Positions 1-64,000 of a stretch of 64,000 nucleotides of DNA are shown in pieces. The notes below the pieces were generated by a model. That model was not told the origin of the DNA. It worked only from the letters and a program-made list of their open reading frames with translations, and made no database searches. Positions within the stretch are counted from its first letter, which is position 1. Each line of letters begins with the position of its first letter. The stretch covers positions 339,556-403,555 of the forward strand of contig NZ_BLJO01000005.1 of assembly GCF_009932555.1 (NCBI RefSeq), written 5' to 3'. The stretch is from Steroidobacter agaridevorans. GTDB lineage: Bacteria > Pseudomonadota > Gammaproteobacteria > Steroidobacterales > Steroidobacteraceae. The translations under genes and the position numbers were made by a program.

Positions 1-61
1 GCCGCACTCCACAGCTGACGAGCACCAGGCAGCTCAGCAATATTGCGATCGGGCGGATCAC
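1..61 (-). CDS. Lipoprotein start, partial (possible ABC solute-binding protein)
   Basis: The first 20 codons of a gene run off the left edge. A GTG start at 61-59 overlaps the TGA stop of the upstream permease as GTGA. The visible peptide is a short positive N-terminus, a hydrophobic stretch and a lipobox LVSC with Cys17, so it should be a Sec-exported lipoprotein. It is the last visible gene of a sugar ABC operon that otherwise lacks a binding protein, so an extracellular solute-binding lipoprotein is the natural guess. That function is inference from position only; no mature domain is visible. Confidence 0.6.
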   Translation of the reverse strand, partial: MIRPIAILLSCLVLVSCGVR

Positions 62-906
62 GTCGCCGCTCCGGAAACCGCGCGCACGATGTACTTTTGG
101 AAGAACATGTAAACGATGAGGACGGGTAAGGACGCGAACACCGCCTGCGCCATCAGGTAGCCGAGACCGGCGGACTCGGCGAAATTCTGCTGGGTGGAGG
201 CGATGCCCACGGTGAGCGTGTACATCTGCTGATTGGTGCCCGACACCATCGGCCACCAGTAATCGTTCCATGCGTGCAGGAACGTGAAGATGCCGAGCGT
301 CGCTTGCGCCGGCAGCGTCATCGGCAATAGCACGCGCCAGAAGATCTTGAAGCGCGACGCGTTGTCGAGCATGGCCGCCTCGTCGATCTCGGTGGGAATC
401 GCCTTGAAGTACTGAGTCATCAGAAACACGCCGAACGGCGCCGACATGCCCGGCAGCATCAGGCCCGCATAGGTGTTGTGCAGATCCAGATCGCTGAACA
501 GCTGATGCCGCACCAGGATCACGGCCTGTTCGGGAATCGCCAGCCCGAACAGCACCAGCACGAAAATCACATTCCGTCCGGGAAACTCGAGACGGGCGAA
601 GCCATAGCCCGCCAACGACGACAGCACGAGCACGCCCAGGCTCATGCCGGTCGAGACGATGATGCTGTTGAGCAGCCACCGGAACACGCCGGAGCCGATC
701 AGGATGTCGTAGTAGTTGATGAGCGTCCACGGCGCTTTCAGCACCGACTGGGTATCCACCAGCAACTCTTGATTGGTCTTCAGCGACAGGCCGACCGCCC
801 ACAACATGGGAATCACCATGACGATGGCCAACGCAATCGTCGCCGCCAGGATCAGTCGATCGCCGAACGCGCGCCCCACGGCGCCCGATGCGAGCTGCGT
901 CCTCAT
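58..906 (-). CDS. Carbohydrate ABC transporter permease (MalG type)
   Basis: A 282-residue inner-membrane permease of the MalG/CUT1 class. It has an N-terminal membrane segment at about residues 15-35, several further helices, and the EAA loop (EIDEAAMLDNASRFKIFWRV) that docks on the ATPase. It ends in the typical QKYIVRAVSGA tail. The start is the ATG at 906-904, overlapping the previous permease stop by one base (TGATG). Reading the frame further upstream gives only non-membrane, Arg-rich sequence. With its neighbours it should import arabinose or arabino-oligosaccharides; substrate is inferred from the flanking GH43 gene. Confidence 0.93.
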   Translation of the reverse strand: MRTQLASGAVGRAFGDRLILAATIALAIVMVIPMLWAVGLSLKTNQELLVDTQSVLKAPWTLINYYDILIGSGVFRWLLNSIIVSTGMSLGVLVLSSLAGYGFARLEFPGRNVIFVLVLFGLAIPEQAVILVRHQLFSDLDLHNTYAGLMLPGMSAPFGVFLMTQYFKAIPTEIDEAAMLDNASRFKIFWRVLLPMTLPAQATLGIFTFLHAWNDYWWPMVSGTNQQMYTLTVGIASTQQNFAESAGLGYLMAQAVFASLPVLIVYMFFQKYIVRAVSGAAT

Positions 907-1835
907 CAGAATGCCTCCTTGCGGCGCGCGACCAAATACTGCGCGAACGCGGCGATCGCGATGAAGCCGAACAGGATCTGACCGGCCGCCACGGCGTAGC
1001 CGACGTCCCAACGAGTGAAGCCCACCTCGAAAAGGAACAGCACCATGGGCCGCGACGCGTTGTTCGGTCCGCCCTGGGTCATCAAGTACGCCTGACCGAA
1101 CAGCTGGAATTGCAGCACTACTTCGATGATCAGCACGAGCGCGAACGTGCGTCGGATCGATGGCAGCGTGACGTGCCACAGCGTCTTCCAACGACCGGCG
1201 TTGTCGAGCGCCGCGGCTTCGTACAACTCGCGAGGCACCTGCTGTAACGCTGCGAGGAACAGCATCATCGGCAATCCGATGCACCACCAGATCGTGGTGA
1301 TCGCAATGGCCGGCAAGGCCAGCTCGGCGCTGCTCAGGAAAGCGATCGGCGGACGGCCGAAGGCTTCCAGCAGATTCGCGAGAAAGCCGCCCTCGGGCGC
1401 GAACACCACCTTCCACAGCAGCGTCACGATAGTCACGGACAGCACTGAGGAAGAAAAGAAGACGCCGCGCAACACGGCGGCCGTGCGCGTCTGGCGGTTT
1501 AACGCGAGCGCCAGGCCGAGGCCGATGATCGCCAACGCCGGCACCGTGAGCACAATGAAATAGAACGTGTTGCCGACGGCGCCGAGGAACACTTGGTCGT
1601 TAGATAGCCGTTCGAAATTCTCAAAGCCGACGAAGCGTCGGCCGCCGAAGAGATCGGCTTTGTGCAAGCTCAACCAGAAGCCGGCGAAGAGCGGGTAAAC
1701 GAGTAACGCCGCGTACAAGAACAGAAACGGAGCCACATAGAGCATGTGACTCCAACGACTCTGCTGAGCACCGGCGCGCGCGGGTTGAACGCGCGTCCGG
1801 CCCAGATCGCTCAGCTGTCCAGCCGCGGTGCTCAC
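906..1835 (-). CDS. Carbohydrate ABC transporter permease (MalF type)
   Basis: A 309-residue inner-membrane permease, the MalF-like partner of the next gene. A first helix (about residues 30-50, MLYVAPFLFLYAALLVYPLF) is followed by a periplasmic segment, then helices and the EAA loop (ELYEAAALDNAGRWKTLWHV). The GTG start at 1835-1833 overlaps the ATPase stop as GTGA, so the two are probably translationally coupled. Length and topology fit CUT1 sugar importers. The specific substrate cannot be read from the protein. Confidence 0.93.
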   Translation of the reverse strand: MSTAAGQLSDLGRTRVQPARAGAQQSRWSHMLYVAPFLFLYAALLVYPLFAGFWLSLHKADLFGGRRFVGFENFERLSNDQVFLGAVGNTFYFIVLTVPALAIIGLGLALALNRQTRTAAVLRGVFFSSSVLSVTIVTLLWKVVFAPEGGFLANLLEAFGRPPIAFLSSAELALPAIAITTIWWCIGLPMMLFLAALQQVPRELYEAAALDNAGRWKTLWHVTLPSIRRTFALVLIIEVVLQFQLFGQAYLMTQGGPNNASRPMVLFLFEVGFTRWDVGYAVAAGQILFGFIAIAAFAQYLVARRKEAF

Positions 1836-2938
1836 GTCGCGCTCCCGTCCAGCACAGCGTGGTGGCCGCGGTCCTGATCATCGAATAGATGCGCCTCGCT
1901 GCCGTCGAACTTCACGCCGACCTGATCGTTGATGGCTACGCGGCTGTTGCCGGCGTCTTCGGCCACGATGGTCGCCCCATCGGCCAGCTTTACGTACACA
2001 AGCGTGCGATCGCCCAATCGCTCGACGAACTGAGCCACGCCCACTGTCTCGCCCTGCCCGGCCGGACAAATGTCCAGCGACTCCGCTCGAATACCCAGCT
2101 TGAACGACTGGGACGCGGGCAGCGACGCCTTGTCGATGCGCGTCGCGACGATCGCACCGTCCGGCAATCGCGCCGATACAAATCCATTCGGCCCATCGCT
2201 CAACTCGACCGGCGAGAAATTCATGGCCGGCGTGCCGACGAAACTCGCGACAAACGTGGTCGCGGGTCGCGAATAGATCTCCATCGGCGTGCCGATCTGC
2301 TCGATCTTGCGGTTGTTCATCACGACGATGCGATGCGCGAGCGTCATCGCCTCGATCTGATCGTGCGTGACAAAAATCATCGCCGCGTCGACGCGCTGGT
2401 GAAGTTGTGCGATCTCCAGGCGAGTGCGCACGCGAAGCGCGGCGTCGAGGTTGGAAAGCGGCTCATCGAACAGGAACAGATGCGGCTCTTTGACGATGGC
2501 GCGGCCGATCGCCACTCGCTGACGCTGACCACCGGAAATCTGCCCGGGCTTGCGATCCAGCAAATGCGTGATCTCCAGCATCTTCGCTGCCGCATCGACG
2601 CGCTTCTCGATCTCCGCATCGGGCAATCGAACGTTGCGCAAGCCGAACGACATGTTCTCGCGCACCGACATGTGCGGATAAAGCGCGTAGTGCTGAAACA
2701 CCATGGCGACGCGTCGCTCGCCCGGCGCCAGCTGATCGACGCGGCGATCGCCGATCCAGATCTCGCCGGCGTCGACCGACTCCAGGCCAGCGATCATGCG
2801 TAACAACGTCGACTTGCCGCAGCCCGACGGGCCCAGGAACACCATGAACTCGTGCGGCCGGATGCTCAGCGACACATTGTCGATGACCGTGGCGGCCCCG
2901 AAGGTCTTGGTGACGTTCTTTAGCTCGATACCAGGCAT
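1832..2938 (-). CDS. ABC transporter ATP-binding protein (MsmX/UgpC type)
   Basis: A 368-residue cytoplasmic ATPase for the sugar importer. It shows Walker A (GPSGCGKST), the ABC signature (ISGGQRQRVAIGRA), Walker B (LFLFDEPLSNLDA) and the H-loop (VTHDQ), followed by a C-terminal TOBE-type region from about residue 240, as in MalK/UgpC/MsmX. The start is the ATG at 2938-2936, giving MPGIELKNVTK. In-frame sequence upstream of it belongs to the intergenic space. It lies 35 bases downstream of the GH43 gene and overlaps the MalF-type permease. Confidence 0.95.
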   Translation of the reverse strand: MPGIELKNVTKTFGAATVIDNVSLSIRPHEFMVFLGPSGCGKSTLLRMIAGLESVDAGEIWIGDRRVDQLAPGERRVAMVFQHYALYPHMSVRENMSFGLRNVRLPDAEIEKRVDAAAKMLEITHLLDRKPGQISGGQRQRVAIGRAIVKEPHLFLFDEPLSNLDAALRVRTRLEIAQLHQRVDAAMIFVTHDQIEAMTLAHRIVVMNNRKIEQIGTPMEIYSRPATTFVASFVGTPAMNFSPVELSDGPNGFVSARLPDGAIVATRIDKASLPASQSFKLGIRAESLDICPAGQGETVGVAQFVERLGDRTLVYVKLADGATIVAEDAGNSRVAINDQVGVKFDGSEAHLFDDQDRGHHAVLDGSAT

Positions 2939-2973
2939 GAGAAATCGCCGATGAAAAGTGAGATGGGGCGGAG

Positions 2974-4020
2974 CTAGGACTGCACGACCGGCCAGCCGTC
3001 GGCAGTCCATTCAATCGGCGAGATCCGCAGCGTCGCCCGGCCGTCGAGTTCCGCGTCGTACGCGTGGTACACGAGATAGTCGCGATCGCCATCGCGCAGG
3101 ATCGCTTGATGCCCGGGGCCCCGAAACCGCCGGTTGCCTCGAATCACGACGGTGCCGTAGCCATCCATTTGCGACTTACCGTCACGGCCCACGTAAGGGC
3201 CAGTCACCTCGCGCGAGCGCCCGACGACGACGTAGTACGAACTGCTCGCTCCTCGGCAGCAGTAATCGAACGACGTGAACAAATAGTAGTAGCCGTTGCG
3301 CTCGACAAGGAACGGCGCTTCGATCGCGGCCGGCGCGTTTTCCGGCGCGGGCCGCCGGGCCAAGGAATATTTGCGCGAGTCATTCGAGATCGGCTTGCCG
3401 GTCGCGGGATCGAGCGGGAACAGCTTAATGCCGCTCCAGAAACTGCCGAGGCAGAGCCAGTGCTTGCCCTCGCGATCGATCAGATGGTTCGAGTCGATGG
3501 CATTGAAGTCGTCCTCGAGCTCGGACTTCACGACCAGCCCGCGATCTTCCCATTTGAAATCCTTGGACGCCCGATCCAATGTCTTGTTGGTCACCAGGCC
3601 AATGACGGAATGATTCGAGCCGAATCGCGAACACGAGTAGTAAAGGTGATAGAGCCCGTTGAAGTACGCGATATCGGGCGCCCACATGCCGCGCGTGCCG
3701 GGCACCGCGTCCTGCGCCCATTTGGGAATCTCATCGAACACACGGCCGTTGAGCTTCCAATTCACCAGATCCTTGGACGTGCGCCAGGGCAGCAGGCCGG
3801 TCGGATCATGGGCCTGACCGGTGCAGAATAGATGATAGGTATCGCCCTGCTTGACGATGCAGGGGTCATGCACGGGCGAGAGATCGCCGGCGAGGCGGTC
3901 GTTGAGACTTTGCTCGGGGGTAGCGGCGCTGGCCCAGACGCCGGTGGACAATCCCAGCGTCGAGCCCATGAACAGCGAGGCGCGTAGCAGGTCGCGCCTG
4001 TGGACGCTCACGTTCCGCAC
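2974..4020 (-). CDS. GH43 arabinan endo-1,5-alpha-L-arabinosidase, Tat/Sec exported
   Basis: A 348-residue exported glycoside hydrolase family 43 protein, probably cleaving arabinan in the periplasm. An N-terminal RRDLLRASLF segment followed by a hydrophobic run suggests Tat export. Family motifs in order are VHDPCI (general base Asp near residue 52), MWAPDI, EAPFLV (acid Glu) and PGHQ. The open frame continues upstream only to a TTG at 4086, so I chose the GTG at 4020, which has GAGG five bases before it. It is the first gene of the transport operon, and a palindromic operator candidate lies at 4073-4101. Confidence 0.88.
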   Translation of the reverse strand: MRNVSVHRRDLLRASLFMGSTLGLSTGVWASAATPEQSLNDRLAGDLSPVHDPCIVKQGDTYHLFCTGQAHDPTGLLPWRTSKDLVNWKLNGRVFDEIPKWAQDAVPGTRGMWAPDIAYFNGLYHLYYSCSRFGSNHSVIGLVTNKTLDRASKDFKWEDRGLVVKSELEDDFNAIDSNHLIDREGKHWLCLGSFWSGIKLFPLDPATGKPISNDSRKYSLARRPAPENAPAAIEAPFLVERNGYYYLFTSFDYCCRGASSSYYVVVGRSREVTGPYVGRDGKSQMDGYGTVVIRGNRRFRGPGHQAILRDGDRDYLVYHAYDAELDGRATLRISPIEWTADGWPVVQS

Positions 4021-4072
4021 GTGAGCCTCGACTCGCCGTCGCGGCTTTGCATGGGTCCCCCGGTCATTCACG

Positions 4073-4101
4073 ATTGTTCTGAGCAATATAACTCAGACAA
4101 T
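4073..4101. promoter_or_regulatory. Palindromic operator candidate between GH43 and gntR genes
   Basis: An imperfect inverted repeat: ATTGT-T-CTGAG, an 8-base AT-rich spacer, then CTCAG-ACAAT. The minus strand reads TTGTCTGAGT at 4100-4091, identical to the sites at 5278 and 15015. It lies between the divergent GH43 operon and the GntR gene and could control either or both. Binding by the adjacent GntR protein is inferred from sequence sharing and location. Confidence 0.65.
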
Positions 4102-4303
4102 TCATGGTAACGGCTTTCGATTTGTCAGGCAAACCGTGCCGCGGCATTTTGCAGATTGGCCGGGCGCCGACGCAATCGGCGCGGGCGATCCGGTGCAAAT
4201 CGTTGCGGATCCTGCGAAATCCGCGCGCGGCGTGCGTAAACTACTGTCGTATGACGCTGCGCGCCGGGCCAAATACCCGCAGGCGTCGCGAGGGAAATCA
4301 TCG

Positions 4304-5080
4304 ATGTCGAGCAAAAAATCATCCGCGGCGAGGGCCAATGCACGGGCCCGACGCAAATCGTTGCGGCTGCATGGAACCATCGCGCGTGACCTCGGGGTGT
4401 TGATCGTGTCGGGCCGCTACAAGCCCGGCGACATCCTCAATGGCGAGATCGATGCGAGCGATCGGCTGCAGGTCTCGCGCACCGCCTATCGCGAGGCAGT
4501 CCGTATCCTCGCGGCGAAAGGCCTGGTGGAATCGCGGCCGAAGGTGGGCACGCGCGTCAGTCCGCAAGCCCGCTGGCACATGCTCGATCCCGATGTTTTG
4601 TCGTGGATTTTCGAGTTCGAGCCGGACGACAACCTGCTCGCGAATCTGTTCGAGCTGCGCAAGATCGTCGAGCCCGAGGCCGCCGCCCTGGCTGCATTGC
4701 GCCGGACCAATGAAGAACTGGAAGCCATGGAGAAGGCGCTCCAAGGCATGGCCGCGCACACGCTGGCCAGCGAAGCCGGCCGGCTCGCCGACCAGGAATT
4801 CCACTCGGCGATGCTGCGCGCGAGCGGCAACGCCTTCATCGTGTCGTTGACCAGCGGCGTCGGCGCCGCGGTGTCGTGGACGACGATCTTCAAGCAGCGG
4901 CACAACCCTCTGCGCCGCGACCCGATCCCCGATCATCAAAAGGTGTACGAGGCCGTCAAAGCCTCCGACCCGAAAGCCGCCCACGCGGCGATGTTGAACC
5001 TGGTCGAGCTCGCGCAGCTCGATACGACCAACTCGCGCAAACCCAAGGTCGCCAAGACTGCGACTTCGGCGCGCAGCTGA
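4304..5080 (+). CDS. GntR-family (FadR/FCD) transcriptional regulator
   Basis: A 258-residue cytoplasmic repressor-type protein. The N-terminal winged helix-turn-helix spans about residues 25-90, including VSRTAYREAVRILAAKGLV and SRPKVGTRV. An all-helical FCD ligand domain follows, with the metal-binding-like residues D (LADQEFH) and H (IPDHQ). FCD members usually sense sugar acids or keto acids. The ATG at 4304 has a GAGGGA about ten bases upstream; a longer reading from 4136 adds low-complexity sequence that does not resemble the family. Flanked by arabinan and arabinose operons, it probably responds to an arabinonate-pathway intermediate. Confidence 0.9.
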   Translation: MSSKKSSAARANARARRKSLRLHGTIARDLGVLIVSGRYKPGDILNGEIDASDRLQVSRTAYREAVRILAAKGLVESRPKVGTRVSPQARWHMLDPDVLSWIFEFEPDDNLLANLFELRKIVEPEAAALAALRRTNEELEAMEKALQGMAAHTLASEAGRLADQEFHSAMLRASGNAFIVSLTSGVGAAVSWTTIFKQRHNPLRRDPIPDHQKVYEAVKASDPKAAHAAMLNLVELAQLDTTNSRKPKVAKTATSARS

Positions 5081-5252
5081 CGTAACCCGCCCCCGAAACT
5101 CCCGCTGGTCGGCCCGAATTGAGGCTGGCCAGCGATGGATTTTGCGTCCGAGTCCCCCACCTTTCGTTGCACGGTCTTGTTGACGGCGGCCTCGGATGTC
5201 TTAATGCCGCAGGCGTTGTTAACGCTACCTTGCGCCCAGCGAGCCCTGGCAA

Positions 5253-5287
5253 TTGCCCGCCACGGCATACTGGGATATTGTCTGAGT
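5253..5287 (+). promoter_or_regulatory. Promoter with overlapping GntR operator for the KGSADH operon
   Basis: A -35-like TTGCCC (5253-5258) is followed after 17 bases by a -10-like TATTGT (5276-5281). The 10-mer TTGTCTGAGT at 5278-5287 overlaps the -10 and the start region, a position expected for a repressor site. The leader then runs about 35 bases to the ATG at 5322 with a GGAGA Shine-Dalgarno. The remaining 5081-5252 stretch shows no gene. Confidence 0.6.
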
Positions 5288-5321
5288 AAATCAACGGTAC
5301 AAGTTTAGGCGGAGATCTCCC

Positions 5322-6890
5322 ATGCCCCTGACCGGTCAGCTATTCATCGGTCGCGAACGCGTCGCGACCTCGCAAACCTTTCGCGCAGCGAACCCCACTA
5401 CCGCCTCATTGATCGACCCGCCCTTCAGCTCGGCCGGCGCCGCCGAAGTAGAGCGCGCCTGCCAGCTGGCCAGCGAAGCGTTCGATCAATACCGCGCCCT
5501 GGATAACGAAACGCGCGCGAAATTCCTGGAAACCATCGGCGATCGCATCATGGCGCTGGGCGACGAGCTGCTCGAGCGCGCCAATGCCGAGTCCGGTCTG
5601 CCGCTCGCGCGTCTGACGGGTGAGCGCGGCCGTACCGTCGGTCAGCTGCGTCTGTTCGCGGACGAGTTGCGCAAAGGCGGCTGGCAGGGCGTTCGCATCG
5701 ATCCGGCAATGCCCGATCGCAAGCCGTTGCCGCGCGCCGACCTGCGTCAGCGCAAAGTGCCGCTCGGCCCTGTCGTTGTATTCGGCGCCAGCAATTTCCC
5801 GCTCGCGTTCTCAGTCGCCGGCGGCGACACCGCCTCCGCGCTCGCGGCTGGCTGCCCCGTCATCGTCAAAGGTCACTCGGCGCATCCGGGCACGAGCGAA
5901 CTGGTCGCGCAGGCCATCAGTGAAGCGGTCGCTCAGTGCGGTCTGCATCCGGGCGTGTTCTCGCTGTTGAACGGCGATAAGCGCGACCTGGGCGCAGGCT
6001 TGGTCGCCGATCCGCGCATCAAGGCCGTTGGCTTCACGGGCTCGCGTGGTGGCGGCGTCGCGTTGATGAAGATCGCCGCGGCTCGCAAAGAGCCGATTCC
6101 TGTTTACGCCGAGATGAGCAGCGTGAATCCGGTGCTGTTGCTGCCCGGTGCACTTGCCGCTCGCGCCGAAGCGCTCGGCAAGGAATTCGTCGGATCGCTC
6201 ACCATGGGCTCGGGTCAGTTCTGCACGAACCCCGGTTTGGTGTTCGCGCTCGAAGGTCCGCACGTGGATACGTTCATTCAATCGGCTGCCGCAGCGCTCG
6301 GCGGCGCGGCCCCTCAGGTCATGTTGACCGCTGGCATCTACGATGCGTTCCAAAAAGGCGTGGATCGTCTCGCGACTAACAAGTCCGTGAAGACGATTGC
6401 TCGCGGCGCCGATACTCAAGGTGCGAACTGCGGCCGCGGCGCTTTGTTCTCCGTGCCTGCCGGCGCACTGACACACGAAATCGCCGAAGAAGTGTTCGGT
6501 GCTTCTTCCGTCATTGTCCGCTGCGCCAACGAAGCGGAGCTGGTCGATGCACTGGAAAAGCTGGAAGGCCAGCTCACCGCCACACTGCACGTCACCGAGC
6601 AGGATTATCCGATTGCGCAGAAGCTGCTTCCCACGCTGGAACGCAAGGTGGGCCGCATTCTCGCGAACGGCTGGCCGACCGGTGTCGAGGTCTCGCACGC
6701 CATGGTTCATGGCGGTCCGTACCCGGCGACGTCCGACAGCCGCACCACCTCGGTGGGCACGCTCGCGATCGAACGTTTCCTGCGCCCCGTCTGCTATCAG
6801 GACCTTCCGGATGCACTGTTGCCGCCGGCCCTGAAGCGTGACGCTCAATCTGCCACGCCGCATCGCTTCGACGGCGTCTACCGGAGCTAA
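5322..6890 (+). CDS. Alpha-ketoglutaric semialdehyde (2,5-dioxovalerate) dehydrogenase
   Basis: A 522-residue cytoplasmic NAD(P)-dependent aldehyde dehydrogenase. The oxyanion Asn is in FGASNFP (N158), the general base Glu in YAEMSSVNP (E264) and the catalytic Cys in GSGQFCTN (C301). The GFTGSRGGG cofactor loop is present. N-terminal [10 protein letters not shown] and overall length match the ketoglutarate semialdehyde subgroup rather than betaine or fatty aldehyde enzymes. It would perform the last step of non-phosphorylative arabinose degradation, forming alpha-ketoglutarate. It is first in a four-gene operon, one base ahead of the FAH gene. Confidence 0.9.
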
Positions 6891-6891
6891 T

Positions 6892-7884
6892 ATGAGTTTG
6901 CGTTTGATACAGGTGCGCGCTGCCGATGGGCAGCGCCTGGTGGCCGCCATCGACGACAACGGCGTCGCTCGTAAAGTGAAAGATTGCGTCAGCACTTATC
7001 AGCTGGCGCAAACCGCGCTGGACGGCGGGACGTCGCTGGAAAAGTGCGTGGCCACGCGGCTCTCCGACGAACGGCTCGATCTGGAGGAGTTGCAGAACTG
7101 GAATCGTCTGCTCGCTCCGATCGATCATCCGGACGTTGCGCACCTGTATCTCACCGGCACCGGCCTGACGCATCTCGGCTCGGCCGAAGGTCGCGACAAG
7201 ATGCACAAGGCCGCTGCCGGCGGCACGCTCACCGACTCGATGCGCATGTTCAACATGGGCCTGGAAGGCGGCAAACCTGCCGCCGGCCAGGTCGGCGTGC
7301 AGCCCGAGTGGTTCTACAAGGGCGACGGCTCTTGCGTGGTCGGCACAGGTGAGGCGTTGCCCTCACCTGACTTCGCGCTCGATGGCAGCGAGGAGCCGGA
7401 GATCGCCGGCATCTACATCATCGACGCCGCGGGCAATCCGCGTCGCATCGGTTTCTGTCTGGCCAACGAGTTCTCGGATCACATCACCGAGCGTGGCAAT
7501 TACTTGTGGCTGGCGCACTCCAAACTGCGCCATGCCGCGTTGGGCGCGGAGTTGCTCGTCGGCGAGTTGCCTGCCGACGTTCGCGGCATGAGCCGCGTGC
7601 TTCGCGATGGCAAGACGCTGTGGGAAAAGCCGTTCCTCACCGGCGAAGCCAACATGTCGCACACCATCGCGAACCTCGAGCATCATCATTTCAAGTATCG
7701 ACTGTTCCGTCGGCCTGGCGACATTCACGTGCATTTCTTCGGCACGGCGACGTTGTCGTTCTCCGAAGGCATTCAAACCAAGGAAGGCGATGTGTTCGAG
7801 ATCGAAGCGCCGCCGTTCCGCCTGCCGTTGCGCAATCCCCTGAAGCGCAGCGAAGCATCGACCGTGGCTGTGCAGGCGTTGTAA
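6892..7884 (+). CDS. AraD1/GguC-family FAH-fold protein, probable ketodeoxyarabinonate dehydratase
   Basis: A 330-residue cytoplasmic protein whose N-terminus (MSLRLIQVRAADGQRLVAA) and C-terminal half are characteristic of the GguC/AraD1 group of the fumarylacetoacetate hydrolase superfamily. Acidic metal-binding residues occur around GIYIIDAAG and LANEFSDH. The likely reaction is dehydration of L-2-keto-3-deoxyarabinonate to alpha-ketoglutaric semialdehyde. This is assigned because the pathway has every other step and no classical dihydrodipicolinate synthase-type dehydratase is present. The ATG at 6892 directly follows the previous stop, so the two genes are probably coupled. Family confident, exact reaction inferred. 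Confidence 0.82.
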   Translation: MSLRLIQVRAADGQRLVAAIDDNGVARKVKDCVSTYQLAQTALDGGTSLEKCVATRLSDERLDLEELQNWNRLLAPIDHPDVAHLYLTGTGLTHLGSAEGRDKMHKAAAGGTLTDSMRMFNMGLEGGKPAAGQVGVQPEWFYKGDGSCVVGTGEALPSPDFALDGSEEPEIAGIYIIDAAGNPRRIGFCLANEFSDHITERGNYLWLAHSKLRHAALGAELLVGELPADVRGMSRVLRDGKTLWEKPFLTGEANMSHTIANLEHHHFKYRLFRRPGDIHVHFFGTATLSFSEGIQTKEGDVFEIEAPPFRLPLRNPLKRSEASTVAVQAL

Positions 7885-7887
7885 GTC

Positions 7888-8814
7888 ATGAGCCCGATCA
7901 AACTCGCCATCGTCGGCTTGGGCAAGATCGCTCGCGATCAGCATCTGCCCTCGCTGGCCGCCAATCCGAACTATCAGCTGGTGGCCGTCGCCAGCCCGCA
8001 CAACAAGCTCGAAGGCACGCCGAGCTATCCCAACATCGAGACCATGCTGCGCGAGCAGCCGGAGATCGAAGCGGTTTCGCTGTGCTGCACGCCACAGGTT
8101 CGTTACGAAATCGCGAACTATGCGTTGGAGCAGAACAAACATGTGATGCTGGAGAAGCCGCCCGGCGCGACGCTGAACGAAGTCGCGGGCCTGATGGATC
8201 TCGCCCAACAACGCCGGCTCGCTTTGTTTGCTACCTGGCATTCGCGCGAAGCCGCGGCCGTCGAACCGGCGCGCGATTGGCTCGTCGGTCGCAACATTCG
8301 CAAAGTGCAGGTGACCTGGAAGGAAGACGTGCGCGTGTGGCACCCGGGCCAGGCATGGATCTGGAAAGCCGGCGGTCTGGGTGTGTTCGATCCTGGCATC
8401 AACGCGCTGTCCATCATCACTCGCATCCTGCCGCAGCCTCTGGTGCTCAAAGACGCCGAGCTGCACGTCCCCTCGAATTGTGAAACGCCCATTGCCGCCG
8501 AACTGACCTTGCAGGGTCCGGGCGGATTGCCGGTGCGCGCGGAATTCGATTTCCGCCAGACCGGCCCGCAGAGCTGGGACATCGACATCGAAACCGACGA
8601 CGGTCATCTGCTGCTCTCCAAAGGCGGCTCGGTGATGCACGTCGACGGCAAACAAACGGTGTCCGCGCCGGATCGCGAATACGCGAACCTGTATGCGCGT
8701 TTCGCCCCGCTGGTTCGCGAGCGTCGCATGGATGTCGATCTCGCCGCCTTCCGCCTGGTCGCCGATGCATTCATGTGCGGCCGGCGCTCCGTCGTCGATC
8801 CCTTCATCGAATAG
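7888..8814 (+). CDS. Gfo/Idh/MocA-family L-arabinose (D-galactose) 1-dehydrogenase
   Basis: A 308-residue cytoplasmic oxidoreductase with an N-terminal Rossmann fold ([15 protein letters not shown]) and the EKPPG signature (Lys90). Asp168 and Asn172 in FDPGINALS sit where bacterial L-arabinose/D-galactose 1-dehydrogenases carry catalytic residues. Length matches the Azospirillum-type arabinose dehydrogenase closely. It would oxidise L-arabinose to L-arabinono-lactone with NAD(P), the entry step of the pathway. It begins three bases after the AraD1 gene. Confidence 0.88.
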
Positions 8815-8825
8815 AGGACAACAAG

Positions 8826-10394
8826 ATGCCGATTCTTCAGGGGGCTCTCCGCCTGACCGCCGCGCTCGGTCTGGCGACGCTCAGTTTCGTTCCTTTGGCC
8901 GCCGGCGCCGCCGAATCGGCCGCCGTCTCGGTGACCATTCAGGCCGACAAGCCGGGCGCCAAGATCGATCGCAATCTCTACGGCCAGTTCGCCGAGCACC
9001 TGGGTCATGGCATTTACGAAGGCATCTGGGTCGGCGAGGACTCGTCGATTCCGAACACGCGCGGCTATCGCAATGACGTCGTCGCTGCGTTGAAGAAGTT
9101 GAAAGTGCCGGTCGTGCGTTGGCCCGGCGGCTGCTTCGCCGACGAATATCACTGGCGCGAAGGCATCGGCCCGCGCGACAAGCGGCCGGTGAAAGTGAAC
9201 ACGCACTGGGGCGCGGTCGAAGAGCCGAATACTTTCGGCACGCACGAGTTTCTGGATTTCGCCGAACTGATCGGCGCCGACGCTTATGTGTCCGGCAACG
9301 TCGGCTCCGGCAGCCCGCAGGAAATGGCGGAGTGGGTCGAGTACATCACCTCCGATACGAAGTCGACGCTCGCCGAGCTGCGTCGTAGGAACGGCCGTGA
9401 GAAGCCCTGGAAGCTGCCGTACTTCGGTGTCGGCAACGAAACCTGGGGCTGCGGCGGCAACATGCGGCCGGAATATTTCGCGGATCTCTACAAGCAGTTC
9501 GCGACCTTCATCAAAGCCCCGCGGGACAACACTCCGTTGAAGATCGCCAGCGGCGCGAATGTCGCCGACTATCACTGGACCGAAGTGATGTTGTCGCAGG
9601 CGGCCAAGCACATGGATGCCTACTCGCTGCACTACTACACGTTCCCCGGCCGTTGGGAGAACAAGGGTGCGTCGACCGGCTTCACCGAAGATGCGTGGGC
9701 GTCGACGCTCAATCACGCGGTGCGCATGGAAGAATTGGTGACCAAGCACTCGGCCATCATGGACAAGTACGACCCGGACAAGAAGGTCGCGCTGTATGTC
9801 GACGAGTGGGGCACCTGGTACGACCCGGAACCGGGCCGCAACCCGGGCTTCCTGTATCAGCAGAACACGCTGCGCGACGCGCTGGTCGCTTCGCTGACGC
9901 TCGATATTTTCCATCGCCACGCCGACCGCGTGAAGATGTCGAACATCGCGCAGATGGTGAACGTGCTGCAGGCGATGATCCTCACCGACAAGGAGAAGAT
10001 GACGCTCACGCCGACGTATCACGTGTTCGAGATGTACATCCCGTTCCAGGGCGCGACTTCCCTACCCGCCGAAGTTCAGTCGCCGACGTACTCGCGTGGC
10101 GAGTGGTCGCTGCCGCAGGTGTCGGTGTCCGCTGCGCGTGATGTGAATGGCAAGTTGCAGATTGCGTTTACGAACGTCGATCCGAACAAGGGCGCTTCCG
10201 TGTCCGCGAAGATCAATGGCGCGAATGTGAAGTCGGCTTCTGGTCGCATCCTCACTGCATCTGCGCTCGATGCACGCAATACGTTCGATAAGCCTGAGGC
10301 TGTGAAGCCGGCGCCGTTCAAGGCGTCGAAGAAGGGAAATGAGCTCCGCGTTGAACTGCCGCCGAAGTCGGTGGTGGTTGTCGCTGTAGAGTAA
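8826..10394 (+). CDS. GH51 alpha-L-arabinofuranosidase, exported
   Basis: A 522-residue glycosidase with a Sec signal peptide ending near AAGAAESA, so it acts in the periplasm or outside. The GH51 core shows [23 protein letters not shown], the acid/base Glu205 in [11 protein letters not shown] and the nucleophile Glu327 in YVDEWGTW, followed by a beta-sandwich tail. It would release arabinofuranosyl units from oligosaccharides made by the GH43 enzyme. The ATG at 8826 has an AGAGGAC Shine-Dalgarno; the gene lies 11 bases after the dehydrogenase and ends the operon before a strong hairpin. Confidence 0.93.
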
Positions 10395-10419
10395 AGGTTC
10401 TCTCAGAGGCTCAGTGGTT

Positions 10420-10453
10420 CGCGGTGCCGGGGTGGGTCCTCCCCGGCACCGCG
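10420..10453. terminator. Strong hairpin after the GH51 operon
   Basis: A perfect 13-bp inverted repeat (CGCGGTGCCGGGG paired with CCCCGGCACCGCG) around an 8-base loop, 26 bases after the GH51 stop. It lacks a T-tract on either strand, so it may be a Rho-assisted terminator or an mRNA-stabilising 3' structure. The rest of 10395-10596 shows no gene. Confidence 0.55.
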
Positions 10454-10596
10454 CCCTCTCGGTCGCTCATCAAAACCCTGAATCCGCGCCGTCGTGCCGG
10501 ATGTTCTGTTGACAGGCTCACGCGAGCGCTGAGATCGTATGGGCCAGGAATAATCCGGCACAGGATTGATCGTCGGCCTTTCAAGGAGGGATCCCC

Positions 10597-10941
10597 ATGA
10601 ACGTTTTGCTTCGATCCGCGGTCCTCGCAGTCGCATTCTGGTTTTCCGGAAACGCGATGGCTACGTGCACATCGATTTCTTGTGAGGATGAATCGATTCT
10701 CGCGATGATGACTACGTCCACCGGCGACGTCTACGTGAAAACGAGCGGCGACATGAGCAGCCTCAGCTGTACGCGATCACAGGGAGTGTATGCAACGCTG
10801 ATTCATGGAACAGAAGGATTCAAGCAGATCTACGCCACGTTGCTCGCGCACTATATGGCGGGCATGCCGATCTCGATCAGAATCAACGAGAACTCGATCG
10901 GCTGCACCATCGGTTACGTTTATACCGAAGCCGGCTCCTGA
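10597..10941 (+). CDS. Small secreted protein of unknown function
   Basis: A 114-residue protein with a clear signal peptide (MNVLLRSAVLAVAFWFSGNAMA) and a mature part of about 90 residues. The mature part carries four cysteines (CTSISC near the new N-terminus, then SLSC and IGC), which could form two disulfides in the periplasm. A strong AAGGAGG precedes the ATG by eight bases, so translation is likely. I do not recognise a named domain. It sits alone between the GH51 operon and the convergent lactonase gene; no role in arabinose use can be argued beyond location. Confidence 0.72.
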   Translation: MNVLLRSAVLAVAFWFSGNAMATCTSISCEDESILAMMTTSTGDVYVKTSGDMSSLSCTRSQGVYATLIHGTEGFKQIYATLLAHYMAGMPISIRINENSIGCTIGYVYTEAGS

Positions 10942-10960
10942 GGCGGGGCATGCCTCCGTC

Positions 10961-11833
10961 TCAGCCGCCAAATAGTCCGGGCGGCAATCCACGCACCCCG
11001 CCGGCATCCACTTCGAACAGCGAACCGGCGAATGTTTCCTTACTCCGATCGAGTCCCTTCGCCGCCGAAGTAACAAACATCCGATCCAACTCCGGTCCCG
11101 CAAACGCGATGCTCGTAATCTGCGGCGCCGGCAATCGAATCTCCCGATCCAGCTTCGCGTCCGGCGACCAGCGGCTGATCCGCGAGCCGCCCCAGTGGGC
11201 GATCCAAAGGAACCCTTCGGCATCCGTCGTCATCCCATCGGGGAACCCGAGGTCGTCGGGGAACTTCAGCCACTCCTTCTTGTTGCTGAGCTCGCCCTCC
11301 GGCGACAGATCGAAGCGATAGATCGTCCGCGCCGGTGTATTGGTGTGATACATGAAGTCCTGCTTGGGACTGAACGTGGGTCCATTCGTCACCTTGTAGC
11401 CCTCGTCGACGCGCAGCACGCTCATGTCCGGCCGCAAGCAATACAGCGAGCCGGTGGTCTCGACGATGGCGGCATCCATCGTGCCCGCCCAGATCTGCCC
11501 GTGACGATCCACCTTCGCATCGTTCAAGCGATTGCCCGGAAGCTGCGGCTCGGGGTCGACGATCAGCCGCAAAGCCAGCGGCTCCAGGTCCAACTCGTAG
11601 AAGCCGCTTTGCAAGCCCGCGATGAAGCCGGGTTTACTGCTGCGCTCCACCACCCAACCGATGTTCTCGGGCATCGACCAACGGCGGATGCTGCCGTCGG
11701 CGAGCGAATAGCGATAGAGGAAGTGAGAAAGGATATCCACCCAGAAAAGGGCGTTGTGCTTTGCAGACCACAGCGGACCCTCGCCCAGCTCGTCCTTCTC
11801 CTCACGAGCAATGACTCGCCATGCTTCCGCCAT
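10961..11833 (-). CDS. SMP-30/gluconolactonase-family L-arabinonolactonase
   Basis: A 290-residue beta-propeller lactonase. The metal ligands typical of SMP-30 are visible: Glu in LGEGPLW, Asn in RLNDAKVDRHG, Asn in KVTNGPTFS and Asp in FPDGMTTDAEG. No signal peptide, so cytoplasmic, hydrolysing L-arabinono-lactone made by the dehydrogenase. The ATG at 11833 is preceded by GAGAGGG. It follows the dehydratase gene but is separated from it by an intrinsic terminator, so it may depend on read-through or its own promoter. Confidence 0.88.
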   Translation of the reverse strand: MAEAWRVIAREEKDELGEGPLWSAKHNALFWVDILSHFLYRYSLADGSIRRWSMPENIGWVVERSSKPGFIAGLQSGFYELDLEPLALRLIVDPEPQLPGNRLNDAKVDRHGQIWAGTMDAAIVETTGSLYCLRPDMSVLRVDEGYKVTNGPTFSPKQDFMYHTNTPARTIYRFDLSPEGELSNKKEWLKFPDDLGFPDGMTTDAEGFLWIAHWGGSRISRWSPDAKLDREIRLPAPQITSIAFAGPELDRMFVTSAAKGLDRSKETFAGSLFEVDAGGVRGLPPGLFGG

Positions 11834-11855
11834 GTTCTTACCCTCTCTACAAATG

Positions 11856-11891
11856 AAAAAGCTCCCGCGCAAGATGACCTCGCGCGGGAGC
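11856..11891 (-). terminator. Intrinsic terminator between dehydratase and lactonase genes
   Basis: On the minus strand a perfect 10-bp stem (GCTCCCGCGC with GCGCGGGAGC, 11-base loop) is followed directly by five T residues. It begins 14 bases after the dehydratase stop and lies 23 bases before the lactonase ATG. It should reduce transcription of the lactonase relative to the upstream genes. Confidence 0.78.
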
Positions 11892-11904
11892 CCGAGAGTT
11901 TAAA

Positions 11905-13716
11905 TCAGTGATTGTGTCGCGGCACGCCCTTGGTCTGGGCGAGGCGCTGATACTTCACTGCGGACTCGAGCACGGCGCCCGTCTCGGCCTGGCCGATGTC
12001 GGCGCGCTGCATTTCCTGCCATGGCGTCTGGCTCGGGGGATACGGGAAGCCGCCGGCGTCCTTCAACGCCTGACGGCGCTGATTCAGCTCTTCCTCGCTG
12101 ATGAGGATATTCGCCTCGCCCTTGCGCAAGTCGATGCGCACGCGGTCGCCCGTCTTGAGCAACGCCAGGCCACCGCCCACTGCTGCTTCCGGTGAAGCAT
12201 TGAGAATCGACGGCGAGCCCGACGTACCCGACTGCCGACCGTCACCGATGCACGGCAAGTTGTGAATGCCCGCTTTGATCAGGTTCACCGGCGGACGCAT
12301 GTTCACCACTTCCGCCGCGCCCGGATAGCCAACCGGGCCCGCGCCGCGCATGAACATCAGCGTGCTCTCGTCGATGCCCAACGACGGGTCGTCGATACGC
12401 GCGTGATAGTCCTCCGGACCATCGAACACGATGGCGCGCCCCTCGAACGCTTCCGGATCTTTCGGATTCGACAGATAGCGCGCGCGGAACTCGTCGGAGA
12501 TCACGCTCGTCTTCATGATCGCCGAATCGAACAGATTGCCGCGCAGGACAGTGAAGCCGGCGCGCTTCTTCATCGGCTCTTCAAACGGCTTGATCACCTT
12601 CGTATCGATGATGCTCGCACCGCGGCAGTTGTCGCCCAGCGAGCTGCCGTTCACCGTCAGCGCCTTCTCGTTGATCAGGCCCTGACGCATCAACTCGGCC
12701 ACAACGGCGGGCACGCCACCGGCGCGATAGTAGTCCTCGCCGAGATATTCGCCGGCCGGCTGCAGGTTCACGAGCAAAGGGATATCCAAGCCGTACTTCT
12801 GCCAATCGTCGATGGTCAGCTCGACACCGATGTGCCGGGCGAGCGCATTCAAATGAATCGGCGCGTTGGTGGAGCCGCCGATCGCGGAGTTCACGCGAAT
12901 CGCGTTGATGAAAGCTTCGCGAGTGAGGATGTCCGACGGCTTGCGATCGGCCCACACCATCTCGACGATCTGCTTGCCCGTGAGATACGCGCATTCCTGG
13001 CGATCGCGCAGCGGCGCGGGAATGGCCGCCGAGCCAGGCAGCGACATGCCGAGCGCCTCGGTCAGGCTGTTCATCGTCGTCGCCGTGCCCATGGTGTTGC
13101 AGTACCCGGTCGACGGCGCCGACGATGCGACCAACTTGATGAAGCCCTGATAATCGATCTCGCCCGCCGCCAGCAACTCACGAGCACGCCACACGATGGT
13201 GCCCGAACCCGTGCGCACGCCTTTGTACCAACCGTTGAGCATCGGGCCGACCGACAGCGCGATGGCCGGCATGTTCACCGTCGCCGCCGCCATCAAACAG
13301 GCGGGGGTGGTCTTGTCACAGCCGACCGTGAGCACGACACCGTCGAGCGGATAGCCGAACAACACCTCCACCAGACCGAGGTAGGCGAGGTTGCGATCCA
13401 AACCCGCAGTCGGACGCTTGCCGGTTTCCTGAATCGGATGCACCGGAAACTCCAGCACGACGCCGCCCGCCTCGCGAATGCCTTCACGCACGCGCTCCGC
13501 CAGCACCATGTGATGACGATTGCACGGCGACAGGTCGCTGCCGGTCTGCGCGATGCCGATGATGGGCTTGCCCGACTGCAGCTCTTGCAGCGACAAGCCG
13601 AAGTTCATGTACCGTTCCAGGTACAGCGCCGTCATGTCCGCATTGGCGGGATCGTCGAACCAGGCGCGCGAGCGCAGGCGACGCGTTGCGGACGGATTGG
13701 AATTGGATGGGCTCAT
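11905..13716 (-). CDS. IlvD/Edd-family L-arabinonate dehydratase
   Basis: A 603-residue cytoplasmic iron-sulfur dehydratase. Cluster cysteines are Cys65 (LSPCNRHH), Cys133 (TVGCDKTTP) and Cys206 (TGYCNTMG). Their spacing of 68 and 73 residues matches what I recall for characterised rhizobial sugar-acid dehydratases with a [2Fe-2S] cluster. The Ser-rich [10 protein letters not shown] loop near residues 494-502 carries the catalytic serine of the family. It converts L-arabinonate to L-2-keto-3-deoxyarabinonate. It lies 24 bases after the epimerase gene in the same operon. Confidence 0.9.
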
Positions 13717-13740
13717 GGGGTTCGCGTCAGGTTCGAAAGC

Positions 13741-14910
13741 TTAGGGAGCGGCGGAGAAACGCAGCACCATGGTGTTCACGTACGTCTGGCCGGGATTCAG
13801 GCGCGCGTTGGGGAAGTCGCTGCGATTCGGCGAGTCCGGAAACACTTGCGGCTCCAGACAGAAGCCATCGCCCTGCCGGTACACACGCTGGCTCTTGCCG
13901 GTGCTGGTGGCGTCCAGGAAGTTGCCTGAATAGAACTGCACGCCCGGCGCGTCCTGAAGCAACTCCAGTACGCGACCGGAGGTCGGCTCCTCGACGCGAG
14001 CTGCCGGCCGCAACTTCCCGGCCTCGCCGTCGACGATGTAGTTGTGATCGTAGCCACGACCGATGCGCAGCTGCTCGTCGCGGCCGTCACGAACGCGCTC
14101 GCCGATGGTATGAGGTTTGGTGAAATCGAACGCGGTGCCCGCGACAGCGCGGCGCTCACCCGTGGGAATCAGAGTTGCGTTGACTGGCGTGTACTTGCTC
14201 GCGAACAAGGTCAGGCGATGCCCGAACACGTCGGTGGGCGCCGCTTCACCCGCCAGGTTGAAATAGCTGTGGTTGGTGATGTTGACGATGGTCGGCTTGT
14301 CGGTCGTCGCGCGGTACTCGATCGACAGCTCGTTCTTGTCGTTGAGCGTATAGGTCGCCGTCACCTGCAGCTTGCCCGGATAACCGCCTTCGCCATCGGC
14401 GCTGCTATAGGTAAGCACCGCTTTGGCCGGCGAGCCGGCGCTGATGGACTCGATCTTCCACAGCACTTTGTCGAATCCCTGCTTGCCACCGTGCAAGTGA
14501 TTCGGGCCGTCGTTGGTCTCGAGCTGATACTGCTTGCCGTCCAGCGAGAACTTGCCGGCAGCGATGCGATTGGCGTAGCGGCCGACCGTCGCGCCGAAGT
14601 ACTGCGGCTGGTCCACATATTGTTGAGCGGTGGCATAGCCGAGCACCACGTCGGCGGATTTGCCGTTGCGGTCTGGCGCCTTCAACTCCTGAATGACACC
14701 GCCGAGCGCGAGGATGCGCACCGACATGCCCTTGGCATTGGCCAGCTCGACCGACTCCACTTTGCGGCCATCGGCCAGCGTTCCGAACTCGCCGCGACGG
14801 GCTTCCACCGCCCCCGCGACCGATGCACCCAGACTATTGACCACGAGCACTCCCACCAGCCATCGACCTGCCCTCCTGACACCCTCGCGCCGGTACTGAC
14901 CGGACGCCAT
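13741..14910 (-). CDS. Exported aldose 1-epimerase (galactose mutarotase)
   Basis: A 389-residue GalM-type beta-sandwich enzyme with a signal peptide (hydrophobic run WLVGVLVVNSLGASVAGA), so probably periplasmic. Family residues include GRYANRIAAGKF, the catalytic His in NHLHGGKQGFDK, His in NITNHSYFNLAG and the Glu of FCLEPQVFPDSPN. It would interconvert arabinose anomers before import or oxidation. I chose the ATG at 14910 (AAGG upstream) because it leaves a conventional signal peptide; a GTG at 14967 with AGGG is the alternative. It heads the epimerase-dehydratase-lactonase cluster. Confidence 0.88.
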   Translation of the reverse strand: MASGQYRREGVRRAGRWLVGVLVVNSLGASVAGAVEARRGEFGTLADGRKVESVELANAKGMSVRILALGGVIQELKAPDRNGKSADVVLGYATAQQYVDQPQYFGATVGRYANRIAAGKFSLDGKQYQLETNDGPNHLHGGKQGFDKVLWKIESISAGSPAKAVLTYSSADGEGGYPGKLQVTATYTLNDKNELSIEYRATTDKPTIVNITNHSYFNLAGEAAPTDVFGHRLTLFASKYTPVNATLIPTGERRAVAGTAFDFTKPHTIGERVRDGRDEQLRIGRGYDHNYIVDGEAGKLRPAARVEEPTSGRVLELLQDAPGVQFYSGNFLDATSTGKSQRVYRQGDGFCLEPQVFPDSPNRSDFPNARLNPGQTYVNTMVLRFSAAP

Positions 14911-15005
14911 TGGGACCTTGCCAACCGCAGTGTTGCGGCCCGACGAAACTCGCTGTTCTTGTGTCACGAAAACCCTGGCCGGCGACTTGGATGGGACATT
15001 CTAAT

Positions 15006-15042
15006 ACTCAGACAAAATGTCATCAATTGTCTCGGCAGACAA
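15006..15042. promoter_or_regulatory. GntR operator cluster upstream of the epimerase operon
   Basis: The minus strand reads TTGTCTGAGT at 15015-15006, the same 10-mer as at the two other arabinose promoters. Twelve bases further out is a perfect palindrome TTGTCT-CGGC-AGACAA (15027-15042). Three half-sites of the TTGTCT/AGACAA type therefore lie within 37 bases of the region upstream of the epimerase operon and facing the amidohydrolase gene. Confidence 0.6.
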
Positions 15043-15182
15043 GCCGGATTTTCCCGCCAAAAAGCCCGATCCAATGCGCCCGGCTGGCCGTTTGACGCGC
15101 CGATCGAGCACAATCCGCGTGGCGCCCCACCGCGCCCCCCCTCATGGAGCTGGTAGTGAAAGGAAGTCAAAAGGTCGGCGCT

Positions 15183-16676
15183 ATGGCGCGCCTGGCAACC
15201 GGCGCCGCCGCCACTCTCGTCGGCCTGGCGCTGGCTCATCCGGCCGGGGCCGCGGAGCTCGTGATCGAGCAAGTGACGGTCGTGTCGCCCCAGCTGGCCG
15301 CGGCTCAACCCAAACAGAATGTGCTGGTTCGCGACGGCCGGATCGTGTCCGTCAGCTCGAAACCAGTCAGCGCGGCGGCGGGCGCAGTTCGCCTCGACGG
15401 TCGGGGCAAGTTTCTCACACCTGGACTCATGGACTCGCATGTCCATGTCGGCGACGTCCCCGGCTTCCCGGGCGGCGCCGACGCCGACCCGGCGATGGGC
15501 GCGATCCGCGATGCCTACGTGCGCCAGCAACCTCGCAGCTATCTCTATTACGGCGTCACGCAGGTCGTGAATCTGCTCAGCACACCCGATGCCGCCGCTG
15601 CGTTCGAAGCGCAGCCTCAGCATCCCGATTTTTATCGTTGTGCGGCGACGTTCGTGCTCGATGGCTATCCCTCGGTATTCATCGAAGACAAGGCCATTCG
15701 TTATCGCGCCATGCCGGACTTCATCTACGAGCCGGCCAACGCCGCGGAACATCCGCTACCCGCCGGCATGGACGCTGCTCAACACACGCCTGAAGCCGTC
15801 ATCGGCAAGCTCGCCGAGAGTGGTGTCCGTTGCATCAAGATCTTCATCGAGAACGGTTTCGGCCCCGCCTCCGACTGGCCGGTCATGAGCAAAGAAACAT
15901 TGCAGCGAGTGCGCGCCGAGACCCGGAAGCGCGGCTTGCTGCTGCTCGCGCATGCCAACGCCATCGACATGCAGCGCCTCGCCGTCGAGGCGCAGGTCGA
16001 CGTGATCGCGCACGGCTTATGGAACTGGAATGAATATTCAACCGATCAAGGCGTGCCGCCGGCCATCGCCACGCATCTGCGCGAGATCCACGCGAAGAAG
16101 ATCGGCTTTCAATCGACGCTACGAGTGATCGCAGGCCTGGCCGATTTGTTTCGTGAAGATACGTTGAAAGATCCGGCATACGCCAAGGTCGTGCCGCCCT
16201 CCTTGCTCGCGTGGTATGCGACACCCGCGGGGCAATGGTTCAAGGAAGAGGTGCGCAAGGGCATGGGCGGCGTACCGGACATGAAGGCCATGCACACCTA
16301 CATGGTCATCAGCTCGTACGGCATGCGTGCCACCAAATATCTGTCCGACCTCGGCCATCCGTTGCTGCTCGGTAGTGACACGCCGTCGGCGCCGACATTT
16401 GGCAACCAGCCCGGCTATGACACCTATCGCGAGATGCGCATGATGGCGCAGTCCGGCGTGCCGCTACCTGCGATCTTCCGCGCCGGCACCATCAACAACG
16501 CCCGTCAGTTCGGCCTGGACAAGGAATACGGCACCGTGGAAACCGGCAAAGTCGCGAACCTGCTGCTACTAACGGCAAACCCGCTGGAAACCATGCGCGC
16601 CTGGACCAGCATCGACCGCGTCATCCTGCGCGGCTCGGTCATTAAACGCGAATCGCTGGCAGCGCCACGCGAATAG
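15183..16676 (+). CDS. Exported amidohydrolase (imidazolonepropionase-like)
   Basis: A 497-residue metal-dependent hydrolase of the amidohydrolase superfamily with a signal peptide ending near HPAGAAEL. Metal motifs in order are the DSHVHVG pair, the Lys region CIKIFIENGFG, His in LLAHANAID, His in VIAHGLW and Asp in LLGSDTPSAP. Substrate cannot be predicted; related exported enzymes act on peptides or cyclic amides. The ATG at 15183 has AAGG eight bases upstream and leaves a standard signal peptide; an in-frame ATG at 15144 is possible. Its promoter region overlaps the arabinose operator cluster, so shared control is possible. Confidence 0.85.
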   Translation: MARLATGAAATLVGLALAHPAGAAELVIEQVTVVSPQLAAAQPKQNVLVRDGRIVSVSSKPVSAAAGAVRLDGRGKFLTPGLMDSHVHVGDVPGFPGGADADPAMGAIRDAYVRQQPRSYLYYGVTQVVNLLSTPDAAAAFEAQPQHPDFYRCAATFVLDGYPSVFIEDKAIRYRAMPDFIYEPANAAEHPLPAGMDAAQHTPEAVIGKLAESGVRCIKIFIENGFGPASDWPVMSKETLQRVRAETRKRGLLLLAHANAIDMQRLAVEAQVDVIAHGLWNWNEYSTDQGVPPAIATHLREIHAKKIGFQSTLRVIAGLADLFREDTLKDPAYAKVVPPSLLAWYATPAGQWFKEEVRKGMGGVPDMKAMHTYMVISSYGMRATKYLSDLGHPLLLGSDTPSAPTFGNQPGYDTYREMRMMAQSGVPLPAIFRAGTINNARQFGLDKEYGTVETGKVANLLLLTANPLETMRAWTSIDRVILRGSVIKRESLAAPRE

Positions 16677-16834
16677 TTCCGCCTGACGGCATGGAGCCGC
16701 GCCGTTACAGAAGTGCAAAGATTCTTAACATTCATTAGTGCCATTTGGGCCGGGCGCGGATAGACACCCGCGCGGCCGCGGACGAGACTGCCCGGATAGA
16801 AGAATTACTGGCTCTCTCACAGGGGTTCCCAGCA

Positions 16835-18598
16835 ATGAGCATGAAGCACGGATCCAAGCTGCTCGGTATCGCTACTGCCCTGGCGCTCTCGGGCGCAATC
16901 AGCCCGGCGTTGGCGCTCAATCCGGGCGACACCGTCGACAACTTCCGCCTGCTCGATCACACCGGCGCATCGCGCCAGCTCTACTATCTTTCCGACATGA
17001 AGGCCGTCGTGCTGATGGCCCAGGGCAACGGCTGCGAAGTCGTTCGCAAGTCGCTGCCGGAAATGCAGGCGCTGCGAGACAAATATCGCGCGCAGGGCGT
17101 CGAGTTGTTGATGATCAACTCCAACCTCGCCGACACGCGCGACGCCATTGCAAAGGAAGCGAAGGCACAGGGCATCGACCTGCCCATCCTGCTCGATGAG
17201 ACCCAGATCATCGGCGAGTCGCTCGGCCTGAAGCGCAACGGCGAATTGCTGGTCATCAACACCAAAGGTTGGAAGGTTGCCTATCGCGGCCCGGTGTCCG
17301 CCGGCGGCACACCGTACGCGGCCAATGCGCTCGATGCAGTCATCAATGCCAAGGCGGTGACCACCGCGCAGGTCGATGCCAGCAACGGCAAAGGCTGCGA
17401 CCTGAAATTCCCCGAAGCCGATCGCAAACAGGCGCACGCGAAAATCTCCTACGAGAAGACCATCGCGCCCATGCTCATCGACAATTGCGTGACCTGCCAT
17501 CGCACCGGCGGCATCGGCCCGTGGCAGATGAGCAGCTACGACATGATCAAAGGCTTCAGCCCGATGATCCGCGAAGTGGTGCGCACCGAGCGCATGCCGC
17601 CATGGCACGCCGATCCGCATTACAACGTGTTCTCCAACGATCGTTCGCTCAGCAAGGACGAGATCAAGAACCTGGTGCACTGGATCGAAGCGGGCTCACC
17701 GCGCGGCAGCGGCAGCGATCCGCTCGCGGAACTGAAGAAACAATGGCCGGAGTGGGCGCTGGGCGAGCCGGACCTGGTCGTCGAGATTCCTGCGTTCGAG
17801 GTGCCGGCGACCGGCGTGATTCCGTATCAGATGCCGATGGTCGACAACCCGCTGGATCATGACGTATGGGTGCGCGCCGTCGACTTCCAGCCGGGCGATC
17901 GCACCGTGCTTCATCACATCATCGCGACCATGGGCACGAATGCCGAAAGCGTGCGCGATGGCGGCAGCCTCGGCGGTTATGTGCCGGGCGCCGGCCCGAT
18001 GATGCTGCCCAAAGAGACGGGCGTGCTGATCAAGAAGGACGCGAAGTTCTTCTTCCAGATGCACTACACCGTGAGCGGCAAGCCCGCACGCGACGTGAGC
18101 CGCATGGGTCTGTATTTCCGGAAGGATGCGCCTGAATATCAGATGCGCAGCGCCGTGCTGCTCAATCCGCGCCTGAAGATTCCGGCGAACACCAAGGAGC
18201 ACACCGAGTCGGCCTCGAAGACCTTCGACCACGACGTGATCGTCTACAACCTGCTGCCGCACTCGCATTTCCGCGGCAAGGCGTCGGACTTCATCGCGAC
18301 TTATCCGGACGGGCGCACCGAAGTGCTGCTGTCAGTGCCGAACTACGACTTCAACTGGCAGACCACGTACGAGCTGAAGACACCGAAGCTGCTGCCCGCC
18401 GGCACCAAGGTCACTCACCACACAACCTGGGACAACTCGGTGCAGAACAAGGCGAACCCGGATCCCAACCGCGTTGTGCCCTGGGGTCAGCAGACTTGGG
18501 ATGAAATGCTGTACGGCGTGGTTCGCTATCGCTATGTGAATGAGAGCGATGCGCCGACCGCGCCGCCGGCCAAGGTGTCGCAGACGGCGAGCGAATAG
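16835..18598 (+). CDS. Redoxin-cytochrome c-PHM-like copper monooxygenase fusion
   Basis: A 587-residue exported three-part protein. After a signal peptide (to about residue 28) comes a redoxin/AhpC-like fold (about 30-180) with one Cys (Cys67) in place of a CXXC. A single haem c site follows, CVTCH at 218-222. The C-terminal half (about 330-570) resembles the copper type II ascorbate-dependent monooxygenase fold: HH at 360-361 and His410 for one copper, HSH at 476-478 and Met558 in TWDEM for the other. It may be a periplasmic copper oxygenase fed by its own haem. Substrate unknown. The ATG at 16835 has AGGGG upstream. Confidence 0.82.
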   Translation: MSMKHGSKLLGIATALALSGAISPALALNPGDTVDNFRLLDHTGASRQLYYLSDMKAVVLMAQGNGCEVVRKSLPEMQALRDKYRAQGVELLMINSNLADTRDAIAKEAKAQGIDLPILLDETQIIGESLGLKRNGELLVINTKGWKVAYRGPVSAGGTPYAANALDAVINAKAVTTAQVDASNGKGCDLKFPEADRKQAHAKISYEKTIAPMLIDNCVTCHRTGGIGPWQMSSYDMIKGFSPMIREVVRTERMPPWHADPHYNVFSNDRSLSKDEIKNLVHWIEAGSPRGSGSDPLAELKKQWPEWALGEPDLVVEIPAFEVPATGVIPYQMPMVDNPLDHDVWVRAVDFQPGDRTVLHHIIATMGTNAESVRDGGSLGGYVPGAGPMMLPKETGVLIKKDAKFFFQMHYTVSGKPARDVSRMGLYFRKDAPEYQMRSAVLLNPRLKIPANTKEHTESASKTFDHDVIVYNLLPHSHFRGKASDFIATYPDGRTEVLLSVPNYDFNWQTTYELKTPKLLPAGTKVTHHTTWDNSVQNKANPDPNRVVPWGQQTWDEMLYGVVRYRYVNESDAPTAPPAKVSQTASE

Positions 18599-18602
18599 TT
18601 CT

Positions 18603-19007
18603 TCAATGAAACAACTGCAGCGCCCGCGGTATTGACGCCGCGGGCGTTGGCTTCCCTTCCAGAATCGCCGAGATGATGTCGATGCTCGGCGGCAGATCGG
18701 CCGGGTTGTAGGGCTTACCGATAAAGCCCAGTGCCAGATCCTGATTCTCGAACGCCGATGGATGTTGAGCACTGACGAACACGGCGGCGACGTGCAACTC
18801 GCGCAGCCGCTTCGCGAGCTCGACGCCGTCACCGGCGTGCATCAAATCGATATCGATGAGAGCGAGAGTCGGATGACCGGAGCGGGCCAGCTCCAGGCCC
18901 TCTTCAAGCGTGGCGGCGGGGCCTAATGTCTTGTGTCCTGCATGCTCCAGCTCGGCAACCGTGCTCAGCGCGCAGATCGGCTCGTCCTCTACTACCAGTA
19001 TCAACAT
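18603..19007 (-). CDS. Stand-alone response regulator receiver protein
   Basis: A 134-residue CheY-like receiver with no output domain. It has the acidic pocket (VVEDEP), the phosphoacceptor Asp in LALIDIDLM, the Ser/Thr of FVSAQHPSAF and the Lys of FIGKPYNP. The ATG at 19007 opens MLILVVEDEP directly on the fold; in-frame sequence upstream is not receiver-like. No kinase gene is adjacent, so it is an orphan. It converges on the copper oxygenase gene with four bases between stops. Confidence 0.85.
   Translation of the reverse strand: MLILVVEDEPICALSTVAELEHAGHKTLGPAATLEEGLELARSGHPTLALIDIDLMHAGDGVELAKRLRELHVAAVFVSAQHPSAFENQDLALGFIGKPYNPADLPPSIDIISAILEGKPTPAASIPRALQLFH
18621..18646. terminator. 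Hairpin in the convergent 3' region
   Basis: CGCCCGCGG and CCGCGGGCG form a perfect 9-bp stem around an 8-base loop, 23 bases past the plus-strand fusion gene and inside the 3' end of the receiver gene. No T-tract follows, so it is a possible Rho-type or stabilising element for the plus-strand transcript. Confidence 0.35.
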
Positions 19008-19151
19008 CTTCGTTTTGACTGCGACAGCATCTCCTGAAAATGCCAACGTCGCACAAACGCGAATCGTTCCTGCCCGAGAACGCAAAGTTGTGCGACGGCA
19101 GTCGGAGAATCAATCACATAGGCACTCGCGACTACGCGAAAGCCGAAGCGC

Positions 19152-20633
19152 TCAATTCACATAGATGGGATTGCCGAGCAGCGCCAGGTTGCCGGCGGCG
19201 TCGCGCACATCGATGCGAATCCAATGATGCTTGCCATCGGATGTTTCCTCGAAGGACCACGAGTGCGTGGCCGCCGGAATCGCGGTGCGCCGAGTCATTT
19301 TCCCGTCGCGAATGATTTCGGCGGTGCCGCCCGTCATGCGCTCGATGCGAGCCGTGAAGGTCACAGATTGCTTTTCCGGCACTGAGAGCTGACCGCCCAT
19401 CGCGACCGTCGATTCCCGATACGTGGCGCTCAGCTCGAGCTTGCGATCGCGCGAACCCGCGGTGTCGACGAAGACATTGCCGGCGCGAATGCCCGCCATG
19501 ATTCCATCGATGCTCAACTCCTGCGCATACACGACGGTCGTAGGTATGCCGATTCGTCCCGGTGGAGGGACGCTCTTCGACGTCACATCATGAGTGTCGC
19601 TGCCGCCGATCGCGGTGAGGCGATGGCCCTTTTGCAGTTGCTCGTGCCAGAACGGAATGCCCGTGACGGGGCTTTCCACATCGTTGCCGTTCACGACCTC
19701 TACGGCCTGGACGAGCGACAGGTCCGCCGGCGGATTCGGCGACCAGCCGCAACCCATGCAGGCTTCGCCGGTCGGCACTCGCGGATGATTGATCGACACC
19801 AGCGCGCCTTTGTTTTTTGCTTCCGTGAGCAGCGTGTTCCAATCGGGGACCTCTGCGCTGCCGACACGGAAGTCGACGACCTCGCGCAGATTGAATGCAT
19901 TGGCATGACCTTGAAACGTCGTCATCTCCATGCCGGGGATCAAGAGCAATCTGTCGAAGTATGGCTGCAGCGCGGTCAGCTCTTTGACATGCGAATTGGT
20001 GTTGTGGTCCGTGAACGCGATGAAGTCGAGCCCGCGGTTGGCGGCCGCGTCCAGCGTCAGGAACAACGGACAAGGCACCCGCTTCTCGCCGCTCTTGGTC
20101 GCACAGTTGCCATCGCTGTGCTCGCTGTGCATGTGCAAGTCGCCGCGATACCAACCGGCTTCCGATTTGAGCGGCGCCGGCTCGGTCGGAAGCCCGTGCT
20201 TCTCGTTGCGCTGGAAATAAACTTCCGCGGTGAATTCGGAAGTTTGGCCGTTGCGAATGTTCGGCACACCGAGCAGCAGTTGCCATCGCCCTGGCGTGAC
20301 CGGCCCGGATAGATAGGAAGGTGTCGCGTCGCTCGCCGAGAGCGTGAATGACCGCTTGTTTCCGCCGCTCCAGCCGCGGAACTCGTTCTCGAACTTTTCG
20401 CCCGGCCCGAGCAAGCCCACGTCGATCGTCGTGCGCGCTTCGCGGCCGGTGTAGTCGAAACGAATCTCCAGCGCCTTTACTCCATCCGGAACGTCGAACG
20501 GCAGCAGGCGATAGGTGCGATACGCCTTATCGGTGATGGTGTCGCGAAGAATGAGATCAGGCGCCGGCGTGGCCGCGTGCGAACTCGTCGCAACAGCCAA
20601 ACAAACCAGTGCAAGCAGGGTGGCAAATCGCAT
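19152..20633 (-). CDS. CehA/McbA-family PHP-domain metallohydrolase, exported
   Basis: A 493-residue protein with a signal peptide (MRFATLLALVCLAVATSSHA). An N-terminal beta-rich domain (about 25-155) precedes a PHP-type metal phosphoesterase core. The core has GDLHMHSEHSDGN (about 168-180), FIAFTDHNTNSH, PGMEMTTFQGHANAF, SINHPRVP and GGSDTHDV, which supply the His/Asp metal ligands. A C-terminal beta domain follows. This is the layout of the CehA/McbA group, named after carbamate hydrolases, but natural substrates vary and none can be assigned. An intrinsic terminator ends 14 bases upstream of its ATG. Confidence 0.85.
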   Translation of the reverse strand: MRFATLLALVCLAVATSSHAATPAPDLILRDTITDKAYRTYRLLPFDVPDGVKALEIRFDYTGREARTTIDVGLLGPGEKFENEFRGWSGGNKRSFTLSASDATPSYLSGPVTPGRWQLLLGVPNIRNGQTSEFTAEVYFQRNEKHGLPTEPAPLKSEAGWYRGDLHMHSEHSDGNCATKSGEKRVPCPLFLTLDAAANRGLDFIAFTDHNTNSHVKELTALQPYFDRLLLIPGMEMTTFQGHANAFNLREVVDFRVGSAEVPDWNTLLTEAKNKGALVSINHPRVPTGEACMGCGWSPNPPADLSLVQAVEVVNGNDVESPVTGIPFWHEQLQKGHRLTAIGGSDTHDVTSKSVPPPGRIGIPTTVVYAQELSIDGIMAGIRAGNVFVDTAGSRDRKLELSATYRESTVAMGGQLSVPEKQSVTFTARIERMTGGTAEIIRDGKMTRRTAIPAATHSWSFEETSDGKHHWIRIDVRDAAGNLALLGNPIYVN

Positions 20634-20646
20634 AGAACCTCAAACG

Positions 20647-20672
20647 AAAAAGGGCGGCACGAAGTGCCGCCC
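20647..20672 (-). terminator. Intrinsic terminator after the TonB receptor gene
   Basis: On the minus strand GGGCGGCAC, loop TTC, GTGCCGCCC is followed directly by five T residues. It lies 24 bases after the TonB receptor stop and 14 bases before the CehA-type ATG, so it should separate the two transcripts. Confidence 0.8.
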
Positions 20673-20695
20673 CCTCAATCATGCCCGCGGTCGCG

Positions 20696-23176
20696 TTAGA
20701 AATCCCACGTCAGCGAGAAACGGAAGTTCCTGCCGTAGATCGGGCGCGCGATGAAGAATGGCGAATTCGCCTCGCCGCTGACGAACGTGCCAGCGCGCGG
20801 GTTGCCTTCTGTCAGGCCCACTTCATTCAACAGGTTCTCGCCGCGTACGTAGACCGTCATGCGCTCGATCGGCGACCAGCTCAGGTTCGCACTGAGCACG
20901 TCGTACGAAGGCAGCTTCGTGACGTTGGCTGCATCGGTAAAACGATCGCCGAAGTACTGATAGTCCACCTCGAAGCGCACCTGCTCGGCAAGTTTGAAAG
21001 CCGGCGTCACCCGATAGCTCACTTCCGGCACGCGCAGCAGGCGGTTGCCGGTGAAGTCGACCGTCGTCGGCGTGCCGTTGACCAACGTGGTCTGCACGAA
21101 GTCGCCGAACTCCGGATCCTGCCAGGTCGCGCTGAAGCCGATGTCCAACCAATCGGTCGCGACGACCGTGCCTTCGAGCTCGACACCCAGCGTTTCGGTA
21201 TCGGTGAAGACGTTCACCTGATCGTAGTTGCCGGTCGTCGGGTTGTAACGAGTATCGCCGAACCGGAACTTGTCGTACTGGGTCTGGAACAGCGTCGCGT
21301 ACAACGAGAAGCGGTCCGAGTCGTATTTGTAGCCGGCCTCGATGAAATCCATCGTGCGAATCACCGGCGTCGCGAAGGCGTTGGTGATGTAATCGCCGAC
21401 GCTCGGCAGACGGAACGTCGAGGTATAGCGCGCGAACACGCCCATGCTCTCGAGGAATTGCCAGTTCACGCCCGCGGTCCAGCCGAAATCGTCGTAATCG
21501 GTGTCGAAGCGGTCGTACACGCCGGTGCCAGCGAGGACGGCGTCATCGGCCGTGCTCTGCAAAATGCCCAGGTTGCGCGCAGCGGACTGCTCTACCTTGC
21601 CTTCGACGTCGACCTGCTCATAGCGCGCACCCAGGTCGATGCGCCACTGGTCGTTCAAGCTCCACTCATCGGAGAGATACAACGCCTTGGTGAACGACTC
21701 GCCCTCGCCATTCGCGAACTCCGAGCCATAACGAATGAAGCCATTGTCGCTGAGCGTCCGCACCGGATTGCCCGCGGCGTCGACGGCGACCAGGTCGAGC
21801 AGGCGAGCATTGTCGCGAACGTCGATGATCGCATTCGCCGAGTAGCGATCGAATGCCTCGTCGACCTTGGCCAGATAGACGCCGATGGCAACGTCATGCT
21901 TCTGGCCCGCGATCTCGAAATTGCGCATCAGGCGCAGATCGTTGAGCAACTCGTCGAGGGGCACGTGCACCTGGCGGAAGGAACCGTCGCTGGTGAGCCC
22001 GTTGCCGTTCTGGTTCGCAACGTTGAAGACCTCGTTCGGCGCGTTCACATAGCGAAGTTGCACATCCACCGCACCAGGGACGAGCGTGCCGATGTTGGCG
22101 CGCGCCGCTGCGAGCCGAGCCGCGGCGGTGACCGGCGTGTTCGGGAACAGGCCGATGCGCGAGCTTTCCGATTCGCGATAACGCGTGCCATTGCTCAATT
22201 TCCAATCGCCAGGCAGCTGATATTCGAACCGCAACGTGTACTGAGTGAGCTCGACATCCGTGCCGCGATCGATATCGAGCGGGAACGTGCCATCGGCATC
22301 GCGCAGCGTGACCCGGCGGGTGTCCGGACCCGACAGCGTGCCGAAATGCTCATCGATGCCCGGCACGCCGACCACATCGCCGTCGGCGTCATAGGTCAGC
22401 GGCAAGCCGGTGTAGAAAATGACGCGGTCATCGATGCGCTTGACGTTGAAGTCCACCGAGCCGTTGTCGAACGAACGGCCGACCGCAAAGCGCAGCTGAC
22501 CGCCCTTGTTCGCGGTGTAACCCGCATCGCGCACGCCATCGTCTTCACGATAGAAGCCGCCGAAGCCGAGGCGCCAGTCGCCGACCGGCAAGTTGTACCA
22601 GCCATCGACGCGACGCAGGCCGTAGTCGCTGCTCTCGACCTTGACGGTGCCGCCCGCGACGTCGCCGGGCTTGCGAGTGATGAAGTTCACGACGCCGCCG
22701 GGCGCGTTCGACGAGAACATCGATGCCGGTCCGCCGCGCACCACTTCGATACGATCGATGGTGTCATCGAGGCGGAACGATTGATCGGCGTTCAACCAGC
22801 CGAGGCCGGGATCGTGCTGCACCGGCAGGCCATCTTCTTCCATGGCTACCGCCGAGAACCCTTCTTCGGGAATGCCGCGCGCACGAATATTCGCGCTGGC
22901 TTCACCGCCGGTGGACTCGACCCAGAAGCCCGGCACCGAGCCGAGGGCGTCGGCGACACCGAGCGGTGCATCCATGCGCAACGATTCGGCATTGATGGTC
23001 GTGACGGCATAGCTCACTTCCACCTTGCGGATCTCTTCCACACCGGCACGGCCGGTGACGACGACTTCTTCTAAGTTGGCGGAGGTGCCGGCGTCCTGCG
23101 CCTGAGCAAACCCGGCAACAAACAAGGGCAGCGCTATGACGAGTTGACGACGAATAGCGTGGCTGAGCTGCGACAT
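20696..23176 (-). CDS. TonB-dependent outer-membrane receptor
   Basis: An 826-residue outer-membrane active transporter. A signal peptide ends at GFAQAQ, then a TonB-box-like segment (LEEVVVTGR), a plug domain (to about residue 170, with IDRIEVVRGGPASMFSSNAPGG) and a 22-strand barrel ending in FRFSLTWDF, the aromatic terminus typical of barrels. No STN domain, so it is not expected to signal through FecR. It is a clear paralogue of the receptor at 56571-59318. Substrate unknown. The ATG at 23176 follows a two-hairpin leader element. Confidence 0.93.
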   Translation of the reverse strand: MSQLSHAIRRQLVIALPLFVAGFAQAQDAGTSANLEEVVVTGRAGVEEIRKVEVSYAVTTINAESLRMDAPLGVADALGSVPGFWVESTGGEASANIRARGIPEEGFSAVAMEEDGLPVQHDPGLGWLNADQSFRLDDTIDRIEVVRGGPASMFSSNAPGGVVNFITRKPGDVAGGTVKVESSDYGLRRVDGWYNLPVGDWRLGFGGFYREDDGVRDAGYTANKGGQLRFAVGRSFDNGSVDFNVKRIDDRVIFYTGLPLTYDADGDVVGVPGIDEHFGTLSGPDTRRVTLRDADGTFPLDIDRGTDVELTQYTLRFEYQLPGDWKLSNGTRYRESESSRIGLFPNTPVTAAARLAAARANIGTLVPGAVDVQLRYVNAPNEVFNVANQNGNGLTSDGSFRQVHVPLDELLNDLRLMRNFEIAGQKHDVAIGVYLAKVDEAFDRYSANAIIDVRDNARLLDLVAVDAAGNPVRTLSDNGFIRYGSEFANGEGESFTKALYLSDEWSLNDQWRIDLGARYEQVDVEGKVEQSAARNLGILQSTADDAVLAGTGVYDRFDTDYDDFGWTAGVNWQFLESMGVFARYTSTFRLPSVGDYITNAFATPVIRTMDFIEAGYKYDSDRFSLYATLFQTQYDKFRFGDTRYNPTTGNYDQVNVFTDTETLGVELEGTVVATDWLDIGFSATWQDPEFGDFVQTTLVNGTPTTVDFTGNRLLRVPEVSYRVTPAFKLAEQVRFEVDYQYFGDRFTDAANVTKLPSYDVLSANLSWSPIERMTVYVRGENLLNEVGLTEGNPRAGTFVSGEANSPFFIARPIYGRNFRFSLTWDF

Positions 23177-23199
23177 ATGACCGTGGCGTCCTTCTATGT

Positions 23200-23260
23200 A
23201 TTGTCGAAAGCGGCCGAGGCCCTTTCGACACGTCCGGCAAAAGGCGTGACTTTTGCCGGA
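23200..23260. repeat. Two-hairpin element, copy A
   Basis: A 61-bp segment containing two perfect stems: TGTCGAAAG/CTTTCGACA (9 bp, 23202-23230) and TCCGGCAAAAG/CTTTTGCCGGA (11 bp, 6-base loop, ending at 23260). It recurs at 62976-63036 with three substitutions. Here it lies in the leader of the minus-strand TonB receptor gene, its nearest edge 23 bases before the ATG. It could be an RNA leader, a REP-like element or a protein-binding site. Confidence 0.75.
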
Positions 23261-23443
23261 CTCTGCTTCGGAAATGCGGCGCATGCTCGTGCGAGCACGT
23301 TAAGGATCGATGACAGCATAGTGACGTGGGCGTGACAATCGTCAGTTTTCAGAAGAAACAAAATGTGATTTCCGGCCGACGTCCGTTGGAACGCAACCAA
23401 TGCGTCATGGATTTACCCCGGTTCGTTTCAGGAGGTGATGCTC

Positions 23444-24061
23444 ATGAACAAGTATGTCGGTCTCGTCGCAATCGCTGCCTTGATCGGCGCCTGTGGTCAA
23501 AAAGAGCACACCGCTCCGACCTCCGACGCGCCACCGCCTGCGGGCGACGGTCCATCGGTTGCAACTACTACCGAACCCGAGACGAGGGCGACCGCCGAAG
23601 CCACCGCTGGAGCGGCCGTGAAACTCTCGCCCACTCAAGGCAACACCGCGAACGGCGCGTTGAAGATCACCGCCGCGGGCACGGGAGTAAAAATTTCAGG
23701 AATGGTCCAGGGACTGAAGCCCGACAGCGAGTTCGGTTTTCATTTTCATGAGAAGGGCGATTGCAGCGCGCCCGACGCCACCAGCGCCGGCGCCCATTTC
23801 AATCCCACCAGCCAGGATCACGGCAACCCGCAAGCCCAGCCGCATCACGCCGGCGACATGTTGAATGTGAAGTCGGACGCGCAGGGCGTCGCCGAGGTCG
23901 ACATCGACAATCCCGAGGTCTCACTGCAATCGGGTCAGCCCAACGATGTCCTCGGCATAGCGCTCGTGGTGCATGCGAAGCCCGACGACTACACGACGCA
24001 GCCGTCCGGCAACTCCGGCGACCGCATCGCTTGCGGTGTCATCGCGGTTCAAACGAACTGA
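23444..24061 (+). CDS. sodC: Cu/Zn superoxide dismutase, lipoprotein
   Basis: A 205-residue protein with a lipobox (IGAC), a low-complexity Pro/Thr/Ala linker to about residue 60 and a complete Cu/Zn SOD domain. Copper and zinc ligands are in FHFHEKGDCS, AGAHFNP, HHAGDM and LVVHAKPDDY, and the structural disulfide partner in IACGVIAV. It should detoxify superoxide at the periplasmic face of the envelope. Of several in-frame starts I chose the ATG at 23444 because GGAGG lies eight bases upstream. Its last 23 bases overlap the end of the convergent glycosyltransferase gene. Confidence 0.92.
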   Translation: MNKYVGLVAIAALIGACGQKEHTAPTSDAPPPAGDGPSVATTTEPETRATAEATAGAAVKLSPTQGNTANGALKITAAGTGVKISGMVQGLKPDSEFGFHFHEKGDCSAPDATSAGAHFNPTSQDHGNPQAQPHHAGDMLNVKSDAQGVAEVDIDNPEVSLQSGQPNDVLGIALVVHAKPDDYTTQPSGNSGDRIACGVIAVQTN

Positions 24062-25805
24062 TCGATTCAGTCGAAACTCGAGGCGGCGGCGCGTAGCGAT
24101 ACAGCGCCGCTGCTTTGCCTTGCGCCACGCATTTCGCATTCGGCTTGCCTCGCACGATGAACCACTCCATGCGATTGGCCATGCCCAATGACTGGGCGGC
24201 GGTTTCGCCGAAACATAGCTGCCGGGCGTAATCGTTGACGACCAGCTGGCGCTGCTCCGAGCCGCTCAACCACAGCGCCGCGTCCGCCGCTTCCTGATCC
24301 GCTTCTCTCCAACGCGCGTGCCCGAAGTGAACGATGGGACGATGCACGTTGAGCAGATACTGCTCCTTGAAGCCGACGAAGCCGAGCTCGGCGGTGGGAT
24401 CGTCGATCTGCTCGACCCGCTTGATGAAGGCAGCACCCGAACGAGTGCTGTTCATCACGGGATTGACCCAGTAGCTCACCGTGAGCAACGCGGTGGCAAG
24501 CAAGCCTGCGTAAGCCAGGATTCCCCGCGCCGGCCTGACGAGCGCGCAGATCAAGACGCCCGCGATGCCGATCGACAGCAGCGGACCGAAGACGTCGATC
24601 TCATAACTGGCAATGAGCTCGAGGCGCTTGGCCGGTTGTATCTGAACGTACGACGCGCCGAGCAAACAAAGCAGTGCGATCGCCGCGGACAGAATGAACA
24701 ACGTTCGCTGCACCGAGCGACGTTGCATCAGATCCAATAGATAGGGACCGCTCGCGAGCGCGACCGCCGGCAGCGCGGGCAGAATGTAGACGCCGCGCTT
24801 GCCGCTGCTGAAACTGAAGAACAACACGACCAGCACGATCCAAGCCGTCAGCAGCCCGACGCGCAAGTCGCCCGCCTGCCACGCTTTGCGCCAATGAGGC
24901 ACGAGCCAGGGCAGCAGCAACGTCAGCGGCAGCCACAAGCCGGGAATCACTTCGACGATGAAATACCAGAACGGCTCGCGGTGATGCCACGCATCCGTGT
25001 AGCGGCCGACGGTTTGATGAAACAGGATTTCGTCGCGGTATGCCGCGAGTGTCGGATCGCCATTGGCTGCCAACAGCATCGGCACGAGCCACGTGCTCAC
25101 GGCCAGCAGAAATGCCAGCGGCCCGATGAACCACAGCCCGACACTCGTGCTCCGCATGCGTGGCGACCAACGCGGGCCACGCATTGCTGCGAAGGGAATC
25201 AACATCAACAACGGCAGAAAGCCGACGCCCTTGGTGATCACACCAAACCCGGCGGCAGCCCAGCCCAGCGCGTACCAACCCCACGCTGGCCCAAGTAATA
25301 AATGCCGGACCAATCCATAGAGTCCGAGCACGACCCAGAACAACAGTGTCGCGTCGATCTGCGCCTGGCGCACTTGCCAGACAAATTGAACGGTCAGCAG
25401 CAGCGCCAGCGCGGCGGCGAGGCCCGTCTCGCGATTCCACAGCCGACGGCCGAGGTCATGAATAAGGAGCAGACAGGCGAGGCCACTGAGCAATGACGGC
25501 AATAAGAACGCGATGCGCAACGAGCCGGTCGCCAGCAGCGACAGCCCCATGATCCAGAAGTACAACGGCGGCTTGTCGGCATAGACATCGCCGCCGACGC
25601 GAGGCAACAGCCACTCGCCGGTCGCCACCATGTCACGGACGATCAATGCGAAGCGCGGCTCATCCGCAGGCCAGGGGTCGCGCAGCCCGATGCCGGTCGC
25701 GATCAGTAGTAACCCAAGCCCCAGGAGCCAAAACAAGTCGAGCCGGACATCGCGCGCGCCAGTGTCGCCGACGCGAAACACCTTCTGGATCCAACTCGCC
25801 TGCAT
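24039..25805 (-). CDS. ArnT-like phospholipid-linked glycosyltransferase (GT39/GT83 type)
   Basis: A 588-residue polytopic inner-membrane protein with about 12 hydrophobic segments. The first periplasmic loop carries DPWPADEPRFALI, the acidic motif of ArnT-type transferases, followed by ADKPPLYFW. A soluble C-terminal domain starts near residue 450. The family moves a sugar from an undecaprenyl carrier, classically aminoarabinose to lipid A. No aminoarabinose synthesis genes are in view, so the sugar is uncertain. It diverges from eptA, another lipid A modifier, across a 143-bp gap. Confidence 0.85.
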   Translation of the reverse strand: MQASWIQKVFRVGDTGARDVRLDLFWLLGLGLLLIATGIGLRDPWPADEPRFALIVRDMVATGEWLLPRVGGDVYADKPPLYFWIMGLSLLATGSLRIAFLLPSLLSGLACLLLIHDLGRRLWNRETGLAAALALLLTVQFVWQVRQAQIDATLLFWVVLGLYGLVRHLLLGPAWGWYALGWAAAGFGVITKGVGFLPLLMLIPFAAMRGPRWSPRMRSTSVGLWFIGPLAFLLAVSTWLVPMLLAANGDPTLAAYRDEILFHQTVGRYTDAWHHREPFWYFIVEVIPGLWLPLTLLLPWLVPHWRKAWQAGDLRVGLLTAWIVLVVLFFSFSSGKRGVYILPALPAVALASGPYLLDLMQRRSVQRTLFILSAAIALLCLLGASYVQIQPAKRLELIASYEIDVFGPLLSIGIAGVLICALVRPARGILAYAGLLATALLTVSYWVNPVMNSTRSGAAFIKRVEQIDDPTAELGFVGFKEQYLLNVHRPIVHFGHARWREADQEAADAALWLSGSEQRQLVVNDYARQLCFGETAAQSLGMANRMEWFIVRGKPNAKCVAQGKAAALYRYAPPPRVSTESISSFEPR

Positions 25806-25948
25806 CTTTCACCTTGCGTCTGAAAGTGCGGCGATTATGCCTAAGCCGCCGCAAATTGGTGTTGGACGAGACTTGTGGAAAAAACCAATCGCGTTCGGCG
25901 CAAATTTATTTTCGATTGGGCGCAGCGCGGCCGGCCGTCCAACGGTCG

Positions 25949-27646
25949 ATGCACACACAACACCTTCCGGCCGCGCCGCTCCCCTTATCCCTACGGCTTC
26001 GCGAGCGTTGGGCCGCTGGCATTCCCTGCTCCTCCGATGTCACGTTCGCATTCGGCGTGTCATTCATTTGGCTGGCGCTGTACAACGTCCGCTTCTGGGA
26101 GCTGTCGGCCGCGGCCATGTGGCATCCGAGCGCAGGCGCGGTGCTGTTCATGGCGTCTCTGTTCGTGCTCGCCTGGGTCGTGCTGGCACTGCTGCTGCTC
26201 TTGTCGCCGACTCGCGGGGTAATGCGCGCCGCCGCCAGCGCGATGTTCGTCATCGCTGCGTTCAGCGCGTATTTCATGAGCGAGTATGGCGCCATCATGA
26301 ACCAGGAGATGATGCGCAACGTGCTCCAGACCGACCACGCCGAAGTCGCAGCACTGTTGAACGCAGACATCGCTCTGCATGGTGTGCTGCTCGGAATCGT
26401 CCCGGCCCTGCTGGTATGGCGGGTGCGTTTGCCGGAAACGAGCTGGCGCACTCAAATAGGTCAACGCGCAATAGCTGTTGTTGTCGCACTCGGCGTAGCG
26501 GTCGCGGGGATGTTTGCCAGCTCGGCCGACTACGCCACCTTCTTTCGCGAGCACAAGCCGGTTCGTTACACCCTCAATCCGATGGCGCCGATCGTCAGCA
26601 TGGTCGGCCTGGTTGCCGGCAGCAACAAGACGAACGCCAACGCGCCGCTGATCGATCCCGCCGGCAAGATCGAGCGCACAGCCGCGCCTGCAGCCAAACC
26701 GCTGGTGTTGTTCCTGGTGATCGGCGAAACGGCGCGTGCCGCGAACTTCCAGCTTGGCGGATATGCGCGCGAGACCAACCCCGAGCTCGCGCAGATCTCC
26801 GGGCTGACCTATTTCTCGAACACCTCGTCGTGCGGCACGTCGACGGCGATCTCCGTGCCCTGTCTGTTCTCGCACCTGCCGCGCACCGCGTTCAAAGTCG
26901 ATGCGGCCGGCCGCTACAAGAACCTGCTCGATTCGCTGGTCCAGGCCGGCTTCGACGTGCAATGGCGCGATAACAACTCCGGTTGCAAAGGCGTCTGCGC
27001 GCGCGTGACCAACATCGACTACAACCGGCAGCCCGATCCGAAGTATTGCCACGACTCGAACTGCTTCGATGCCGTCATGCTCGAGGACCTGCCGGAAACC
27101 TTACGCAAGATCGAGCGCGACACCGTGATCGTGTTTCATCAGAAAGGCAGTCACGGTCCGTTCTACTCGGAACGCTATCCGCCGCGGTTCGAGAAATTCC
27201 AGCCGGCGTGCCGTTCCAATCAGCTCCAGCATTGCAGCCAGCAGGAAATCGCCAACGCGTACGACAACACGATCGCGTACACCGATCATGTGCTGGCCAG
27301 CCAGATCAGGCTGCTCCGGGAGGCCAGCTCACGGGTCGACAGTGTGCTGATCTATGTTTCCGATCATGGCGAATCGTTGGGCGAGAACGGCATCTACTTA
27401 CACGGCATGCCCTACGCCTTCGCCCCGGCGGCCCAGAAAGAGGTGCCCATGCTGCTGTGGACCTCCGAAGGTTATGTCCGACGCGCGCACGTCCAGCCGG
27501 ACTGCCTGCGCACCGAGGCCAAACTGCCCGTGAGTCATGATTTTTTCTACCACACGGTGCTGGGGGCGGCCGAGTTGCGCAACCAGGCTTATGATCGGCG
27601 CCTGGACCTGATCGCCGGCTGCCGCCGCGGAGGTGGCAGCGAATAG
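25949..27646 (+). CDS. eptA: Lipid A phosphoethanolamine transferase
   Basis: A 565-residue inner-membrane enzyme: an N-terminal domain of five helices (to about residue 210) and a periplasmic alkaline-phosphatase-like domain. Metal and catalytic residues are Glu in VIGETARAANF, the nucleophilic Thr in CGTSTAISVPCLFS and Asp-His in VSDHGESLGENG. Several paired Cys residues are typical of EptA/MCR proteins. It adds phosphoethanolamine to lipid A phosphates and usually lowers cationic peptide binding. The ATG at 25949 has no obvious Shine-Dalgarno. It ends 41 bases before the sigma factor gene and may start the envelope operon. Confidence 0.92.
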   Translation: MHTQHLPAAPLPLSLRLRERWAAGIPCSSDVTFAFGVSFIWLALYNVRFWELSAAAMWHPSAGAVLFMASLFVLAWVVLALLLLLSPTRGVMRAAASAMFVIAAFSAYFMSEYGAIMNQEMMRNVLQTDHAEVAALLNADIALHGVLLGIVPALLVWRVRLPETSWRTQIGQRAIAVVVALGVAVAGMFASSADYATFFREHKPVRYTLNPMAPIVSMVGLVAGSNKTNANAPLIDPAGKIERTAAPAAKPLVLFLVIGETARAANFQLGGYARETNPELAQISGLTYFSNTSSCGTSTAISVPCLFSHLPRTAFKVDAAGRYKNLLDSLVQAGFDVQWRDNNSGCKGVCARVTNIDYNRQPDPKYCHDSNCFDAVMLEDLPETLRKIERDTVIVFHQKGSHGPFYSERYPPRFEKFQPACRSNQLQHCSQQEIANAYDNTIAYTDHVLASQIRLLREASSRVDSVLIYVSDHGESLGENGIYLHGMPYAFAPAAQKEVPMLLWTSEGYVRRAHVQPDCLRTEAKLPVSHDFFYHTVLGAAELRNQAYDRRLDLIAGCRRGGGSE

Positions 27647-27687
27647 CGACGATTGATTTATCGACGGTATCCGTCCTACTGGTTGAA

Positions 27688-28311
27688 GTGAGCTCCGAAC
27701 CAAGCACCGACAGCGTATTGATCGCCGCCATGTTGCGCGGGGACGAGGCCGCTTTTCGCCGGTTTTTCGAGACTTATTTCCCGCGTGTCTACCGGTTCGC
27801 GCTGCCGCGGCTGGGTAACGATGCCGAGGCCTGCAAAGAAGTGGTGCAAGCAACCTTGGTCAAAGCCATGCGCGGCCTGGCCGGCTTTCGCGGCGAGGCG
27901 GCGCTTTTCAGCTGGTTGTGCCAGATCTGTCGCCGCCAGATCGTCGATTACCTGCGCGCTCACAAGCGCCACCATGAGAATGTAGTGCTGATCGACGACA
28001 CTCCGGGCCTGCGCGAAGCGCTGGAATCCATCGCCGCGCCGGCCTCGGACGAGCCCATGCAGGGCTATAGCAACGCCGAAGCGCGCCGCCTGGTGCAGTC
28101 GGTGCTCGATCGGTTGCCGGCACGCTACGGCGATGTGCTGGAATGGAAATATATCGAGGGACGCAGCGTCGAGGAGATCGGCGATCTGCTCGGCGTGGGG
28201 CACATAGCGGCGCAATCGCTGCTGGCCCGCGCCCGCACGGCATTCCGCGAGGCATTGGAAACGGTTTTCGGTTCGACTGCGAGCGATGTGCTCGCCGGTA
28301 TGAGAAAGTAG
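27688..28311 (+). CDS. Sigma-70 family (ECF-type) RNA polymerase sigma factor
   Basis: A 207-residue sigma factor with region 2 at about residues 22-95 (FRRFFETYFPRVYRFALPRL, then FSWLCQICRRQIVDYLRAHKR) and region 4 at about 135-195 (LPARYGDVLEWKYIEGRSVEE, IGDLLGVGHIAAQSLLARAR). The start read here is GTG at 27688; no strong Shine-Dalgarno, so coupling to eptA is possible. Four bases separate it from the FecR gene, the standard sigma/anti-sigma layout, followed by genes for outer-membrane proteins that are its likely targets. Confidence 0.88.
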   Translation: MSSEPSTDSVLIAAMLRGDEAAFRRFFETYFPRVYRFALPRLGNDAEACKEVVQATLVKAMRGLAGFRGEAALFSWLCQICRRQIVDYLRAHKRHHENVVLIDDTPGLREALESIAAPASDEPMQGYSNAEARRLVQSVLDRLPARYGDVLEWKYIEGRSVEEIGDLLGVGHIAAQSLLARARTAFREALETVFGSTASDVLAGMRK

Positions 28312-28315
28312 CGCC

Positions 28316-29350
28316 ATGACGACGGTACGAGACGAACCCGAGTCTAACGACGCCAGCATCGAAGCGTTGCTTCGAGAGGTTGGCGCGCGCGACGAGCCTT
28401 CCGCCTCCGCAACGAGCGAGGTCATGTCGGCCGTGCACGCCGAATGGCTCACCATCGTGCAACAACGCCGGCGGCAGCAACGCGTCGTTGCCTGGCGGCT
28501 CGCCGCGGGTGTGGTGCTCGCTGTATTGGTCACCACTTTCGCATATCGATTCATGGCGCCCGGGCCCGAGCAATTCGCCAGCATCGCAAGCGTCGATGGG
28601 CGCCTGCTGGCAAGCACCGGCGACACGGCGGTCGAAGCTCGCGACGTCGGGCAGCTCATTCGCGTCGGCGACACCATGCAAACCGATGCCCGATCGCGCG
28701 CCGCCGTTTCATTCCCTGACGGATTGTCGTTGCGGCTCGATCACGATACCCGGCTCACCGTGGCCGCGACCGATCGAGTCACGCTGGCGTCGGGCGCTGT
28801 GTATATCGATGCGCCTCCTGGCGTCGGCAGCGCCAACGCTCTGACGATCGACACGACTGCGGGATCGGTCCAGCACGTCGGCACTCAGTACGAAGTGCGG
28901 ACCCACGCCGACGCCATGGTGGTCAGCGTGCGCGAAGGCCGCGTGCTTGTCAGCAACGCTTCGACCTCGAACACCGGCGAAGCCGGTCAGGTGCTGCGGC
29001 TGACGACCAGCGGCAATCTCACCCGGACCTCGCTCGCGGCCAGCGATCCTCACTGGCAATGGACCCTGGAAGCCGCTCCCGTTTTCGACATCGACAACCA
29101 GTCGCTCGCAGCTTTCCTGCAGTGGATCGCCCGTGAGACCGGTCGGCACGTCGTTTACTCCACGCCGCAAGCCGAAGCGGCTGCGGAAGCCGTGAAGCTG
29201 CGCGGCTCCATCGCGGGCCTCGATGCCGACGTAGCTTTGACCACCGTGCTTGCGACAACCCAGCTGCGTCGCTATCGAACAGACGCGACCGAGATCGGCA
29301 TCGAGCTCACGCCGATTGATTCGAGCGCAGCCACGCGTCAAACCCACTGA
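28316..29350 (+). CDS. FecR-family anti-sigma/regulator with C-terminal STN-like region
   Basis: A 344-residue single-pass inner-membrane protein. A cytoplasmic N-terminus (about 1-58) is followed by one helix (VVAWRLAAGVVLAVLVTTFA), a periplasmic FecR domain (about 85-220: GDTMQTDARSRAAVSFPDG, LASGAVYID, VGTQYEVRT) and a C-terminal STN-like module (about 255-335: FDIDNQSLAAFLQWIARETG). It should hold or activate the sigma factor encoded four bases upstream, depending on a receptor signal. The STN-like module inside FecR is noteworthy because STN usually sits in the receptor. Confidence 0.85.
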   Translation: MTTVRDEPESNDASIEALLREVGARDEPSASATSEVMSAVHAEWLTIVQQRRRQQRVVAWRLAAGVVLAVLVTTFAYRFMAPGPEQFASIASVDGRLLASTGDTAVEARDVGQLIRVGDTMQTDARSRAAVSFPDGLSLRLDHDTRLTVAATDRVTLASGAVYIDAPPGVGSANALTIDTTAGSVQHVGTQYEVRTHADAMVVSVREGRVLVSNASTSNTGEAGQVLRLTTSGNLTRTSLAASDPHWQWTLEAAPVFDIDNQSLAAFLQWIARETGRHVVYSTPQAEAAAEAVKLRGSIAGLDADVALTTVLATTQLRRYRTDATEIGIELTPIDSSAATRQTH

Positions 29351-29404
29351 GCGCCGAGCCGGACGCGAATCATCGCGGCCGAATACGGCGGCGATGGGGG
29401 CGCG

Positions 29405-31072
29405 ATGAAATGTTTCACCAGGATTGCCGTTACGACCGCCGCGTCGACGCTGCTCGCCGCACCGCTGGTTCACGCCGCCGATGCGCTGGTCGCGATGCTT
29501 CCTGGCAGGACCGCTCTGGACCAGTCACTGCTCCCCTCGGATGCCGAGCTCGAGCAACGCGGCGCCAGCATCGGGCGTATCGACATTCGAATCGACGACG
29601 TGTTCGAAGATACCGAGTCGTTGTCGGCGCCCTATCGCATGGTCAATGGCTTGCATGTCTCCACGCATAGCGAGACGGTGCGTCAGCAGTTGCTGTTCCG
29701 AAGCGGCGAGCCCTTTCACCGCCGCGTGCTCGACGAGACCGCGCGCATGCTCCGCCATCAGCGCTATTTCAACGAAGCCTCCGTCAACGTGATCCGTTAC
29801 AACGAGGACAACACCGTCGACGTCGAGGTGCGCGTTCATGACGTGTGGACGTTGAGTCCCGGCTTTTCCTTCGGCCGCAAGGGCGGCGAGAACAAGACGC
29901 GCCTGGAATTCGAGGACACCAATTTCCTCGGCTTGGGCAAACAGATCGCAGCGGAGCGCACCAACGACGTCGATCGCACTGCCTGGCGCCTGACTTACAC
30001 CGATCCTCATCTGTTCGGCAGCTGGTGGACGCTCTCCACCGCCTACTCATCCATGAGCGACGGCGCGGAGCAGGCAATCGGTTTGTCCCGGCCGTTCTAC
30101 GCGCTCGATTCCCGCTGGAGCGCGAACCTGGGCGCCTCCGACGTCGACAGTGCGATCTCGCGCTACTCGCTCGGCAAGCGCATCGAACGCTACGACATGC
30201 AGGAACGGCAGTTCGACATCGGCGGCGGTATTTCTTCCGGCCTGCACGATGGCTGGACCGTGCGGTATCTCGGCGGCTTTCGCTACGACGCGCGCGCATT
30301 CGCGACGCGCTTGAACGAGCCCGACGTGGCGATTCCGGACGATCGCACCGTGGCCTATCCCTGGGTCGGCATCGAAGTGCTCCAGGACAGCTATCTGAGC
30401 ACCCGCAATCTCGATCAGATCGGCCGGACCGAAGATCTCCATCTGGGCCGTAGCGCCCGTCTCGAAGCCGGCTTCGCAAGCACCGCCTTTGGCTCGACGC
30501 GCGACGCCTTCATCTTGAACGGCGTGTTGCAGGCGGGCGCCGATCTCGGTCACGAGCGCTATCTCATCAACGGCCTGGGCTGGCGCGGACGCCTGGAAGA
30601 CGGTTCGCTCCACGACGCCGTGCTCGACGCCAGCAGCCGGTTGTATCTGCGTCAGTCCGAACGACGCGTGTTCTTCGCGTCGATCTCGGGATCGATCACG
30701 TCACACCTGGACCCGGAGAATCAACTCCTGCTCGGCGGTGACAATGGACTGCGCGGCTACCCCCTGCGCTATCAGGCGGGCAAGACCAATGCGCTGCTGA
30801 CGCTGGAAGAACGTTTCTACAGCTCATGGCAGCCGCTGAAGCTGTTCAACGTCGGCGCCGCGGTGTTTTACGACGCCGGTCGCGCGTGGGGCCAGGACGA
30901 ATATGCCGCTCCGCCGGCAGGCTGGCTGCAGGACGTAGGCATCGGTCTGCGGCTTGGCAGCGCCCGCTCCGGCCTCGGCAACGTCCTGCACATCGACCTG
31001 GCGATGCCGCTGAATCGACCCGACAACATCGATTCCCTGCAACTGTTGATCGAAACCAAGAAATCCTTCTGA
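29405..31072 (+). CDS. Omp85-type (BamA/TamA-like) outer-membrane protein
   Basis: A 555-residue outer-membrane barrel with a signal peptide ending at HAADA. An N-terminal POTRA-like domain (about 50-150; VRQQLLFRSGEPFHRRVLDE, YFNEASVNVIR) precedes a C-terminal barrel with the conserved loop motif LRGYPLRYQAGKTNALLTLEERF region near residues 445-467 and a terminal LIETKKSF. It is shorter than BamA (one recognisable POTRA rather than five), so a specialised insertase or lipid/protein conduit is more likely than the essential BamA. It lies in a sigma/FecR operon next to a lipid phosphatase. Confidence 0.8.
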   Translation: MKCFTRIAVTTAASTLLAAPLVHAADALVAMLPGRTALDQSLLPSDAELEQRGASIGRIDIRIDDVFEDTESLSAPYRMVNGLHVSTHSETVRQQLLFRSGEPFHRRVLDETARMLRHQRYFNEASVNVIRYNEDNTVDVEVRVHDVWTLSPGFSFGRKGGENKTRLEFEDTNFLGLGKQIAAERTNDVDRTAWRLTYTDPHLFGSWWTLSTAYSSMSDGAEQAIGLSRPFYALDSRWSANLGASDVDSAISRYSLGKRIERYDMQERQFDIGGGISSGLHDGWTVRYLGGFRYDARAFATRLNEPDVAIPDDRTVAYPWVGIEVLQDSYLSTRNLDQIGRTEDLHLGRSARLEAGFASTAFGSTRDAFILNGVLQAGADLGHERYLINGLGWRGRLEDGSLHDAVLDASSRLYLRQSERRVFFASISGSITSHLDPENQLLLGGDNGLRGYPLRYQAGKTNALLTLEERFYSSWQPLKLFNVGAAVFYDAGRAWGQDEYAAPPAGWLQDVGIGLRLGSARSGLGNVLHIDLAMPLNRPDNIDSLQLLIETKKSF

Positions 31073-31075
31073 AGC

Positions 31076-31879
31076 ATGCCGACTGCAATGTTCTATTGGC
31101 GCCACGTGCGCGCGCCCTTGGTGATGTTTGTAGTGCTCGCCGCCCTGCTCGCCAGCACCAGCCTCGATATCTCCATCGCGCATGCGCTGTACTTCGACGA
31201 AGCTCACTCGCGCTGGCTGGGCGCGACCAGTTGGTGGACCAACGAGCTGATCCACCGTGACGGCGCCTGGCTCATGCGCAGCGTGGCGGCGCTGGCGCTG
31301 GGACTTTGGATAGCGACCTGGGTGCATCCCCAACTGCACGAATTGCGTAGACCCGCTCTGTACTTCTTCGTTTCGATCGTGCTGTCGGTGGGTCTGGTCG
31401 GGCTGCTGAAATCGCTGACCAACGTCGATTGCCCGCGCGACCTGACCGAGTTTGGCGGGGCGTTCCCGTTCATTCATCTGTTCGAGCATCGTCCCGCAGC
31501 GTTGCGTCACGCCCGTTGCTTCCCCGCCGCGCATGCCAGCTCCGGTTACGCGCTGCTGGCCTTATACTTCGTGCTTCGCGAGCGTAGTCGAATAGCCGCG
31601 CGCTTCGGCCTGGCAGCCGGCCTGGCGATGGGTCTGGTGTTCGGCATCGCTCAGCAGTCGCGCGGCGCGCATTTCGTTTCACACGATGTGTGGAGTGCGA
31701 TGCTCGTATGGACGGTCTCGCTATCTCTGTACACTTTCGCTTTCAAGGCCCGGCTGTGGAATGCCGCGCCTCCTCGATCTCAATGGGAGTGCAATGAAGT
31801 CAGCGCTGCGGCGCGTCGCCTGCCTGTCGACGGGACTGTTGATGTGCCACCCAGCGCTGGCGCAACTGCAGGGCCGTAA
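31076..31879 (+). CDS. PAP2-family lipid phosphatase (LpxE/LpxT-like)
   Basis: A 267-residue inner-membrane phosphatase with about six helices. The three catalytic motifs are KSLTNVDCPRDL, FPAAHASSGYALL and SRGAHFVSHDVWSA, a variant common in bacterial lipid A or undecaprenyl phosphate phosphatases. After the last helix the final 45 or so residues (from about 223) look non-conserved, and this is exactly where the next gene's signal peptide is encoded in another frame (86-base overlap). It begins three bases after the Omp85-type gene. Confidence 0.85.
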   Translation: MPTAMFYWRHVRAPLVMFVVLAALLASTSLDISIAHALYFDEAHSRWLGATSWWTNELIHRDGAWLMRSVAALALGLWIATWVHPQLHELRRPALYFFVSIVLSVGLVGLLKSLTNVDCPRDLTEFGGAFPFIHLFEHRPAALRHARCFPAAHASSGYALLALYFVLRERSRIAARFGLAAGLAMGLVFGIAQQSRGAHFVSHDVWSAMLVWTVSLSLYTFAFKARLWNAAPPRSQWECNEVSAAARRLPVDGTVDVPPSAGATAGP

Positions 31880-34088
31880 CGTCGGCGATGTGCTCAAGGA
31901 TCTGCGCGCCCAGGGCCTGATCTTTATTTACAACGACCAGATCGTGCCGGCGAATCTGCGCGTCGAGGCCGAACCGGGCGCGACTCGTGGACTGGAACTG
32001 GCTCGGGAAATCCTGGCCGCGCACGGATTGTCGCTGTCCGAGGCGGCGCCGCGCGTTTACGCAGTGGTCCGCGATTCATCCAACGCTTCGACGCGACCGC
32101 CGCCGCCGCGAAAGCAGGAGCCCGAGCGGCTGGAAGAGGTCGTCGTTCAAACCAGCCGTTACGTGCTGGCGACCGATAACATCGCGCCCAAAAAATTCCT
32201 GACCCAGGACGAAGTGCAGGCGATGCCGCGCCTGGCGGATGAAACATTGCGCGCCGTGCAAAGGTTGCCTGGCGCGGCGACCAACGGTGTATCGAGTCTC
32301 GGGCCGATTCGCGGCGGCGAACCGAACGAGACCGCCATTCTCCTGAACGGGCTGCGGTTGTACGAGCCGTTTCATCTCAAGAATTTCTACAGCCCGGTCA
32401 GCTTGCTCGACTCCCGCCTGATCGACGGCATCGAGTTCTACTCGGGCGGCTTTCCTGCGCCGTACGGCGATCGCATGAGTGCCATCATCGATGCGCGCAC
32501 CATTCGCCCGGCGGAGCGCTATTACGAAGCCGGGATCAGCTTCTTTCATACCAGCGCGCTCGCCGCGACCGGCTTCGGCGACGGCCGCGGCCGAGCGCTG
32601 ATCTCCGCCCGTCGCGGCAACCTTGGCGATCTCGCGCAGTTCGCGGAGGAGGACTTCGGCAAGCCGGACTATTCCGATGGGTTCGCGCGTGCCGAATACG
32701 CGCTGACCGACTCCACGCACATTTCCTTCGACGCACTCGCCTCCGGCGATCAGATTACCGCCAAGCGCGACGATGGAACTCAGCAGGCCCGCGCCAGGTA
32801 TCGCAACGCCTATCTCTGGCTCACGCTCGAGCACGATTGGTCGCCCGACCTGTCGAGCCGGGTCATCGGATCATTCACCGACCTGGTCAACGAGCGGCGC
32901 GGCTCGGTCGAGCAGCCCGGCCAACGCTCCGGCCGGGTGAAGGACGACCGAACCTTTCACATCGCCGGACTGCGCTTGGAAAACACCTGGGACACCGGCG
33001 CATTCACGCATCGCTTCGGCGGTGAAATCCGCAAGCTGTGGGGCGACTACGACTACTCGCTCGATCTCACCGTCTCGCCCGACTATCCGTTCCCTGGCTC
33101 GCCAGGCTCCGTGACTACGCGTCGCGCCTCGCCGGCGCCGGAGGGCTATGAGAACTCGGCGTATTGGGACATGCGAACGACGCTCGGCCAGCGCTGGACC
33201 ATCGAGACCGGCCTGCGCGTCGATGTGCAGACTTATGACGGCAGCGACGATGGCGAACAAGTGAGCCCGCGCTTGAGCGTGCTTTATCAACTCTCGCCTG
33301 CCACCACGCTGCGCGCCGGCTGGGGACGGTTCTTCCAATCCCAGGGCATCAACGAGCTGCAGGTCGAAGACGGCATTTCGACGTTCTATCCCGCGCAGCA
33401 TGCGGACCACGTCATCGCCAGTCTCGAACATGCTTTCGACGAAGGGTTCAATCTGCGCGTCGAGGCTTATCGAAAATACTATCGAGAGCTCAATCCGCGC
33501 TTCGAAAACATGTTGGATCCGCTGGTCTTGTTTCCGGAGGCGGAGTTCGATCGCGTCAAGGTCGACGCGCGTGGCGCACGCGCCGAGGGCATCGAAGTAC
33601 TGATGCAGATGCGGCCGCGAGGCCCTTGGAGCGGTTGGCTCAGCTACACGTGGTCACAAGTGACGGATCGCATCGGCAGCGAAGACGTGCCGCGCAGCTG
33701 GGACCAGCGACATGCCATCAATCTCGGCGTGACCTGGGCGAGTGGCCCGTGGACCGCCACCGTCATCAACAGCTTTCACAGCGGCTGGCCGACCACGGAA
33801 CTTCCGATAGATCCCACCACGGGAGTGCCCCGCATCGACGTGTCGGTGCGCAATCGCAGCCGTCTGGAGGACTTCAATTCCCTGGACATGCGGCTGACTC
33901 GCACGTTCCTCATGCCGCGAGGCGCGCTGGACGTCTTCATCGAGCTGACGAACGCGACTTCGCGGGACAATCCTTGCTGCGTGGAGTATGAGCCGCGGCA
34001 GAACGCGGACGGCTCGACCAGCTACGTCCGCGACTTCAGTTCCTGGCTGCCGCTGATCCCGTCGGCAGGAGTGCTGTGGCGATACTGA
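31794..34088 (+). CDS. TonB-dependent receptor with N-terminal STN-like domain
   Basis: A 764-residue outer-membrane receptor: signal peptide to about residue 23 (HPALAQ), an STN-like module (about 25-100: GDVLKDLRAQGLIFIYNDQI, LELAREILAAHGLSLSEAAP), a TonB-box-like LEEVVVQTSR, a plug (IRGGEPNETAILLNGLRLYE) and a barrel. The STN-like module fits signalling to the FecR protein of the same operon. The ATG at 31794 has GGGAG four bases upstream; earlier in-frame codons run inside the PAP2 gene. Substrate unknown. Confidence 0.88.
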   Translation: MKSALRRVACLSTGLLMCHPALAQLQGRNVGDVLKDLRAQGLIFIYNDQIVPANLRVEAEPGATRGLELAREILAAHGLSLSEAAPRVYAVVRDSSNASTRPPPPRKQEPERLEEVVVQTSRYVLATDNIAPKKFLTQDEVQAMPRLADETLRAVQRLPGAATNGVSSLGPIRGGEPNETAILLNGLRLYEPFHLKNFYSPVSLLDSRLIDGIEFYSGGFPAPYGDRMSAIIDARTIRPAERYYEAGISFFHTSALAATGFGDGRGRALISARRGNLGDLAQFAEEDFGKPDYSDGFARAEYALTDSTHISFDALASGDQITAKRDDGTQQARARYRNAYLWLTLEHDWSPDLSSRVIGSFTDLVNERRGSVEQPGQRSGRVKDDRTFHIAGLRLENTWDTGAFTHRFGGEIRKLWGDYDYSLDLTVSPDYPFPGSPGSVTTRRASPAPEGYENSAYWDMRTTLGQRWTIETGLRVDVQTYDGSDDGEQVSPRLSVLYQLSPATTLRAGWGRFFQSQGINELQVEDGISTFYPAQHADHVIASLEHAFDEGFNLRVEAYRKYYRELNPRFENMLDPLVLFPEAEFDRVKVDARGARAEGIEVLMQMRPRGPWSGWLSYTWSQVTDRIGSEDVPRSWDQRHAINLGVTWASGPWTATVINSFHSGWPTTELPIDPTTGVPRIDVSVRNRSRLEDFNSLDMRLTRTFLMPRGALDVFIELTNATSRDNPCCVEYEPRQNADGSTSYVRDFSSWLPLIPSAGVLWRY

Positions 34089-34237
34089 CGATCGCGGAAA
34101 ATACCTAGCCGCTTCTGCTTCCGATCGTGACCGAGCGCACACGCCGCGCTCGCGCCGGTCGCGAAGATTCGCAACCGCAGCCAGTATTAGAAAACTCCCT
34201 GGATCGCCCATCCGGGGCTGCGAGGAATAGAGGTTAG

Positions 34238-35806
34238 ATGAAGATCCTGCATCTCGAGGACAACCCGAGCGATGCGCTCATCATTGAGCGCGGCATTCAG
34301 CGACAAGGCATCCCGGCGACATTCATTCAAGCACGCGGTCCCAGCGAATATTCCGCCGCCTTGCAGGCCGGCGGCTTCGATGTGGTGCTGGTCGACAACA
34401 ATCTGCCGGGCTACAGCGCCGAGGATGCGATCCTCGAAGCCAAGACGGCCTACCCCGATGTGCCGGTGATCGTGTGTTCCGGGGCGGCGCTCGAATCCGA
34501 AGTGGCGGCGAGCTTCGCGGCCGGCGCCAACGACTACGTGCTCAAGGATCATCTTTGGCAGCTGAGTGCAGCACTGCGCCGGAATATCAAACCGCCCGCG
34601 CCGGTGGTCGCTCCTCCACAAGCGGCGATGATGTTGCTGGTCGATGTCGTGCAGAAGCTGTCTCTGGCTCGCGGGCTCGACGCCATCGTCGACATCGTTC
34701 GCAAGGCAGCCCGCCAGCTCACCGGCTGCGACGGTGCGACGTTCGTATTGCGCGATGGCGCACACTGTTACTACGTCGACGAGGACGCGATCTCGCCGCT
34801 GTGGAAAGGCCAGCGCTTTCCGCTGGAGACCTGCATCAGCGGCTGGGCCATGCTCAACAGCCAGTCCGCCGTCATTCCCGACATATATAAGGACTCGCGC
34901 ATCCCGCACGCCGCCTATCGGCCGACGTTCGTGCATAGCCTCGCGATGGTGCCGATCCGCTCTTACGCACCCATCGGCGCCATCGGCAACTATTGGGCGA
35001 GTGAACACGAGTGCACACCCCAGGAATTGATGCTCCTGGAAGCCCTGGCCAACACGACCGCGGTGGCGATGGAGAACGTCGAGGTCTATCAAAACCTGGA
35101 ACGTCAGGTCCGCGAGCGCACGCGCGAGTTGCAGACGGTGAACCAGGAGCTCGAAGCGTTTTCATCGGCGGTATCGCACGATCTGCGGGCGCCGCTGCGA
35201 ATCATGAATGCGGAGCTGGATATGGCTCGCGAGCATGCCGGCGTGCTGCCAGCATCGTCGGTCGCTCGACTGCGAGACTCCACAGCGCGCATGGGTTCGC
35301 TCATCGACGACTTGCTCCGCCTGTCTCACATCGCTCGCACCGAGCTGTATTTACAGACGACCGAGCTCAGTGAAATCGCCGGCAAGATCATGACCCGGCT
35401 GCGCAACGCCGAGCCGAAACGGGATGTCGAGGTCAGCATCGCGCCGGGTCTGAAGGTGACGGCAGATGCGGGGCTGATGAGCGTGGTGCTGGAAAATCTG
35501 CTGTCGAATGCCTGGAAGTACAGCTCCAGACGCGAGCGCGCCCGCATCGAGCTGAGCTCCTATGTCGACGGCGCGGGCCGGGTCGTTTATCGGGTGCAGG
35601 ACAACGGCGCGGGCTTCAATCCGAATCAAGCGGACCGGCTGTTCAAGCCGTTCACTCGCCTGCACGACGCTCGGCAGTTCCCGGGTGTGGGTATTGGCCT
35701 GGCCACCGTCCAGCGTATCGTGCACCGTCACGGCGGCGAGATCTGGGCGGCCAGCGACGGCCGCACCGGCGCGCAGTTCATGTTTACTCTTGGCGAGCAA
35801 ACATGA
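34238..35806 (+). CDS. REC-GAF-histidine kinase hybrid
   Basis: A 522-residue cytoplasmic signalling protein with no membrane helix. An N-terminal receiver (1-120; LEDNPSD, Asp in VVLVDNNLPG, Lys in YVLKDHLW) is followed by a GAF domain (about 135-280), a coiled linker (ERQVRERTRELQTVNQELEAF) and a kinase core. The core has H-box SSAVSHDLRAPLRIM, N-box ENLLSNAWKYS and G-boxes DNGAGF and GVGIGLATVQRIVHRHGG. The receiver-first order suggests phosphoryl input controls the kinase. It ends four bases from the convergent deacetylase-family gene. Confidence 0.9.
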   Translation: MKILHLEDNPSDALIIERGIQRQGIPATFIQARGPSEYSAALQAGGFDVVLVDNNLPGYSAEDAILEAKTAYPDVPVIVCSGAALESEVAASFAAGANDYVLKDHLWQLSAALRRNIKPPAPVVAPPQAAMMLLVDVVQKLSLARGLDAIVDIVRKAARQLTGCDGATFVLRDGAHCYYVDEDAISPLWKGQRFPLETCISGWAMLNSQSAVIPDIYKDSRIPHAAYRPTFVHSLAMVPIRSYAPIGAIGNYWASEHECTPQELMLLEALANTTAVAMENVEVYQNLERQVRERTRELQTVNQELEAFSSAVSHDLRAPLRIMNAELDMAREHAGVLPASSVARLRDSTARMGSLIDDLLRLSHIARTELYLQTTELSEIAGKIMTRLRNAEPKRDVEVSIAPGLKVTADAGLMSVVLENLLSNAWKYSSRRERARIELSSYVDGAGRVVYRVQDNGAGFNPNQADRLFKPFTRLHDARQFPGVGIGLATVQRIVHRHGGEIWAASDGRTGAQFMFTLGEQT

Positions 35807-35810
35807 TTTC

Positions 35811-36848
35811 TTACTTTGCGGCGTCTTCGAAACCTTGCAGGACGTGCGCGACGTTGTGACCGATCTCGGCGACGGCATAGCCGCCTTCGAGGATGAACAC
35901 GGTCGGCAGGTTCAGCGCCGCGATCTGCGCGCCAAGTTTCAGATACTCCGGCTCGCGCAGTTGGAACTTGGAGATCGGATCGTCGGCGAAGGTGTCGACG
36001 CCCAGTGAAATCACCAGCGCGTCCGGCTTGAACTCGTTGATGCGCCGGACCGCATCGCCCAACGCATCGAACCACAGCGCATTGCTGCTGCCGGCCGGCA
36101 ATGGATAGTTCTTGTTGTAGCCGAGACCTTCGCCGCTCCCGGTCTCGTCCGCGTGACCGAGGAAGAACGGATACTCGGTGCGCGGATCGCCATGGATGGA
36201 AAGGAACATCACGTCGCTGCGATCGTAGAAGATGGTCTGCGTGCCGTTGCCGTGGTGATAGTCCACATCCAGCACGACGACTCGCTTGGCGCCGTTGTCA
36301 CGGAACGCCTGAGCCGCGACCGCGGCGTTATTGACGAAGCAGTAGCCGCCAAAAAAATCCGGCCCCGAGTGGTGCCCGGGCGGCCGCGACAACGCGAACG
36401 CGGCGCGCTCACCGCCACCAACGATCTGCTGCGCGGTCAGCGCGATATCGGCGCCGGTTTTTGCCGCTGCCCAGGTGCCCGCCGTAAACGGCGTGCCGCT
36501 GTCGTAGGAATACAAACCGAACTTGCCGGCGAAGTGATCGGGCTCGATGTCAGTGCGGTGACCGCGCACTGGCCACACCGCCGGCAACGCATCGTTCGTG
36601 TAACCCTGAGCGCTCCACAGATCCCACGCTTTTTCGAGAAAGCGAATGTAGCGAGGCGCATGCACCCGCTCGATGGCGGCGACCGCAAATTCCTTCGGCT
36701 CGAGGATCGGCCCGAAGTTGCGCGCTTTCACCGCGTCGTACACGAAGTCGGCGCGCTCTGGCTTCTCGAAGCACGGCACCAGCTGGCCACGATACATTTC
36801 CTTGTCACCGGCATGCAGTCGGTGACGGTCGCTATAGATGATTTTCAT
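35811..36848 (-). CDS. Acetylpolyamine amidohydrolase / histone deacetylase family
   Basis: A 345-residue cytoplasmic zinc deacylase. The N-terminus (MKIIYSDRHRLH) and motifs RPPGHHSGPDFFGGYCFVNN, DVDYHHGNGTQ, SIHGDP and GVDTFADDPISKF match the acetylpolyamine amidohydrolase (AphA) branch. The HH pair and the Asp/His/Asp zinc ligands are intact. It would deacetylate acetylated polyamines or similar short amines. It starts with an ATG overlapping the stop of the tandem-TetR gene (ATGA), so the regulator and enzyme are co-translated. Confidence 0.9.
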   Translation of the reverse strand: MKIIYSDRHRLHAGDKEMYRGQLVPCFEKPERADFVYDAVKARNFGPILEPKEFAVAAIERVHAPRYIRFLEKAWDLWSAQGYTNDALPAVWPVRGHRTDIEPDHFAGKFGLYSYDSGTPFTAGTWAAAKTGADIALTAQQIVGGGERAAFALSRPPGHHSGPDFFGGYCFVNNAAVAAQAFRDNGAKRVVVLDVDYHHGNGTQTIFYDRSDVMFLSIHGDPRTEYPFFLGHADETGSGEGLGYNKNYPLPAGSSNALWFDALGDAVRRINEFKPDALVISLGVDTFADDPISKFQLREPEYLKLGAQIAALNLPTVFILEGGYAVAEIGHNVAHVLQGFEDAAK

Positions 36849-38116
36849 GAGCGCGCCTTGAGACCCACGGCGACCAGGTTGGCGATCTCGCGGGCGATGT
36901 GTTGCTGTTGTAGTGGGTCGGTAGGCACGTCGTCCTTGACCAGCCAGCTGAGCAGGCCGGGCAGCATCAGTGCGCGCGCATGCACGTCCACATCCTTGAT
37001 CGTGCTTTCGCGCATGCCTTGACGGATCAGCTCGTGATAAGCGTCGCCGAGCTGATCGGAGCGCACCGCGAACTTCGCCTGACCTTCCGGCGACAACGCG
37101 CCGTGCCCGACGAGCGGCGACAGTGGATTCAAGTCTTCGTTGGGATAGGCGCGCGCCAACGCATCCATCGACGCCGACAGCGCTTCCATCCGCGTACCCG
37201 AATATTCGAGCATGCGGTCTTTGATAAAAAGAAAGATGCGAAACGCGCGCTCGTAGCACGCCGACACCACTTCCTGCTTGCTGCCGATGTGATGATGGAA
37301 CGTGCGCTTGGTCGTACCCAACTGGCCGGCGATCTCTTCGAGCGAGGTTGCGTCGATGCCCTTGCGATTGAACGCACGCGACGCGGCTCGCAGCAGCGCT
37401 TCGCGCTTGGCCTCGAGCGCGGCATCTCGATCGAACGCGCTCACGACTTGGGGCGCGAGCGCGGAAAGATCCAAAGGCTGATAATTCGGCAACTCCGCCC
37501 GCGTCGAAAATCCTTCGAGCACAGTCGCCATCACCGCGGACCGCAGCCGTTCCGCGCCCATGGGACCGACGGCGTGCGCCCACGGTCGAGCCAGCGGCGC
37601 CCAGGTGACCAGACTGAGAATGACTCGCGCGTTCACCTCGATATCGCAGGCTCGCAGGACACCTTCGCGGTGCCCGGTCTCGAGCAGGTGCGCCAGGCGG
37701 GCGGTCAGCGCGTCGTACAGCCCCTGAATGGTGTCGCGCTGAGTCTGGTTCATCATCGCGATCTCGGCCCGGGCCGCGATTTCCGGCTCTTTCGGGTCGA
37801 GCATGCGGCTGATGAAATCGACCAGGATGTTGGCCGAGGTGCCGCCGACGCGCTCGGCTTCCCGCAGGTGGCGCGCAATGATCTCGGCCGCCCGGCGATA
37901 GCACTGGAACACCAGGTCCTCGCGATCGGCGACGTAGTGGTACATCGCCCCACGCGTAACGCCCAGTTTCGCGGCAATTTCCGCTAGCGAGGTGAGCAGC
38001 ACGCCCTTCTGATTCAATTGACGAGCGGCCTCGTCGAGCACGCGCTCGTGACGATTGACCGAGGTTGGCGCCTCGGCGGTGGGCTGGGCCGCGCTGTCTT
38101 TGGAGTTCGAGGTCAT
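36845..38116 (-). CDS. Tandem TetR/AcrR-family regulator (two DNA-binding domains)
   Basis: A 423-residue protein made of two complete TetR units. The first helix-turn-helix is at about residues 24-66 (SLAEIAAKLGVTRGAMYHYV) with its ligand domain to about 225. The second is at about 238-281 (SLEEIAGQLGTTKRTFHHHI) with a second ligand domain to the end. Ordinary TetR proteins are about 200 residues, so this is a fusion or duplication that could act as a pseudo-dimer. It is upstream of and coupled to the acetylpolyamine amidohydrolase gene. A GTTAC palindrome lies 15-29 bases before its ATG. Confidence 0.9.
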   Translation of the reverse strand: MTSNSKDSAAQPTAEAPTSVNRHERVLDEAARQLNQKGVLLTSLAEIAAKLGVTRGAMYHYVADREDLVFQCYRRAAEIIARHLREAERVGGTSANILVDFISRMLDPKEPEIAARAEIAMMNQTQRDTIQGLYDALTARLAHLLETGHREGVLRACDIEVNARVILSLVTWAPLARPWAHAVGPMGAERLRSAVMATVLEGFSTRAELPNYQPLDLSALAPQVVSAFDRDAALEAKREALLRAASRAFNRKGIDATSLEEIAGQLGTTKRTFHHHIGSKQEVVSACYERAFRIFLFIKDRMLEYSGTRMEALSASMDALARAYPNEDLNPLSPLVGHGALSPEGQAKFAVRSDQLGDAYHELIRQGMRESTIKDVDVHARALMLPGLLSWLVKDDVPTDPLQQQHIAREIANLVAVGLKARS

Positions 38117-38130
38117 GGCAGTAAACCGGA

Positions 38131-38145
38131 GTTACCCATAGTAAC
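38131..38145. promoter_or_regulatory. Inverted repeat upstream of the tandem-TetR gene
   Basis: GTTAC, 5-base spacer CCATA, GTAAC, located 15-29 bases upstream of the minus-strand ATG at 38116. Flanking bases extend the likeness to GGTTAC/GGTAAC half-sites. The position fits an autoregulatory operator; assignment is inference. The rest of 38117-38349 shows no gene. Confidence 0.45.
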
Positions 38146-38349
38146 CCGCAGCGACGCTCCCGTTCACCCCGCCCGCGTTGTCTGCCATTGGCGGCGCCTC
38201 ACGGGGCGACGAGAGCCGGTTCACAGTTCCGCAACCGCAGCGGCACGGACGGGGGCTAACTTTCCTACGGCTGCGGTACGCTTTACCCCGAATCCCGGGT
38301 GACGTAAGCCACTACCCGCTCGCCTGCCACAACCAACAACACGGCTGAC

Positions 38350-38706
38350 ATGGAGTCTTTTTTCAGCTCACAGGGCCCCTCCTCCGACGCTGGGGCGACT
38401 CGTATCAAGGCCATGCGCTGGCCGGCCAGCGTGCGCCTGGGCCATGCCACCGTGCTGGCCGGCAAGGCCATTCAGATTTCCAACACCGGCGTCGGCCTGC
38501 TCATGGATCGGACGATTCGGGAAGGCGAGACTGCGCTGGTGCGTGTCGACGCCTATGTGAGCGGCAACCCGGTGCGGTTACAGGCGCGGACCAGCGTGGT
38601 CTGCTGTACCTGTGTGGGAATGGATGGGTTCCGGATTTCGCTGCGCTTCCAGGAACTGGACGAAGACGCGCAGAACGCCGTCGAAGCGATGCTGCGCGCC
38701 CGCTGA
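38350..38706 (+). CDS. Small PilZ-like domain protein
   Basis: A 118-residue cytoplasmic protein with the strand pattern of a PilZ domain (IQISNTGVGLLMDRTIREGETALVRV, then MDGFRISLRFQELDEDAQNAV). The canonical c-di-GMP-binding RxxxR is not clear; RWPASVRLGHATVL occupies the expected place, so nucleotide binding is uncertain. No Shine-Dalgarno is obvious before the ATG. It stands alone between the TetR promoter region and the convergent dps gene. Confidence 0.65.
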   Translation: MESFFSSQGPSSDAGATRIKAMRWPASVRLGHATVLAGKAIQISNTGVGLLMDRTIREGETALVRVDAYVSGNPVRLQARTSVVCCTCVGMDGFRISLRFQELDEDAQNAVEAMLRAR

Positions 38707-38737
38707 CGCGCAGCAATCAGATCGGATCCGAGCCGGA

Positions 38738-39250
38738 TCACTTCAACAGACTGCGCAGCATCCACGCGGTCTTTTCGTGCACCTGCAAGCGCTGGGTCAG
38801 CAGATCGGCGGTCGACTCATCGCCACCTTTCTCCGCAGCTGGGAAGGTCGCACGAGCGGTGCGCGCCACCGCCTCGTGACCGGCAACCAATAGCCGAACC
38901 ATATCCATTGCTTCCGGCACGCCCTCGGTCTCCTCGATCGAGGTGAGACGGGCGAATTGGCTGTAGGTGCCCGGCGCCGGGTAACCCAGCGAACGAATGC
39001 GCTCGGCCACCGCATCCAGCGCGTTCCACAACTCCGTGTACTGCTCCATGAACATCAGGTGCAGCGTGTTGAACATCGGGCCTTCGACGTTCCAATGGAA
39101 ATTGTGCGTTTTCAAATACAGCGAGTAGGTATCGGCCAGCACCTTGGCGAGGCCGTCGGCAATCTTTTCCCGGTCCTTACCGCTGATGCCGATGTCGATG
39201 GCAACCGCGCTGCCTTTGCTGCCGTTTTTCTTGGAACTTTCTTTGGCCAT
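38738..39250 (-). CDS. dps: Dps-family DNA-binding ferritin-like protein
   Basis: A 170-residue four-helix ferritin-like protein. Ferroxidase residues appear in [17 protein letters not shown] and in [22 protein letters not shown], as in Dps. A Lys/Ser-rich N-terminal tail ([13 protein letters not shown]) may bind DNA. It would assemble as a dodecamer that stores iron and protects DNA under oxidative or starvation stress. It is monocistronic, with a promoter expected between 39251 and the EF-hand gene. Confidence 0.93.
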
Positions 39251-39474
39251 ACAGATTCTCCTGACGAAGCCGAGCTTACGGAACTGAACTTATTCATGAT
39301 CGTACTCAATCGTTCCACAGCGCTCCAACAGCGAAGCTCTATGTTGACGATCGACGACATCTCGCCGCTGGTGGATGCGTGGCTGCCATATTCAGTGAGC
39401 ATTCATAGCGCATAACTTGCAATACGCGTGGCGGGCCCGCGGACGCCACGACCACGAACGGATGAGACATTTCG

Positions 39475-39762
39475 ATGACAGTGAAATTTATTTTTGCCGC
39501 GCTGGCAGGTAGCGCGTGTCTGCTGGCGACCGCCGGCGTATTTGCCAACGACGCCAAGGACAAGGTCGCGGTTTCCGGCTCCTTCGCCACGTTCGATCGC
39601 AATGGCGACAATCGCATCAGCCGCTCGGAAGCCGGCTTCGACCGTAAGCTGTCGGAGACCTTCGCCGAGCTCGACACCGACGGCGACGGCTTCGTGTCCG
39701 CTGCCGAATTCGCCACTGCCGAAAAAAATCGCACCACTGTCGGCAAGCTCACGCAGCAGTAA
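39475..39762 (+). CDS. Secreted EF-hand protein
   Basis: A 95-residue protein with a signal peptide (to about residue 25, AGVFANDAKD) and two EF-hand calcium loops, FDRNGDNRISRSEAG and LDTDGDGFVSAAEF. The Asp/Asn/Glu pattern is intact in both, so calcium binding in the periplasm is plausible. A similar small two-EF-hand protein is encoded at 61292-61531. Its last 14 bases overlap the end of the convergent DedA-rhodanese gene. Confidence 0.85.
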   Translation: MTVKFIFAALAGSACLLATAGVFANDAKDKVAVSGSFATFDRNGDNRISRSEAGFDRKLSETFAELDTDGDGFVSAAEFATAEKNRTTVGKLTQQ

Positions 39763-40690
39763 CCGCTGCGGCCGCTTGACGATCTATCGGCCGGCCGCGC
39801 GCCTGCCAGGCTTCGATACCTCCGGCCAGCGGCCGGACTCGCTTGAAACCCAGCTCCTGAAGCTTTCTCGCCACGACGGCCGCCGAAGCGTCGTTCGGGC
39901 AATCGCAGTAGACGATGACGTCCTCGCCGGGCTCGAGTCGTAAGTCGGAGACGTCGCGCACGCTGATGCTTCCCGGAATCCAACCGGACGCCGCGCGGCG
40001 CTCCGGACTGCGCACATCCAGAATGGTTGCGGCCGAGCCGGAGTCGAGCAGCGTCGTCAGCTCATCGATGGAAATGCGCGACATGCGGATCTGCGCCATG
40101 AATCTCTGGCGCTGCCACCACTTGAACAACACGAACAGCGCGATGGCGACGATCAACAACAACAGCGCGAGATGACCCAGCTGCTCCAGTTGCGCCAGCA
40201 ACGCCTCGACGGCTTCGTGAAACATCGCGCCCAACGCGATTGCACCAGCAGCCCAGAGCGCGGCGCCGATGCCGTCATAGACAATGAAGCGCCGCCAACT
40301 GGTGCCCGACTCGCCCGCGAGTGTCGTCGACACCGCCGCGAAGCCCGGAATGTATTTCGCAAGAATCAACGACGGCGCGCCCCACTTCGCATAGATGTTA
40401 CGAGTCATGCCGACACATGAATCGGGTGACAACGAGACACGGCACATCAAGCGCAGCAGCTTGTTGCCAAAGCGCCGCCCGCCCGCGAACCACGCCAGAT
40501 CGGCGAGCAACGCCGCCAGCGTCGCGACCAGCAACACCGGCCACAGCGACTCGTGTTTGTCGGTGGCGAGCGCGGCGGTCACGATCATCGGCGCATACGA
40601 AGGAAACGGCAGGCCGCCCTGATCCAGCAGCACGCAAAAGAACACGACCCACAGGCCGTAGCTCTCGATGACGTGCAGCAGCGTATCCAT
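39749..40690 (-). CDS. DedA-family membrane protein fused to a rhodanese domain
   Basis: A 313-residue inner-membrane protein. The N-terminal 200 residues form a DedA/VTT domain (FPSYAPMIVTAAL, the Gly/Arg-rich FAGGRRFGNKLL, and KYIPGFAAVSTTLAGESG), followed by a transmembrane segment and a cytoplasmic rhodanese domain (about 215-300). The rhodanese active-site loop is YCDCPNDAS with Cys present, and the preceding ILDVRSPERRAASGWIPGSI is typical. DedA proteins move lipids and support envelope homeostasis; the fused rhodanese suggests a sulfur or redox input. Fusions of this kind occur in proteobacteria. Confidence 0.9.
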   Translation of the reverse strand: MDTLLHVIESYGLWVVFFCVLLDQGGLPFPSYAPMIVTAALATDKHESLWPVLLVATLAALLADLAWFAGGRRFGNKLLRLMCRVSLSPDSCVGMTRNIYAKWGAPSLILAKYIPGFAAVSTTLAGESGTSWRRFIVYDGIGAALWAAGAIALGAMFHEAVEALLAQLEQLGHLALLLLIVAIALFVLFKWWQRQRFMAQIRMSRISIDELTTLLDSGSAATILDVRSPERRAASGWIPGSISVRDVSDLRLEPGEDVIVYCDCPNDASAAVVARKLQELGFKRVRPLAGGIEAWQARGRPIDRQAAAAVTAA

Positions 40691-40774
40691 CCAACCTCAC
40701 TGGCGAATTGTGCACCCGATGTCGCGCGCGAACTGGCATCGGCGTGCGCTTATTGTGCCGGAATGAGGCTGTAG

Positions 40775-41221
40775 TTATGGCAGCAAGCGCGTCTTTTCAA
40801 TATCGTTGGGGTCGATGACCAGTCGCTTCTGATAGTTGGCGCCGCCGTGCTTGAGCTCGCCGCTCACCCGGACCCGTTGCCCGAGGAGGTCCCGGTAGCG
40901 CTGGAACTGCTCCGGCGTCAGCGCCAGCTCGATCTCCAACTGGATGACTTCCCTCGGATAACGAGTGTTGGCGTCGACGCAGATGCGCTCATCGAGCTGC
41001 AACACCCAGACAGTGCGCGGCTCGTCGCCCTTGGTCACACTCTCGTAATCGGGCGGCCCCGCGTAGGTGTGTCGCACGATGGTGCCGGCGATGTCGATCG
41101 GGCCGTACTGAAGACAGGCATATTCCAGCGCCACCGCCGGCAGCGCGGGACTGAAAAGCACGATGACAAGCAGCGCCCGCCACCTGCGCCTATCACGGCA
41201 GCTCATAACGCAACTCACCAT
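40775..41221 (-). CDS. Secreted DUF4431-like protein
   Basis: A 148-residue protein with a signal peptide (hydrophobic ALLVIVLFSPALPAVA) and a mature domain with the pattern IDIAGTIVRHTYAGPPDYESV, VWVLQLDERICVD and LGQRVRVSGELKHG. This matches my recollection of the DUF4431 family, an OB-like periplasmic domain of unknown role. The ATG at 41221 lies inside the 3' end of the acetyltransferase gene; an internal ATG at 41206 would also leave a signal peptide. Two Cys may form a disulfide. Confidence 0.75.
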   Translation of the reverse strand: MVSCVMSCRDRRRWRALLVIVLFSPALPAVALEYACLQYGPIDIAGTIVRHTYAGPPDYESVTKGDEPRTVWVLQLDERICVDANTRYPREVIQLEIELALTPEQFQRYRDLLGQRVRVSGELKHGGANYQKRLVIDPNDIEKTRLLP

Positions 41222-41621
41222 CGCCCGTCACGTCTACTCGGCGCCAGCCTGCCCTTTCATAGAAACGCGAGGCGCGAGTCTCGGGTCCGGTCGTCAGCCA
41301 TAAACGATCTTGGCCCTGTTGCCGGAGCCAATCGACCATCGTGTCGTGCAGCTGGCGGCCGTAGCCTTTGCCTTCATGCCCAGGCTCCACGAACAGCGCC
41401 CAAATACCGCCGGTCGCGGCGTTGCCGACAGCGAAAGCGACGATGTTTCCTTCCAGCTCGATCACCCAGCCCCGGCCCGTCGTTTCGATCTCTACCCGAT
41501 AGTCCTGTTCGGACAACTGTCGAGACACGAGGCGGTTCTCGAGCACGGACATGCGCACGCGATGCATGCCCGCGATATCCGAAGCGACTGCTTGCCTGAT
41601 GATGTCTGCCGGAGTGTCCAT
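41193..41621 (-). CDS. GNAT-family N-acetyltransferase
   Basis: A 142-residue cytoplasmic acetyltransferase. The acetyl-CoA loop is LFVEPGHEGKGYGRQLHDTMV (Q/RxxGxG/A type), preceded by the beta-4 strand GGIWALFV and followed by FYERAGWRRV, all typical of GNAT. The ATG at 41621 gives MDTPADIIRQAV; upstream in-frame sequence is not conserved in character. It overlaps the downstream DUF4431-like gene by 29 bases. Substrate unknown. Confidence 0.88.
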   Translation of the reverse strand: MDTPADIIRQAVASDIAGMHRVRMSVLENRLVSRQLSEQDYRVEIETTGRGWVIELEGNIVAFAVGNAATGGIWALFVEPGHEGKGYGRQLHDTMVDWLRQQGQDRLWLTTGPETRASRFYERAGWRRVDVTGDGELRYELP

Positions 41622-41743
41622 AGATTTTGGGCGGATGCGGAGCGCGACAAAGCAACCAGCGCAACCGGCCATGGGGCTCGCATCCTGCCAATCTCCGCTA
41701 TCGTTCCCTGACCTGGAGTATGCCCCAATGAGTCGATCCGATC

Positions 41744-42493
41744 TTGACTGAACCCCTTCCCGCCAAAGTCCTGCAGCTCGGCGCAGATGAACGGCCGCAG
41801 CTGGTCTGGACCAATGAGCGCGGCGGCACGACGTATCAAGCCGGCACGCGCTTCATCAAGTGGAGTCCTCACACGACGCGGCTCGATCTGGATGGGGAAC
41901 GACGCCGGCTCGAATGGGCGGCGCCTTATCACAATGTTCCTCGCGTGCTGGAATGGGGCTCGAACGACGAAGCTCAGTGGCTGGTCACTGCGGCGCTCGC
42001 CGGCACGGGCGCCGTGATGGAACCTTGGATCTCTCAACCGCTGGTCGCGGCGCGCGCCATCGGACGGGGCTTGCGCATGCTTCACGAAGCACTGCCGGTC
42101 GCTGAGTGTCCGTTCGAATGGTCGCCCGAAAATCGCACCGGTCGACGCGTTCCTTGGGCGGAGCTCGGCGTACCCCCGATCGACCGCCTGGTCGTATGTC
42201 ACGGCGACCCGTGTTCCCCGAACACCATCATCGGGGCCGACGGCAGCCCCATCGGCCACGTCGATCTCGGCTCACTCGGCATCGCCGATCGCTGGGCCGA
42301 CCTGGCGGTGGCGAGCATCAATCTCGATTACAACTACGGCCCGGGCTGGGAACAGGAATTCTTCCGCGCCTACGACATCGAGCCCGATCCGAGGCGGATT
42401 GCCTACTATCGTTTTCTCTGGGACAACGAAGACCGGATCGGTGTCTCGCCCGAAGCGGCACGCGACCTGCGAGCCAGCTACAGTTCATCCTGA
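41744..42493 (+). CDS. APH-family phosphotransferase (aminoglycoside 3'-type fold)
   Basis: A 249-residue kinase-like protein. The catalytic loop VCHGDPCSPNTII (His-Gly-Asp, with Asn) and the metal-binding HVDLGSLGIADRWADLAVA match APH(3') enzymes, and the N-lobe strand FIKWSPH carries the ATP-contacting Lys. Most chromosomal homologues are of unknown substrate, so resistance cannot be claimed. The start is a TTG at 41744 because the nearby ATG at 41728 is in another frame and stops after seven codons. Confidence 0.8.
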   Translation: MTEPLPAKVLQLGADERPQLVWTNERGGTTYQAGTRFIKWSPHTTRLDLDGERRRLEWAAPYHNVPRVLEWGSNDEAQWLVTAALAGTGAVMEPWISQPLVAARAIGRGLRMLHEALPVAECPFEWSPENRTGRRVPWAELGVPPIDRLVVCHGDPCSPNTIIGADGSPIGHVDLGSLGIADRWADLAVASINLDYNYGPGWEQEFFRAYDIEPDPRRIAYYRFLWDNEDRIGVSPEAARDLRASYSSS

Positions 42494-42510
42494 CGCAGAA
42501 GGAAGCTCAC

Positions 42511-43107
42511 ATGACGAATTGCTGCTCCAGAATCGCGCGCCTGGCTTCGTTGATTTTTGTAGCTGCATGGATGACGGTCGTGCCCGCCGCGCACGGTGAG
42601 CCCGGATCCGGCTCGGTCACGCCCCTGATTCGGCAGATGGCCGGCAACTGGCGCGTCGAGCCGAAGATGTGGCCGGGGCCGGACGCCAAGGCCATCGAAT
42701 TGCCGAAAGCGACCGCTCAGCGACGCATCGTGAATGACGCGTTCCTGGATGAAGAGATGACGCCTGCGGCGGACTCGCAGCAGGAAGCGTTCACGCGCGT
42801 CGCCTATGTGAGCTTCAACACCATCAACCAGCAGTACGAATATTTCTCGCTGGATAGCCGCTTGCCGCAGATGATGAGTTACACCCTGCCGGGCGCCAAC
42901 GAAGCACACGCCGGGCAGCTCGAGCTGCGCGGAACCAGTTTTGTGGCCCCGGTGTGGGGCCAGGCCAGGAACGTGCCCTTCATGTATCGCCTCACGATCG
43001 GCGCAGTCGAGGGCGACCGGCAGATCGTGCGCTTGTTTCTCAAGGAGCAGCGGGCACAGGCCAACGAGTTCCTGGCCTTCGAATATCTATATATCCGTCA
43101 ACCCTGA
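42511..43107 (+). CDS. Secreted DUF1579-like protein
   Basis: A 198-residue protein with a signal peptide ending near VPAAHGEP and a mature beta-rich domain (QMAGNWRVEP, IVNDAFLDEEM, AYVSFNTINQQYEYFSLDS) resembling DUF1579/lipocalin-like secreted proteins. Function unknown. The ATG at 42511 follows AAGGAAG at a proper distance and lies 17 bases after the phosphotransferase stop. It abuts the end of the convergent small gene with one base between stops. Confidence 0.7.
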   Translation: MTNCCSRIARLASLIFVAAWMTVVPAAHGEPGSGSVTPLIRQMAGNWRVEPKMWPGPDAKAIELPKATAQRRIVNDAFLDEEMTPAADSQQEAFTRVAYVSFNTINQQYEYFSLDSRLPQMMSYTLPGANEAHAGQLELRGTSFVAPVWGQARNVPFMYRLTIGAVEGDRQIVRLFLKEQRAQANEFLAFEYLYIRQP

Positions 43108-43108
43108 C

Positions 43109-43450
43109 TCAAGTCGACGGCAACAACCGGCGCCAGAACTGACGCAACGTCCCCGTCGACGAGGAGCGAACGGCCGGCGCGGGACGACCCACGAACGCCT
43201 GTTTGCGAGCGCTGTACGCCGCCTGGTTGCCCGTCTCACCGTAGATCGCGCGACCCTCGTACCGCTGCTGCTCCACCAGCTGCAAACTCGCGTTCTCCAG
43301 GCGAGCGAGCTGCTCGTCGCTCACGTGACGCTCGAACACGCCGGTGGCCGTCTGCCATTCCCACACCGTGCGGTTTTCATCGAACACCGCGCGACCGGAC
43401 TTCCGCTCCGATCCCGGCGCCGACACCGGTTTCTCTGCCGACTGACTCAT
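43109..43450 (-). CDS. Conserved-type hypothetical protein
   Basis: A 113-residue cytoplasmic protein without signal or membrane segment. The central part SGRAVFDENRTVWEWQTATGVFERHVS is the type of segment seen in proteobacterial hypothetical proteins, but I know no function. The C-terminus is basic (FWRRLLPST). It begins with ATG at 43450 and converges on the DUF1579-like gene. Confidence 0.62.
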   Translation of the reverse strand: MSQSAEKPVSAPGSERKSGRAVFDENRTVWEWQTATGVFERHVSDEQLARLENASLQLVEQQRYEGRAIYGETGNQAAYSARKQAFVGRPAPAVRSSSTGTLRQFWRRLLPST

Positions 43451-43555
43451 GACTCTCCCACTTCTTCTTGTCCGGCGGTCCCGCGAGCACGTCGTGCCCG
43501 TTGCTGATCGGGTAACTCACCAGTAGAAGGAGTTATCGTTGCGTAAGGGAAAATC

Positions 43556-43696
43556 GTGGATGAGATCAACCCTGAATGCACCCCTAAGGTCGACTATCAA
43601 GCGAGCCTTACTGCGGATCCTCCCCAGTCTCACGGCGGCCCCTTGCCGCCTCGCGGCAATCCATTGCCGCATTGTTCAGTCAACGTTTCTCTGTAG
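43556..43696 (+). CDS. Candidate small ORF (46 residues)
   Basis: A GTG at 43556 is preceded by AAGGG with six-base spacing and opens a 46-residue frame ending at a TAG, rich in Pro, Gly and Asn, with two Cys and no signal peptide. It overlaps the 3' end of the AraC-type gene by 21 bases on the other strand. A TTG-initiated frame at 43539 (AAGGAG upstream) competes for the same DNA. Nothing else fills 43451-43675. Coding status is uncertain. Confidence 0.22.
   Translation: MDEINPECTPKVDYQASLTADPPQSHGGPLPPRGNPLPHCSVNVSL
43643..43659. terminator. Short hairpin after the AraC-type gene
   Basis: TTGCCGC, CTC, GCGGCAA forms a perfect 7-bp stem, with a further TTGCCGC at 43664-43670. It lies 17-33 bases beyond the minus-strand stop at 43676. 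There is no T-tract, so a terminator role is only possible. Confidence 0.3.
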
Positions 43697-44107
43697 GCGC
43701 GAGAACTCGCGAGGTGTAAGTCCAGTCATTCGTCGGAACGTGCGCGTCAAGTGGCTCTGATCGCAAAAGCCCAGTGACGCTGCGATCTCGCACACCGGCC
43801 GATCGTCCTGTAACAGCATTTGTTTGGCGCGCTCGATGCGCGACTTGAGCAGGTAAGCCATCGGGCTCTCACCCATGCTGACGCGAAACAAGCGTGCAAA
43901 GTGAAAGCGACTGACTCCGGCCTGGCGCGCCAGATCGTCCAACGTGAAGCGCTCCCCCAGATTCTCGGCGATGTAGCTGCAGGCTCGATTGAGCGCCCGG
44001 CGACTGAGTCCTCGTGGCGTCCTGGCGACGCGATGGCCGGCCAGGCTGGCGAGATCGCTCCACGCGCGCGGCGGCAGAGTGTCATGCGTCTGTAGTTGCG
44101 TAGTCAT
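43676..44107 (-). CDS. Short AraC-family transcriptional regulator
   Basis: A 143-residue regulator that is almost only the AraC DNA-binding unit. Two helix-turn-helix motifs are at about residues 52-75 (FTLDDLARQAGVSRFHFARLF) and 102-125 (VCEIAASLGFCDQSHLTRTF), followed by the signature TGLTPREFSR. The N-terminal 35 residues are too short for a ligand domain, so activity may depend on expression level, as in SoxS/MarA-type proteins. It diverges from the NarL-type gene across 161 bases. Confidence 0.9.
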   Translation of the reverse strand: MTTQLQTHDTLPPRAWSDLASLAGHRVARTPRGLSRRALNRACSYIAENLGERFTLDDLARQAGVSRFHFARLFRVSMGESPMAYLLKSRIERAKQMLLQDDRPVCEIAASLGFCDQSHLTRTFRRMTGLTPREFSRLQRNVD

Positions 44108-44268
44108 GGATCCTCGCGAGGACAGCGGATGACATCGATAGTCGTTCAGGGCCGCGTCGGCGAACACCCCAGAAGGAGCGGACGGGACATCACCCGATTG
44201 GGGAAGTGACTGCTACGCCCCGCCCGCCACCACGCCAGTGAATACCGCCCTGCTATGATCGGCGCGAG

Positions 44269-44901
44269 ATGAGCGACACCGCCCCACCGATCCGGATCCT
44301 GACCGTCGACGATCACCCCATGCTGCGCGAAGGAGTCGCGTCGGTGATCGAAGCCCAGCCCGACATGGTGCTGATTGGCGAAGCCGCCAACGGCCGCGAG
44401 GCGATCGAGAGCTTTCGCCAGCATCGTCCCGACGTGACGCTGATGGATTTGCAGATGCCGGACATGAACGGCATCGACGCGATCAACGCCATCCGCGGCG
44501 AATTTCCCGATGCCCGCATCGTCGTGCTCACCACCTATAAAGGCGATGTGCAGGCCTTGCGGGCGTTGAAAGCCGGCGCGATGGGTTATCTGCTCAAGAG
44601 CATGCTACGCAAAGAGCTGCTGGAGACCATTCGCGCGGTGCATGCCGGCCGCCGCCGCGTGCCGCCGGAGATCGCAACGGAGATCGCCGAGCATGCCGCC
44701 GATGACGCGCTCACCGAGCGTGAAATCGTCGTGCTCAAGCGCGTAGCGGTCGGCAGCGCGAACAAACAAATTGCCGCGACGCTGGGCATCTCCGAAGAAA
44801 CCGTCAAGGCGCACATGAAGAGCATCATGGCCAAGCTGTCGGCCAACGATCGCACTCACGCGGTGACGATTGCCCTGAATCGGGGCATCATCGAGATGTG
44901 A
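44269..44901 (+). CDS. NarL/FixJ-type response regulator
   Basis: A 210-residue two-domain regulator: receiver (about 8-122; VDDHP, phosphoacceptor Asp in DVTLMDLQMPDMNG, Thr in VVLTTYKG, Lys in YLLKSM) and LuxR-type helix-turn-helix (about 145-205; LTEREIVVLKRVAVGSANKQ, LGISEETVKAHMKSIMAKL). No sensor kinase gene is adjacent, so the partner is unknown. Its last 14 bases overlap the end of the convergent LysR-type gene. Confidence 0.93.
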   Translation: MSDTAPPIRILTVDDHPMLREGVASVIEAQPDMVLIGEAANGREAIESFRQHRPDVTLMDLQMPDMNGIDAINAIRGEFPDARIVVLTTYKGDVQALRALKAGAMGYLLKSMLRKELLETIRAVHAGRRRVPPEIATEIAEHAADDALTEREIVVLKRVAVGSANKQIAATLGISEETVKAHMKSIMAKLSANDRTHAVTIALNRGIIEM

Positions 44902-45868
44902 CGTCTCGCAGCTCCCGGCCGGCGGCCAGGCAGGCGCTCTTCACTTCTTCCTTGATGATCTCCGCCAGACGCAACGCGCCCGGCCCCGCGCCGTCGCGAT
45001 CAGCAAACGCCAGGTACAAGGACTGCATGCGATGGGTCATGTCGCGCATCGGCAGCAGCTTCAGCTCGCCCTTCTGTAGCTCGGTGCGAATCTTGTCTTC
45101 AGGCAGCCACGAGAATCCGTAACCGCGCGACACCGCGCCAATGGACGTGGCCATGTTGCTCACCGTCCAGCGACGCGCCACATCGAGCGTCAACGCTTTC
45201 TTATCGCGCTTGGCGCTGGAGTCGCGCACGATGATGTGACGATGCTTGCGCAGGTCGCGATATTCCACCGGCCGGCCGAGCTTGTGCAGCTCGTGATCCG
45301 GATGGGCGACGGCACTGGCACGCACCATCATCAAGTGCTCCGCCGGCACCCCGGGCGGCACGATGCCGGTGATCGCCAGATCCGCCTGGCCGGTGCGCAA
45401 CGCTTCGGGCGTGCCGTCGAGCACGGTTTCGAACCATTCGATGCGAGTCTGCGGACTCTCTCTGCCGAACCGGTCCAGGCATTGAAACATCAGCCAGGTT
45501 GGAAACAGAATCTCCACCGCAATAGAGATTTCTGCCTCCCAGCCTGCCGAGGCCCGACTGGCGGCGCGCTCGATGGCGTCGGCCTCTTCGAGCAGCAGAC
45601 GCCCACGTCGATACAACATCTCGCCAACCGGCGTGAGCTTCGCCTTGCGGCCCTGGATCTCGAAAGCTTTCACCTGCAACGTCGATTCGAGCTTCTGGAC
45701 GGCGTAGGTCACGGACGACTGGCTCTTATGCAACGCCTCCGCCGCGCGGGCGTAGCCGCCGGCCTCGACGACCGCTATCAGGCAGCGCCACTGCTCCATG
45801 CTGATGTGGGGTAACCGCATGGTTTGCAACGGCTTTTTGGCCGTCTCCGCAGGTGCTTTGGTAACCAT
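44888..45868 (-). CDS. LysR-family transcriptional regulator
   Basis: A 326-residue regulator with an N-terminal winged helix (about 25-85; FIAVVEAGGYARAAEALHKS-like segment, SQSSVTYAVQKLE) and a periplasmic-binding-protein-like effector domain (about 110-300). It is divergent from the azoreductase gene with 104 bases between starts, the usual layout for a LysR regulator and its target. It probably responds to an electrophile or quinone-like compound; that is inference from the neighbour. Confidence 0.92.
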   Translation of the reverse strand: MVTKAPAETAKKPLQTMRLPHISMEQWRCLIAVVEAGGYARAAEALHKSQSSVTYAVQKLESTLQVKAFEIQGRKAKLTPVGEMLYRRGRLLLEEADAIERAASRASAGWEAEISIAVEILFPTWLMFQCLDRFGRESPQTRIEWFETVLDGTPEALRTGQADLAITGIVPPGVPAEHLMMVRASAVAHPDHELHKLGRPVEYRDLRKHRHIIVRDSSAKRDKKALTLDVARRWTVSNMATSIGAVSRGYGFSWLPEDKIRTELQKGELKLLPMRDMTHRMQSLYLAFADRDGAGPGALRLAEIIKEEVKSACLAAGRELRDVTSR

Positions 45869-45972
45869 CTATCGAGCCATTCGATGAATAACCTCGAAAT
45901 CTTCGGCTTTTTTATCGACTCACTCAATACTTAAATAGTGACCACTGAAAACAAAGCCGATTCGGAGGTCAC
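45869..45972. promoter_or_regulatory. LysR/azoR divergent promoter region
   Basis: An AT-richer 104-bp intergenic segment. It contains TCGA-N9-TCGA (45881-45897) and a -10-like TTAAAT near 45930 for the azoreductase direction, with GGAGG shortly before the ATG at 45973. A LysR binding site (T-N11-A type) is expected here, but I cannot fix its exact position. Confidence 0.4.
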
Positions 45973-46581
45973 ATGAGCACTTTGCTACAGATCAATGCCA
46001 GCCTGGCCGGCGCCAACGGTCAGTCGTCCCATCTGGCCCAGCGCTTCGTCGCCGACTGGCAGGCCAAGCATCCCGAAGGCCGCGTCGTTACGCGCGACCT
46101 CGCCAGCGATCCGGTGCCGCACCTGACGGCCGACCGCTTCCAGGCGTTCCTGTCGCAGCCCGACGCCCGCACCGATGAACAGCGCGCGCACGCTGAGTAT
46201 TCGGATGCGCTGATCGAGGAGATCAAGAACGCCGACACCATCGTGTTCGCCGTGCCGATGTACAACTTCAGCGTCCCCTCGACGCTGCGTGCGTACTTCG
46301 ATCACATCGCTCGCGCTGGCGTGACGTTCCGCTACACCGCCAACGGTCCGGAGGGATTGTTGAAGGGCAAGAAGGCGTATGTGTTCATCACTCGCGGCGG
46401 CTTCTATGCCGACGCGACCGACACGCAGACGCCGTACCTGAAGCAGTTCCTGGGCTTCATCGGCATCACCGATGTGAACTTCGTGTTCGCCGAGGGTCTG
46501 GGCATGGGCGAGGAGTCGCGCGAAAAGAGCCTGGCTCAGGCGCACAACGCGATTGGAGAGTTGCTCCCTCGCGCAGCGTAA
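45973..46581 (+). CDS. azoR: FMN-dependent NADH-azoreductase
   Basis: A 202-residue flavodoxin-like oxidoreductase of the AzoR/AcpD family. The FMN phosphate loop is NASLAGANGQSSHLA near the N-terminus, followed by FAVPMYNFSVPSTLRAYFDHI and TRGGFY, all characteristic. It reduces quinones and azo compounds with NADH, forming a dimer in the cytosol. A GGAGG lies just upstream of the ATG. Regulation by the divergent LysR protein is likely. Confidence 0.93.
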   Translation: MSTLLQINASLAGANGQSSHLAQRFVADWQAKHPEGRVVTRDLASDPVPHLTADRFQAFLSQPDARTDEQRAHAEYSDALIEEIKNADTIVFAVPMYNFSVPSTLRAYFDHIARAGVTFRYTANGPEGLLKGKKAYVFITRGGFYADATDTQTPYLKQFLGFIGITDVNFVFAEGLGMGEESREKSLAQAHNAIGELLPRAA

Positions 46582-46610
46582 CCGCCCCGCTAACGGACAT
46601 CTTGACAGCC

Positions 46611-46632
46611 GCACGTTCGTCCACGAACGTGC
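46611..46632. promoter_or_regulatory. Perfect 10-bp inverted repeat before the response regulator gene
   Basis: GCACGTTCGT, spacer CC, ACGAACGTGC, ending five bases before the ATG at 46638. A consensus -35 TTGACA lies just upstream (46602-46607), so the palindrome occupies the -10 and start region. It may be an operator for autoregulation. It also follows the azoreductase stop by 30 bases, so a terminator role is the alternative. Confidence 0.5.
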
Positions 46633-46637
46633 GGCGC

Positions 46638-47303
46638 ATGCGCGTCCTGCTGGTTGAAGATGACAACATGATCGGTCAGAGCCTGAGGCAGGCACTGGCC
46701 GAGAATGGGCTGACCGTCGATTGGGTGAAAGACGGCGTGCTGGCGCAAGATGCGCTGGCACAGGGCGGCTATGCCGCCGTGTTGCTGGACCTCGGATTAC
46801 CGCGCCGCTCGGGGCTCGAAGTCCTGCGGCGAGCCCGACAGGACGGTGACCGCACACCCATGCTCGTGCTGACGGCGCGGGACGGCGTCGATGATCGCGT
46901 CGAAGGTCTCGATGTCGGCGCGGATGATTATCTCGTGAAGCCCTTCGAGATGCGCGAACTGCTCGCTCGCATGCGGGCCATCGTTCGCCGCGTCGGCGGC
47001 CACGCACAATCCACCATCGGCACGGCGCAAACCCAGCTGGATCTTTCCAGCCGCGAATTGACTCACGCCGGCGCTTCGATCCTGCTTTCCGCGAAGGAAT
47101 TTCGTCTCATGCACGCGCTGCTCGAACGGCCCGGCGCGATCCTGTCTCGCACTCAACTCGAAGAACGGCTGTATGGCTGGGGCGAAGAAGTCAGCAGCAA
47201 TGCCGTCGAAGTGCTCATACACGGCGTACGACGCAAACTCGGCGCGGACGTGATCCGCAACGTCCGCGGGCTCGGCTGGCGCGTCAGCAAGGATGCGTCA
47301 TGA
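46638..47303 (+). CDS. OmpR/PhoB-type response regulator (QseB/PmrA-like)
   Basis: A 221-residue regulator: receiver (1-115; VEDDNMIG, Asp51 in AVLLDLGLPRRSG, Thr in VLTARDG, Lys in DYLVKPFEMREL) and winged helix (about 128-220; LLSAKEFRLMHALLERPGAI, VLIHGVRRKLG, IRNVRGLGWRV). The ATG at 46638 has no Shine-Dalgarno and could begin a leaderless mRNA from the TTGACA upstream. It overlaps the kinase gene by four bases. Confidence 0.93.
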   Translation: MRVLLVEDDNMIGQSLRQALAENGLTVDWVKDGVLAQDALAQGGYAAVLLDLGLPRRSGLEVLRRARQDGDRTPMLVLTARDGVDDRVEGLDVGADDYLVKPFEMRELLARMRAIVRRVGGHAQSTIGTAQTQLDLSSRELTHAGASILLSAKEFRLMHALLERPGAILSRTQLEERLYGWGEEVSSNAVEVLIHGVRRKLGADVIRNVRGLGWRVSKDAS

Positions 47304-48715
47304 GAAAGGATTCGCTCCGCAAACAACTGATGACCTGGCTGCTGCCGCTGTATGTGGTGGCGGCAATCGTCGCGGCGACTGTGACGTACTACGTGTACGG
47401 CAACATGGTCAGCGTCTTCATGGACAACCAGTTGCGCTTGTTCGCCGATTCGCACGCCGGCGCCTCCGGCTCCGCGCCGACTTTGCGTCCGCTCACTCGT
47501 CACAACGTGGTCGAGAAGGGCGACATGTTCGTGCAGGTCTGGGATCGCCGCCATCGGCTGGTCGCAACGTCGTGGCCCGAGCTGGATTTGCAGCGCCAAC
47601 CTGCCCAAGGCTTTCACGATGTCACCATCGGCGACTCCCGCTGGCGCGTTTACACCTTGCAGTCGCCGGATCGCACCGTACAGAGCGCGCAGAGTTTGCG
47701 GTTCCGCCGTCACCTGGTGAAGTCACAGGCTTTCCAGGTCGCTCTGCCCGTGCTGCTGATGATTCCGATCTCGGCCTGTTTCCTGTGGTTCGGCATGCGC
47801 CCGGCCGTTCGCCGGCTGGAACTGATTTCCCGGGCAGCGGCGCAACAGGACGAGCATCGTTTGACCGAGCTGCCCGCCGAGCATGCGCCTTGTGAGATTC
47901 GGCCGCTCGTGCTGGCCGTGAATACGTTGCTGGCACGTTTGCGGAATGCTTTCAGCGCACAGCGACGGTTCGTGCAGGATGCGGCACACGAGCTGCGCAC
48001 GCCGATCACGGCGATGAGTTTGCAGCTGGAGAATCTGAAATCCCGGATGCCGGACTCGGCCTCGACGGAGCAACTGAAGCAGCTCGAAGCCGGCTTGGCG
48101 CGCACCAAACGCCTGGTCGAGCAGTTGCTTCGCCTCGCACGCCAGGAATCGCCGCGACCGGCCGATCCGCCGATTGCGATTCAGTTGGATGGGCTGCTGA
48201 AGTCGACCATCGCGGACTTCATGGTGCTCGCCGACAAGCGCAATATCGATCTGGGCTATGCGGCCGATATCGATGCGACCGTGCATGCGAACGAGGACGA
48301 GCTGCGCAGCCTGATCCATAACTTGCTGGACAATGCCTTGCGCTACACACCGCCCGGCGGGATTGTCGATGTGACGTTGCACCGGGACACAGGCGTCGTG
48401 ACCATCGAGATCGCCGACAACGGCACCGGCATCCCAACGGAGCTGCTGCCGCGCGTGTTCGACCGCTTCTTCCGCATCGAAGGCGCGGAGACCGAAGGCA
48501 GCGGACTCGGCCTTGCCATCGCCAAGAATGCGGCGGATCGGAATCGCATTGGCTTGGAGCTGATCAATCGCGTCGATGGCTCGGGATTGATTGCCCGGAT
48601 GCGTTTCGAAACAGCGACGATCACACCGCCGCCTGTCGCCAAACCGTTAGTTACGGATTCGGAAGAAACAACGTCCGCACCGGAGCTCGCTGCCGAAACT
48701 CAGCCGCCGGCCTGA
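47300..48715 (+). CDS. Two-component sensor histidine kinase (QseC/PmrB-like)
   Basis: A 471-residue inner-membrane kinase: helix 1 at about residues 10-33, a periplasmic sensor (about 35-150), helix 2 (ALPVLLMIPISACFLWFG), a HAMP-like linker and a kinase core. The core shows H-box FVQDAAHELRTPITAMSLQL, N-box LIHNLLDNALRYTPP and G-boxes DNGTGIP and GSGLGLAIAKN. The last 35 residues form a Pro/Thr/Glu-rich tail. It is co-translated with the regulator gene (ATGA overlap). Confidence 0.93.
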   Translation: MRKDSLRKQLMTWLLPLYVVAAIVAATVTYYVYGNMVSVFMDNQLRLFADSHAGASGSAPTLRPLTRHNVVEKGDMFVQVWDRRHRLVATSWPELDLQRQPAQGFHDVTIGDSRWRVYTLQSPDRTVQSAQSLRFRRHLVKSQAFQVALPVLLMIPISACFLWFGMRPAVRRLELISRAAAQQDEHRLTELPAEHAPCEIRPLVLAVNTLLARLRNAFSAQRRFVQDAAHELRTPITAMSLQLENLKSRMPDSASTEQLKQLEAGLARTKRLVEQLLRLARQESPRPADPPIAIQLDGLLKSTIADFMVLADKRNIDLGYAADIDATVHANEDELRSLIHNLLDNALRYTPPGGIVDVTLHRDTGVVTIEIADNGTGIPTELLPRVFDRFFRIEGAETEGSGLGLAIAKNAADRNRIGLELINRVDGSGLIARMRFETATITPPPVAKPLVTDSEETTSAPELAAETQPPA

Positions 48716-48722
48716 CGCGAGC

Positions 48723-48744
48723 GCGCTAAGTCTGCGCTAAGTCT
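48723..48744 (+). promoter_or_regulatory. Tandem 11-bp direct repeat upstream of the MipA/OmpV gene
   Basis: GCGCTAAGTCT is repeated exactly twice back to back (48723-48733 and 48734-48744), 38 bases before the ATG at 48782. Direct repeats with an 11-bp period (CTAAG-N6-CTAAG) are the usual binding architecture of OmpR/PmrA-class regulators. The site is therefore a good candidate target of the response regulator encoded two genes upstream. Confidence 0.6.
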
Positions 48745-48781
48745 CCTTCCCTATGCTGGTCTCGCCTATCGGGAGACCGCC

Positions 48782-49564
48782 ATGCACTTGCCTCGCCTCG
48801 CGCTGCTGATATTCAGCGGCGTCGGCCTTTGTTACGCCGGAACTCTGCTTGCTCAAAATCACGACGACGCACACGACGAGTCGTGGCAAGTCAGCGCCGG
48901 CGCTGGCGTGATCGCACGGCCGGACTTTCCGGGCAGCGACTCGGTCGAAGTGCTGCCGCTGCCGGCACTCAATGTCACCTATGGCGACCGCTGGTTCCTG
49001 AATGCAGACGGGTTAGGTGCGTATCTTGTCCAGCGCGACCACAGTTCGTTGACCTTGTCGCTCGCACCGGATGTCACGCAGCGCGATGAATCCGACTCCT
49101 CTCACCTGCGCGGCCTCGGCGACGTGGACCGCACGGCTGTCGCGCGACTCAAGGGCGCGTACAACATCGGCCCGGTAACGGCGACTGCAGCCGTGTCGAC
49201 TGACATTGCCGATCAAGGCCACGGCACGGTCGCCGAAGTGACATTGCAGAGCCGCTCGGATATCACGCAACGATTCTCACTGAGTTACGGAATCGCGGCC
49301 CGCTGGATCGACGACGAATACGCGCGAAGCTTTTTCGCCGTCGACCCGCAACAAAGCCAACGATCGGGGTTATCCCTCTATGAGGCGCAGAACGGCATCG
49401 GCGACGCGCGGCTGTTCGTCAACGCCGTCTACGCACTCAGCCCGCGCTGGATCGTCGCCGCCGGCGCATCGGCGGCGCAGCTACAAGGCGACGCGCAAGA
49501 CAGCCCGATTGTCGAAGACGATTCGTACTTTCAGTTCGATGCGGCCGTGATGTATCGATTTTGA
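48782..49564 (+). CDS. MipA/OmpV-family outer-membrane protein
   Basis: A 260-residue predicted barrel with a signal peptide (to about residue 25, AGTLLAQ). Near the mature N-terminus is VSAGAGVIARPDFPGSDSVE, a segment type diagnostic of MipA/OmpV proteins. The protein ends in MYRF with the aromatic C-terminus of outer-membrane barrels. MipA links to murein synthesis enzymes in E. coli, and OmpV relatives are often envelope-stress regulated. It is directly downstream of the two-component genes, with a GGGAG before the ATG. Confidence 0.88.
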   Translation: MHLPRLALLIFSGVGLCYAGTLLAQNHDDAHDESWQVSAGAGVIARPDFPGSDSVEVLPLPALNVTYGDRWFLNADGLGAYLVQRDHSSLTLSLAPDVTQRDESDSSHLRGLGDVDRTAVARLKGAYNIGPVTATAAVSTDIADQGHGTVAEVTLQSRSDITQRFSLSYGIAARWIDDEYARSFFAVDPQQSQRSGLSLYEAQNGIGDARLFVNAVYALSPRWIVAAGASAAQLQGDAQDSPIVEDDSYFQFDAAVMYRF

Positions 49565-49577
49565 TCCGGAGGCTCGA

Positions 49578-50183
49578 GTGATCAAACTTGCCCCGGCGAG
49601 CCTTGCCAGCGTAGCGCTGCTGCTGATCAGTACTGCGACGCCGGCTGCACCCGACTACATTCCCGCAGTCTGGCGTCAGCAATCACTCGAGTTCGCGTAT
49701 CAAGGCACGGCGACCGCCTATTCGTGCAATACGCTGCAGCGACGACTCGAAGCCATCCTCCGCAGCGTCGGCGCTCGCGATGGGATCTCCATCGTCATGC
49801 AACGATGCACGGATCAAGCGGACGCGTACATGCAGATCAAGTTGGAGTCGCCGGTGGAAGCGACGGAAGCGAACATCGCCGCCGTGACTCAGCACACCCG
49901 CACGGACGAGTTGGTCGCCAAGGTTCGGCATGAGGCGTTGGCGACACCAGAGAACATTGAGCGATTTCCTGCCGAATGGAAAACCGTTTCCATGGCGAGA
50001 GATACAACGCTCAAGCTCGACGCGGGAGATTGTGAGCTGGTGAAACAGCTCCGACGCGATGTGTTTCCGCGCATGTCGATACGTGTGGTGCACGACAACT
50101 TGCGTTGCTCGGTGGCGTTCGGCAACTTAGGTCAGCCACAGCTCTCCGTAGCTGCATTAGTGCCCTCGCCACTCGCGCCCTGA
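49578..50183 (+). CDS. Secreted protein of unknown function
   Basis: A 201-residue protein with a signal peptide (SLASVALLLISTATPAAP) and a mature domain holding four Cys (YSCNTLQ, MQRCTDQ, GDCELVK, LRCSVAF). I do not recognise the family. A GTG at 49578 has GGAGG five bases upstream and lies 13 bases after the MipA/OmpV stop, so the two are probably one transcript controlled by the same two-component system. Confidence 0.75.
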   Translation: MIKLAPASLASVALLLISTATPAAPDYIPAVWRQQSLEFAYQGTATAYSCNTLQRRLEAILRSVGARDGISIVMQRCTDQADAYMQIKLESPVEATEANIAAVTQHTRTDELVAKVRHEALATPENIERFPAEWKTVSMARDTTLKLDAGDCELVKQLRRDVFPRMSIRVVHDNLRCSVAFGNLGQPQLSVAALVPSPLAP

Positions 50184-50290
50184 ATCGGAAGGCTTCGGCT
50201 CATTCGCATTATTTGCGCGAAGCAAATATATCGTTGGAGTGGAACAAATGGTTTGGTCGACGGTTCCGTCGGCACGCCAAGGAGATTCTC

Positions 50291-51208
50291 GTGCCACTGA
50301 CGAAACATTTGCAGAATCGTCACTACGCGGTCCTCGAAGCGCCATCTACGCTGGGACTGCGTTCGGAGGGGGTCGATCGGCTCCCCGAAGTCCTGCTCGA
50401 GCAGGGCTTGGCTGAGCGGCTATCGGCACGCCACGCCGGCTGCATCAAGCCAGACTCGCGGAGCTCACAGCGCGATCTGGAGACGAATGTACTGAACGGA
50501 AAGGACATCGCGAGCTACTCGTACAAGCTGGCGGATGCCATGGGCGCGCTGCTCGATGCCGGCGACTTCCCTGTTGTGCTCGGCGGCGATTGCTCCATCG
50601 TGCTCGGTTCCGCGTTGGCTCTGAAGCGACGGGGCCGCTATGGCCTGCTGTTCGTCGACGGACAGGCCGACTTCTTTCAACCCGAAGCGGAGCCGTATGG
50701 CGAGGCCGCGTCGATGGATCTCGCCCTGGTCACGGGCCATGGTCCGACTTTGCTCACGCACTTCGACGGTGACTCACCGCTCATCAGACCCATGGATGCG
50801 GTGGCGTTCGGCTATCGCGACCACGAGGATCAGGCCCAGTTCGGCAGCCAGCCGCTGCCGAGTGAGCTGCGCGCATTCGATCTTCCTGCCATTCAACGCC
50901 TCGGTGTGGGCCGCGCCGCCGAAGAGGCCGTTCGGCATCTGAGCCGCGGCGATCTCGACGGATTCTGGATCCATGTCGATGCCGATTGTCTCGACGATGC
51001 CGTCATGCCCGCAGTGGACTTCCGTCTGGCCGGTGGCTTGTCCCCCGACCATCTCGAAACTGTCCTGAAGACGGCCCTCGATAGCGGCAAGGCTGTCGGA
51101 ATCGAGGTCACCATCTACAACCCCGCTCTGGATCCCGATGGGCGCGCAGGAAAGCTGTTGACGGACTTGCTCGTGAGCGCGTTGTCGGGCGATACGGCTA
51201 GGGCCTGA
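50291..51208 (+). CDS. Arginase/agmatinase-fold protein with altered metal ligands
   Basis: A 305-residue ureohydrolase-superfamily protein. The expected metal motifs are present but changed: GGDCSIVLGS has Cys where arginases have His, VDGQADFF has Gln for the His of DAHxD, while HVDADCLDD and GIEVTIYNP keep the Asp/Asp and Glu. A full dinuclear manganese site is therefore doubtful, and activity may differ from arginase. The GTG at 50291 has AAGGAG at good spacing; the frame stays open further upstream without conserved character. It abuts the pirin gene end to end. Confidence 0.8.
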   Translation: MPLTKHLQNRHYAVLEAPSTLGLRSEGVDRLPEVLLEQGLAERLSARHAGCIKPDSRSSQRDLETNVLNGKDIASYSYKLADAMGALLDAGDFPVVLGGDCSIVLGSALALKRRGRYGLLFVDGQADFFQPEAEPYGEAASMDLALVTGHGPTLLTHFDGDSPLIRPMDAVAFGYRDHEDQAQFGSQPLPSELRAFDLPAIQRLGVGRAAEEAVRHLSRGDLDGFWIHVDADCLDDAVMPAVDFRLAGGLSPDHLETVLKTALDSGKAVGIEVTIYNPALDPDGRAGKLLTDLLVSALSGDTARA

Positions 51209-52102
51209 TCACATCGGCTGCGCCGCCGGCGGCGGATCCTCCGGCAACGGAATGAACTCCCGATCGTCCCCCACCGGCAACTTGATCCGGCCCGCCTTCC
51301 AATCCGCCTTCGCCTGCTCGATCCGATCCTTGCTCGATGAAACGAAGTTCCACCAGATGTGCCGAGGCCCGACGGCCTCGCCACCGAGCAACATCACAAT
51401 CGACGGCTCGATCGCAGTAATCCCCGGCATCGCGCCCGGCGACAGCACCGCCATCTGCCCCGCGTCGTACTGCTCGCCTTCAATGCGCACCGATCCCTTC
51501 GCGACATAGACCGCACGCTCGCTATATCCGCCGCACACATCCGTCGTGCGCCCCGCATCCAATTCGAGATGCACATAGAACAACGGCGAATGCGTGGTCA
51601 CCGGACTCGTCAGTCCATACGCCGAGCCCGCGATCACCTTGATGCTCAATCCCTTGTCCGTATGCGACGGCAATTGATTCGCATCGAAATGCACGAAGCC
51701 CGGCGCTGTTTCTTCCACCGACTCCGGCAATGCGACCCACGCCTGAATGCCATGCATCGAGCCGCCCTGCTCACGAATGCTGTCGAAGCGCTCCGAATGA
51801 CTGATGCCGCTGCCGGCCGTCATCCAGTTCACTTCACCCGGCCGGATGGTCTGGTGAAACCCGACGCTGTCCCGATGCACGATCTCGCCATCGTAGAGGT
51901 AGGTGATGGTGGAGAGGCCGATGTGAGGATGCGGCCTCACATCGGTCTTGCGCGGCACCTGGGGCGGAAAGTTCACCGGCCCCATGTGGTCGAAGAAAAT
52001 AAACGGCCCGACCATGCGCCGCCTGGTCCAGGGCAGGACCCGGCCGACTTCGAAGCCGCCCAGGTCCTTACGCCGCGCAGGAATCATCAACTCGATCGTC
52101 AC
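51209..52102 (-). CDS. Pirin-family bicupin protein
   Basis: A 297-residue bicupin. The N-terminal cupin has the pirin iron ligands in RPHPHIGLSTITYLYDGEI and SGISHSER, preceded by PFIFFDHMGP. The C-terminal cupin (from about residue 170) and the tail RHIWWNFVSSSKDRIEQAK are typical. Pirins act as quercetinases or redox co-regulators; the role here is unknown. It overlaps the upstream pirin gene by four bases (ATGA). Confidence 0.92.
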   Translation of the reverse strand: MTIELMIPARRKDLGGFEVGRVLPWTRRRMVGPFIFFDHMGPVNFPPQVPRKTDVRPHPHIGLSTITYLYDGEIVHRDSVGFHQTIRPGEVNWMTAGSGISHSERFDSIREQGGSMHGIQAWVALPESVEETAPGFVHFDANQLPSHTDKGLSIKVIAGSAYGLTSPVTTHSPLFYVHLELDAGRTTDVCGGYSERAVYVAKGSVRIEGEQYDAGQMAVLSPGAMPGITAIEPSIVMLLGGEAVGPRHIWWNFVSSSKDRIEQAKADWKAGRIKLPVGDDREFIPLPEDPPPAAQPM

Positions 52103-52818
52103 TGCCGCACTCCACTAGCTCGCTGCAGATCGAACACTATCACCTCGGCGCCGTGGCCATCAGTCAGGGACAACGCAGCCGTGTCCGTCAGCGCCAGCGC
52201 ATCGCCGGCGTTGAGCACGTTGCCGTTCGCCGTGACCTTGCCGCGCGCCACGTGCAAATACACCTGACGATCGGCGGCGATCGCAAGCTCAACCTTCTCG
52301 TCGCCGTCCAACAGGCCGGCATACACCTTCGCATCCTGGTGGATGCTGACCGAGCCGTTCGCACCGTCCGGCGAAGCGATCAGCCGCAACTTGCCGCGCT
52401 TCTCCGCCTCCGGAAAGTGCTTCTGCTCGTAGCTCGGCTGCACGCCCTTCTGGTTCGGCTGAATCCAGATCTGCAGGAAATGCACCGGCTTCTCGCGCGA
52501 CGGATTGAACTCACTGTGCGTCACGCCGCGCCCCGCGCTCATGCGCTGGACATCGCCGGGACGGATGGTCTCGCCCGTGCCCATCGAATCCTTGTGCGCC
52601 AACTCGCCATCGAGCACGTAGCTGATGATCTCCATGTCCCGGTGCCCGTGCGTCCCGAAGCCCGCGCCGGCAGCGACGCGATCTTCGTTGATCACGCGCA
52701 GGGCGCCGAACTCGATGTGCCGGGGATCGTAGTAGTCGGCAAACGAAAAGGTGTGGAACGACTTCAGCCAGCCGTGATCGGCGTAGCCGCGTTCGTTACT
52801 GCGTCGGATGTTCTGCAT
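52099..52818 (-). CDS. Pirin-family protein (YhaK-like)
   Basis: A 239-residue bicupin of the shorter YhaK/YhhW group: RGYADHGWLKSFHTFSFADY at the start, then iron-ligand motifs GTHGHRDMEIISYVLDGEL and GRGVTHSEFNPS. The ATG at 52818 starts MQNIRRSNERG; frame upstream of this is not pirin-like. It is the first gene of a two-pirin operon. The two differ in length and class, so they are unlikely to be a recent duplication. Confidence 0.92.
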   Translation of the reverse strand: MQNIRRSNERGYADHGWLKSFHTFSFADYYDPRHIEFGALRVINEDRVAAGAGFGTHGHRDMEIISYVLDGELAHKDSMGTGETIRPGDVQRMSAGRGVTHSEFNPSREKPVHFLQIWIQPNQKGVQPSYEQKHFPEAEKRGKLRLIASPDGANGSVSIHQDAKVYAGLLDGDEKVELAIAADRQVYLHVARGKVTANGNVLNAGDALALTDTAALSLTDGHGAEVIVFDLQRASGVRQ

Positions 52819-52922
52819 GGTTGGCTCCTCGTTCTCGATGGGGCCAAGGTACGCCGCGGCCGTCCGCGGAAATAGCACGCCCATGCGATAAATCTTATGC
52901 TCGGAGGCAGCTTTTGGCCCTG

Positions 52923-52935
52923 ACCCCCTCATAGC
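52923..52935 (+). promoter_or_regulatory. Shared 13-bp motif upstream of the sigma factor gene
   Basis: ACCCCCTCATAGC lies 42 bases before the sigma factor ATG. The identical 13-mer, in the same orientation relative to its gene, lies 47 bases before the TonB receptor ATG at 59318. It is a candidate element of the promoter recognised by this sigma factor (autoregulation plus target), or a site of a common regulator. Confidence 0.5.
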
Positions 52936-52977
52936 CCCAGAACTCCCCAGAATCCATCCGGGAAACGTCGCACCGAC

Positions 52978-53478
52978 ATGCCCTCCGGCCGCAGCCAACG
53001 CATCGCCGAGTGGGCCCGCCACTGGAACGCGGGCCTGACGCGCTATCTGCGCCGCCGCCTGCCCGGCCGCATCGACCCGGAGGACCTGGCGCAGGAGGTC
53101 TATGTCCGCCTGCTCCGGATCGAGCAGATCGAGCACATCAAGGAGCCGCAGGCGTACCTGTACCGGGTCGCCAGCAACGTGGCGCAGGAATGGCGCCTGC
53201 GGGCCGTGCACGCCAAGCCCCACAGCGACGCCGAGCTGGAAAGCCTGGTCGCCGCGGCCACGCCGGAGTCGCTGCTCGACGATGCGCAGTTCAAGGCGCA
53301 ACTCGACGCGGCGTTACAGACGATGACACCCATGGTGCGAGCGGTGGTGTACCTGAAGCTGCGCGAGGACATGTCGCACGATGAAATCGCCGGCCATCTG
53401 GGCATCACGCCGCGGATGGTCCGCAGAATGTTGACCACTGGTTACGCACACCTCCGCGAGCACATCGAGTTCGATTGA
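52978..53478 (+). CDS. ECF sigma factor (FecI-like)
   Basis: A 166-residue sigma factor with region 2 (about 10-75; RIDPEDLAQEVYVRLLRIEQI, PQAYLYRVASNVAQEWRLR) and region 4 (about 105-160; MTPMVRAVVYLKLREDMSHD, EIAGHLGITPRMVRRMLTTG). Size and sequence match FecI-type factors that work with FecR and TonB receptors. The FecR gene follows three bases after its stop. Its likely targets are the TonB receptor and trehalase genes that converge on this pair. Confidence 0.92.
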   Translation: MPSGRSQRIAEWARHWNAGLTRYLRRRLPGRIDPEDLAQEVYVRLLRIEQIEHIKEPQAYLYRVASNVAQEWRLRAVHAKPHSDAELESLVAAATPESLLDDAQFKAQLDAALQTMTPMVRAVVYLKLREDMSHDEIAGHLGITPRMVRRMLTTGYAHLREHIEFD

Positions 53479-53481
53479 CGC

Positions 53482-54567
53482 ATGCAACCCGATCAAGACA
53501 ACACCCGAGACCCAGCGACGGCGCACGCCCGGCAGTGCGCCGCGCATTGGCTGTCGGTGCTGTCGGATGAGAACTGCACCGAGGCTGAGCGCAAGCAGTT
53601 CTTTGCGTGGCTGCGAGCGTCGGGGCAGCACGTCGATGAGTTTTTGCGACTGAGCCGGCTCACGGGCCGGATGAGTCAGCGGGAGCTATGGCCCGATATG
53701 ACCGTGGCGGAGCTCATCGCGGCGGCGAAGGCGAGTGGCGACGGGAACGTCACAGCGCTCGACCTCCAACCGGAGGTCATCGCAGCTCGGCCTGAGCGCA
53801 AGACTGTGCGATGGCCGCTCGCGGCGGCGATTGCCTGCGTGTGCGTTTTGGTTGGATTGATCGCGGGCCGGTCGCAACTCCAGCAGTGGCTTGCGCCGGA
53901 GTATGTGACGGCGGTCGGCGAGCAGCGCTCCATCACTTTGGAAGACGGCTCGGTCGTCGAACTGAATAGTCGGTCACGACTGCGAGCGCATTTCAAAGCG
54001 GATCTGCGAGCGATCGAGCTGTTGGAGGGTGAAGCGATCTTCCGAGTCTCGAAAGATCCGCACCGCCCGTTCCGAGTCCGCACCGGGGCGACAGATATTG
54101 TCGCGGTGGGCACGGCCTTCAACGTGAAGGCGAGTGACTCACGCACGGTGGTCACGGTGTTGGAAGGTCGCGTGCGAGTGAATCAGCGAGACGCCGCCGC
54201 GCGATCGGCTGCGGCCACGGATAAGGCGATCAGCGAATACGAGCTCGCGGTCGGCGATCAACTGATCGTCGCGAAAGCACAGCCGGCGATTCGTGTGTCG
54301 CTGCGTGATACGGAGAAAGTGACTTCGTGGACGGAACGGAGACTGATATTCGAAGACACTCCTCTGTCGGCGGCTATCTCCGAATTCGCTCGCTACAGCC
54401 CGCGCGCAATCCGTATCGAAGATCCGGCGGTGGCGGAGCGGAAGATCAATGGCGTGTTTGATGCGACGGATCCGGCGTCCCTGGCTGAGTTCCTGCGCGG
54501 GGATGAGACGCTCAGCGTTCGAAACGAAGCGGACGGGTGGGTGGTTAGCTCGCGTCTGCCGGACTAA
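53482..54567 (+). CDS. FecR-family sigma regulator
   Basis: A 361-residue single-pass inner-membrane protein. The cytoplasmic part (about 1-110) includes the DUF4880-like AAHWLSVLSDENCTEAERKQFFAWL. One helix follows (WPLAAAIACVCVLVGLIAG), then the periplasmic FecR domain (about 140-230; GEQRSITLEDGSVVELNSRS, GEAIFRV, VGTAFNVK) and a C-terminal DUF4974-like module (about 285-355). It transmits signal from the STN-containing receptor to the sigma factor. Confidence 0.92.
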   Translation: MQPDQDNTRDPATAHARQCAAHWLSVLSDENCTEAERKQFFAWLRASGQHVDEFLRLSRLTGRMSQRELWPDMTVAELIAAAKASGDGNVTALDLQPEVIAARPERKTVRWPLAAAIACVCVLVGLIAGRSQLQQWLAPEYVTAVGEQRSITLEDGSVVELNSRSRLRAHFKADLRAIELLEGEAIFRVSKDPHRPFRVRTGATDIVAVGTAFNVKASDSRTVVTVLEGRVRVNQRDAAARSAAATDKAISEYELAVGDQLIVAKAQPAIRVSLRDTEKVTSWTERRLIFEDTPLSAAISEFARYSPRAIRIEDPAVAERKINGVFDATDPASLAEFLRGDETLSVRNEADGWVVSSRLPD

Positions 54568-54939
54568 GAGGCGTCGGATGGCTCGCGTCGCCGTTTAACG
54601 CTGCGTTGCTGTAAGAGGCGTGGTGGTTTGCGTCGCCGAAATGTCACAGCGGCTTCGCGCGTGACTCTGCTCCGACCGTGCAACCCTCGGTTGTGAGTTT
54701 GGCGTTGCGCGATGTCGTGACGGCAGTTGCGGCCGCGCCATGCGCGGCCGCTCTGGTGACGTTGCGGCCGGAATTTCGGGCGGTGGATGTCGGGGGGACT
54801 CTCGGGAAGTTCGCAACCACAGTGACTCGGCGACCGCCGTCATTCGAGAGCCGCCCCGGCAGCCGCCGCGAACCACCGACGTCTCAGCTTCTTATCTATC
54901 CAGAACCGCCGCGAGCCAGTGAGGTCCCTCTTAAATTCC
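54568..54939. other. Gene-poor convergent gap with a hairpin
   Basis: A 372-bp gap between the FecR gene and the convergent trehalase gene. I see no convincing reading frame; the open frames present lack start signals and protein-like composition. The one clear structure is a hairpin at 54729-54751. Confidence 0.6.
54729..54751. terminator. GC-rich hairpin between convergent genes
   Basis: GCGGCCGCG, loop CCATG, CGCGGCCGC: a perfect 9-bp stem about 160 bases after the FecR stop and about 190 bases after the trehalase stop on the other strand. No T-tract; it may act as a bidirectional Rho-type terminator. Confidence 0.35.
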
Positions 54940-56511
54940 TTACTCCGCCAACTTCGGATACATCGCCAACAACTTCCTCAACACGCCGTTGGTCCACCCG
55001 AAGCCATCCTGCAACGGATACTCCCCGCCCCCACCGGCTTTATCCGAAACGACGTCGTACTTCTCGACGAGCTTGCCAGTCGCCTTGAACACCTGAAGGT
55101 TCGTGCCAACCCAGCGCTGAGCGATAGTCGCCGCGAGCTGATCCTCGCCGTAATTCTGCAATCCTTTAATAGCCAACCATTGCAGCGGCGCCCAGCCATT
55201 GGGTGCATCCCACTGTTCGCCCGTAGTGATAGTCGTCGTGGCCACGCCATGAGGTTTCAGCAGGCTCGTACGCACAGTGGCCGCAATCAACTTAGCTTGG
55301 TCCTTGCTGGCGACGTTGAAGTACAGCGGATACACCGTCGCTGCAGTCACCTGTGAGTTGAGCCGCTTGGCTCGCCAGTCATAGTCGGTGAAGGCGCCCA
55401 CCTTGGCGTTCCACAAATATTTCGTCATTGCCGCCTGCCGGGTCGCGGCTTTGGCCTTCATGTCGGCGGCACACGCCGGGTCGGCGGTCACTTCGCAACC
55501 TCTGGCGATCGTCCGCTCCAATTGATACAGCAGGCTGTTCAGATCCGGCGGGATCAAATCCGTGGTGTGGATGGTCGCGAGTTCCTTGCCCGCGAACCAG
55601 CGTGAGCTGAAATCCCAGCCACTCTCCGCAGCAGCGCGCAAGTTCCGATAGATCTCAGGCGACCCGGCCTGCTTCGCCGTCGCAACGTCTTCTTTGAAAG
55701 CTTCCTCGCGCGGCACGTTGCGATCGTCGTAGTAACGATTCAGCAACGTGCCATTCGGCAGCTTCACGACGCGGCGGTGCGCGGAGCCGGGCTTGAGCGA
55801 TTCGGAGCCGTCCATCCAGAACTGGTATTCGCGAATCAGCTGCGGCAGATATTTCTTGTAGATCGCCTCGCCTTCTTCATCGGCCGCCAGCTCGATCATC
55901 GCGGCGAAGAACGGCGGCTGGGAGCGGCTGAGGAAATAGCTGCGATTGCCGTTGGGGATGTGGCCGAACTGGTCGATCAGCCAGCCGAAGTTGGCGATCA
56001 TGTCCAGGGTCAGGTCGTGGCGGCCGCTTTCCTCCAGGCCCTGCATGGTGAAGTACGAGTCCCAGTAATAGATCTCGTTGAAGCGCCCGCCCGGCACGAT
56101 GTAGCGATACGGCAGTGCTATACGCGACGTGTACTCGCGCTGGTCCTCGGGCTTGCGCTCGAGCACTTTCCATAGCGCGTCGATGTGCTGACGAACGTCC
56201 TGCCCGGCGACAGTGTGGAAATCGGAAGCGACATTTGGCGGCGGTGCGAAGCGCTCGGCGACGAACTTCTTCAAGTCGAAGCCGGGTTGACCCTTGAGCT
56301 GGCGATATTCGCTCAGGATCTGCTCGGGCGGCCGATTGGGCAGCGCGTCGGTGAACGCCTTGCTGTCGGGGAACACGGCCTCGAGCTGCACGTCTTTGAA
56401 CAGCTCGCCATAAATATCAGCCGGCGTGGGCACGGCCTCCTGCGCCGACGCGACCGCCGCGCCAGCCAACCAAAGACCCATGCAGGCGACTCTCAGAACT
56501 CGTTGAAGCAT
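54940..56511 (-). CDS. treA: Periplasmic alpha,alpha-trehalase
   Basis: A 523-residue GH37 enzyme with a signal peptide (to about residue 24, AAVASAQ). Both trehalase signatures are present: PGGRFNEIYYWDSYFT and QWDAPNGWAPLQW. Catalytic Asp in DGSESLKPGS and the GGGGEY segment near the C-terminus also match. It splits trehalose into two glucose in the periplasm. Start chosen at the ATG 56511, which gives a standard signal peptide; 56568 is an alternative. It follows the TonB receptor gene closely and is probably co-transcribed with it. Confidence 0.92.
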   Translation of the reverse strand: MLQRVLRVACMGLWLAGAAVASAQEAVPTPADIYGELFKDVQLEAVFPDSKAFTDALPNRPPEQILSEYRQLKGQPGFDLKKFVAERFAPPPNVASDFHTVAGQDVRQHIDALWKVLERKPEDQREYTSRIALPYRYIVPGGRFNEIYYWDSYFTMQGLEESGRHDLTLDMIANFGWLIDQFGHIPNGNRSYFLSRSQPPFFAAMIELAADEEGEAIYKKYLPQLIREYQFWMDGSESLKPGSAHRRVVKLPNGTLLNRYYDDRNVPREEAFKEDVATAKQAGSPEIYRNLRAAAESGWDFSSRWFAGKELATIHTTDLIPPDLNSLLYQLERTIARGCEVTADPACAADMKAKAATRQAAMTKYLWNAKVGAFTDYDWRAKRLNSQVTAATVYPLYFNVASKDQAKLIAATVRTSLLKPHGVATTTITTGEQWDAPNGWAPLQWLAIKGLQNYGEDQLAATIAQRWVGTNLQVFKATGKLVEKYDVVSDKAGGGGEYPLQDGFGWTNGVLRKLLAMYPKLAE

Positions 56512-56570
56512 GCCTCGCAGTGTCAACCGGGACGGCGGACACTGCAAGGCGCAGGAATCGCAATTCATCG

Positions 56571-59318
56571 TCAGGGCCAGCGGTACGTCACCGAGCCCAT
56601 GAACGAGCGGCCGAACAACGGGCGCACCATATAAATGTTGCCGATCCCGCCCGAACCCACATCGGTGCGGGGATTGCCTTCGGTCAAGCCGATCTCGTCG
56701 GTGAGGTTGTCGCCGGTCACCTGGAAGGTCCAATTGGCGCCGACATCGAACATCACACCGGCGTCGAGCTTGGTGTACTTGGGCAGCTCGATGCTGTTCT
56801 CGTCGTTCGCGAAACGCTTGCCCGCGTACGTATACGTGAAGTACGCGCGCGCCGCGCCGTCCATGAATGTATACGTCGGCGTGATTCGCGCCATGGTCTT
56901 CGGAATGCGACGAATCACGTTGCCGGTGTTGCCCGCCGCCGAGCCCGTGAATCCTTCGTAGGTCGGATCCTGCTGAGTGATGCTGAAGCGAATGCCCAGC
57001 GCGTCGCTGGGCTGGAACTCGCCTTCGAGCTCGACGCCGCGCGTGCGTGTTTCCGCCCGACGCACGATGGTCTGGCCGTTGGCAAGAATGTCCTGGAACG
57101 GCACGTTGTCGAACTCGGTCTGGAACAAGGTCGCGAACACCACCAGCGTCTCCAGCGACGCCTTGTAACCCAGCTCGATGTTCGTCACCTGATCCTTCTG
57201 CAGCACACCGTTACGCACATCGTCGAAGTGCGGCAGCTTGGCCGAATCGGTGTAGTGACCGAACATCCCGTGCCGAGGCGTGAACTCGTAGTTGAAGCCG
57301 ATGGAGAAGCCGGTGTTGTCGAAATCCTCATCGACGGTGCTGCGATTCGCGCCGATCAAAGAAACGCCGCGGTCGTAGGTCGTTGCCGGATTGCCGTCGA
57401 GATCGGTGGGCACGCCGGGAGCCACTTCCTGCGAGCCCGCGCGAACCGTGCCTTCGATATCCTGCGTGTCGTAGCGAACGCCGAAATCGAAACGCAGCGC
57501 ATCCGTGACCTGCCACTCATCGGCCGCGTACAGCGAATACGCCATCGCGTCGTAGTCGGTGAGCAGGTTGAACGTCGAGTACTTCGTGAAGCCGTTCGCG
57601 TCGGTCACGCCAGGCAGCGCGAGCCGGCGAGGCTGGTCGCTCACGTCCATGAGGATGGAATTGCCGAGACTCCACGCGTCCTGCATCGAGTAATCGGCGA
57701 CATACAAGCCGAACGTCACCGCGTGGGTGTCGAAATTCAAGTTGAGGCGCAGATCGTCCTGGATCGCGTCGAATTCCTTGTTCACGACCCAGTGACCGTG
57801 ATTCTGCACCAGCTGATTCGCTGCGTACGGCGCGCCTGTCGATAGCACAGTGTAATTCGCAGCCACGCCGAGATCGGCCGCGAAGACCGCACCTGTCTCG
57901 GGCGGGTCGCCGGGGAAGATGCCGTCGAAGCGCACTTCGCCATCGGTGTAACGCAACAGATTGGTCACGGAGACCGTGTCGTTGAATTGCCAGTTGAGCT
58001 TGCCGCCGATCGTGGCGAGCTGCGGATGAATGCCGTCTTCGAGATTCGAGCCACGCAGACCGACTTCTGCCGCAGTGACGGGCAAGCCCGCGCGAGCCAG
58101 ATCTTCGCTGTGCAGGGAATAAGTGCCCGCGTCGGCGCCGTTCACACCGCGCGGATCGGAAGGATCGCCGGTCAACGGAATCGGCACGACAAACAACGAA
58201 CGATCGTCGATGTACTTGCCGAAGAACTCGATGCTGCCGTTGTCGAAGCTGCGATCGAGCTTGACGCGGAACTGTCCGCCTTCATCTGCCGTGTAACCTG
58301 GATCGCGAACGCCGTCCGACGTTCGATAATAACCGCCGAGTGCGATGCCCCAGTCGTCGCCGAGCGGTGCACTCCACGCGACATCGCCGCGATACATGCC
58401 GTAATCGCTGAAGCCAAGCTTCACCGAGCCGCGTGCGGAGTCTTTCGCTGTTTGCGTCACGAAGTTCACCGTTCCGCCGACCGCGCCGGCAGTGAAGATC
58501 GGCGCCGTGCCGCCGCGAAGCGCTTCGACACGCTCGATGGTGTCGTCGACACGGACGAATTGATCGGGGTTGTAGAACGACAGCTCGAAGACCGGATAGA
58601 TCGGAATGCCGTCTTCCATCAAACCGACGTAGCGATAGCCGCCGTCTTGAATGATGCCGCGAGCAAACACGTTGCCCTGAGTCGTGCCGGCCGTCGATTC
58701 GACCCAGAAGCCCGGCACCGCCGAGATCAAATCAGCCGAGCTGGACGGTGCTTGCTGAGCGATGTCTTCGGCGTTGAACGTGGAGATCGCGACGCTCGAA
58801 TCGAACTTGGTGCGCTCGGCGACGGCAGTACCCGTGACGATCACCTCTTCCACGCCGAATAACGAATCTGCCGGCGCTTGCTCGCCTCCACCGCCTTGTT
58901 CTTGCGTTTGAGGCAACGGCGCCGGCGCTGGCTCCGTCGCTTGGGCGAGGCGCATCGGTGCGGCCATCGACGTCCGTTGCATGGAAGCTTCGGGTCGTGC
59001 GGGCGCGTCGGTGCTGATTGCGATGGTCTTGGCGTTGACGCGCCGATATTTCAGGCCGGTGTTCTCGAGCAGGCGCTGCAAAGCTTCCTGGCGTGTATAC
59101 GAGCCGCTCAACGCGGGCGCTTCACGGCCCTTGCCGATCTCGGAATAAAACACGACTTGATCGCCGCTCTGTTGCGCATATTCACGCAACGCTTGCGACA
59201 GCGGCTGAGCGGCGATGTTGAATTCCTGGCGCGTCTGGTCGGTGCTGGTTGGATTCGTCTGAGCCAGCGCGCCGGCCGACGCCACGGCCAGCAGCGATGC
59301 GATGATTGCACGCAGCAT
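56571..59318 (-). CDS. TonB-dependent receptor with STN signalling domain
   Basis: A 915-residue outer-membrane transducer: signal peptide (to residue 19, GALAQ), an STN domain (about 32-105; FNIAAQPLSQALREYAQQSG, LQRLLENTGLKYRRVNAKT), a Pro/Gln/Gly-rich linker, TonB-box-like VEEVIVTGTA, plug (VEALRGGTAPIFTAGAVGG) and barrel ending in SVTYRWP. The STN domain should signal to FecR and the sigma factor encoded at 52978-54567. Downstream trehalase suggests trehalose or a trehalose-containing glycan as substrate (inference). It is paralogous to the receptor at 20696-23176. Confidence 0.94.
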   Translation of the reverse strand: MLRAIIASLLAVASAGALAQTNPTSTDQTRQEFNIAAQPLSQALREYAQQSGDQVVFYSEIGKGREAPALSGSYTRQEALQRLLENTGLKYRRVNAKTIAISTDAPARPEASMQRTSMAAPMRLAQATEPAPAPLPQTQEQGGGGEQAPADSLFGVEEVIVTGTAVAERTKFDSSVAISTFNAEDIAQQAPSSSADLISAVPGFWVESTAGTTQGNVFARGIIQDGGYRYVGLMEDGIPIYPVFELSFYNPDQFVRVDDTIERVEALRGGTAPIFTAGAVGGTVNFVTQTAKDSARGSVKLGFSDYGMYRGDVAWSAPLGDDWGIALGGYYRTSDGVRDPGYTADEGGQFRVKLDRSFDNGSIEFFGKYIDDRSLFVVPIPLTGDPSDPRGVNGADAGTYSLHSEDLARAGLPVTAAEVGLRGSNLEDGIHPQLATIGGKLNWQFNDTVSVTNLLRYTDGEVRFDGIFPGDPPETGAVFAADLGVAANYTVLSTGAPYAANQLVQNHGHWVVNKEFDAIQDDLRLNLNFDTHAVTFGLYVADYSMQDAWSLGNSILMDVSDQPRRLALPGVTDANGFTKYSTFNLLTDYDAMAYSLYAADEWQVTDALRFDFGVRYDTQDIEGTVRAGSQEVAPGVPTDLDGNPATTYDRGVSLIGANRSTVDEDFDNTGFSIGFNYEFTPRHGMFGHYTDSAKLPHFDDVRNGVLQKDQVTNIELGYKASLETLVVFATLFQTEFDNVPFQDILANGQTIVRRAETRTRGVELEGEFQPSDALGIRFSITQQDPTYEGFTGSAAGNTGNVIRRIPKTMARITPTYTFMDGAARAYFTYTYAGKRFANDENSIELPKYTKLDAGVMFDVGANWTFQVTGDNLTDEIGLTEGNPRTDVGSGGIGNIYMVRPLFGRSFMGSVTYRWP

Positions 59319-59365
59319 GTATCCCCCGATTAGAGTTGTGGCGGCTCATGGGCACGCCGTTGCCA

Positions 59366-59378
59366 GCTATGAGGGGGT
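59366..59378 (-). promoter_or_regulatory. Shared 13-bp motif upstream of the TonB receptor gene
   Basis: On the minus strand ACCCCCTCATAGC, identical to 52923-52935, ending 47 bases before the receptor ATG. It is the only extended identity I found between the two upstream regions, which supports a functional site. Confidence 0.5.
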
Positions 59379-59401
59379 AACCCTGAAATCCTGCCCCATG
59401 C

Positions 59402-59626
59402 TCAATAATGCGGCGGCTTCTCCTGCTCCAGCGTATACACCGTCTGCTCGGTCATGGTGGCTTCCATTTTGCCGTTCAACGCGGCCAGCTCGGCGCGCAG
59501 CGCATCGATCTCCTGTTGCTGGCGATAGACGACTTCGCTCAGATCGTTATTGGCGCGCTCCAGATAAGCGATCTTCAATTCGATGCGCTCGATGAATTCG
59601 GCATTCATACTCTCGACCTCACTCAT
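59402..59626 (-). CDS. slyX: SlyX-family protein
   Basis: A 74-residue coiled-coil protein: FIERIELKIAYLERANNDLS and VVYRQQQEIDALRAELAAL, ending in EKPPHY, the conserved SlyX tail. Function of SlyX is not established. The ATG at 59626 overlaps the histidine kinase stop (ATGA), so it is translated after the kinase. An internal Met at 59608 is an alternative start. SlyX is usually near slyD, so this pairing is unusual. Confidence 0.85.
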   Translation of the reverse strand: MSEVESMNAEFIERIELKIAYLERANNDLSEVVYRQQQEIDALRAELAALNGKMEATMTEQTVYTLEQEKPPHY

Positions 59627-61095
59627 CCCACCGCCCGCAGCACCGGCTTGGGCAGCGAGAAACTGAACGTTGCGCCTTTGTTGGGCTCGGCTTTGGCCCA
59701 CACTTCGCCGCCGTGACGCGTGACGATCCGTTGCACGATGGCGAGGCCCACACCCGAGCCTGGATATTCACGCGCGCCGTGCAGCCGGCGGAATACACCG
59801 AACAAGTTCGAGCTGAAGGCGCTGTCGAAGCCGACGCCGTTATCGCGTATCTCATAAACCAAGCGTTCGCTCTCCTCGTATCCCGACACGACGATGCGCG
59901 GACTCTCGACCTTGCTCGTGTACTTCACCGCATTGTCGAGCAGATTCACCCACACTTGCCGGATCAAACCTTCATCGCCGCGCGCCGCCGGCAACTCGCC
60001 GATCTCGATGGTCGGCATTACGGCTTCATTCAATCGCGTGCTGCGCGCCTGTTCCGCTGCATATCCTGCAAGCGTCGCCATGTCGAGGCGGCCGAACTCC
60101 AACGATTGACGGCCGCAACGCGCGAACTCGAGCAGATCGTCGATCAGCGACGCCATGTGCGCAACGTTGGCGCGAATGCGTTGCAGATGATGGCGCGTTT
60201 CGTCGCTGATGGCCTTCGTCTTGTCGTCCACCAGCAATTGCGAGAACCCGTCGATCGCCCGCAACGGCGCGCGCAGATCGTGCGACACCGAGTATGAAAA
60301 TCCTTCCAGATCGTTATTCGCCGTGCGCAGCTCGTGCGCCTGACGCTCCAGCTCGACATTGAGCTCACGAATCCGCTGCGTCGAGCGCTTCTGTTCGTCG
60401 AGCTGCACTTCCAGATCGAGCCGGGCTTGATTGGCGCGATCGCGCTCCTGGCGCAGCTGTTCGGCGAGCGACTCGTTCTCGATGGCGAGTCGGATCTGAC
60501 GTTCGATCGAGTCGGTCTGCCGCTTGGCGATCACCAGCACCACGGGGATGTACACCATGAACGCGAGCGCGACTGCCAACCGATCCCCGCCCAGGAGCAA
60601 CTGCGTGACGATGTAAGGCAGGCAGAACGGGATCAGCAGACAAGCGTAAGCCTTGCGCACCGGCGCCTGCGAACCCATGCCCGCCGCCGTACAGCCGATG
60701 AAGAACACGGACATCACGATCTCCCGGGTCGGATCGTGCGGCAGGAGAAACGAGCCAGCGACGGACCAGGTCGCGCCGCCAAGAACCGCGGCCGCCAGCA
60801 TGGCCCGACGCCAGCGATGGATCTCCGCCAGGCCGCGCGGCTTGCGCAGATAGGTGGCGGCAATCCGCCAGCGTAATAGCAATACCAACAACAGCGCGAT
60901 GTACCAGACCAGGGCCGGGCCCGCGCCGTAATCCTCCATGGTCAGCCAGACCATCATGGCGCCGATCACCACGCTGGCGGTCAGTGGCGACGTGGTCAGA
61001 CGGCACATCAGCGCGACCTGCTCGGCCAGGACGCGCTCCTCGATGTGCTCGCGGTGGGCCTCCGAAATAATTGAAATTTTGGCGGCTTCGGCCAT
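59623..61095 (-). CDS. Membrane sensor histidine kinase
   Basis: A 490-residue kinase with an N-terminal membrane domain of about five to six helices (residues 30-200), a coiled-coil linker rich in Glu/Arg (to about 285) and a kinase core: H-box GFSYSVSHDLRAPLRAIDGF, N-box WVNLLDNAVKYTS and G-boxes DNGVGFD and GSGVGLAIVQRIVTRHGG. No extracellular sensor domain is evident, so the membrane part may sense. The ATG at 61095 has AAGGAG nine bases upstream; an in-frame ATG at 61122 is less favoured. Confidence 0.9.
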   Translation of the reverse strand: MAEAAKISIISEAHREHIEERVLAEQVALMCRLTTSPLTASVVIGAMMVWLTMEDYGAGPALVWYIALLLVLLLRWRIAATYLRKPRGLAEIHRWRRAMLAAAVLGGATWSVAGSFLLPHDPTREIVMSVFFIGCTAAGMGSQAPVRKAYACLLIPFCLPYIVTQLLLGGDRLAVALAFMVYIPVVLVIAKRQTDSIERQIRLAIENESLAEQLRQERDRANQARLDLEVQLDEQKRSTQRIRELNVELERQAHELRTANNDLEGFSYSVSHDLRAPLRAIDGFSQLLVDDKTKAISDETRHHLQRIRANVAHMASLIDDLLEFARCGRQSLEFGRLDMATLAGYAAEQARSTRLNEAVMPTIEIGELPAARGDEGLIRQVWVNLLDNAVKYTSKVESPRIVVSGYEESERLVYEIRDNGVGFDSAFSSNLFGVFRRLHGAREYPGSGVGLAIVQRIVTRHGGEVWAKAEPNKGATFSFSLPKPVLRAVG

Positions 61096-61291
61096 CCGGA
61101 CAGGCTCCTTGGCCGTACCCATTTAACAGTGGCCTATTATGAGTGGGCGACGCACTAACACAACTGGCCAAAGATGCGGATTACTGCCGGGATTTACCCC
61201 GTTACGGAGTGCAGGAGTAAGATGCGCGCTCGTGCGGAACCTTGCCGTTCCGGCCGGATTTCCCCAGAGACTAGGTTACGAAGGAAGCATC

Positions 61292-61531
61292 ATGACCCGA
61301 TTCTCTCGCATGACCCCGTCGGCGCTGCTGGCGAGCCTTGGCCTGCTGGCAGCCACCGCCACGCTGGCGGCCGACGCCAAGCCCAGCTTCGAGTCTCTGG
61401 ACAAGAACGGCGACGGCAAGATCAGCCTCACGGAAGCCTCGAACAACGACGCGCTGTTCGTGGCATTCAAGAGCCTGGACACCAACAAGGACGGTGAACT
61501 GACTCGCGAAGAATTCGCCAAATACAAATAA
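61292..61531 (+). CDS. Small secreted EF-hand protein
   Basis: A 79-residue protein with a signal peptide (SALLASLGLLAATATLAADA) and two EF-hand loops, LDKNGDGKISLTEAS and LDTNKDGELTREEF, both with the usual acidic ligands. It probably binds calcium in the periplasm. The ATG at 61292 has AAGGAAG upstream. A strong hairpin 10 bases after the stop suggests a monocistronic transcript. Related in layout to the protein at 39475-39762. Confidence 0.88.
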   Translation: MTRFSRMTPSALLASLGLLAATATLAADAKPSFESLDKNGDGKISLTEASNNDALFVAFKSLDTNKDGELTREEFAKYK

Positions 61532-61541
61532 GTCGAACCGA

Positions 61542-61567
61542 GGGCGCGAGGCATGGACCTCGCGCCC
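61542..61567 (+). terminator. Hairpin after the EF-hand gene
   Basis: GGGCGCGAGG, loop CATGGA, CCTCGCGCCC: a perfect 10-bp stem starting 10 bases after the stop. No T-tract follows. Confidence 0.55.
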
Positions 61568-61713
61568 GCTCCGGCCGGACAAGGAAACGTTCGCCTCCAG
61601 CGGGATCGTCTGCCAAAGATGCTCCCGGCTCTCTTCCGGCAATGTCTCCCCTTTGTCCTGCCGCGCCAGAACGTGTCGGGTAGTATTTTGCTGTCAACGT
61701 CGGGGGATAACAC

Positions 61714-62907
61714 ATGAAGAATGAGTTCTCGAGGTCCACGTCTCGTTGGTTGGCCGGCGCGCTGCTGGCAGCCACGCTGCTCGGCTGCAGCAAGCCGCCG
61801 CCGGCCCCGCCCAAGGCGCCACCGACGCCCGAAGAGAAATCCAAGAACACCATCAGCAAGGCCGCGTTCGGCACGATGCCCGATGGCACTGCCGTTGACT
61901 TGTTCACCATGGTGAACGCGAACGGCATGGAAGTGCGCGCGACCAACTACGGCGGCATCATCACCGCGCTGCTCGTGCCCGACGGCACCGGCAAGGCGAC
62001 CGATGTGACGCTCGGCCTGAAGTCGTTCGACGACTATGTGAAGAACCCGCCGTACTTCGGCGCCATCATCGGCCGCTACGGCAATCGCATCGCCAAGGGC
62101 CAGTTCAAGATCGACGATCAGACGTTCAAGCTGCCGAAGAACGACGGCCCGAACACCTTGCACGGCGGTGTGAAAGGGTTCGACAAGGTCGTGTGGCAGG
62201 CCGAGCCGTTCGAAAAGGAAGATTCGGTGGGCGTGATCTTCACGTACACCAGCAAGGACGGCGAGGAAGGCTTCCCGGGCAACTTGCAGACGCGCGTGAC
62301 CTATACGCTCACCGACAAGAACGAGCTGTCGCTCGACTATCACGCGACCACCGACAAGCCGACCGTCGTGAATCTCACGCAGCACGCTTATTTCAATCTG
62401 GCCGGCGACGGCAACGGCGACGTGCTCGGTCACGAGTTCACGATCTATGCGGACGGATATACACCGGTAAATAAACAACTCATCCCGACCGGCAAAATCG
62501 AGCCCGTCACCGACACGCCGTTCGACTTCCGTAACAAGGTGAAGCTGGCGGACCGGGTCAATGTCGATAACGAGCAGATCAAGTTCGGCAAGGGCATCGA
62601 CCACAACTTCGTGCTGAAGAAAAAGGATCCGAAGGCTTTGACGCTGGCGGCGCGCGTTTCCGAGCCGACCACCAGGCGAGTGATGGAAGTGCATACCACC
62701 GAGCCGGGCGTGCAGTTCTACACCGGCAATTTTCTGGACGACACGCTGGCCGCCAAAGCCGGCAAGCCGTACGCCAAGCACAGCGGCTTCTGCCTGGAGA
62801 CTCAGCATTTCCCCGATTCGCCGAACCAGCCGGAATTCCCGAGCACGGTGCTGCGTCCGGGTGAGGAGTACAACAGCAAAACGGTCTATACATTCAGCGT
62901 GCGTTGA
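61714..62907 (+). CDS. Aldose 1-epimerase-family lipoprotein
   Basis: A 397-residue GalM-type protein anchored as a lipoprotein: lipobox LLGC (Cys at about 26) and a Pro/Lys linker precede the epimerase domain. Family residues include GRYGNRIAKGQF, His in NTLHGGVKGFDK, His in NLTQHAYFNLAG and Glu in FCLETQHFPDSPN. It is paralogous to the exported epimerase at 13741-14910 but differs in export route. It should speed sugar mutarotation in the periplasm; no sugar-use genes are next to it in the window. Confidence 0.92.
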   Translation: MKNEFSRSTSRWLAGALLAATLLGCSKPPPAPPKAPPTPEEKSKNTISKAAFGTMPDGTAVDLFTMVNANGMEVRATNYGGIITALLVPDGTGKATDVTLGLKSFDDYVKNPPYFGAIIGRYGNRIAKGQFKIDDQTFKLPKNDGPNTLHGGVKGFDKVVWQAEPFEKEDSVGVIFTYTSKDGEEGFPGNLQTRVTYTLTDKNELSLDYHATTDKPTVVNLTQHAYFNLAGDGNGDVLGHEFTIYADGYTPVNKQLIPTGKIEPVTDTPFDFRNKVKLADRVNVDNEQIKFGKGIDHNFVLKKKDPKALTLAARVSEPTTRRVMEVHTTEPGVQFYTGNFLDDTLAAKAGKPYAKHSGFCLETQHFPDSPNQPEFPSTVLRPGEEYNSKTVYTFSVR

Positions 62908-62975
62908 GCGCGCATTCGCGTCGCGCACAGCGGAATCTTCACATCTCTTCACTTTGATCGGGGCGGAATTGTTCG

Positions 62976-63036
62976 ATTGTCGAAAGCGGCCGAGGCCCTT
63001 TCGACACGCCCGGCAAAAGGCGCGACTTTTGCCGGG
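62976..63036. repeat. Two-hairpin element, copy B
   Basis: A 61-bp segment 58/61 identical to 23200-23260, in the same orientation on the plus strand. Stems are TGTCGAAAG/CTTTCGACA and CCCGGCAAAAG/CTTTTGCCGGG. Relative to copy A the outer pair of the second stem changed from T-A to C-G, a compensatory change. Here the T-run that follows at 63049-63053 could make it part of a terminator for the epimerase gene. Confidence 0.75.
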
Positions 63037-63069
63037 CTTCGGCCCCGATTTTTCTTGACACGTCATTCA

Positions 63070-63099
63070 TTGACAGGCCCCCGCCGCGCATTGTTTTAT
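63070..63099 (+). promoter_or_regulatory. Promoter candidate for the final gene
   Basis: TTGACA at 63070-63075 and TTTTAT at 63094-63099 with an 18-base spacer; another TTGACA occurs at 63055. The ATG follows at 63234, leaving a leader of about 125 bases. Confidence 0.4.
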
Positions 63100-63233
63100 C
63101 CCTCGCAATTCTCGGGGGTACGGAAGCGTAGTGTTCACGACTTCCCAAAGCTGGAAATCCTCCACTGCTTGAAATGCTTCATCAATGGAACAGCCGACAT
63201 AAAAGCGGCAGCCGACCGTAGAGGATTCTGAAA

Positions 63234-64000
63234 ATGAAGAGTGTATTGTCGCGCGCCATCGCAACGGCTCTGGCAGTTTGCGTTGCTTCCGCGGCCGTCG
63301 CGGCCCAGCCCGCCAAGGGCCCGCGCACCAAGGACGGCAAGCCTGACCTGAATGGCATCTGGCAGGCCATGAACTCTGCCAACTACGACCTCGAACCGCA
63401 CGCCGCGCGCGCCGCGATGGCGATGGTGCCCGGTCAATTCGTTCCGGTGCCCGCTCCGCAAGTCGTGGCGTTGGGCGCCGTGGGCTCGGTGCCCGCCGGC
63501 CTCGGCGTCGTCGATGGCGACGCGATCCCGTACACGCCGGCGGCGCTGGCCAAGAAGAAAGAAAACCAGAAGAACTGGCTCGAGCTGGACCCGGAAGTGA
63601 AGTGCTACCTGCCGGGCGTGCCGCGCGCCACTTACATGCCGTATCCGTTCCAGATCTTCCAGAGCAACTCGCAGACGTTCATCGCGTATGAGTATGCGGG
63701 GGCAGTCCGGAACATTTACATGAAAGATCCGGGCCCGCCGCCGGCGGATTCCTGGATGGGCCAGTCGGTCGGCAAGTGGGACGGCGACACGCTGGTCGTC
63801 GAAGTCACCGGCTTCAACGATCAGACCTGGTTCGATCGTTCCGGCAATCATCACAGCGACAAGCTGAAGGTCACCGAGCGCTACTCGCAGCGCGGCCCGG
63901 ATCATCTGTGGTATGAAGCGACCATCGAGGACCCCGAGACGTTCACGCGCCCGTGGAAGATCGCGATGCCGCTGTATCGCCGCGTCGAGCCGAACGCCCA
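63234..64000 (+). CDS. Secreted protein of unknown function, partial
   Basis: At least 255 residues, running off the right edge. It has a signal peptide (ATALAVCVASAAVAAQ), then PDLNGIWQAMNSANYDLEPH, a proline-rich middle part and the repeated-family core MGQSVGKWDGDTLVVEVTGF followed by NDQTWFD and HSDKLKVTERY. Proteins with this WDGDTLVVE core are common in soil bacteria as exported proteins of unknown role. The ATG at 63234 has GAGG eight bases upstream. No stop codon is reached in the window. Confidence 0.85.
   Translation, partial: MKSVLSRAIATALAVCVASAAVAAQPAKGPRTKDGKPDLNGIWQAMNSANYDLEPHAARAAMAMVPGQFVPVPAPQVVALGAVGSVPAGLGVVDGDAIPYTPAALAKKKENQKNWLELDPEVKCYLPGVPRATYMPYPFQIFQSNSQTFIAYEYAGAVRNIYMKDPGPPPADSWMGQSVGKWDGDTLVVEVTGFNDQTWFDRSGNHHSDKLKVTERYSQRGPDHLWYEATIEDPETFTRPWKIAMPLYRRVEPNA

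Follow-up and report, generated by a model that had tools for sequence, protein, structure and literature searches.

The 10-mer TTGTCTGAGT, found three times in the 64-kb stretch of DNA analysed here (the window), is very probably the operator core of the adjacent FCD-subfamily GntR regulator. The regulator would act as a dimer-bound repressor of an arabinose regulon and would be released by a sugar acid. The observations behind this reading are the positions of the copies, their conservation, their co-occurrence with the GntR gene, and a partial match to the FadR-type core. We infer the binding by GntR, the placement of the dimer, the repression, and the effector. The GntR dimer would bind with its centre at the T of TCTGA, on or next to -35/-10 elements, and would hold down the oxidative arabinose pathway, uptake genes, and dispersed arabinan/arabinogalactan-type enzymes. 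Release would be by a pathway sugar acid, either L-arabinonate or the keto-deoxy product.

Arabinose operons and the repeated 10-mer

The proposed reader, an FCD-subfamily GntR regulator, is encoded at 4304..5080 (+; Pfam GntR 2.3e-11, FCD 1.2e-22). Operon 1 (-) comprises a GH43 gene (2974..4086; Pfam GH43 7.4e-52; the longest ORF, with the true start probably further downstream), a MalK/UgpC-type ABC ATPase gene (1832..3010), and then two ABC permease genes (906..1835, Pfam BPD_transp_1 1.1e-14; and 58..1416, a longest ORF in which BPD_transp_1, 8.2e-21, covers residues 268-448, the C-terminal part only). Past the window edge, it continues with a putative solute-binding protein ORF and a second alpha-L-arabinofuranosidase gene (L066). 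Operon 2 (+) encodes an aldehyde dehydrogenase (5322..6890; Pfam Aldedh 1.6e-45), an AraD1/GguC family protein (6838..7884; NF040903, 525.9 bits, cut-off 340), a Gfo/Idh/MocA dehydrogenase (7888..8814; Pfam 6.9e-18), and a GH51-type alpha-L-arabinofuranosidase (8775..10394; Pfam Alpha-L-AF_C 7.1e-54). Operon 3 (-) encodes an aldose 1-epimerase (13741..14967; Pfam 6.7e-94), an IlvD/EDD dehydratase (11905..13716; Pfam 1.7e-100), and an SMP-30-type lactonase (10961..11872; Pfam SGL 2.9e-75).

NCBIfam cut-offs were passed for AraD1, the aldose epimerase, and the dihydroxy-acid dehydratase subfamily. The dehydratase scored 520 bits against the NCBIfam arabinonate dehydratase model, under the cut-off of 882, and the aldehyde dehydrogenase, which falls under the cut-offs of the NCBIfam models listed for it, scored 85 bits against the ketoglutarate semialdehyde dehydrogenase (KGSADH) model, under the cut-off of 770; hence, both names are presumed from context. 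The sequence-only reading had spoken of a KGSADH operon; the aldehyde dehydrogenase in that label stands, and its specific name comes from context. The gene set fits an oxidative arabinose pathway.

Exact copies of TTGTCTGAGT lie between the GH43/ABC operon and gntR (copy 1, 4091-4100, -), before the aldehyde dehydrogenase operon (copy 2, 5278-5287, +), and before the epimerase/dehydratase operon (copy 3, 15006-15015, -), just where the sequence-only reading had placed them. Allowing one mismatch over the whole window returned the same three places and no extra site. That reading had also argued that three copies are very unlikely by chance. Shuffled windows agree, with 0.08 copies expected and at least three in 0 of 100 shuffles, but 2,061 of the 52,420 distinct window 10-mers (strands joined) also occur at least three times. 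Triplication alone is therefore not rare, and we dropped it as the main evidence. The telling feature of TTGTCTGAGT is its position before starts; copy number is weak evidence. In a position test with crude gene calls (50 genes in the window), four of the 2,061 repeated 10-mers had every copy outside predicted genes. TTGTCTGAGT was the only one of the 2,061 for which every copy preceded a start by no more than 120 bp, with at least three different starts involved. A second word, the 9-mer AACCCTGAA, also has three window copies upstream of starts; a common gene theme was not seen at these three places, and the genome holds 34 copies against 22 of the reversed word.

Promoter-like hexamers were picked by eye and their coordinates then checked; the spacing is 17 bp in each case. 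In operon 1 (4104..4132, -), copy 1 comes shortly after TACCAT (4104-4109), with TTGCCT at 4127-4132. In operon 2 (5253..5281, +), TTGCCC (5253-5258) is paired with TATTGT (5276-5281), a -10-like element that overlaps copy 2, as had been noted from the sequence. In operon 3 (14998..15026, -), copy 3 sits between TTGATG (15021-15026) and TAGAAT (14998-15003). Additional TTGTC-like half-sites lie close to copies 1 and 3. Since the sites are on or beside -35/-10-like hexamers, repression would fit.

Sites in the genome and its relatives

The own genome holds 11 exact copies of TTGTCTGAGT against eight of the reversed control, so copy number again says little. Eight of the 11 precede genes of the arabinose theme, namely the three window operons and five others: a LamG-containing GH43 gene (C2:111448), a TonB receptor gene beside GH53 (C2:515521), a GH39/LamG divergon (C3:496894; the site is preserved in G011 as well), a GH43-AbfB gene (C7:201439; site inside a long ORF call, yet ahead of the conserved start), and the gene of a sugar-type MFS transporter (C12:11262). 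The MFS assignment is based on relatives, in which MFS genes 57-78% identical lie within arabinose clusters. Among the reversed-control copies, six of eight are within ORFs, and none is followed within 100 bp by a called start. Two copies of TTGTCTGAGT were rejected as operators, C1:769221 (coding, within another FCD GntR gene) and C12:141128 (coding, within an ORF). C1:232516 was not counted; it lies 47 bp before a TonB receptor start but adjoins a different palindrome and a possible short ORF start. Copies scattered through unrelated coding regions, which the sequence-only reading had named as evidence against an operator, are thus few: two of the 11 are coding and one is ambiguous.

The looser pattern WTTGTCTRAGWW gave 13 sites in the own genome against four for the control. 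It adds a GH127 beta-L-arabinofuranosidase gene, a GH2 gene, and a TonB receptor gene adjoining a GntR paralogue, together with two sites without a fitting gene; C9:418055 and C16:34962 were set aside for want of one. The GH2 site overlaps the divergent esterase ORF in its called form.

In eight genomes of the same genus that carry GntR, 41 WTTGTCTGAGWW sites were counted. By our reading, 31 of these are at genes homologous to the own-genome set (G011, 7/9; G010, 8/8; G002, 5/6; G004, 2/2; G013, 2/3; G012, 2/7; G001, 2/2; G007, 3/4), a count that includes one TonB receptor 29% identical, one GH43-like gene 36% identical, and three sites of the paralogue type (C10, below) assigned through orthology. 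The remaining ten are coding, near unrelated genes, or ambiguous, and one of them has a GH10 gene 270 bp away. The recurrence near GntR orthologues and arabinose genes that the sequence-only reading had proposed to look for is found. In aligned orthologous promoters, the site is the best-conserved block. CATTTTGTCTGAGT is common to all seven aligned operon 3 promoters, in which copy 3 is within an invariant 14-bp block. ATTTGTCTGAGTTATAAAG, with TTGCCA upstream, is common to the five GH43-LamG promoters. TGTCTGAGT, at the copy 2 site, is invariant in seven dehydrogenase promoters; in those of Peristeroidobacter agariperforans type, the first T of the 10-mer is replaced by A. The copy 1 site is kept beside GntR orthologues in L018-L021.

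Co-occurrence was assessed in 120 genomes of the family (GntR presence, E <= 1e-60; AraD1 presence, E <= 1e-70). The site density is 0.61 per Mb in the 20 genomes with GntR (60 in 98.9 Mb; control, 11) and 0.12 per Mb in the 100 genomes without it (36 in 310.8 Mb; control, 39). Across the 120 genomes, the motif exceeds its control only in those with the FCD-GntR gene. More sites than control were seen in 15 of the 20 GntR genomes versus 20 of the 100 others. With shared ancestry uncorrected, the difference was reached in 0 of 20,000 label permutations, and in 1 of 20,000 when the own genome was left out. Most of the excess falls in the window's genus, and three of the 20 GntR genomes (G065, G072, and G114) were searched and have zero sites. 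AraD1 is present in 22 of the 120 genomes, including all 20 with GntR; because the two genes occur together in 20 of 20, the GntR gene and the pathway are hard to separate. The only two genomes with AraD1 but without GntR (G081 and G116) have zero sites.

A search of named genomes gave 47 loci, of which L107-L125 were used. Close GntR proteins were found in P. agariperforans (98% identical), P. soli (97%), Steroidobacter gossypii (94%), and Povalibacter uvarum (79%). Those of ten Sphingomonas/Sphingosinicella loci were 69-73% identical, and that of an alphaproteobacterial MAG 63% (L114-L124). When all 8-mers of the 11 alphaproteobacterial loci were ranked for intergenic enrichment, GTCTGACT, TCTGACTA, and TTGTCTGA came first to third of 883. 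TTGTCTGA was intergenic in 16 of 22 occurrences in these loci, and its reversed word in 0 of 1. Among the words of the seven gammaproteobacterial loci, TTGTCTGA ranked only 19th of 293 (intergenic, 8 of 11) and ATTGTCTG, GTCTGAGT, and TGTCTGAG ranked 9th to 11th; the higher words each came from one or two loci. Over the 18 loci L107-L124, 30 of 33 intergenic TGTCTGA sites have the start of a reference-set homologue within 350 bp; one of the rest is near unmatched genes only and two are near no called start. Intergenic TGTCTGA was sought in L112 and L114, with zero found. By our count, 21 of 31 sites with a nearby called start point at the nearest start. As the alphaproteobacterial loci were fetched via the GntR gene, nearness to GntR is there by construction.

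Form of the site and its candidate readers

The pooled sites, conditioned on TGTCTGA, read about WWTTGTCTGA[G/C]TWAT. For the FadR subfamily, excerpts of PMC4494728 give the core GTM-N0-1-KAC, TKGT/ACMA boxes whose GT and AC stand 3 nt apart, and extra half-sites nearby. All three window copies have the TKGT left box; the ACMA right box was not found in any of the three, which have AGT[A/T] instead. GTC-T-GAC occurs in some alphaproteobacterial sites and in the diverged L023, GTC-G-GAC in L022, and GTC-C-GAC in the second site at the paralogue; these GTC-N-GAC variants of the predicted operator agree with the core published for the FadR subfamily. The window's genus mostly has GAGT or GAGA as the right half, without the C of the right half-site. 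The symmetric TTGTCNGACAA, counted on one strand in nine genomes, gave 21 sites against 46 for its reversed control; the palindromic form is not enriched there, and TTGTCNGACAA was rejected as the true consensus in this genus. The own genome has 2 versus 6; G012 shows the opposite, 6 versus 1. One TTGTCNGACAA site of G007 is the site beside GntR. Judged by its letters, the site looks like a one-sided relative of the FadR-subfamily palindrome.

The window GntR has an N-terminal GntR winged helix and a C-terminal FCD domain, both Pfam models being over cut-off. Its best solved-structure match is PDB 7c7e (E 3.6e-28, residues 26-235), which we take to be a DgoR-like protein (listing title: putative DNA-binding transcriptional regulator). 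The predicted structure had a mean pLDDT of 67.6, with a poor DNA-binding half. D163, H167, and H211 are invariant across 19 aligned proteins. L233, also invariant, presumably stands where the fourth metal ligand of the FCD domain is expected; here it is leucine. The metal site of Asp/His residues in FCD domains is optional in the FadR/FCD subfamily. FCD domains usually bind carboxylates, which makes pathway sugar acids the natural effector candidates.

The own genome also encodes a GntR paralogue at C10, 58% identical to the window GntR. It adjoins a TonB receptor gene whose upstream region carries TTTGTCTGAGAAAT and TTGTCCGACAT, and C10 orthologues in L035-L037 keep the site. In G012 and G013, a C10-type GntR gene lies beside GH51 and GH127 genes with TTGTCTGAGT. 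The site may thus belong to a GntR subfamily, with the C10 paralogue also reading all or part of the sites and control overlapping or by mixed dimers, a reading to which we give a real chance, somewhat short of even. Against it, the two proteins form separate clades. In the tree, the sphingomonad proteins fall near the window clade (a group of 19 rows; 91/91, unstarred); the C10-type paralogues make up a clade by themselves (99/99), and several branches are long. Most of the C10 sites seen also have the GAGA form, so the two regulators may read partly different sites.

That another transcription factor reads the site and the GntR gene is merely a neighbour of the pathway appears improbable. 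In its favour, the right half does not follow the FadR-subfamily consensus, and GntR and the pathway genes are seldom apart. However, sites flank GntR genes at many loci, the site excess is tied to GntR genomes, the two genomes with AraD1 and without GntR are empty, and diverged relatives carry the GTC-N-GAC core known for the FadR subfamily. A chance repeat, or a general promoter element without a specific reader, is hardly credible, even though so many window 10-mers are repeated and the copies overlap or adjoin -10-like sequence. The unique placement of TTGTCTGAGT upstream of starts, its specific gene theme, and its conserved footprints speak against both. Enrichment would be expected of a general element whether or not GntR is present; genomes lacking the gene show no excess over control.

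Control by the adjacent FCD GntR, the reader named by the sequence-only reading, gains from sites at theme genes, conserved footprints, co-occurrence with GntR, and recurrence in another class, all of which support it as the predicted reader. The same reading expected the operator and regulon to be definable from sequence. The predicted regulon is supported, but it reaches past the window, its site is both longer and less strict than the 10-mer, and the paralogue may share that site. More speculatively, and on balance we think it unlikely, the operator may be intrinsically one-sided and directional. An FCD GntR dimer (possibly a heterodimer with the paralogue) would then read TTGTC / GA[G/C]TWAT, and the regulator-operator unit would have moved between, or persisted in, gammaproteobacterial plant-fibre degraders of the Steroidobacter type and alphaproteobacterial ones of the Sphingomonas type.

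If control by the window GntR is correct, sequence alone would have yielded a regulator together with its operator and much of its regulon. The regulon would tie dispersed arabinan/arabinogalactan-type enzymes and receptors of the outer membrane to the oxidative arabinose pathway. It would cover two environmental bacterial groups in which, among the literature matches listed, an arabinose regulator is undescribed. The sites could also assign so far unassigned transporters, such as the MFS protein and TonB receptors.

Comparison with known regulators

Literature searches combined arabinose or arabinonate with GntR, Steroidobacter, and Sphingomonas; this regulator was not described among the matches listed, RegPrecise and most subscription papers being outside the scope. 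A search for the literal 10-mer listed unrelated matches. DgoR is a sugar-acid regulator, and DgoR-like proteins (PDB 7c7e) share the two-domain fold of the window GntR; they differ in pathway and are distant in sequence. AraC of enterobacteria controls arabinose use locally. AraR of Bacillus, a GntR-LacI chimera according to excerpts of PMC4494728, is likewise a local arabinose regulator, and the protein architectures of both differ from that of the window GntR.

The FadR/FCD regulators, as far as excerpts of PMC4494728 describe them, have in common with the window system the FCD and GntR domains, a divergent self-adjacent regulator gene, and extra half-sites. Their operators share the TTGT half-site and the 3-nt GT-AC spacing (in GTC-N-GAC variants). 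The window's genus differs in a right half that is mostly, and consistently, GAGT/GAGA instead of AC[A/C]A and in the unenriched symmetric form. Among the literature matches, AraR2 comes nearest; it is predicted to regulate the use of L-arabinonate in Halomonas (PMC5507952, in part). Like the window GntR, it belongs to the GntR family and is predicted to control oxidative L-arabinose/L-arabinonate use, lactonase included. Compared by description only, its regulon in that part of the source holds the pathway and a TRAP transporter, without polysaccharide enzymes. The predicted arabinose regulon of the window GntR is well supported as a known kind of gene control, with a putative operator that is mildly unusual in being one-sided.

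Gene order beside gntR in related genomes

In three related genomes, gntR is separated from the dehydrogenase operon by an ORF of 571-573 aa (L077:1832-3547 in G010, L091:2294-4015 in G001, and L094:12032-13753 in G007), of which the G010 copy was assigned by Pfam as a sodium:solute symporter. No ORF of this size was seen between gntR and the dehydrogenase operon in the window.

Recurrence of two short words

In the window's own genome, a third FCD GntR paralogue also carries the 10-mer within its gene (C1:769221; L010:3222), where it is conserved in G011 (C10:1245442) and G002 (C3:555228); this occurrence was taken as a coincidence of coding sequence. A 9-mer, AACCCTGAA, is present in three copies 5' of called starts (window positions 10474, 43568, and 59379). 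Its recurrence is probably not meaningful because the genome carries 34 copies versus 22 of the reversed control.

TonB receptors next to GntR genes

On C1 of the window's genome, near 232516, a TonB receptor is located next to a further FCD GntR gene, and a perfect palindrome, AGTTGTAGTACAACT, lies 5' of the receptor (L009:3480-3520). The two genes probably form a separate, self-contained regulator/receptor pair. Another TonB receptor adjoins a GntR paralogue (58% identical) at C10:226158 and upstream in the same genome (L063). Two sites, TTTGTCTGAGAAAT and TTGTCCGACAT, were found at this receptor; one operator family may be common to two paralogous GntR regulators.
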